Origin: a virus | Length of the DNA: 22,932 nucleotides | IMG/VR virus record: IMGVR_UViG_3300035670_001298 | Span: 1-22,932 of that record | Direction: 5' to 3' (one strand) | Part shown: piece by piece, positions 1 to 22,932 of the stretch | Numbering within the stretch: position 1 is the stretch's first letter | Layout: every line of letters starts with the position of its first letter | Notes under the pieces: generated by a model | The model's database searches: none | Told to the model about the DNA's origin: nothing | Seen by the model: the letters and a program-made list of their open reading frames with translations, nothing else | Translations under genes and position numbers: made by a program

Positions 1-59
1 CGGGACGCGGCGCAGCGTTAAACGCCTGCATCGCCGTGCGCGGGCCTGTGATCGCCGCC
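1..59. repeat. 59-bp direct repeat, copy at the window edge
   Basis: Bases 1-59 are identical to 2501-2559, and the sequences diverge at base 60. In the 720-aa gene this segment encodes part of an Ala-rich tract (around TAMQAFNAAPRP). Here the open frame reads it one base out of register, giving an Arg-rich peptide. That frame mismatch suggests a chimeric or misassembled end rather than a duplicated protein motif. Confidence 0.9.
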
Positions 60-801
60 TCGGCGCTCGATCGCCGGCGCGAACGTACAGATCCTCCACC
101 TCCTGGCGGGTCAATGGCCGCGACTGCGGATCGCCCTCGCCCCTGGGCGCAGCCGCAAGCGCCGTGGGCGCGCCAATGGCGACCCCTGTCGTGACAGGGC
201 GCCGCGCCGCAGCCCGGCCAAGGCTTGCCGCCGTGCGCGCGCCTACGCCTGCAGCGCCCATCACCCCGCGGCCGACGGCCCCAGGGCTCAGCACGGGCGC
301 AACCGCAAGCGCCTGCCCGCCCGCCTCGCCGGCCAAGGCGCGCCCAGCCGCCTCCCGCTCGTCTGGGGTCCGCGCCATCTCCGCCTGGATCAACGCCTCG
401 CGCCCGCGCTCCATCGTGCCGGCGCCTGCGATCTCCCTCACAAGCCCCATGGGATCCGCCGCAACCGCCTGCGCGGCTTGAGGCGCGGCGTCCGCGACCC
501 CGCGCGCCACACGCGGCGCCGCCCGCCGCACCGCGCCCGGCAAAGCGGCAAGCATCTGCGGGACCAAGGGTGCAAGGCGCGCCGCAGCGTCCGCCCCGCG
601 CCGCACCTGCTCGCGCCCGGCGCGCGTGGTCGCAAGCCCTGTTACCGCGTTGGCCGCGGAGCGCGCAAACGGATTGCGATTGACCCGCTGCTCCGCCGCC
701 CGCCGGCGCCGCACCTCCTCCGGCTGCGCGGGCCCAAGCCCCTCCTCGGCCAAAAACCGCTGGCGCATGCGGCGCTCGAGCGCGTCGAGTTCGTCGCTCA
801 T
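1..801 (-). CDS. Third ejection-type internal virion protein, 5' part only
   Basis: The frame opens with ATG at 801, overlapping the stop of the preceding gene as ATGA (798-801). It stays open for 267 codons to the window edge, so the C-terminus is missing. The N-terminal 70 residues are charged and helical, starting MSDELDALERRMRQRF. The rest is rich in Ala, Gly and Arg with zipper-like small-residue stretches, as in membrane-active ejection proteins. I cannot name a family from sequence alone. Its position, third large protein after the nozzle-like gene, matches the slot of P22 gp7/gp20/gp16, which enter the host cell with the DNA. Residues from about 248 onward derive from a 59-bp segment that also occurs out of frame in the next gene, and they should not be trusted. 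Confidence 0.6.
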   Translation of the reverse strand, partial: MSDELDALERRMRQRFLAEEGLGPAQPEEVRRRRAAEQRVNRNPFARSAANAVTGLATTRAGREQVRRGADAAARLAPLVPQMLAALPGAVRRAAPRVARGVADAAPQAAQAVAADPMGLVREIAGAGTMERGREALIQAEMARTPDEREAAGRALAGEAGGQALAVAPVLSPGAVGRGVMGAAGVGARTAASLGRAAARRPVTTGVAIGAPTALAAAPRGEGDPQSRPLTRQEVEDLYVRAGDRAPRRRSQARARRCRRLTLRRVP

Positions 802-2960
802 CGCTCGTCCCTGTTTTGACCGGCTGAACGTCCGACGACCACATTCGCTTGCGCCCGGCGCAGCGCGTTCGCCTGCGCGCGCAATTCCCGCTCTGCGGCG
901 CGCTGATTAAGGCGGCCGGCCTGTGACAGCGGCGTCGTGCCGAGCCGCGCGAGCGCCTCATTACGCTGCGGGTTGAGGATCCCAGGCTGACGCGCTGAAC
1001 GCGCCACGTTCGCGAGCACCCGCCGAAACGGCCCCTGCACGCCGCCGCTCTCGATGGACTGGATCGCAAAGTCGATGACGCCGTCCTCTTGGGTATTCTG
1101 CGCCACCGCCTCAGCGCGCTCCGCCGTCGCGCTGTTGCCGAACAGCCGATTGCGCCGATTGACCCCCTGCGCCTCGGTCAGGATGCGATTAATGATCCGA
1201 TTGCCGGGCGCCAAACGCGCCGCGCCAGTCTGTGCGTTGTCGGCAAAGGCATTGCGGATCGCATCCTGCACCGCGCGCGAGCGCATCACAGTCAACACCG
1301 TGCGGGTCTCGCCGCGCGCAAGCGCCGCGTCCAGGCCCTCCAAAATCCCGAGCGCCGAGGCGCGCATCTGCGCCGGCGTCCCCCCAAAGCCGGTCTCCAT
1401 TTGATGGCGAAACGCCGCCGCCCCCTGCGACGAGGGGTTTGTGATCGCCTGATAGGCCTGCCGCGCGATCTCAATCGCGCCGCTGTCGTCCAGGTATTGC
1501 TGCTGAGCGGCGCGATATAACGGGCTGATTTCGTCAGATCCCGCAATGGCCTGGATTTGACTGCGCAGCGCCATCGCGCCCGTGTTGTCCGCCCGGACGT
1601 CTTGGGCGATGTTGGCCAGCGCGCGCCCGTAATAATTTACCGTGCGCGTCGAGACATAGCCGTTCTGGCCGTCAATCATCGCGTTCAAGCCGTTCCCGAC
1701 CCGCAACACCTCCGCGAGCTCGGCTTCAACCTGCGCCAGCTCTTGCGGGCTTGAGGCGCGTTGCAGTCTGTTGCGCAGGTGGCGCACATCATACGCCGCT
1801 TGCTCCGCCGCGCCCCGCAGCGCGCGTTGCGCAAACGCCGTCTCCTGAGGCAGCAAGGGCAGCGCGTTATTGACCGGGCGCGCCATCATCGCATTGCGCA
1901 GGGTCGCCTGTTGCTGCGCGGTGAGCGGCTGCGCGTAGGCGCGATCATAGGCCTGCGTCGCCGCCGTATTGCGCTCGCCGGCGAGCCGTTGGGCAAGCGC
2001 TTGATAGCTGCTCGCCTGCTCGCCCGTCGCCTGCTGAGCCGCGCCCATCACCCGCCGGGTCAGTCCCTGACCCTGCTGCTCGGTCGCCTCCTGCAACACC
2101 GCGCGCCCAGGCCCTCCCACCGTGGCGATCGCTTGCATGCTCTGGTTGAGGCGAGGCAGGGCCTCAAACACCATCGTGTCATCCCCGCCCGGCGCCGCGC
2201 GCTGCAGGCGACGCGCAGCCGTCTCCATTTGGCGCGGCGTCACCCCCGTCGCCGGATTGACCCGCACCTCCCGCGTCCCGGCAAGGACAGGCGCCACCTC
2301 GCGCAGCGGATCCCGGCGCGCCTGGCGCATGGCGCGGGTGTAGGCGTCCAACGCATAATCATCCGCTGTGCGTGCGCGCCCCGCCGTCCCGCCCAAAAGC
2401 GCATGCGCCGCGCCGCCCACCGCGCCCCCGATCGCCGCGCCGGTCGCTCGCTCCTGGACATTCTCGCCGCCCGCCGCCCCCATCGACGCGGCCATCGTCA
2501 CGGGACGCGGCGCAGCGTTAAACGCCTGCATCGCCGTGCGCGGGCCTGTGATCGCCGCCGGCGCAGCGCGCAACGCGGCCGGGCCCGCCGAGCCTAAGCC
2601 GGCGACCAACTCGGTCCCGAGCGCTGCGATCGGCGCCTCGCGCCGAAACTGATTGACCAGCCCCTGCTCCTCAGCCCGGCCCTGCTGGTACCCCTGCGCC
2701 ATTGCCGGCAAAGGGTTGCGGCCCTGCACTGCGGCGCGGATCCCCTGTCCGACCGCCGTCCCAGCGCCCGCCGCCTCGTCGCTCAACCCGATCGTCACGC
2801 CGCGCCGCAACGCCGCCATCCCGCCCCGCAGCGGGGTGTACCCCTCCGGACGTTGCGCGCGCGCGAGCACCTGTCGGTTGTCCCGCAGGATCTCCTCGCG
2901 CGTGGTGCCGTTGGGATACTCTTTGACGGTCCCGTCCGGCATGACGACGCGGACGCTCAT
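798..2960 (-). CDS. Large ejection-type internal virion protein (720 aa)
   Basis: The ATG at 2960 overlaps the previous stop (ATGA, 2957-2960), and the gene ends in an ATGA overlap with the next one. The N-terminus (MSVRVVMPDGTVKEYPNGT) is a short beta-type segment followed by a helical region. Residues about 95-195 form a long Ala/Gly-rich stretch with repeated small residues (for example GAAIGGAVGGAAHALLGG), which could insert into or cross a membrane. The rest is Gln/Ala/Arg-rich helix with little hydrophobic core. This composition and position are typical of podovirus proteins packed in the capsid and ejected ahead of the DNA (P22 gp20/gp16 type). No lytic transglycosylase or peptidase motif was seen. 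The exact family is not recognised. Confidence 0.7.
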   Translation of the reverse strand: MSVRVVMPDGTVKEYPNGTTREEILRDNRQVLARAQRPEGYTPLRGGMAALRRGVTIGLSDEAAGAGTAVGQGIRAAVQGRNPLPAMAQGYQQGRAEEQGLVNQFRREAPIAALGTELVAGLGSAGPAALRAAPAAITGPRTAMQAFNAAPRPVTMAASMGAAGGENVQERATGAAIGGAVGGAAHALLGGTAGRARTADDYALDAYTRAMRQARRDPLREVAPVLAGTREVRVNPATGVTPRQMETAARRLQRAAPGGDDTMVFEALPRLNQSMQAIATVGGPGRAVLQEATEQQGQGLTRRVMGAAQQATGEQASSYQALAQRLAGERNTAATQAYDRAYAQPLTAQQQATLRNAMMARPVNNALPLLPQETAFAQRALRGAAEQAAYDVRHLRNRLQRASSPQELAQVEAELAEVLRVGNGLNAMIDGQNGYVSTRTVNYYGRALANIAQDVRADNTGAMALRSQIQAIAGSDEISPLYRAAQQQYLDDSGAIEIARQAYQAITNPSSQGAAAFRHQMETGFGGTPAQMRASALGILEGLDAALARGETRTVLTVMRSRAVQDAIRNAFADNAQTGAARLAPGNRIINRILTEAQGVNRRNRLFGNSATAERAEAVAQNTQEDGVIDFAIQSIESGGVQGPFRRVLANVARSARQPGILNPQRNEALARLGTTPLSQAGRLNQRAAERELRAQANALRRAQANVVVGRSAGQNRDER
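2501..2559. repeat. 59-bp direct repeat, internal copy
   Basis: This copy lies in frame within the 720-aa ejection protein and fits the surrounding coding sequence, so it is probably the original. The other copy is at 1-59. Confidence 0.9.
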
Positions 2961-4300
2961 CGCCCAATATCCAGAAGGTTGACTTCCGTATCCTTCAAGG
3001 GCTCGCGGTCCGGATACACAAGGCTCATAAGGCCGTCTTCGTCCATTGCGCCAACATCTGGGAATGGCTCAGGTTGCCCTGCCATGCGCGCAATGCCGTT
3101 TGCGTATTGCTGGCGCCGGCGCTGTTTCAGCCTTCTTTCAGCAGGGCTATCTTGTGGGGTCGGCAGCATTGCGCCGGCAATCACTTGCCGCTCTTCGGGG
3201 GTAATCGCGGCTCCACCGATCGCCGGAAGGCCCGACTCAATTGCCGCGTAAGCCCCATTGTACGTAATATAATCTTCCCCGCCGACAAATCTTGAGGCGG
3301 CCGTCATTTGGCCTGTTTCACCGTCAAGTTGACGGGCGATGAAGTCTTGGCTCAGGTCATAGCCGTCCCTTTCCATCCGCTCCATCAAGCGGACCCCCTC
3401 AATGACTTGCTGCAGCGACGCCTGTGCCCGCGCGCGCTGCTCAGGCCCGCCGAGCGTTGTGGAGGTCCCGCCGCCAAGTGTCGTGATTTGCCCCGTCGTT
3501 TCGTTGACTTGATAGGTCGATGACGGGTTGAGATTGCGCGCTTGCATCTCTTCAGCATTCAGAACGCGGAAGCGATCCCGCGGCGCAGGCGGCGCGCGAA
3601 ACCTTGCCTCAATGCCGGCCACACGCTCAACCTCTTCAAGCCTGCCGGGCAACAAAGCGCTTTGGCGTTGCCGCAACAGTTCGGTCTCAATCGGCCCCAC
3701 AAGACGCGCGCGAGCGGCCTCATTCTGGGCCTGCACCGGCCCGAGGGCCTGCTCCCGCGCAACCGCGTTCTGCGTCTGCACCGGCCCCAGACGGCCCTCA
3801 AGGGCAATCTGGTTGTCCATGGCCCGCCCCTCGCCGAGCACCTCGCCCCGCATCCGTGCGGCCGTTTCCGGGTCGCCTTGGCCGATCGTGCGAATGTACT
3901 CCTCGGTCGTGCCCGCCCGCGCCGCATCGCGCTGCGCGTTCTGCATGCGCATGCGCTCGTTCGCCCGATCCGTGCGGTCCTGCTCCTCGCCCATCTCCCG
4001 TGAGCGGTTGGCGCGCGCCATCTGCCCAATTGTCAGAGCCTTTGCGAGCCCGGCGAGCAGATTGCCCCTGGTATCAATGCCCTGCCCCTCGCGCAGCGCA
4101 TCCGCCAATGCGCGCGCCTGCGCCCCCTCAAAATCATTGACCCGCGCCTGCACCCCTTGGGGACGCTGCGCCGCCGCCAGCTGCATCCCCCTTGCGACCG
4201 GAGCGCGATCAATCAACCGCAACTCCTGCAACGGCTGAACCGGCACAATGGGCGATAACGGCGCAGGACGCCGTATCATTGGGACTGGACGAAGCGCCAT
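2957..4300 (-). CDS. Ejection-type internal virion protein (447 aa)
   Basis: ATG at 4300 follows the end of the 664-aa gene, with a GAGG ribosome site five bases upstream that lies inside that gene's last codons. The protein is predicted mostly helical and polar, rich in Ala, Arg, Gln and Glu, with a Pro-rich first 25 residues and no signal peptide or membrane segment. Residues 171-207 carry a short 15-residue tandem repeat. A glycine/threonine-rich loop (about TTLGGGTSTTLGG) divides the coiled N-terminal half from a more globular C-terminal half. It sits between two other large virion proteins in one coupled run, so an internal head or ejection role is likely. This is inference from position and composition. 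Confidence 0.65.
   Translation of the reverse strand: MALRPVPMIRRPAPLSPIVPVQPLQELRLIDRAPVARGMQLAAAQRPQGVQARVNDFEGAQARALADALREGQGIDTRGNLLAGLAKALTIGQMARANRSREMGEEQDRTDRANERMRMQNAQRDAARAGTTEEYIRTIGQGDPETAARMRGEVLGEGRAMDNQIALEGRLGPVQTQNAVAREQALGPVQAQNEAARARLVGPIETELLRQRQSALLPGRLEEVERVAGIEARFRAPPAPRDRFRVLNAEEMQARNLNPSSTYQVNETTGQITTLGGGTSTTLGGPEQRARAQASLQQVIEGVRLMERMERDGYDLSQDFIARQLDGETGQMTAASRFVGGEDYITYNGAYAAIESGLPAIGGAAITPEERQVIAGAMLPTPQDSPAERRLKQRRRQQYANGIARMAGQPEPFPDVGAMDEDGLMSLVYPDREPLKDTEVNLLDIGR
3680..3790 (-). repeat. 15-residue tandem repeat (2.5 copies)
   Basis: Residues 171-207 of the 447-aa protein read LGPVQTQNAVAREQA, then LGPVQAQNEAARARL, then VGPIETE. The period is 15 residues (45 bp). 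The helical register suggests a rod or coiled segment. Confidence 0.75.
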
Positions 4301-4301
4301 C

Positions 4302-6296
4302 TCAGCCTCCTCCTAAAAACCAGGGCCGCGCGCCGCCCATCATGCTCCCACCGATCGACCCGAGCGCGTTGACCAAGGCTGCACGCTGATCCATCTGCGC
4401 TTGGTAGGCCGCCTGCTGCGCCTGTTGATTAAGCTGATACGCGCCGAGCACGTTCGTCTGCCCCACGCTCGTCGCCGTGGGCGCAGCCGGGTTCAGCGGC
4501 GTGATCGGCGCGCCGCTCATGATCGACACAATCTCTTGCAAAGGGATCTGCCGCGCAGCCAAGTCGGCCGCGTAATTGCGCTGGTAATCGGCCTCCGCCT
4601 CGCCCAGGTTTTGCGTCCGCTGCGCCAAAATCTCAGCCAGCTGTCGCGAGCGATCCTGACTGGACATATCAAACGCCGACCGCAACCGGCCCAACGCGTC
4701 CGCGTTCTGCGCTTGCGCCAACTGCGACCCCAAGGCCGAGGCTTGCAAGCCTTGGTTGAAGCCCTGCCCGGCGCGCGCCAGCTGATCCGCATTCGCCTGC
4801 GACCGGAAATCAGCCGCCATGCCCATCCCTGCAAGGCTGTCGGCTCGCTGCTGACCCCGAAAGCCGGCCTCCAAGTTGAGACGCGCCAGCTGGTCCGCGT
4901 TCATCTGGCCGCGCATGTCCGCCGTCATGCCGGTCGCTGCCAAATCATCCGCACGCTGCTGGCCGCGCAGGCTCGCCTCAAGCCCTGTGCGAGACAGCTG
5001 ATCCGCGTTCATCTGGCCGCGGAAATCTGCCGCCATCCCGGCGCGCGCCAGCTGATCCGCGCTCATCGCCTGCGTCAGGCCTGCGCCCTGCGCCATCTCA
5101 CCCACATTTTGGCCCCGGACCGCCAACGCATTTGCCAGATCCGCTTGCCGCAACCCAAGCTGATCGGCCCGCTCGGCCTGCCGCAATCCCGCCATCTGGT
5201 TCAGCGCGCCGACTTGGTCCCCGTAACTCGCGCGCGCCTGATTAAAGCCCTGACCAAGCTCCCCCGCCGCTTGACCGCGCGCCATCATGCCGACCTGCTG
5301 GGCGTTCATCAGCGCGCTGGCGTAGGCGTTCGCGCGCCCCTCCTCGAAGGCTGAGCGCTCGGCGTTAAATGCGTCCGACCCGGCCGTTATGCCTTGATTG
5401 GCAAGCCGGGAGCGCAAATCCTCATCCGCGCGCGCAAAACTGCGGTCCATGCCCGCGGTTGCGCCCTCAAACGCCCGGCGCGTGATGTCGTCCCCGAAAT
5501 TGCCGAGCTGTTGGGTCGGATCGTAAGCGCCGGCATTCACCGCGCCGACCTGACCCGCATTGAACGCTTGCAGGTTTAAGGCGCCCGGATCCGTTTGGGT
5601 CGGATTGAACCGCCCTAGCTGCTGCGTCGGATCGTATTGCCCGAGCTGCATGCCCTGCGCGCGCGGATCCAGGTCGGACAGATTTAAGCCCTGCTCCCGC
5701 GGGTTTAAGTCTGAAAAGTCCAACCCGCGAGACCGAGGGTCCAAATCAGACAGCCCCAGCCCGCCAGCGCGGGGGTTTAAATCAGACAAGGAAAGGCCGT
5801 TCGCGCGCGGGTCCATGTCTGCAAAACTCAGACCGGCTTGACGCGTCGGATCATACTGCGCCGCTGTCCGCGTCGGATCGTATTGCCCCAGCTGCATCTG
5901 CGGCGCAGACCGAGGATCGAACTGCGAGGCGTCGTATGACCCCAGCGCCTGCGCAAGGTCGAGCCGCCCGCCTGTCGCCTGCTGACTGTCAAACCGACGC
6001 GGCGTAAACGCTTGGCCCAAAATGGACTGCACCGTGTCGATTTGCGACAGGCCTAAATCATTGAGCGCAATGCCGGTCTGCTCTTGCCCCTCGCGCAAAC
6101 GACGCTGGTTGTCGCTTTCCGTGACGGTCTGCGTCCACACGTCGCCGTCATTGCTGTAATTGACCGACCCGTAGGGCGTCTGCTGATTGACCCGGTTGAG
6201 CGTCGCCTCCAAGCGCGCGGTCTCCGCATTGGCGTCCGCTTGCGCTTGGCTCACCACCCGCGGATCAGGCGGCGTGGGCGGTCTTGGTTTGCTCAC
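4302..6296 (-). CDS. Repeat-rich internal virion / ejection-type protein (664 aa)
   Basis: GTG at 6296 is preceded by GGAG seven bases upstream; the gene overlaps the acetyltransferase gene by 32 bp. The start (PPTPPDPRVVSQAQADANAE, then NQQTPYGSVNYS) matches a family common beside podovirus ejection genes: a Pro/Asp opening, a TPxGS motif and a helical body. Residues 155-226 hold six 12-residue repeats of the form GLxLSDLDPRxx, flanked by LGQYDPTQQ-like units. Residues 413-510 hold five full 18-residue repeats and a partial sixth. The C-terminus ends in a small Gly-rich tail (PWFLGGG). Cys is absent, and it is rich in Gln, Ala, Asp and Arg. Its position after the nozzle-like gene suggests an internal or tail-lumen protein. 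I infer a structural role and see no enzyme motif. Confidence 0.7.
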   Translation of the reverse strand: MSKPRPPTPPDPRVVSQAQADANAETARLEATLNRVNQQTPYGSVNYSNDGDVWTQTVTESDNQRRLREGQEQTGIALNDLGLSQIDTVQSILGQAFTPRRFDSQQATGGRLDLAQALGSYDASQFDPRSAPQMQLGQYDPTRTAAQYDPTRQAGLSFADMDPRANGLSLSDLNPRAGGLGLSDLDPRSRGLDFSDLNPREQGLNLSDLDPRAQGMQLGQYDPTQQLGRFNPTQTDPGALNLQAFNAGQVGAVNAGAYDPTQQLGNFGDDITRRAFEGATAGMDRSFARADEDLRSRLANQGITAGSDAFNAERSAFEEGRANAYASALMNAQQVGMMARGQAAGELGQGFNQARASYGDQVGALNQMAGLRQAERADQLGLRQADLANALAVRGQNVGEMAQGAGLTQAMSADQLARAGMAADFRGQMNADQLSRTGLEASLRGQQRADDLAATGMTADMRGQMNADQLARLNLEAGFRGQQRADSLAGMGMAADFRSQANADQLARAGQGFNQGLQASALGSQLAQAQNADALGRLRSAFDMSSQDRSRQLAEILAQRTQNLGEAEADYQRNYAADLAARQIPLQEIVSIMSGAPITPLNPAAPTATSVGQTNVLGAYQLNQQAQQAAYQAQMDQRAALVNALGSIGGSMMGGARPWFLGGG
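4767..5060 (-). repeat. 18-residue (54-bp) tandem repeat with 36-residue superperiod
   Basis: Residues 413-510 of the 664-aa protein repeat exactly every 18 residues. Unit 1 is ADQLARAGMAADFRGQMN and unit 2 is ADQLSRTGLEASLRGQQR; three further units and a partial sixth follow. The unit ends alternate between QMN (units 1 and 3) and QQR (units 2 and 4), so the true period is 36 residues. No gaps are needed to align them. Confidence 0.9.
5619..5834 (-). repeat. 12-residue (36-bp) tandem repeat, six units
   Basis: Residues 155-226 of the 664-aa protein are six ungapped 12-residue units: GLSFADMDPRAN, GLSLSDLNPRAG, GLGLSDLDPRSR, GLDFSDLNPREQ, GLNLSDLDPRAQ and GMQLGQYDPTQQ. Gly at 1, a hydrophobic residue at 2 and 4, Asp/Asn at 8 and Pro at 9 are conserved. 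Related YDPT units flank the block on both sides. Confidence 0.9.
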
Positions 6297-6714
6297 CGTA
6301 GTGCTCCCAAACGAAAAGCCGTGAAATCACCGCGTCATCCGCCCCGAGCTGCAGCTGCAGTCGCGCCTCGGGCTTAAACCCCAAACCCCAGACAAACCGC
6401 AGCGCGCGCTGGTTAGAGGCGGGTGTAACGCTGTACAGCTTGCGCGCTCCGCAATGCCTGAACGCGTAGTCAAACATCAGCGCAAAGACGTCGCGCGCCC
6501 GCATCCAACGCGGATCCTCTGCGACCGCGCTCACCTGCAGCGTCCCATAGGCCGGCTGATAGTCGTGGAAGACCACCACGCCCATCAGGCGGCCATCCTC
6601 CGCCTCGACCCCGATCGCTGACGCGCCGCTTGGAAACCCCTGCTCGCGCACGACCGGCAGCCGCTGCGCCGCCCAGGCCACCAGCTCTGCGGAGCGGTCC
6701 AGCACCGCCCTCAA
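6265..6714 (-). CDS. GNAT-family N-acetyltransferase in the late operon
   Basis: The 149-residue protein has the GNAT pattern: a beta hairpin with a VVVFHDY strand (around 47-53), a strand LQVSAVAEDPRW, the helix RDVFALMFDYAFRHCGARKLYS, and the late motif NQRALRFVWGLGFKPEARL, where Asn and the GF turn are typical. The acetyl-CoA pyrophosphate loop (Q/RxxGxG/A) is reduced to RWMRARD. The likely start is TTG at 6714, overlapping the previous stop as TTGA; a GTG at 6705 is the alternative. Small GNAT proteins recur among podovirus head and tail genes, but their substrate is generally unknown. Acetylation of a virion or host protein is inference. Confidence 0.75.
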   Translation of the reverse strand: MRAVLDRSAELVAWAAQRLPVVREQGFPSGASAIGVEAEDGRLMGVVVFHDYQPAYGTLQVSAVAEDPRWMRARDVFALMFDYAFRHCGARKLYSVTPASNQRALRFVWGLGFKPEARLQLQLGADDAVISRLFVWEHYGEQTKTAHAA

Positions 6715-8276
6715 AACAGCGTCCCCGGCTCAACGATCAAGTCGATCCCCTGCAACGCGACCCGCGATTGATTGGACTTGACCTGCATCACCAGAGCGAT
6801 CGTGTGACCAACGCCGCTCAGCGACCGCCATTGCCGCGCGCCCTCGTCCAAGCCGCCCCAGACGTTCGTGCCCCACACGCCAGTACCCCACACCAAGCCA
6901 TTGGTCAGCGTTGAGGCGTCCGGCGACGGCAAGGGCGGGTCTGAGCGAAAATCCGTGCGCGCGACAAACGCGATCTCCGCCCCCGTGGCCGTCGTCACAA
7001 TTGGCCGCACCGCCGTACACCGCTTGACCACACCGGACGCGCCCAGGCTCGTCCACGCGGTCTGCAACGTCGCCTCGATGTCGCCGCCGTCGTCGGCAAA
7101 CCCCGTATATTTCCAGACATTGCCGCACGTGCAGCCAAAATAGAGCGCGCCGTCAAACACCAGCCACGACACGGCCGGGATGCCGGTAAACCGCGTCCAG
7201 CCGCCTGTGATCTGCGCGCGTACATACTGCTCTGCGCTTGTCGCCGTCGGCACATTCACAATCAGCAAATCGCCTGCCGGGTAATACAGGCCCTGCCAGC
7301 CGGCGAATGACCGGCCCGCTGACGCGCGGGCGCGAAACGGGGTCGAAATGCGGGCCGTGAGAAACCGCGGCGGCTCAATCACCTCATGCGCCGCAAAAGC
7401 CTGACTGATTGGCACCACGCCATTCAGCGTGATCACGCCGACATCGCCGTCTAGATCCACAAAGGGGCGATACCCGCACGGCTCGCCCACATACCACCGC
7501 CCGACGAGCGACCAGGTGCCGCTGCCCCCAGGGTTGACGCCCTGAAAAATCGCCACCTCGCCCTGATCGGTCAAAAACACCGTATAGTCGTCCGGCCCCG
7601 CGCCGCCGTCGTGCGTCATCGTGGCGATCGCGATCAACTTGCCACCGCGCCCGAACACAGACCCCAGCGGATAACTCGCCACCGTGCCGGCGATCGTGTC
7701 GACCGGAAGGTAGCCGAACGTCAGGCTGTCCTTGAGCACAAAAAAGAGACGCTGCTTGCTTTCGCAGACGTACAGGATGTCATTGTCGGTAAAGCCGGCC
7801 GGCATGGTCAAAACCGGGACTGCCCAAGACGAGCCGTCATACGTGCGCGGGTCGTCCGCGCCGTTACACATCCACAGATACGCGCCGCCGCTCGTGGAAA
7901 TATTGACCGAGACCCACCGCCCATTCGTCAGGCTGCTGATTTCGGCAGACCCGACAGCGCCGGCAGACGTGACCTCGTACACGTCCGTCGCCGTGGCCGC
8001 GAACATCTTACTCACCGCCCCGCCATTGTACGCCACCAGCGCTTCCACGGGGTCGGTCATGCCGGTCGCATGCCCGGCATAGCCGTTGCGGATTTCGATC
8101 GTCGAACCGCGCGGGATCCAGTTGTCAATCACCGTCGCGCGCGTGAGCGGCAACTCGCCAAACGGGCTCTCGGTATCCCACCCCTCAACCGGCGCCGGCA
8201 ACGTGCGCGAAATCGCGGGCCGCTTGAGCGGAGCCGCCAGCCGAGGGCCAACCGTCCGCTTGAGCGCCGTCCTCAC
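6711..8276 (-). CDS. Tail nozzle / head-closure protein, P22 gp10-like (521 aa)
   Basis: I place the start at GTG 8276, which overlaps the previous stop as GTGA; a TTG at 8285 is also open. The protein is almost all beta strand with regularly spaced Gly/Trp/Asp turns and a WIPRGSTIEIRNGY motif near residue 60. It has a GYRPFVDLDGDVGVITLNG strand pair in mid-protein and a C-terminal WGTGVWGTNVWGG run. These are hallmarks of the family usually annotated as packaged-DNA stabilisation or nozzle protein (P22 gp10, related in role to T7 gp12), a propeller-like hub below the adaptor ring. It directly follows the adaptor gene, as gp10 follows gp4 in P22. Confidence 0.7.
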   Translation of the reverse strand: MRTALKRTVGPRLAAPLKRPAISRTLPAPVEGWDTESPFGELPLTRATVIDNWIPRGSTIEIRNGYAGHATGMTDPVEALVAYNGGAVSKMFAATATDVYEVTSAGAVGSAEISSLTNGRWVSVNISTSGGAYLWMCNGADDPRTYDGSSWAVPVLTMPAGFTDNDILYVCESKQRLFFVLKDSLTFGYLPVDTIAGTVASYPLGSVFGRGGKLIAIATMTHDGGAGPDDYTVFLTDQGEVAIFQGVNPGGSGTWSLVGRWYVGEPCGYRPFVDLDGDVGVITLNGVVPISQAFAAHEVIEPPRFLTARISTPFRARASAGRSFAGWQGLYYPAGDLLIVNVPTATSAEQYVRAQITGGWTRFTGIPAVSWLVFDGALYFGCTCGNVWKYTGFADDGGDIEATLQTAWTSLGASGVVKRCTAVRPIVTTATGAEIAFVARTDFRSDPPLPSPDASTLTNGLVWGTGVWGTNVWGGLDEGARQWRSLSGVGHTIALVMQVKSNQSRVALQGIDLIVEPGTLF

Positions 8277-8971
8277 AGGGTCCAATCCCCTTCAGGGACA
8301 ATGTCCTTGCCCCTAAATGTCGAGCCGGGCACGATGTTCATTTTGCGCTTGCTGCGGGTGGCGTTGATTTCGCTCTGTACGCGCAACTCATACGTTTTCA
8401 AGGCCTCAGCATAATCCATGCCCTTCTGCTGCAGATAGCGCCACACGACGCCCAACGTAATCAGCTCCTCGGGCAGGCGACACACATCCGTGTCCGCCGT
8501 GAACGCCGCTTTGGGGACGCTCGTGCTGTCCAGCGCCGGCGTGTTGCGAATGTACTCGTATGCGAGCGTCTGATTGGCGCCTGGCGCGGGGTACATGTAA
8601 AGCTCATTGCCCCGCCGCATCCACATATGCACGACCGCAGACGTGAGCCCCTGGGTCTTGTGGTAGGCCCACTCTTGCGGCGTCAAAGGACCGACGACGC
8701 GCCAGTCCGTGTCGCGGTTCCAAAACGTGTCCTCAATGATCCGATCGAGGTCGCTTGCAAACCCGCCCGACTGCAGCTCCACCCCGCTCGTCAAGAACGT
8801 GTGCTCGGCCAGCAGTTGCGGCCAATCGTGACGGCGCGCAAGCTCAGTCAACTCGCGGTTTGCGAGGGTGCGCAGGAGGATCTGGGTCTCCTGCGACGAC
8901 CCAAACAGCTGCGACGGGGGCTGCAGCGACACAAGGGGCGCTGCAGCCTGAACCGCCGTCAAAACCGTCAT
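8273..8971 (-). CDS. Head-tail adaptor, P22 gp4-like (232 aa)
   Basis: ATG at 8971 overlaps the previous stop (ATGA). A helical N-terminal half contains the ETQILLRTLANRELTELARRHDWPQL helix, typical of gp4/adaptor proteins that pack a helical bundle against the portal. A mixed region with FWNRDTDWRVVGPLTPQEW follows, then a C-terminal helix ending in basic KRKMNI and a polar tail. The length is close to this adaptor group. The position before the gp10-like gene and after the capsid genes supports the assignment. I have not excluded other connector families. Confidence 0.7.
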   Translation of the reverse strand: MTVLTAVQAAAPLVSLQPPSQLFGSSQETQILLRTLANRELTELARRHDWPQLLAEHTFLTSGVELQSGGFASDLDRIIEDTFWNRDTDWRVVGPLTPQEWAYHKTQGLTSAVVHMWMRRGNELYMYPAPGANQTLAYEYIRNTPALDSTSVPKAAFTADTDVCRLPEELITLGVVWRYLQQKGMDYAEALKTYELRVQSEINATRSKRKMNIVPGSTFRGKDIVPEGDWTL

Positions 8972-9591
8972 TCGACAACCTCAGCCGGCTCAGCCGCCTC
9001 AGAAGCCGCTGCGCGCCGCGAGCGAGGCCGCCGCGGCGCAGGCGCGCCCTGGTTGGCCGACAGACGCTCAATCTGCTCGCGCAGCTCAGCGATCTGGTCA
9101 TGCGCTTGCGACAGCATGGCGTGCACCGCGCCCCCGCTTTGCTCCTGCACAAACCGCGCGGCGTTGTCGCGCAAAGTGCGCCCTCCCATGCCAAGCACCG
9201 ACAGGGCGCTGTCAGGGAGCGATGCGAGCGCCTCCACAGTCGTAATGCGGTTGCGCTCGCACGTCTCAATCTGCTGACGCGTCAGTCCCGGCCACGCATC
9301 GAGCGGCGTCCCGTGTTGGGTCGGCCGCACATTGTCTCGCCACATCTCAAAGGTGGACCCGTACAAAGCCCAGACTTTCTCGTTGCGGCGCTCGGATCCA
9401 TCATGCATTTGCTTGTGGATCCAAGCGGCGTGCTCGGTTTTGGTCAGGCCGGGGCTGGTGACGACAATGGTCGTGACCGTGTCATACACCGGCCGGCCGG
9501 CCGCCTCCGCCCCCTTGCGGTTCACCACGCGCTCCATTTCAAACCGCGCAATGTTGCCGTCCGGGGTCGGGAGATACGCATCAGCAGACAT
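8968..9591 (-). CDS. Helix-hairpin-helix virion-operon protein (207 aa)
   Basis: ATG at 9591 has a GGAG site six bases upstream. The N-terminal 100 residues form a mixed domain (MSADAYLPTPDGNIARFEME, later EKVWALYGSTFEMWRDN). Residues about 100-150 look like a helix-hairpin-helix or SAM-like unit (LTRQQIETCERNRITTVEAL, then LPDSALSVLGMGGRTLRDNA). Residues 155-185 are a coiled coil, and the tail is Arg/Ala/Glu-rich. Proteins with this order are frequent between capsid and adaptor genes in proteobacterial podophages, but their function is unknown to me. Head completion or DNA contact would be inference. Confidence 0.65.
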   Translation of the reverse strand: MSADAYLPTPDGNIARFEMERVVNRKGAEAAGRPVYDTVTTIVVTSPGLTKTEHAAWIHKQMHDGSERRNEKVWALYGSTFEMWRDNVRPTQHGTPLDAWPGLTRQQIETCERNRITTVEALASLPDSALSVLGMGGRTLRDNAARFVQEQSGGAVHAMLSQAHDQIAELREQIERLSANQGAPAPRRPRSRRAAASEAAEPAEVVE

Positions 9592-9601
9592 CTAAGGCTC
9601 C

Positions 9602-10075
9602 TTACGCGCCGTCGAACGCGACGACGGTCTTGGGGTTGTCGAGATAACAGGCCGCCGCGGCCGCTGATCCGCCTACGGCTGCACTGAGGCGAATGCCGAT
9701 CACCGCAACCTGCGAAGCGTCTGCGTCATCCAGAGAGCCCGCCGTGGCCGACGTGTAGAGCTGGACCTCGGCCGCGCAGTTGGCGAGGCCGTTGACTTGG
9801 CCGACGCCCCTAGTCATCACCCAGCCATAGTCGTTATCGGCCAGCGCGACTTGCGCGACCGCTGCAGTCGGATGATCCGTCGCAAGCGCCGCCGTGATGG
9901 CGTAAGCCTCAAACGCCTCGTCAACCACAACGCAGTCATACTGTGCGATCGCGCCGTTGGCGTGGACGTACAGGTACTCATAGCCTTGATGGTCGCTCAG
10001 ACGCATGCCCACCGCAAACGGGGGCGTCTCAGTATCGGCCGGCGTGGCCGTCAGGTTCGCACCGATGAGGTTCAT
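9602..10075 (-). CDS. Small capsid decoration-like protein (157 aa)
   Basis: ATG at 10075 follows the capsid gene by nine bases, with an AGGAGG site just upstream. The protein is predicted all-beta and Ala/Thr/Val-rich, with motifs GMRLSDHQGYEYLYVHANG and DYGWVMTRGVGQV. It has no signal peptide, no membrane segment and very few Lys. This beta-barrel composition and a position directly after the coat gene are typical of capsid decoration or cement proteins. The role is inferred from context rather than from a recognised motif. Confidence 0.6.
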   Translation of the reverse strand: MNLIGANLTATPADTETPPFAVGMRLSDHQGYEYLYVHANGAIAQYDCVVVDEAFEAYAITAALATDHPTAAVAQVALADNDYGWVMTRGVGQVNGLANCAAEVQLYTSATAGSLDDADASQVAVIGIRLSAAVGGSAAAAACYLDNPKTVVAFDGA

Positions 10076-10084
10076 GACCCCCTC

Positions 10085-11071
10085 CTATTCAAAAAAGACA
10101 AGCTGCAAGAACGCATTGGACATGGTCATGTTGCCGGCCCAGCCGATCAACTTCACCATGGCGTCCTGGTTCGTGCTAAACCGATCGTCGCCGATCGGCT
10201 TCATGTCCCGCTCGGGATACGGGCGCAGGAACAAATAGTTGGTGTTGAGGAAATACATGCGGCTCGACGACAGGTTAGAACCCGTCGGCGCATTGCCGCC
10301 GTACCCGCCGTCCGCAATCACCGGCACGCCCGCAAAATCAAGCTCCTGGAAGCCGAGCGCGCCGCGATCGGTGCGCTGGATCCGCTGGATCGCCTGCAGG
10401 CTGTTCCAGTAGAGGCTGAAATAGGAGTTGTCCGCAATGATCAGCGTCGGCTTGTCTTGCCCCCGCGTGACCTTCAGGAACGCCTCGTTCATGTTGGCCT
10501 GAATGGTCTGCGCCGTCGTCGCCGTGCCCTCACTCGACACGTCGTAGGTCTGATTGCGCCAGAACGACCACGACGCGCGGTTGATGCCGCCCACTGTGCC
10601 CGAGCTGGGGCTGTCCGCAACGAGCGCCTGCAGACCGCCGATCTGCTTGCCGCCATCCGACGTGCCCGCGCTGTACACGTCAGCAGCGAGTTGGTTCATC
10701 ATGGTTTTTTCGGCGTTCTTGATCCGCGCCTCGAGCAAGTCAATGACCTGTTCCTTGCCGCTGTTTTGGATCATTTCGAGGCCCGACATCGTCACCGCAA
10801 CAGCGTATTGCTTGATGTCGTATTCGGCCGCCGTAAACACGTCCGAGGCTTGAATGTTCAGCGCCTCATACCCGCTGTAGCGCTTGAACGTGCTGTTCTC
10901 AGCGTACTCAATCTCTTGCACGATCGAGCGTCCGCCGCGAAACGGCTTGACGTTGCCTTGCTTTTTCAACTCACGCAGCAAAGCGTTGTTTTCAGTCACG
11001 TTGTCCGACAGCGCGCCGGACCGATTGCGGAGCGTCGTGGTGACGATCTCCGACAGATTGGGCGAAGTCAT
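10085..11071 (-). CDS. Major capsid protein (328 aa)
   Basis: ATG at 11071 has a strong AGGAGG site. The sequence matches a widespread phage coat family: an N-terminal LSEIVTTTLRNRSGALSDN helix, the motif GGRSIVQEIEYAENSTFKRY, and then SGLEMIQNSGKEQVIDLL. The segment KTMMNQLAADVYSAGT is followed by GGKQIGGLQALVAD and SFWRNQTYD, with a C-terminal NMTMSNAFLQLVFFE. The length and the mixed alpha/beta pattern fit an HK97-fold shell protein assembled on the scaffold encoded just upstream. The decoration-like gene follows at once, so the two may be made together in large amounts. I am confident of the role; the exact family name would need a profile search. Confidence 0.88.
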   Translation of the reverse strand: MTSPNLSEIVTTTLRNRSGALSDNVTENNALLRELKKQGNVKPFRGGRSIVQEIEYAENSTFKRYSGYEALNIQASDVFTAAEYDIKQYAVAVTMSGLEMIQNSGKEQVIDLLEARIKNAEKTMMNQLAADVYSAGTSDGGKQIGGLQALVADSPSSGTVGGINRASWSFWRNQTYDVSSEGTATTAQTIQANMNEAFLKVTRGQDKPTLIIADNSYFSLYWNSLQAIQRIQRTDRGALGFQELDFAGVPVIADGGYGGNAPTGSNLSSSRMYFLNTNYLFLRPYPERDMKPIGDDRFSTNQDAMVKLIGWAGNMTMSNAFLQLVFFE

Positions 11072-11088
11072 CGACCCCTCCTAGAATG

Positions 11089-12039
11089 TTAAGAAATCAG
11101 ACCTTCCCACGCCGCTTCCAGCGTCGAGCGAAGGTCGCCGGGTTTTGCAGAACCGTTCGCGCCGGGCGATGGCGCCCCGCGAACGCTTGAGACAGCCGCC
11201 GCCCTGGCCCGCTGCGCCTGCCCTCGCTGCTGCTCTGCGAGCATGCTTGGACCAAGCTGCGGGTGTAGCCGCACCGCCATGTCGTACGCCTCCTCCAGGT
11301 TTTGCGCCCGTCCGTTCTGGAGCAGCATCGCCATGTCTTGCTGCACTAGGTCACGGTGAGGACGGTCCTTAAAGAACGCGTCGACTTGAGCGACCGCTTG
11401 ATGCTGCCGCTCTTGTTGCGTCATCGACTGAAACTGCCGCAGCTGTTGCTCCAGCTGCTGCACTGTCTGCCGAAGCGTGCTGACCTCTGGATCCTGCGTC
11501 GCTTGGCGCTGATACTGCGCGTCCACAAGCGACTGCCAGTCGACCCCGTATTCGCCGGCCAGCCATTGCAAAGTCGCAACCGGCTCTTGCCTTAGAGACT
11601 GGTTAATATTGTGCAGTTGCGCAAAGTAATCAGTCGGCTGCATTCCATAGTTTTGCAGTTCCCTGGAAAACTCGCCCAAACTTTCCTGCAAAGACTGCCA
11701 AGGCTTTGCGCTTTCCGCTCTGCGCTGGATCTCTTGACTAAAGGCCCGCTCGCGCTCGTACAGGGCTTGCCGAAACGGATCAGGCAGCTTTTCCCACTCG
11801 ACGCCGTAGTCCGGCTTATACCACGCCGGAGGCTTTACGACGGCAGTCTGCTCGTTGGCAAACTTGCCCGCTTGATCGCGGCGATATTCGCGCTGCGCCG
11901 GCGTCTCTGCGGGCGCCTCCTCGCGTCCCACGAACCCGCTTTGCTCCAGCGCCGCCCCAATCTGATCGCGTAGGCTTGGCGCTGCGTCCTGGGGCGCAGC
12001 CTCTGGCGCTGCATCCTGCTGCTGATAGTCGTCGCTCAT
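11089..12039 (-). CDS. Scaffolding-type head assembly protein (316 aa)
   Basis: ATG at 12039 overlaps the previous stop (ATGA); a TTG six bases further upstream is less likely. The protein is highly charged, Gln/Ala/Glu-rich and helical. It has an acidic N-terminus (MSDDYQQQDAAPEAAPQDA), a central coiled coil with a long Gln-rich helix near residues 180-215, a conserved-looking FFKDRPHRDLVQQDM segment, and a helical C-terminus. This is the usual make-up of a phage scaffold, and it sits directly before the major capsid gene as expected. No protease motif is visible, so scaffold removal may be by exit, as in P22. Confidence 0.75.
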   Translation of the reverse strand: MSDDYQQQDAAPEAAPQDAAPSLRDQIGAALEQSGFVGREEAPAETPAQREYRRDQAGKFANEQTAVVKPPAWYKPDYGVEWEKLPDPFRQALYERERAFSQEIQRRAESAKPWQSLQESLGEFSRELQNYGMQPTDYFAQLHNINQSLRQEPVATLQWLAGEYGVDWQSLVDAQYQRQATQDPEVSTLRQTVQQLEQQLRQFQSMTQQERQHQAVAQVDAFFKDRPHRDLVQQDMAMLLQNGRAQNLEEAYDMAVRLHPQLGPSMLAEQQRGQAQRARAAAVSSVRGAPSPGANGSAKPGDLRSTLEAAWEGLIS

Positions 12040-12368
12040 TCCCAATACCCTAATTGCTTGCCAGCCTCATGGATCGCTTCGCCCACGCCGGTCGGCTCCG
12101 CTGGCGCGTGCGGCCGCAGCGGCTCGTTGCCGACCACCTCGTATTTGCCCTTCAAGGATTGCAGGTACCGCGAGCGGCTGTCGTACATTTGGCCGTCCGC
12201 CATCGAGCGCATGCCCGACACGCCGCCCGGCAGGCTGTCGCGGATCACATACGGGCGGGGCAAAGAGGACGGCGATGCAGGCGACGGCCAATGCGCTGCA
12301 CACGCGCTCGGCCAAGGCGCGTCCAACTCATGCCAACCGCCGCAGACGCGGCAAAGGCGTTGCCTCAC
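12036..12368 (-). CDS. Small zinc-ribbon-like late protein (110 aa)
   Basis: I place the start at GTG 12368, which overlaps the stop of the preceding gene as GTGA; a TTG at 12389 is also open. The N-terminus carries a Cys6-x2-Cys9 pair and a Cys23-x2-His26 pair (RLCRVCGGWH, then SACAAHW), a plausible metal-binding knuckle. The middle has RPYVIRDSLPGG, then MRSMADGQMYDSRSRY, a pattern I know from small proteins between portal and scaffold in many podophages. The function is unknown. Position suggests a role in head assembly or packaging, which is inference. Confidence 0.65.
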   Translation of the reverse strand: MRQRLCRVCGGWHELDAPWPSACAAHWPSPASPSSLPRPYVIRDSLPGGVSGMRSMADGQMYDSRSRYLQSLKGKYEVVGNEPLRPHAPAEPTGVGEAIHEAGKQLGYWE

Positions 12369-12652
12369 AGCTCGCCTTGCTCCACCCAATACGCCCCCAA
12401 CAGCGCCTTTGCCTCGGCCTCATCCGCAAAGCGCAGAAACATCGTCTCCGCCCCCGCAAACACCCTGCGCGGAAGGCTTGGCGTCACCACGTAGGGCTCC
12501 ATCTCTGCGGTGTAGACGCTGGGCGCGACATTGACGTGGTAGCCGGGCTCGTAGCCTTCAATGGGCCGGTAGGTATGGCCCTCGTCGTCGGTGATCTCGT
12601 CGCCGTAAATTGGGATCGGGATTGGCGCATCTATGAGGGACTGGTTCCACAT
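12365..12652 (-). CDS. Conserved-looking small phage protein (95 aa)
   Basis: ATG at 12652 has GGGGG six bases upstream, spanning the end of the fibre gene. The sequence is acidic, with PIPIPIYGDEITDDEGHTYR, a YHVNVAPSV strand and a helical RFADEAEAKALLGAYW tail. It has no Cys and no membrane segment. I do not recognise a named family. It is sandwiched between the spike fibre and the zinc-ribbon protein and overlaps the latter by four bases, so it is probably co-translated with head or spike components. Confidence 0.6.
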   Translation of the reverse strand: MWNQSLIDAPIPIPIYGDEITDDEGHTYRPIEGYEPGYHVNVAPSVYTAEMEPYVVTPSLPRRVFAGAETMFLRFADEAEAKALLGAYWVEQGEL

Positions 12653-12653
12653 G

Positions 12654-13958
12654 TTAGGCCCCCGTTATGGCTTGAAGCTGGGCATCTGTAAGGGCTGAGG
12701 GGATTATAGCTGCTCGACGAAGATAACCAAACGGCTTCAGTGCGCCATCCGGTCGTTGCCCGAAATACGCAATGGTCGGTGTTGTCGGTAATACGACCGA
12801 TGTATCTTGTGCGCTGAGTGTTCCATTGGCTGCTGCCCGGGCGTCGTCAAGTGCAGCTCTGGCCGCGAACTTTTGAACGGTGTTTATTGCGGCGGTGCCG
12901 CTAGGCCTTAGCCCAGCTTGCTGGCTAGTCGTAACAATGCCAGCCTGCCAAACATCATCGCCCGCTACAAAAAGAGAGGTTCTATTGTTGTTGCTTGCCG
13001 CCGTTGCGGCAACGTCGAAATAGTGCTCTCCGCCCCCCGTACCCACCACCCTTTGAAATTCCGCAAACAGGCTCAACGGGTAATCCGTCCCGCTTGTCGG
13101 GACAGCCGTGATTACATCAGCCGCCCGCGTTACTGTGCTTCCCTCTGTGGGGATGTAAGAGGAGGGGAAGGAGGCGGCTTCTAGTTGAGCGCCCCAGATG
13201 AAGATGGATGTACCAGTGCCAGCATAACTTGGAGCCGCACTGGCGTTGATAGAGTCAATGCGATAAACAAGAAACGGGCCTGTCGTCGCCGACCCATCCG
13301 CCGTTATTGTTATAGAGCATCTGTACCAGCCGTTTGCCAACGCTTGAATAGACGGCAAAACGGTTCCTCCAGACGCACTCACTGTCCCGTTAGATAGATT
13401 AAAATTGGCGTATACGCCGCTTGATTGCACGCTAACCGGAATAGCCAATTGAAATTTTGTATCAGTGCCAGACTTGGCAAAAATACCTAGTGTGTAAACG
13501 GTGCCAGATGTCATGCTGATACCAGCAGGGACAATTCTGTGTAATCCGTTTACGGTATTGTCTGTTAACGTATCAGCCGTTAACGTCCCGTCTGGCGCTG
13601 CAATTGAATTGGCTGTAACCGTTGCGTTAGTTAATGTTGGCCAACCAGTTGCGTTATCAAACTCCTGACTTCTCAGAAGCAAATTCGTCCGCGCACCCTC
13701 AACGAGCACGCCTTTATCCGTCCGCCTCAGGACGCCAGAGCCAAACTTGACCAGCCGCCCGTCAGATGTCTCCGCGTAGCCTTCAGAAGCACGCGTAACG
13801 GTAAGGCCGGGGTCGGTGGTGACTACGCTGGAGCGCAAATAAGCGCCCGTGACAAAGTCCCAGGCGTCCGTGGCGCCGTACAATTGCATCTCACGCACAA
13901 ACGCTGGCCCGCCTGCATTGCCCGCATTATAGAGCGGCAGACCAATCCCCATGAACAT
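12654..13958 (-). CDS. Spike fibre / receptor-binding-type protein (434 aa)
   Basis: ATG at 13958 overlaps the stop of the spike-base gene by one base (TGATG). The first 90 residues resemble the attachment region of phage head-spike fibre proteins: WDFVTGAYLRSSVVTTD, RASEGYAETSDGRLVKFGSG and GVLVEGARTNLLLRS. The rest is Ser/Thr/Gly-rich beta sandwich, like carbohydrate-binding or LamG-type modules, with a WYRCSITITADGS strand and a GTSIFIWGAQLEAASFPSSY strand. The DNA for the distal part is far poorer in G+C than its neighbours (22 of 60 bases G+C at 13441-13500). A receptor- or surface-glycan-binding role is likely from fold and context. Lying next to the portal gene, it may be a head spike rather than a tail fibre. 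Confidence 0.75.
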   Translation of the reverse strand: MFMGIGLPLYNAGNAGGPAFVREMQLYGATDAWDFVTGAYLRSSVVTTDPGLTVTRASEGYAETSDGRLVKFGSGVLRRTDKGVLVEGARTNLLLRSQEFDNATGWPTLTNATVTANSIAAPDGTLTADTLTDNTVNGLHRIVPAGISMTSGTVYTLGIFAKSGTDTKFQLAIPVSVQSSGVYANFNLSNGTVSASGGTVLPSIQALANGWYRCSITITADGSATTGPFLVYRIDSINASAAPSYAGTGTSIFIWGAQLEAASFPSSYIPTEGSTVTRAADVITAVPTSGTDYPLSLFAEFQRVVGTGGGEHYFDVAATAASNNNRTSLFVAGDDVWQAGIVTTSQQAGLRPSGTAAINTVQKFAARAALDDARAAANGTLSAQDTSVVLPTTPTIAYFGQRPDGALKPFGYLRRAAIIPSALTDAQLQAITGA

Positions 13959-14197
13959 CAGTAAAGCGCCACGATGTCGGATGCCGTCGTGCTCGTGCTG
14001 TTGACACGGCTTGCCTGGATGGGAACCACACTGCCGCTCTGCGTATTGGCGAACGTCACAGCCGTACCGTTGACTACGGCCACTACAGCCCCGCCCGTGC
14101 CGATGTACAGCGCCCGGCACACGCCCTCAGCAAAGTCCACCGTGTCGCTCGGCGTCACCGCCACAACCGCCGCCGCTGACCCTAAATATGCGCTCAC
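13958..14197 (-). CDS. Spike base protein, RCAP_Rcc01079-like (79 aa)
   Basis: GTG at 14197 overlaps the portal stop (GTGA). The motifs ALYIGTGGAVVAVVNGTAVTF, split by a turn, and RVNSTSTTASDIVALY are the signature of the small beta protein called spike base in the Rhodobacter capsulatus gene transfer agent, also found in many phages. It is thought to anchor fibres to the capsid or baseplate. Pairing with the fibre gene directly downstream supports this. The length (79 aa) is typical for the free-standing form. Confidence 0.75.
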   Translation of the reverse strand: MSAYLGSAAAVVAVTPSDTVDFAEGVCRALYIGTGGAVVAVVNGTAVTFANTQSGSVVPIQASRVNSTSTTASDIVALY

Positions 14198-16074
14198 AAC
14201 ACACCCCCATTCATCGCATCACGCTGCGCACTTAGCGCCGCCTTGGTCGCATCCAACTGAATGCGCTGCCGCTCGCGCTGGTCCTCCGCCATCGCTTTCT
14301 GCGCATCCAGCTGCAGCCGCGCTTGGTCAGCCTGCCCTTGCTGCTGCACCCGCATCATTTTCGGATCCGGCTGCGGAGGCCGCTGCGCCGCTTGCGCTCG
14401 CTCCTGCGCCACCCCGCGCATCGCCTCCTCAACGGCCTCCTCCATGCTTGCGCCCTTGGGGAAACGCCGCACCGCAAACAGCAAAAGCTCACCCATCAGC
14501 CCCGTAAGAGCCGGCGATTGCCCTGCAATAGCGCCCGCCTCTTTCAGAAAGCCCGTCACGGCCGTGACAAACTCGGTCGCGCCCGCCTTCTCCGCCTGCT
14601 CGTCGGCCTCAATCGTGCTATCCGTCTCAATCTCGATCCGATACAGGCGCGCGCTCTCTGTCGCCAACAATTGCTTGGCCGCCTGCGCCATCTGCATCTG
14701 CTGCGGGGTCGTGATTTCTAGACCCGCCAACGACACCAGCGTTTGCGCATCAAAGTGCTCCGCCATGATCTCGGCTTTGAGACGGTACAGATCACGCACA
14801 AACCGCTGCACGTCCTTTTGCAGCCGCCGCACGCGCTTGGAGCCCCAGTTAGCCTTAATCTGCTGAGCCGTCGCTGTCTCATTTGGATCGCCCGACCCGC
14901 GCATAATGTCCGCAATGCCGCTGATCTCATAAAGATCCGCCTTCATGCGGTCGCGCGCCTCGTACAGACGCTGCAGCACCACCACAATGTCGCCTATGGG
15001 CAGAAAGTCGACGCTGCCCTTTAAGCCGCCCCGCTCGCCAAACAGCGCGAAATTATCAATCGGGATCAGCTCGTTGTTATCGGCGTCGCTCAGCAGCCGC
15101 TGCAGGCCCTCAACGCTGGCGTCGTACACGCCGCGCACCGCCAACGCCTTTTGCATCAGCCCAATGCGCTCGGTCAGCTCATCAAGCTCGTCGGCTTGGT
15201 CCTGGTAAATCACATAATCCGGCGTCGGGATCAGGTCGTCCCCCGCCACCGTGCCACGCATTGGCGCGGGACACGGAAAAAAGCCCTGAAAATTGATCGG
15301 CGCAGGAGCCTCTTGCAGCAGGCCGTTCTCCTCGCTCCCCGGCGCGACAAACAGCACGTTCCCGCTCGTCTTGTCCCACACCTCCCAAACCGTCGCCTTG
15401 TTGACCTGCTCGGGCGCCGGGTGTTCCTTCGCCCCCTCCGGCGTGTGGTCCAGCTTAATCGTCGCGCCAACCTGACCAAACCGCTCCACCAGCTCGCGCC
15501 GCGTCAGATAAATCCGCCGCGCGCGCCACCAGATCTCCTCGTCACAGCGCCCCGGCGCTTCGGCGTAGTCCTTCCAATGCACCTGCATGATGCGGACTTG
15601 CTCGCCGGCTTTAATGTCATACCCCATCGGGTCGGTCTGAAACTGCGGCTCGTACACCACCCAGGACTGACCGCGCCCCACCAGCAGCCGATCCATCACC
15701 GCCGCTTCAATCGTCACATCGACATCATACAAATCCGCGCACGCCATCAGGCTGCGCTCAAGCATTTGCGACGCCATGCGCGCGACCGGGTCTTTGTCCT
15801 TATGCCGCCGCTTCACCGACGGCTTGGGCGTCTGACTGTACACGCTCGGCAGGATCGTCTGGACGTTGGAATGCAGGATATTAAACCGCCGGCGATTGTC
15901 GCGCTTGGTGCGGTCGGCGTCCTTATACCGCTTAATGATCTTCTCGCAGCGCTGCCGCCACGATTGTTCGCGCTGCTCTGCGGCGCGCAATTCAGCCGCC
16001 CAAAACTTGCCGCGCGCACCACGGTCTTCGGGCGATGGCTCCTGCGCCATCATGCCCTCTGCACCGTCGATCAT
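14194..16074 (-). CDS. Portal protein (626 aa)
   Basis: ATG at 16074 overlaps the terminase stop (ATGA), with GAGAGG just upstream. The N-terminal helical region (KFWAAELRAAEQREQSWRQR, then NRRRFNILHSNVQTILPSVY) is characteristic of podovirus-type portals. Next come the wing with RGQSWVVYEPQF and RREL, the stem and clip region (TERIGLMQKALAVRGVYDAS), and the crown helices (RLYEARDRMKADLYEISGIAD, then GSGDPNETATAQQIKANWGS). The C-terminal 90 residues are a long Gln-rich coiled coil, which may form a barrel-like extension as in P22 gp1. It forms the 12-mer vertex through which DNA is packaged by the terminase encoded upstream. Confidence 0.88.
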   Translation of the reverse strand: MIDGAEGMMAQEPSPEDRGARGKFWAAELRAAEQREQSWRQRCEKIIKRYKDADRTKRDNRRRFNILHSNVQTILPSVYSQTPKPSVKRRHKDKDPVARMASQMLERSLMACADLYDVDVTIEAAVMDRLLVGRGQSWVVYEPQFQTDPMGYDIKAGEQVRIMQVHWKDYAEAPGRCDEEIWWRARRIYLTRRELVERFGQVGATIKLDHTPEGAKEHPAPEQVNKATVWEVWDKTSGNVLFVAPGSEENGLLQEAPAPINFQGFFPCPAPMRGTVAGDDLIPTPDYVIYQDQADELDELTERIGLMQKALAVRGVYDASVEGLQRLLSDADNNELIPIDNFALFGERGGLKGSVDFLPIGDIVVVLQRLYEARDRMKADLYEISGIADIMRGSGDPNETATAQQIKANWGSKRVRRLQKDVQRFVRDLYRLKAEIMAEHFDAQTLVSLAGLEITTPQQMQMAQAAKQLLATESARLYRIEIETDSTIEADEQAEKAGATEFVTAVTGFLKEAGAIAGQSPALTGLMGELLLFAVRRFPKGASMEEAVEEAMRGVAQERAQAAQRPPQPDPKMMRVQQQGQADQARLQLDAQKAMAEDQRERQRIQLDATKAALSAQRDAMNGGVL

Positions 16075-17552
16075 ACCCTCTCCCGCACCCTACACTGTTT
16101 CATATCCCACACAGGGGGCAAAACCACCTGCGTCGCTGTTGGCGTCGCCTTGACCTCCCAGTCTGCCGGCTCGCGCTTGTCCACTTTGCGCGCCCACGGA
16201 CGGCTCATGCACGCATACCGCGCCTCGTCCGCCACGTGATCCTCGCCGTCGGTGTCCAAATCCTCCGGCTTGTCTGCGTCGTGCTGCAGGGTTGGCACGG
16301 TGCGGACAAAATCACGACACGTGCTGAAAACGTACAGCATTGGCCGCTCGTTGTGCCCGCGCAGACGCCAGCGCATCTCGTCCCAGCCGCCCATCGCGCC
16401 GTTGCGGCCTACGCGCTTGTTGTCAGCCGGCCGCCACACCACCTTGCGCCGCGCCATGATCTCCGCCCGGCTTGGTCCGCCGTCTTGCGCAAAAATCGCA
16501 GGGTCCGCCACGCCGTAGGCGATCTCCTCGCCCGCCTCGCGCTCGCGGATGCCGTCAGCGACCTCCTCGGTCGTGAGACGCAGGCCCTCGTTTGGGCCGT
16601 CTGCACCGTACCATTCCCGATACCGCACCAGCGCGCCCCGCGGTACGATCCCCTCGGGCCGAATCAGATCCTCGCTCGCCACAGCCCACCAGCCGCAGGA
16701 GAAGGGCCTCGCAAAACCCCAGTCGAACGACCGAAACCGCAACCAATGCTTGGGGACCTCAAACGGCGCCAGCACATGCCGGGGCGACCATTCTGAAAAG
16801 AACGCGCCCTCAACAATATTCCAGTCGCCCTCAAGCCACGCCCGCACCAGCTGCGCGCTGCCGCTCTCACTGAGGCGAGCCACGTAAGTCGGGTCATTGC
16901 GCATCAGCATCGGATTGTCGCTGAGGCGCGCCGGAATATAGACCCGGCTGGTCTGCAATTCCAACCCCGTGAACGGGCACACAAACGTGTGCCGAGTGAT
17001 GTTGTACGCGCCAGCATCAATGTAGCGCTGCTTGACCCATGCGTGACCTGAACCCCCAGGGTTGCAGGTCGCCCTAAAACCCGTCGGCACACCCGCGCCG
17101 CTGCGTAGCGTCGCCCGCAGCTTGTCGATGGGCTTGGGGTCCGCAAACTGCGTCAGCTCCTCGACATACACACGCGTGTAGTCGTGGCCCTGGTACTGAT
17201 CGGCGTCCTGATCGCGCTCCAAATAGCTCATGCGGACGATCGCGCCGTTGTCGAACACAAAACGGCTCTTTTGGTCCTGCCATTCGGCCATGCCGCGATA
17301 AATCTGCTTGGCGCGCTCAATCGTGCTCATGAGCGCCACCCGCGTCCGGCGAATGAACAGCCCCTTTGCGTTTGCCCCATACGCATCGGCATGGATCGCC
17401 CACTCGCCTAACGCCGCATCGGTCTTCCCGCCGCCCCGCGCGCCGCCATACACCACGTCGTCGCAGGTGCACTTGACAAAGTGATGTTGCGGGCCGGGCT
17501 GCGGCGCCCAGGCTATTGCAGCGGTTGCTCGCTGCGCACTTGCTCCAGCCAT
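16071..17552 (-). CDS. Terminase large subunit (493 aa)
   Basis: The packaging motor. The ATPase domain shows a Walker A loop at residues 36-44 (GGARGGGKT) and a Walker B strand with acidic pair at 128-132 (VYVEE), followed by a TCNPGGSGH coupling motif near 162-170. The nuclease domain shows the RNase H-like acidic residues Asp277 (SFDWGF), Asp350 (GVADPA) and Asp438 (EDHVADEARYA). The length is typical. The ATG at 17552 lies inside the small-subunit gene (40-bp overlap), and no later ATG, GTG or TTG precedes the conserved region. Ribosome-site spacing is poor (GAGGA abuts the ATG), so translation may depend on coupling to the upstream gene. Confidence 0.93.
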   Translation of the reverse strand: MAGASAQRATAAIAWAPQPGPQHHFVKCTCDDVVYGGARGGGKTDAALGEWAIHADAYGANAKGLFIRRTRVALMSTIERAKQIYRGMAEWQDQKSRFVFDNGAIVRMSYLERDQDADQYQGHDYTRVYVEELTQFADPKPIDKLRATLRSGAGVPTGFRATCNPGGSGHAWVKQRYIDAGAYNITRHTFVCPFTGLELQTSRVYIPARLSDNPMLMRNDPTYVARLSESGSAQLVRAWLEGDWNIVEGAFFSEWSPRHVLAPFEVPKHWLRFRSFDWGFARPFSCGWWAVASEDLIRPEGIVPRGALVRYREWYGADGPNEGLRLTTEEVADGIREREAGEEIAYGVADPAIFAQDGGPSRAEIMARRKVVWRPADNKRVGRNGAMGGWDEMRWRLRGHNERPMLYVFSTCRDFVRTVPTLQHDADKPEDLDTDGEDHVADEARYACMSRPWARKVDKREPADWEVKATPTATQVVLPPVWDMKQCRVRERV

Positions 17553-17830
17553 TCCTCAGGGCTCATCGGTTCAGACACAACACGGCGTGTGATTTCGCCC
17601 TTGTGTTCCACTTCCTGCTTGCGGGCATGCACGTAGGGTGCGGCGGCGATAGCCATTCTATCACGGCGCTCTGTATCAGCGGTTTTGTCGGCCATCACGC
17701 GCATCATGTACTCAAGCGGCGTCTCTGTGCTTTCAGACAACACGGTTTCAAGCACAGCTTGCGTAAGCATCTGCTTGGAGCCCGAGCCGGGCTTGCGGCC
17801 CGCTCCCGGTCTGCGTCCACCGCGTGGCAT
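17513..17830 (-). CDS. Terminase small subunit (105 aa)
   Basis: The protein begins PRGGRRPGAGRKPGSGSKQ, the basic Gly/Arg-rich opening typical of this class of small terminase subunits. A helical region (LTQAVLETVLSESTETPLEYM, split by a turn) and an acidic C-terminus (MSPEEWLEQVRSEQPLQ) follow. It should bind the packaging start site and regulate the large subunit encoded next. The ATG at 17830 has no good Shine-Dalgarno sequence, and the short leader after the previous gene is AT-rich, which is unusual for this operon. A later internal start is possible. Confidence 0.8.
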   Translation of the reverse strand: MPRGGRRPGAGRKPGSGSKQMLTQAVLETVLSESTETPLEYMMRVMADKTADTERRDRMAIAAAPYVHARKQEVEHKGEITRRVVSEPMSPEEWLEQVRSEQPLQ

Positions 17831-17858
17831 GTTAGTGCTTTGATTGTTCGATTGTCAT

Positions 17859-18275
17859 TCAATCAGCCCCAACCGCCGGCGCCAGCATCTGCAGCATCCG
17901 ATCCCGCTCGGTCGCCTCCAGCGCCGTCGTCGCGCCAGCCTGCAAGCTGCGCTCTTGCTGAGTCAGCACGATCGCCCCGATCCACGCCGTCAACAGCGTC
18001 CCGCTCAGCACGCCGCCAATCCCCCATTTTGCCGCCGCGTACCAATAGCCGGAGCGACGGCCCTCGGCATAGCGCTCCTCGCCTCTGGCCTGCAGGCGGG
18101 TCAGCTCCTCGCCGTGGGCCTGCGTCACGCCCTCAAGACGCTGCGTGTAGCCTTCGCTGGCCTCCTGCACGCCGCGCCGCTTGCCCTCGTCAAAGCCCTC
18201 GCGCCGCGCTTGGCTGAGCGCCGCATCGCGCTTGGCCTGCGCGGCCTGGACCCGGGCAGCGTCGCCGATCTGCAT
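17859..18275 (-). CDS. Coiled-coil protein with one membrane span (138 aa)
   Basis: ATG at 18275 shares one base with the previous stop (TGATG). Residues 1-75 are a charged helix with heptad-like spacing, rich in Ala, Arg, Gln and Glu. Residues 83-105 (WGIGGVLSGTLLTAWIGAIV and on) form one strong membrane segment, followed by a 30-residue helical tail. I do not recognise the family. It lies where P22 has its lysis genes, so a holin- or spanin-like job is possible. However, a classical inner-membrane spanin has its long coil after the span, not before it. The role is therefore open. Confidence 0.65.
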   Translation of the reverse strand: MQIGDAARVQAAQAKRDAALSQARREGFDEGKRRGVQEASEGYTQRLEGVTQAHGEELTRLQARGEERYAEGRRSGYWYAAAKWGIGGVLSGTLLTAWIGAIVLTQQERSLQAGATTALEATERDRMLQMLAPAVGAD

Positions 18276-18541
18276 CAGGCAGCCCCATCCAGCTCATCAA
18301 TCACCACCTGCAGCTCGTTCATATTGGTGACGATCACAGGCCGGCTTAAACCCGCCTCGCGGATCCGGCGCAACTGCGCGGCGATCGTCTGCTCCCGCTC
18401 GTCCACCCGCGCCAGCACCTCGCCTTCGCGGCTTTCCAGCTTGGCAAGCTCCTGACGCACGCGGCCCAGCTCCTGGCGCACCCGCACCAGCTCGGCCTCG
18501 TCCTCTTGCGCGCGGTGCGCCTGGTCAATCAGTGTCGTCAT
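18275..18541 (-). CDS. Small coiled-coil protein (88 aa)
   Basis: I place the start at ATG 18541 because GGAGGG lies six bases upstream; the frame stays open further upstream but through a hairpin and non-coding sequence. Residues 8-62 are a continuous coiled coil with repeated RQEL units (VRVRQELGRVRQELAKLESR). A short mixed tail follows (SRPVIVTNMNELQVVIDELD). It has no membrane segment. It is the first gene after the hairpin that closes the early operon, so it is probably the first late gene. The function is not recognised. Confidence 0.65.
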   Translation of the reverse strand: MTTLIDQAHRAQEDEAELVRVRQELGRVRQELAKLESREGEVLARVDEREQTIAAQLRRIREAGLSRPVIVTNMNELQVVIDELDGAA

Positions 18542-18729
18542 CTGCAGCCCTCCATGGTGTGATGACCCCCGGCCGCGCCTGTTGTGGGGAGACGGGGTGC
18601 GCGAGCCGGGGGGATTGACCGCGCAAGGGGGACAAGCGGCGGCCAAACGCAAAGCGCCGGGCGGGTGTGATCCCGTCCGGCGCAGCAATTCCAAACATAG
18701 TGTTTTTGTGCCAGATTTGCTCACACGCG
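18542..18729. other. 188-bp intergenic region between early and late genes
   Basis: Apart from the hairpin at 18654-18683, the stretch is GC-rich and I see no open frame with a ribosome site. A late promoter or antitermination site would be expected here by analogy with P22, but no convincing -35/-10 pair reading leftward could be found by eye. Confidence 0.5.
18654..18683 (-). terminator. Hairpin terminator ending the early operon
   Basis: Two 12-base arms (GCGCCGGGCGGG and CCCGTCCGGCGC) pair at 11 positions, with G:U at the twelfth, around a 6-base loop. On the minus strand the hairpin is followed by TTTGCGTTT, a broken but T-rich tract; on the plus strand no T-tract follows. It lies about 45 bases beyond the stop of the 170-aa gene. 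Confidence 0.6.
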
Positions 18730-19242
18730 TCAACCAATTTTTTCGTCGAGCATCGCGCAGGCGTTCCAGCGCGCGCGATCAAGGTCGATGCGGTGATAGT
18801 AGACCGCCAGCCGCTCCAGCAGCCGGGCGACAATCGGCACCAGCCGGGTCGTATTGCGGCTGCCCTGGTAGGCGAGGGCAAGCTGCGTCGCGGTAGGCTG
18901 GGGCGCGTCAAACAGCAGGCGCAAGAGCGAGCGGTGGCGGGCGCTGGGGGTGTGGCGCTCAACGAACAGCAACGCCGCCTCCACCCTGCCCCGTGCAGCG
19001 GCCTGCGCGCGCTGGGCAGTGTGATAATCGGCCGACCCGCCGTCGCAGCGCTCGTACCGCGCCGCGCGCTGGCCTGCGCCGATTTCGATGTCCCGCCAGA
19101 GGCGATGCGCCGCCGCGACGTAGGACGGCTCGAGCTGCGCCTCCCACGCGTCCACGCACCAGCGCGGGCGCTTGCCCGTATCACGACCCCACTCCTCGCG
19201 CTCGCCCCACAGCAGCTGTCGAGCTCTTTCCAATATTCGCAT
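18730..19242 (-). CDS. Last early-operon protein, lambda Q position (170 aa)
   Basis: ATG at 19242 lies inside the end of the preceding gene (62-bp overlap). The protein is predicted all-helical and Arg/Ala-rich, with LEPSYVAAAHRLWRDIEIGA, later AAARGRVEAALLFVERH, then a likely helix-turn-helix around PTATQLALAYQGSRNTTRLV. The helix LVPIVARLLERLAVYYHRID closes it. It weakly recalls alphaproteobacterial DUF6456-type proteins. It is the last gene before the hairpin and the late genes, the place of lambda Q or P22 gp23. A late-gene regulator is a reasonable inference, but no family evidence supports it directly. Confidence 0.6.
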   Translation of the reverse strand: MRILERARQLLWGEREEWGRDTGKRPRWCVDAWEAQLEPSYVAAAHRLWRDIEIGAGQRAARYERCDGGSADYHTAQRAQAAARGRVEAALLFVERHTPSARHRSLLRLLFDAPQPTATQLALAYQGSRNTTRLVPIVARLLERLAVYYHRIDLDRARWNACAMLDEKIG

Positions 19243-19639
19243 AGCGCACCCCCTTTTTGGCCTCGAGCCACGCGTAGCCGTCTGGCGTCAGCGCGTAGCC
19301 GACGCCGTAAACCGTAATGAGAAGCTCAGGCGCGCCCTCCTGGCGCGCGAGCGTGCGCAGGCGGTGGGCGATCACGTCCCACAGTTTTAGTTGCGGATCG
19401 CCGCGCCCCGTCGGGCGCGCCCGATAGTGCAGCTGCTCGCGCGAGACCGGGCGCGGGTAAGCGCGATGCAGCTCCGTCAGCATCGCCGCGGCTTGCGGCG
19501 TCAGGGCCGGCAACACCAGCCGCCAATCCTGCCACGTCATCTCAGCGCGCAGCTGCTCGCGCAGCTGCCGCAGCTCCTCCTCGAGCTCCTCGCAGCGCTC
19601 GCGATAGGCGCGGATCAAGGAGGCGTGATCGCCGCTCAC
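19181..19639 (-). CDS. Winged-helix DNA-binding protein, OmpR-type fold (152 aa)
   Basis: I choose GTG 19639 because it overlaps the nuclease stop as GTGA; the longer frame upstream is low-complexity shadow. Residues 6-33 are a coiled coil (RCEELEEELRQLREQLRAE). Residues 44-118 follow the OmpR/PhoB effector pattern: LTPQAAAMLTELHRAYPRPV, then SREQL, then LKLWDVIAHRLRTLAR, then LLITVYGVGYALT. The recognition helix would be near 85-99. No receiver domain is present, so the protein may dimerise through its coil. It is likely a transcription factor of the early operon. Its target is unknown. Confidence 0.75.
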   Translation of the reverse strand: MSGDHASLIRAYRERCEELEEELRQLREQLRAEMTWQDWRLVLPALTPQAAAMLTELHRAYPRPVSREQLHYRARPTGRGDPQLKLWDVIAHRLRTLARQEGAPELLITVYGVGYALTPDGYAWLEAKKGVRYANIGKSSTAAVGRARGVGS

Positions 19640-20025
19640 CGCACCCGCTCCTGCACTTGCGCCCGCGCGCTCTTGAGCGCCGCCTGCACGTCTTCCAGGC
19701 TGCGCACGACAAAGCAGGGGACGCCGTGGGTCGTGAGCAGCGTCATGACCTCTCCCTGCGCCTGGGACACGCGGGCCTTGGCCCCGCTGACCTTGCCGCT
19801 GCCAAGCAGCTTGGGCGGCGCCTTGACCTCCAGGCCCACGACGAGGCCGTGAGTGGGAACGCAAAACAGGTCCGGGACGCCCGCAAGCGCGCCCTCCGCT
19901 TTAAGGTTGGCGGCGTCCACGGGACGGCGCGCGCCGCCATTGGGCGTCGACCAGCAGGGAATCCGACGCATCCTCAGGTAAGTAACGATGGCGCGTTGCA
20001 GTTGGCTTTCAGCGCGGCGGGTCAC
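19636..20025 (-). CDS. VRR-NUC family nuclease (129 aa)
   Basis: GTG at 20025 overlaps the previous stop (GTGA). The core PD-(D/E)XK motif is visible as GVPD at 49-52 and EVK at 66-68, with an N-terminal helix (ESQLQRAIVTYLRMRRIPCW) and a C-terminal strand and helix (GVPCFVVRSLEDVQAAL). The length matches free-standing phage VRR-NUC proteins, which are structure-specific nucleases thought to act on branched DNA. Its place after the replication genes is like the lambda nin region, so resolving replication or recombination intermediates is a sound inference. Confidence 0.85.
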   Translation of the reverse strand: MTRRAESQLQRAIVTYLRMRRIPCWSTPNGGARRPVDAANLKAEGALAGVPDLFCVPTHGLVVGLEVKAPPKLLGSGKVSGAKARVSQAQGEVMTLLTTHGVPCFVVRSLEDVQAALKSARAQVQERVR

Positions 20026-20888
20026 TTTGCCTTGCTCCGATTGAGCGTCTGCATCAGGTCCCGCAGAACGCGCGCGCCCTCGGCCCGCTCCTCATCGGTC
20101 GGCTCTTCGGTCCGCGGCACGTAAAGCCTCCGCACCGGCGCCGGCTCGGCGTCCCCGTGCTCATCGTCCTGCGCGTAGCGCGCCCCCTCCAGGATCTCGA
20201 CGCCGCAGTCGTCCGCGATCTGACCGACGTCGCGCTGCAGCCGCTCAGCCATGAAGGCCGTTGTCAGCACCGCGCTCGCCGTAAACCGACAATTCCGGCG
20301 GTTGAGCCAGCTGTAGACGTACGCGTCGCCGCGCGCGGCGCGCACCCGCTCCACAAACCGCGCCGTCGCGCCGATCGGATACGGACCTGCGCCGTCGTCG
20401 CCTGGAGGGGCGGTAGACGCCGCGCGGCGCAAGGCCTCCACGCACGCCAGACGCGGCGCGTACAGTTCGCGGCAAGCGCTCATGAGCTCGTGAAGGGTCG
20501 GCCACCACTTGCCGCCAGCCGTGTCCGGCCAAGTCTGCACAACGTGCAGCGCAATGTCGGCCGGAAACCGCGACAGCGCCTCCGCATAGGCCCGCGTCGC
20601 CGCAATGATCACGCCGTGATCCGCATCGTCCTGGCGCACGGTCATCGCAGCCAGCACGCTCAACGCCTGCAAAATCGCTGAGACGTCAGCAGGCCGCGAG
20701 GCGCGGTCGTACCGCGCTAGCATCTCCTGGATCTCCGAACGGATCGGCGTCCCATGGATCGTCGCCCGCGGCCGCTCGTCGCTGCTCTGCGGCACGAGCA
20801 GCAACCGCCAGCTCCCGGATGATGCTTGCGCGAGAGCGTCGCTGGTTTGCTGCGGATGGCGGCGGGCTATAGGCGCGGGGCTGTTCAT
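20022..20888 (-). CDS. Replication partner protein, lambda P position (288 aa)
   Basis: The region EIQEMLARYDRASRPADVSA through RFPADIALHVVQTWPDTAGG and KWWPTLHELMSACREL has the helical pattern of phage helicase-loader-type proteins, where a W/F-P-T-L motif is common. The C-terminal half is polar, ending DLMQTLNRSKAK. Two starts are plausible. ATG 20888 has GGAG seven bases upstream but overlaps the O-like gene by 203 bp; ATG 20723 overlaps it by 38 bp. In the overlap this frame has about four-fifths G/C at third codon positions by hand count, against about three-fifths for the O-like frame, so I prefer the longer form. Its place after the initiator suggests that it loads the host helicase. 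Confidence 0.65.
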   Translation of the reverse strand: MNSPAPIARRHPQQTSDALAQASSGSWRLLLVPQSSDERPRATIHGTPIRSEIQEMLARYDRASRPADVSAILQALSVLAAMTVRQDDADHGVIIAATRAYAEALSRFPADIALHVVQTWPDTAGGKWWPTLHELMSACRELYAPRLACVEALRRAASTAPPGDDGAGPYPIGATARFVERVRAARGDAYVYSWLNRRNCRFTASAVLTTAFMAERLQRDVGQIADDCGVEILEGARYAQDDEHGDAEPAPVRRLYVPRTEEPTDEERAEGARVLRDLMQTLNRSKAK

Positions 20889-21582
20889 AGGTCATCTCCG
20901 GATTGCCGGCGAGGCGGCGGGTGCGGATGGCAAGGGCGGCCTCGCGGACCCAGGTCCAGGACCGGATCAGCTTGCCGCGGGCGCGGCAGGAGGCGGCGGT
21001 GGCGTCAATCGCCGGGAGGACGTCGTCGTCCCAGTCGCAGGGATCCCCCCGCGTCGGCTCACACAGGGCCTTGAGGTCAGCGTAGTGGTGCACCGAGCCC
21101 TGCGTGCGATCGAGGGCGTCCCCCGCCCTCGCCTGCGCCTGTCGCAGACGCTCCGGCCAAACGTCGAAGGTCGGACCCTCGCGCGCGCACGCAAGAGCAT
21201 CATCATCAGATGATGGTTCTAATATTCCTGGTTCAGCGCGCTCAATTTGAACGCTGGTTAGATGCGTATTTGACCGCTGGTCAAATTGACCACTGGTCAA
21301 ATTGAGCGCTGGTTCGCTGACCGCAAGCGTCATCAAATACGAGCCAAGCGTGCCGTCTGGGCGGCGGCGTCGCTCCCGCTTCAAAAGCCCAAGCTTTTCC
21401 ATCTCAACGATGGCGCGCCGGACCGTGGACACAGAGCACTCGGCCTCCTCGGCGACGCGCTCAAAAGCCGGCCAGCAGTCGTGACTTTGGTTAGCGTAAT
21501 TCGCCAACACCAGCAGGACGGCTTTATTGGTCGCGCTGCCAGCCTTTACGCTCAAGGCCCAACTGATCGCTTGCACGCTCAT
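20686..21582 (-). CDS. O-like replication initiator with winged helix (298 aa)
   Basis: ATG at 21582 overlaps the previous stop (ATGA), with GGAGG eight bases upstream. Residues 1-90 form a winged helix (ISWALSVKAGSATNKAVLLV, CWPAFERVAEEAECSVSTVR, RAIVEMEKLGLLKRERRRR), the fold used by lambda O and related phage initiators to bind iterons. A linker follows (about 90-130), and its DNA carries four iteron-like repeats. The C-terminal domain (FDVWPERLRQAQARAGDAL, later WDDDVLPAIDATAASCRARG, then SWTWVREAALAIRTRRLAGN) is helical, with an acidic tail likely to contact the next protein. The protein should open the phage origin and recruit the helicase machinery. Confidence 0.78.
   Translation of the reverse strand: MSVQAISWALSVKAGSATNKAVLLVLANYANQSHDCWPAFERVAEEAECSVSTVRRAIVEMEKLGLLKRERRRRPDGTLGSYLMTLAVSEPALNLTSGQFDQRSNTHLTSVQIERAEPGILEPSSDDDALACAREGPTFDVWPERLRQAQARAGDALDRTQGSVHHYADLKALCEPTRGDPCDWDDDVLPAIDATAASCRARGKLIRSWTWVREAALAIRTRRLAGNPEMTYEQPRAYSPPPSAANQRRSRASIIRELAVAARAAEQRRAAAGDDPWDADPFGDPGDASAVRPRLAAC
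21245..21315. other. Iteron cluster, probable phage replication origin
   Basis: Four 16-base repeats share the core TTGAnCnCTGGT: 21245-21260, 21268-21283, 21284-21299 and 21300-21315. The last three are directly abutted (16-bp period), and the first is 7 bp further away. The two central units are inverted repeats (TTTGACC/GGTCAAA and TTGACC/GGTCAA). A less GC-rich stretch with the perfect palindrome CATCATC-A-GATGATG (21201-21215) lies to the left. The cluster is inside the linker of the O-like gene, just as the lambda origin lies in O. Confidence 0.75.
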
Positions 21583-21809
21583 CTAAGTCGCCTCCACCGC
21601 AGCCAAGCCGGCCGCGGCTGTTGAACGGGGTTGAAAGGAAGTTTCCGCTCAGCCAACGGAGGGGGGGGAGGCGCGCGCCACGGGCGGCCGCGCGACCGGT
21701 ACAGCAGCCCGGCGACAGCGCTGCGCGTTACGCCAAGCAACCGGGCAATCGCGCGATAGCTCAGCCCGGCCGCGTACAGCTCCTGCACAAGCATTTGGCG
21801 CGGGCTCAT
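21579..21809 (-). CDS. Small GcrA-like helix-turn-helix protein (76 aa)
   Basis: ATG at 21809 overlaps the Cro-like stop (ATGA). Residues 4-40 (RQMLVQELYAAGLSYRAIAR, then LLGVTRSAVAGLLYRSRGR) form a helix-turn-helix resembling the DNA-binding end of GcrA, the alphaproteobacterial cell-cycle regulator (pattern GLSxxxIAxxLG-VTRxAVxGxxxR). A Pro/Arg-rich tail follows, with no GcrA sigma-binding domain. A run of eight C codes for PPPPP and is a likely spot for sequencing error or frame slippage. It occupies the place of lambda cII. It could equally be a generic sigma-region-4 or resolvase-type HTH. An early regulator is likely. Confidence 0.65.
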   Translation of the reverse strand: MSPRQMLVQELYAAGLSYRAIARLLGVTRSAVAGLLYRSRGRPWRAPPPPPLAERKLPFNPVQQPRPAWLRWRRLR

Positions 21810-22030
21810 GCGGCAGCCGCGTTCTTGTTTTGGCCCAAATTATGCAGGGCCTCGTAAGTTATACCGCTAATGCCAAAACGGCGCGCGGACTGAACAAGGC
21901 TCGCAAAATGCTCAGCCGGGATCTTGCCGCGGTGCTTCCACATGCGGATCGCCGCGGCGTCTATGCCCGTGTCCCGCGCCAACCGCGCGGTCGAAGGCCA
22001 TAGCTCAAGAAGGTCTTTTACCGAGGTCAT
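21806..22030 (-). CDS. Cro-like repressor (74 aa)
   Basis: The likely start is ATG 22030. The longer frame upstream would run through the operator and promoter. The helix-turn-helix is at residues about 12-42 (STARLARDTGIDAAAIRMWK, then HRGKIPAEHFASLVQSA), followed by RRFGISGITYEALHNLG. This pattern is common in Cro-type proteins of alphaproteobacterial prophages. It is divergent from the CI-like gene and first in the leftward early operon. The predicted transcription start falls on or near the ATG, so its mRNA may be leaderless. It should bind the same operators as the repressor and turn early transcription down. Confidence 0.78.
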   Translation of the reverse strand: MTSVKDLLELWPSTARLARDTGIDAAAIRMWKHRGKIPAEHFASLVQSARRFGISGITYEALHNLGQNKNAAAA

Positions 22031-22035
22031 GTCAT

Positions 22036-22056
22036 CTTGTAACCCAGAGTTACAAG
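22036..22056. promoter_or_regulatory. Repressor operator O1 (left, strong)
   Basis: A perfect 8-base inverted repeat, CTTGTAAC and GTTACAAG, around a 5-base centre CCAGA. It matches the operator at 22735-22755 at 19 of 21 positions and overlaps the leftward promoter. Confidence 0.8.
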
Positions 22057-22065
22057 TAAGCGCAA
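22037..22065 (-). promoter_or_regulatory. Leftward early promoter (PR-equivalent)
   Basis: Reading leftward, TTGCGC (22060-22065) and TTACAA (22037-22042) are separated by 17 bases. The operator at 22036-22056 covers the -10 element and most of the spacer. The predicted start is about 22030, the first base of the Cro-like ATG. Confidence 0.6.
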
Positions 22066-22081
22066 GCCCCAGAGTTACATT
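22061..22081. promoter_or_regulatory. Repressor half-operator O2 (left, weak)
   Basis: Only the right half (CCAGA then GTTACAT) is conserved; the left half is degenerate. Its centre is 25 bp from the centre of O1. It may allow cooperative binding and control the repressor gene. Confidence 0.5.
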
Positions 22082-22121
22082 TTTTTCGGTACCCTGCCCG
22101 CGTAACTGAAAGACGATTCTT

Positions 22122-22700
22122 ATGATGCACGATCGATTGCGGCGCGCCCGTATCCAAGCCGGGTACAAGAGCGCGCAGGCGTTTTGTGACGCCGCAGGCT
22201 TAGAAGGCTTTGTCTATCGCTCGCACGAGTCTGGGCGCCGCGCTTTCGACCCTGAGCAAGCGGCCGCCTACGCAAAAAAATTAAAGGTCCCCCCGGAATG
22301 GTTGCTTTATGCGCGCTCCGCCCCACAATGGGCCTATGTGCCTGTGGTGGGCTATGTAGGTGCGGGGGCGCAAGTGTATCCACTAGCAACAGACGAGCAT
22401 ATTGACTCGATTGAACCTCCTCCAGGCTGTCCTGAGGGAGCCTTTGCGCTCGTTATACGCGGCGACAGCATGTATCCGTCGCTCTCAGACGGAGATATGC
22501 TGGTGTGTGTTCACTACCCCGCTGAACACTTGTTGGGCAAAAGAGCTGTTGTCGACCTGTCCACAGGCGAGCGGCTGGTTAAACGGATTAGCCCAGGCGC
22601 CCGGCCAAACACCTACACCCTCCTCAGCGACAACGCGCCGCCAATCCCAGACGTGACCATCACGGCAAGTGCGCGGATCCTATGGATCGCGCCCGCATAA
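22122..22700 (+). CDS. CI-like self-cleaving repressor (192 aa)
   Basis: The N-terminal helix-turn-helix domain spans residues 1-65 (MHDRLRRARIQAGYKSAQAF, then YRSHESGRRAFDPEQAAAYA). The LexA/S24 peptidase domain starts at about 72. Its expected cleavage site is Ala81-Gly82 (YVGAGAQVYP), with catalytic Ser116 (RGDSMYP) and Lys154 (RLVKRIS). DNA damage would thus trigger RecA-assisted self-cleavage and induction. Two ATG codons (22122, 22125) are adjacent; the ribosome site is weak (GAAAG). It lies between two sets of operators and reads toward the ERF gene, as lambda cI reads toward PL. Its own promoter is not clear by eye. Confidence 0.92.
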   Translation: MMHDRLRRARIQAGYKSAQAFCDAAGLEGFVYRSHESGRRAFDPEQAAAYAKKLKVPPEWLLYARSAPQWAYVPVVGYVGAGAQVYPLATDEHIDSIEPPPGCPEGAFALVIRGDSMYPSLSDGDMLVCVHYPAEHLLGKRAVVDLSTGERLVKRISPGARPNTYTLLSDNAPPIPDVTITASARILWIAPA

Positions 22701-22701
22701 A

Positions 22702-22722
22702 AATGTAACTCTGCGCAACAAA
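22702..22722. promoter_or_regulatory. Repressor operator O3 (right, weak)
   Basis: Begins two bases after the repressor stop. The left half AATGTAAC matches 6 of 8 positions, and the right half GCAACAAA 5 of 8. The stretch ATGTAACTCTG is the exact reverse complement of the conserved part of O2. Its centre is 33 bp from O4. Confidence 0.55.
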
Positions 22723-22726
22723 CCGC

Positions 22727-22754
22727 TTGACCGGCTCGTAACCCAGGGTTACAA
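22727..22754 (+). promoter_or_regulatory. Rightward early promoter (PL-equivalent)
   Basis: TTGACC (22727-22732) and TTACAA (22749-22754) are separated by 16 bases. The operator at 22735-22755 covers the -10 element and spacer, in the same register as in the leftward promoter. The predicted start is near 22761, leaving a leader of about 20 bases with GGAGG at 22771-22775. Confidence 0.65.
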
Positions 22755-22755
22755 G
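22735..22755. promoter_or_regulatory. Repressor operator O4 (right, strong)
   Basis: An inverted repeat of CTCGTAAC and GTTACAAG around CCAGG, with one mismatch between the arms. It differs from O1 at only two of 21 bases and overlaps the rightward promoter. Confidence 0.8.
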
Positions 22756-22780
22756 GGATCCACCCACACGGGAGGACCCC

Positions 22781-22932
22781 TTGACCAGACCCGCTCTCGC
22801 CACCGTCCTATTGCCGCCCGCGGCCGGCCTGTATCAAGCGCTCGCGGCCGCCCAAGCCGCCATCGGCCGCCTTGGCAAATCTAAGCAAGGCGCGCGCAGC
22901 AAATACGCGCCGCTCGACGTCGTAATTGACGC
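22781..22932 (+). CDS. erf: ERF-type single-strand annealing recombinase, 5' part only
   Basis: TTG at 22781 is chosen because GGAGG ends five bases upstream and the frame is open to the window edge (50 codons). After a short leader peptide the sequence reads LYQALAAAQAAIGRLGKSKQ, then GARSKYAPLDVVID. This is the opening of the ERF superfamily (helix with AxAQxxIG, then the SKYAPLDxV turn). ERF proteins anneal single strands and circularise phage DNA after injection. In P22 erf is in the PL operon, and here too it is the first gene of the rightward early unit. The C-terminal part is outside the window. Confidence 0.8.
   Translation, partial: MTRPALATVLLPPAAGLYQALAAAQAAIGRLGKSKQGARSKYAPLDVVID

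Follow-up and report, generated by a model that had tools for sequence, protein, structure and literature searches.

A repeat cluster within an O-like initiator gene as the very probable replication origin of a temperate phage

What purpose do four palindromic repeats serve when they lie inside the coding sequence of a phage gene rather than between genes? The question arises from the window analysed here, the whole 22,932-nt stretch of IMG/VR record IMGVR_UViG_3300035670_001298 (itself a fragment of the phage), in which the repeats fall within a gene for an O-like replication initiator. We consider it very probable that the cluster is the replication origin of this temperate phage, housed within the gene of the protein that would bind it. 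The computed support comprises the repeats themselves, their class-conserved position, the covariation of their sequence with the recognition helix and wing of the initiator, and the low stability of the adjoining duplex.

The iterons, their gene and their neighbourhood

The elements at the site are as follows.

20686..21582, minus strand: O-like replication initiator gene, 298 aa, with an N-terminal winged helix (HTH_36), a linker and a helical C-terminal part
21302..21316, plus strand: iteron 1 (in gene order), imperfect palindrome TTGAGC-GCT-GGTTCG
21286..21300, plus strand: iteron 2, perfect 6-3-6 palindrome TTGACC-ACT-GGTCAA
21270..21284, plus strand: iteron 3, perfect 6-3-6 palindrome TTGACC-GCT-GGTCAA
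21247..21261, plus strand: iteron 4, imperfect palindrome TTGAAC-GCT-GGTTAG, 23 bp from iteron 3
21317..21322, plus strand: possible, weak half site CTGACC, 15 bp beyond iteron 1, from seed search and inspection
21201..21215, no strand assigned: palindrome CATCATC-A-GATGATG (CATCATCAGATGATG), from the sequence
21199..21248, no strand assigned: low-stability, AT-richer stretch, candidate unwinding element on the 3′ side of the iterons as the gene is read, from nearest-neighbour stability

The four copies of TTGAnCnCTGGT begin at 21247, 21270, 21286 and 21302 on the plus strand of the minus-strand gene, at start-to-start spacings of 23, 16 and 16 bp. A search of the whole window for the motif TTGANCNCTGGT gives exactly four hits, all within 21247–21313, against an expectation of 0.04, and none of 100 shuffles reached four copies; the site is also the best 16-bp tandem of the window, matching at 26 of 32 positions compared with a maximum of 23 in 300 first-order Markov sequences. 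These counts, together with the winged-helix matches of the gene, bear out the four-repeat cluster that an earlier note, made from the sequence alone, had placed in the linker of an O-like gene, and its two palindromic copies are the perfect middle pair, the outer two being imperfect. The palindrome and the less GC-rich stretch that it described alongside are likewise present: GC content in 21199–21248 is 40%, as compared to 65% for the contig, and by nearest-neighbour calculation, a duplex-stability check that had been proposed for 21200–21320, this is among the least stable 50-bp stretches; 21202–21301 ranks third among non-overlapping 100-bp stretches. Cumulative GC skew, the other proposed marker, fails here. 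It declines over the full length of the window, levelling off beyond about 20 kb, and has no turning point at the iteron site; GC skew is therefore uninformative on the origin.

The encoded protein matches phrog_1032 (1.8e-23) and phrog_391 (1.5e-19), both replication initiation families, and Pfam HTH_36 (2.2e-11). It has no match to PF04492 (Phage_rep_O) up to E=1, whereas lambda O and P22 gp18 match that family strongly; by sequence family the initiator is thus not lambda O and would be only its functional analogue. In the AlphaFold2 model, residues 1–90 have pLDDT values of 92–98 and include a predicted recognition helix (51–63) and wing (67–86), and the linker (98–140) falls below 50 and is predicted to be disordered. 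The iterons lie 265–335 nt from the gene start, inside the coding sequence, and encode roughly residues 89–112, that is, the end of the winged-helix domain and the linker. A PDB sequence search returned no meaningful match, Pfam no Rep-type (iteron-plasmid) family, and a fold search generic winged helices only, all above E 0.001; the weak structural matches include winged helices of initiators, such as 5kbj and 4pt7.

The genes on either side are:

20022..20888, minus strand: next gene (P0002), 288 aa, placed as gene P is in lambda, a possible helicase loader by position only
21806..22033, minus strand: small HTH gene, Cro-like by position, with a weak YdaS match
22122..22700, plus strand: divergent S24 repressor, CI-like by family matches

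Profile searches with P0002, which sits where lambda has the DnaB loader P, gave no family match and no recognised similarity to loaders or helicases. The order of S24 repressor, Cro-like and small HTH genes, O-like gene and next gene parallels known prophage immunity–replication regions with such initiators. The S24 repressor gene has operator-like palindromes (CTTGTAACCCAGAGTTACAAG and variants) to either side of it, at 22036–22056, 22068–22079 and 22735–22755. Farther away, the structural module carries an acyltransferase-like gene (6265–6714; phrog_4470, 5.3e-28), and the large terminase (16071–17552) reaches up to 71% identity to IMG/VR contigs. Within the 80 loci related through this terminase, many of them short, no O-like homologue was found, and the replication module therefore appears to be mosaic with respect to the structural one.

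In-gene repeats and recognition residues across the class

Relatives of the initiator were drawn from viral contigs and from genomes across the phylum and the orders of the genomes reached; after dereplication, with 420 nt as the minimum length, the class sample comprised 185 O-like genes whose winged helix is of the same kind. A cluster was called significant if its repeat score was reached by none of 100 codon shuffles of that gene. By this measure 167 of the 185 genes have in-gene repeats clustered directly behind the part that encodes the winged helix, a count that depends on automatic start choice and on the repeat seed; the clusters start between codons 76 and 150 (median 101), and that of the window was reached by none of 200 codon shuffles of its gene. 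The earlier note had proposed a search of related phages for the same repeats at the same place and had held that their absence would count against an origin: the position recurs, but the repeat sequence is not conserved, iterons across the class being very diverse within a recurring layout. A single-protein scan of viral contigs with the window initiator (P0001) found no relative, and the relatives collected by other routes include no close one of this exact gene. Iteron spacings in the class peak at 21–25 bp (mode 23), and spacings of 14–18 bp occur in 16 genes, including the window and L177, so that the 16-bp step is uncommon in the class without being peculiar to the window. Within its class the origin of the window is ordinary; what is of interest is the covariation described next, together with the AACC array.

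Which part of the protein does the repeat sequence follow? Beyond what the rest of the domain accounts for, iteron similarity follows the recognition helix, with a partial r of 0.34 overall and of 0.44–0.58 among closer genes (Mantel, 0 of 500). The best single predictors are columns 51, 68, 55, 69, 50 and 52, of which 50, 51, 52 and 55 belong to the recognition helix and 68 and 69 to the wing. A set of 75 disjoint sister pairs gives a partial rank r of 0.51 (0 of 2000 permutations), although the sequences compared are related and such pairing allows for kinship only in part. The two nearest full-length relatives, L177 and L207, amount to a natural experiment: their N-terminal domains are close except around residues 45–64; their iterons read CGGCCACAGTGGCCG and CGGAAAGATTTTCCG, respectively, and the approximately 33 nt directly after the iterons are identical.

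Scans by DNA alone reached further sites. A blind scan of IMG/VR for paired TTGACCnnnGGTCAA (TTGACCNNNGGTCAA) returned two viral contigs. In L428 the linker of an O-like gene from another phage contains four copies of TTGACCCCAGGTCAA, 22–23 bp apart (L428:3799–3881); the half sites are those of the window, the recognition helix is a different one. Viral contig L427 carries TTGACCTACGGTCAA twice at a 17-bp step (L427:853–884), and no winged-helix initiator match was found in that locus. The exact tandem motif was found in no viral contig and in four genome contigs, around which no O-like gene was recognised. Taken together, the sequence comparisons favour a model in which the iterons are bound by the winged helix of their own gene, and they likewise support a divergence of iteron sequence together with the recognition helix, as would be expected of an initiator with its own specificity, which is what the earlier note had suspected.

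Could the repeats instead be an operator, bound by a repressor or by the O-like protein for transcription control, with the origin elsewhere? A Rubrivivax MAG contains a tandem TTGACCAGCGGTCAAC with a 16-bp step (L007:2291–2318), nearly the iteron of the window, beside acyl-CoA thiolase and hydratase genes of fatty-acid oxidation; this palindrome, apparently outside any initiator gene and probably an unrelated operator, indicates that sites of this type can be used by transcription factors, and autoregulation through O binding would be compatible with an origin as well. Nevertheless, repeats 265–335 nt into a coding sequence, at a location shared by the great majority of relatives and covarying with the O-like protein's own winged helix, make a pure operator unlikely. 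Less likely still is that the DNA repeat is a by-product of a repeated linker peptide. The linkers of the class are indeed repetitive, and one clade keeps multiple-of-three spacings (15-15-15 in L190, L200 and L205), but 313 of the 562 iteron spacings in the class are not divisible by 3. Nor is the 16-bp step of the window, where successive copies consequently fall in different reading frames without giving a repeated peptide, which makes this a DNA-level feature; palindromy, moreover, is meaningless at the protein level, and the linker is predicted to be disordered. A functionless chance cluster is so improbable as to need little discussion, for although short motifs can recur by chance, four exact copies against 0.04 expected, unmatched in the shuffles and at a position common to the class, contradict it.

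A strand-specific array beside the iterons

In most relatives the iterons are followed by a second element, which the earlier note missed. The window has only two GAACC motifs there, on the coding strand of the O-like gene.

21230..21234, minus strand: GAACC element 1, with the motif of the class-wide array
21215..21219, minus strand: GAACC element 2, 15 nt downstream of element 1

The form typical of the class is an array at 12–13 nt. Within 90 nt after the last iteron, at least two AACC occur in 134 of 168 genes, as compared to 5.4% of control windows from the same genes; because the array was first noticed in part of these very sequences and its tests are post hoc, such counts describe it and do not test a prior hypothesis. 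Weighting by clusters at 60% domain identity, which allows for kinship only in part, leaves the array in 58% versus 6.6% of controls, and it is found in most members of 20 of the 32 clusters. No such excess is seen for the complement, GGTT, over this 90-nt region of the class genes. Spacings between AACC peak at 12, 13 and 17 nt, with all three reading frames represented. Codon choice points the same way: Glu–Pro codons use GAA and GAG in a ratio of 219:5 in the array region and of 81:125 elsewhere. In the 90-nt array region of GC-rich genes the ratio is 123:4 for Glu before Pro and 56:259 for other Glu, which, together with the presence of AACC in all frames, leads us to reject GAACC as a mere Glu–Pro motif in an AT-rich stretch; a codon bias towards AT likewise fails to account for the pattern. 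Judged by these sequence patterns, the (G)AACC array is kept at the DNA level.

The array has variants. Both L177 and L207 lack the GAACC form and repeat GATACG at 12 nt instead, and at the corresponding place lambda and P22 have ACAAAAGA-type repeats in common. In two O-like genes with no detectable in-gene iterons, L101 and L095, a GAACC array is kept at 17 and 12 nt, respectively. As for function, TrfA of RK2, a winged-helix initiator, recognises 13-nt repeats on one strand of the duplex unwinding element (DUE) (PMC4081077). The AT-rich region of lambda, as single-stranded DNA, is bound by lambda O (PMC7466680). On these grounds we read the (G)AACC array as a putative strand-specific unwinding element, one that may be bound on one strand like the RK2 13-mers. 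Titles, abstracts and term matches in the open-licence literature yielded no report of such an array.

Proposed mechanism and comparison with known systems

How might such an origin fire? Through its N-terminal winged helix, the O-like protein would bind the four palindromic iterons in its own gene, with initiator dimers presumably seated on the palindromes. The 16-bp step rotates successive palindromes by about half a helical turn, and sites 1 and 3 would therefore share a face. By analogy with the lambda O-some (PMC10797057), the multi-site nucleoprotein complex may bend the DNA and, as position and stability suggest, open the AT-richer 21199–21248 on the 3′ side of the iterons, whereupon the GAACC elements could mark the strand gripped after melting, and a phage or host loader would place the replicative helicase on the opened stretch.

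For the class as a whole we offer, at somewhat less than even confidence, a two-layer architecture, in which recognition helix and wing read fast-evolving palindromic iterons, and in which the members share a strand-specific (G)AACC array, spaced at 12–13 nt, that is gripped as a single strand when the DNA opens. If true, the iterons give each phage its own origin specificity, and the array is the phage counterpart of the RK2 13-mers and of DnaA-trios, a concrete candidate for one-strand DNA opening by such initiators. Independently of this reading, the comparison indicates that the in-gene origin is the general layout in a large class of initiators from temperate phages other than lambda, and since the data set pairs winged-helix residues with the DNA that they read, origins may become predictable from sequence.

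The closest parallels are the HTH_36 O-like prophage initiators of the phrog_1032 and phrog_391 type (e.g., Pectobacterium phage ZF40 gp14 and Salmonella phage S107), with which the window shares the winged-helix family, the neighbourhood and the codons occupied by the cluster. It differs from them in iteron sequence, in its shorter step and in having only two GAACC elements, 15 nt apart, where most of these relatives have at least two at 12, 13 or 17 nt. Lambda ori has four palindromic iterons in the linker of its initiator gene and an AT-rich stretch directly 3′ (PMC7466680), and it has in common with the window four palindromic in-gene iterons after the DNA-binding domain and an AT-richer stretch directly 3′. 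The description of the site as a lambda-style origin therefore holds for the layout, which the relatives share, but not for the protein family, lambda O being a PF04492 protein (5.7e-36) and the window protein, without a match there, an HTH_36 one (2.2e-11). The two sets of iteron sequences are unrelated, and the AT-rich stretch of lambda carries ACAAAAGA repeats where the window has GAACC. Iteron starts in lambda are 20, 24 and 23 bp apart as compared to 16, 16 and 23 bp here, so that the spacing is unlike lambda, as had been claimed, yet it recurs in other genes of the class. For P22 gene 18, the record annotates an in-gene rep_origin similar to that of lambda; the in-gene layout is shared with the window, whereas the initiator is of PF04492 and the iterons are different. 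The iterons of RK2 are not known to lie inside its initiator gene, the 13-mer consensus TAAACnTTnTTTT is unlike the GAACC array, and the window protein lacks a Rep-family match. The likeness to RK2 oriV and TrfA lies instead in the combination of a winged-helix initiator with iterons set beside a DUE whose four 13-nt repeats are bound on one strand (PMC4081077).

Follow-up and report, generated by a model that had tools for sequence, protein, structure and literature searches.

The right end of an IMG/VR viral record (IMGVR_UViG_3300035670_001298; 22,932 bases in length, probably a fragment given its classification as linear) very probably carries a temperate-phage immunity region that follows the lambda-type OL–cI–OR plan, has a LexA/S24 repressor and lacks rex genes. 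We refer to this whole 22,932-base stretch as the window. A cro-like gene (minus strand) and a cI-like gene (plus strand) diverge near its right end, followed by an ERF-like gene that starts at 22781. Operators lie between the divergent cI and cro, related operators recur beyond cI, at the other early promoter (19/21 identity between the main sites, O4 and O1), and the repressor joins a helix–turn–helix (HTH) to an S24 domain of the self-cleaving type (PF00717, with its catalytic dyad; cleavage predicted). The lambda-type reading is favored because paired operators occur both beside divergent cI/cro and upstream of the left operon, and do so in several relatives whose operator sequences are unrelated. 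Lambda has three operators on each side, whereas the window has two, and among its four sites O2 is a half-site and O3 is degenerate; we do not treat operator number as essential to the type, since it varies among lambda relatives such as N15 and phiKO2. The first-pass annotation had proposed a lambda switch of about 720 bp with a LexA-type repressor and no rex genes; its span and coordinates (22036–22755) are correct, and the same geometry in relatives supports the reading. The region adds a member to a known lambda-type design and is not a new kind of switch, extending the OL/OR design to a poorly studied phage group, probably of alphaproteobacteria.

Operators and putative early promoters flanking cI

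On the cro side, the main operator (OR), O1, occupies 22036–22056 (centre 22046; CTTGTAACCCAGAGTTACAAG) and overlaps the −10 element of the putative cro promoter. Its counterpart on the ERF side (OL), O4, occupies 22735–22755 (centre 22745; CTCGTAACCCAGGGTTACAAG) and overlaps the −10 of the putative left early promoter. Both are 21 bp long and 9/10 palindromic, and they are identical at 19 of 21 bases, confirming the two-base difference reported at first pass. In 300 dinucleotide shuffles of the region, two similar 21-bp palindromes never arose, and none of 100 reached the observed score when the O1/O4 pair was tested against shuffled flanks. A scan of all 22,932 bases found no place other than O1 and O4 within six mismatches of the symmetric consensus, showing that the motif is not common elsewhere in these 22.9 kb; seven mismatches were reached at three places, O3 included.

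The putative cro promoter (PR-like; 22065–22037, minus strand) consists of TTGCGC (22065–22060), a 17-base spacer and TTACAA (22042–22037), and the putative left early promoter (PL-like; 22727–22754, plus strand) of TTGACC (22727–22732), a 16-base spacer and TTACAA (22749–22754), a layout that agrees with the original description of a TTG-type −35, a 16–17-base spacer and a TTACAA −10. Both match the consensus only weakly, and scanning with the E. coli sigma-70 consensus returned no promoter; the assignments come from comparative geometry, as the same layout is seen in relatives. The inverted repeat had been described as filling the spacer, which it does, but it also spans the whole −10, because the candidate outer half-sites of both O1 and O4 contain the TTACAA hexamer. 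A search for a cI promoter (PRM) gave no convincing candidate.

Each main operator has a candidate partner on the repressor side, as had been claimed. O2 (22061–22081, centre 22071; cro side) is a half-site together with a T-tract, with a good half, AGAGTTACA, at 22071–22079 and a left half that agrees only at CCC. O3 (22702–22722, centre 22712; ERF side) has a degenerate second half and seven mismatches to the symmetric consensus, a score equalled at two unrelated positions of the record; on the whole-record scan, O3 alone is indistinguishable from chance. The two do share an exact 15-nt inverted repeat (CAGAGTTACATTTTT at 22070–22084 and AAAAATGTAACTCTG at 22699–22713), so the further claim that their conserved parts are exact reverse complements holds. 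The two modules are near mirrors across cI and not exact ones, as O1 and O2 are spaced by 25 bp and O3 and O4 by 33 bp, a difference of 8 bp. A lone GTAAC half-site at 22102–22106, between O2 and the cI start, has an unmatched second half and may be due to chance.

The repressor, the Cro-like protein and the predicted switch

The CI-like repressor (22122–22700, plus strand; 192 aa) carries an HTH and an S24 peptidase domain (PF00717, E = 6.1e-12; phrog_4 repressor, E = 1.5e-23). Its Ser116/Lys154 dyad is invariant in an alignment of seven homologues, and VGAGA in its sequence points to a possible cleavage site at Ala81–Gly82, so that CI has both the Ser–Lys dyad and the Ala–Gly scissile bond of the LexA/S24 type and cleavage is predicted. 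A profile of the seven-member CI family matched the lambda repressor (3bdn) and LexA structures, whereas phmmer with CI alone found no match in the PDB. An IMG/VR search with the CI protein returned no close relative; aligned relatives are 28–41% identical and come from phages of Ruegeria, Rhizobium, Caulobacter and Mesorhizobium, a Microcystis phage and an unassigned spring phage. Together with prophage relatives, this repressor is the basis for considering the phage temperate. No integrase was identified among the proteins scanned from the incomplete record.

The divergent gene (21806–22030, minus strand, ATG at 22030) encodes a 74-aa Cro-like HTH protein that is weakly YdaS-like (PF15943, E = 1.7e-4 and 21.7 bits, below the curated cutoff of 30); its PDB match, to a Cro protein (3bd1), is also weak (E = 0.035). 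Homologues of it are divergent from cI in seven relatives. On the other side of the repressor, the gene for an ERF-type single-strand annealing protein (22781–22932, plus strand; phrog_155, E = 1.9e-4) begins with TTG, is preceded by a Shine–Dalgarno sequence, GGGAGG, at 22770–22775 (anti-Shine–Dalgarno energy −10.0 kcal/mol) and runs off the contig.

In the switch that we propose, CI dimers would occupy the full sites O1 and O4 and cover their −10 elements, turning both early promoters off, and the weaker O2 and O3 would probably be filled cooperatively. The small YdaS-like Cro probably competes with CI for the same sites. After DNA damage, RecA-stimulated self-cleavage of CI at Ala81–Gly82 would release both promoters together.

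Transcription from the putative cro promoter would be expected to start at about the position of the cro ATG (22030). In 10/10 cro genes (those of the window, L057, L083–L089 and L091; −10 assigned by eye) the ATG falls 5–9 nt past the putative −10, and upstream pairing with the anti-Shine–Dalgarno sequence in these ten ranges from +0.4 to −5.5 kcal/mol, being weaker than −4 in eight, compared with −5.8 to −10.0 kcal/mol for six left-operon genes. The short distance from the putative −10 and the slight Shine–Dalgarno signal together suggest leaderless cro mRNAs across the group, and the window's cro is probably leaderless as well. Leaderless cro and cI mRNAs have been mapped by RACE in PY54 (PMC4488713). 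The cI start in the window likewise has no Shine–Dalgarno sequence.

Paired operators in related phages

Terminase relatives of up to 68–71% identity were found among IMG/VR contigs and among genomes or metagenome-assembled genomes (MAGs) of Ancylobacter and Sphingopyxis, with further relatives at 57–60% in Caulobacteraceae MAGs. The major capsid protein shares 57% identity with its counterpart in the Bradyrhizobium phage ppBjS10J-1 (L089). Given these relatives, the host is probably an alphaproteobacterium. We tested for a palindrome in the cro–cI interval that is repeated downstream of cI, using shuffled flanks as the control. Paired palindromes were present in the Rhizobium phage RHph_I3_18 (16/17 identical, 0/100 shuffles), the Caulobacter phage DMCA (17/17 identical, 0/100), ppBjS10J-1 (0/100), a Sphingopyxis MAG contig (1/100) and the spring-water phage ctOK67 (2/100). 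Prophage L057, a terminase relative with a cI-like gene, has clustered CGTAC/GTACG sites on both sides of the gene in the cI position by inspection, but no significant pair in the automated test, in which its left sites fell under the palindrome cutoff. The test was also not significant for L083, L084 and L088, or for four further terminase relatives with a cI-like gene (L003, L008, L009 and L053) in which the OL side comprises only 0.2–1.3 kb.

Wherever sites are visible in relatives, the outward promoters have a TTGAC- or TTGC-type −35 and, after it, a palindrome containing or adjoining the −10, as in L057 (cro side CTTGACCGCATCTCGTACAAAAGGTACGAAT, left side CTTGACCATCATTCGTACATTTCGTACTG) and L086 (cro side TTGACAGCGTATCGCTACAAATGTAGCG, left side TTGACTTCGTAGCGATACAGTTGTAGCG). 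A second site on each side is common, at 25–26 bp in L086, L087 and the left side of L057 and at other spacings elsewhere. Each phage has its own operator sequence, common to its two sides, as co-evolution of operators with each phage's own repressor would predict. Since the layout is kept while the operators change in step, the group constitutes a natural data set for matching CI recognition helices to operators.

In two relatives the repressor-position gene is apparently HTH-only: the L057 record (gene at 2597–3100) has no S24 match, and the L089 gene (33968–34282) encodes about 105 aa and carries an HTH annotation. The paired-operator layout is kept in both. One other contig matched the operator pattern: L002, an unrelated 48-kb viral contig with a local array of similar palindromes; positions 2750–2880 of that contig hold several diverged palindromes of the TTCGTAACTCTGAGTTACGAA type with AT-rich spacers between them.

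OL–OR distance, looping and known switches

The main sites of the window are 699 bp apart. Corresponding distances are about 500 bp in ppBjS10J-1 (33881 to 34382; 435 bp for its closest-matching pair), 850–880 bp in the Sphingopyxis contig, 1.5 kb in L057, 1.7–1.8 kb in ctOK67 and RHph_I3_18 and 2.3 kb in DMCA. The earlier description of the switch as very compact is therefore apt as regards its short span, but the window is not the extreme, as ppBjS10J-1 is tighter. In lambda, OL and OR are 2.3 kb apart and are looped by CI oligomers (PMC3708714), and the range of about 0.5–2.3 kb in this group offers a natural series for testing the need for looping.

An OL–OR loop is possible in the window, and we regard it as a serious but less than even prospect that the same switch works mainly in this way, with a CI tetramer or octamer bridging O1/O2 and O3/O4 over about 0.7 kb and giving strong repression despite poor inner sites. 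Two operator clusters flanking cI at 699 bp, the analogous loops of lambda CI (PMC3708714) and the octamerization of the PaaR2 repressor of CP-933P (PMC8630535) are consistent with bridging. However, nothing points to this CI forming more than a dimer, and the distances in relatives show no visible constraint. Pairing alone is uninformative on looping, because two early operons require two operators regardless. A minimal form, in which one full operator per side and an OL–OR bridge of ~0.7 kb, and not cooperativity between adjacent sites, supply the nonlinearity, with a leaderless cro and the whole design conserved across an alphaproteobacterial phage group with diverged operators, appears unlikely to us.

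A precedent for near-identical early promoters exists in CP-933P, a cryptic prophage of E. coli O157:H7 in which the PL −35 and −10 are identical to those of PR, the operators are similar and YdaS serves as Cro (PMC8630535); the combination of duplicated PR/PL promoters and a YdaS-type Cro has thus already been published. Some CP-933P palindromes have one poor half-site (PMC8630535), as do O2 and O3, whereas CP-933P has more operators per side, a toxin–antitoxin pair in the repressor operon and different operator sequences. Both proteins of CP-933P use overlapping sites (PMC8630535) and the Cro-like gene of the window adjoins O1, raising the idea that the palindromes serve chiefly as binding sites for the Cro-like protein and that CI binds elsewhere. 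We consider this improbable, as no alternative repeated CI site lies around the two promoters, and in lambdoid phages CI and Cro usually act on the same operators. Least credible of all is that O1 and O4 resemble each other through similar or duplicated promoters and not as repressor sites. Selection on the promoter does account for some of the resemblance, since the putative −10 coincides with the outer half-site, but the inner half is also symmetric (9/10 palindromic), and relatives have similar promoter spacing while their palindromes change together on the two sides, as co-evolution with the repressor would predict.

Read as a lambda-type switch, the window resembles lambda in that cI and cro diverge from an intervening set of operators, more operators cluster at the left early promoter, the repressor is autocleavable (predicted here) and the left operon carries recombination genes. 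It differs in its OL–OR distance (699 bp versus 2.3 kb; PMC3708714), the absence of rex genes, two sites per side (one a half-site) instead of three, an unrelated operator sequence, a YdaS-like Cro and an apparently leaderless cro. N15 and phiKO2 have two OL sites (PMC4488713), but in the immB regions of N15, phiKO2 and PY54, telomere phages with plasmid prophages, the left sites lie upstream of repA, and PY54 has a single recognized operator. The rhizobial phage 16-3 has a C repressor that acts on both PL and PR (PMC3694467); by description it resembles the window as an alphaproteobacterial phage with one repressor for both promoters. ppBjS10J-1 has the same terminase–cro–cI–ERF order with paired operators on both sides and differs in its short HTH repressor gene, its operator (CCTACC-N5-GGTAGG) and its shorter OL–OR distance.

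Two further repeats occur in the record. Four iteron-like repeats of the TTGACCGCTGGTCAAA type, 16–23 bp apart, lie at 21242–21319 inside an O-like replication initiator gene (20686–21582, minus strand), resembling a lambda-type origin within O. Imperfect tandem repeats of 54 bp occupy 4882–5067 in a virion structural protein gene (4302–6296, minus strand), the protein sequence of which is repetitive.
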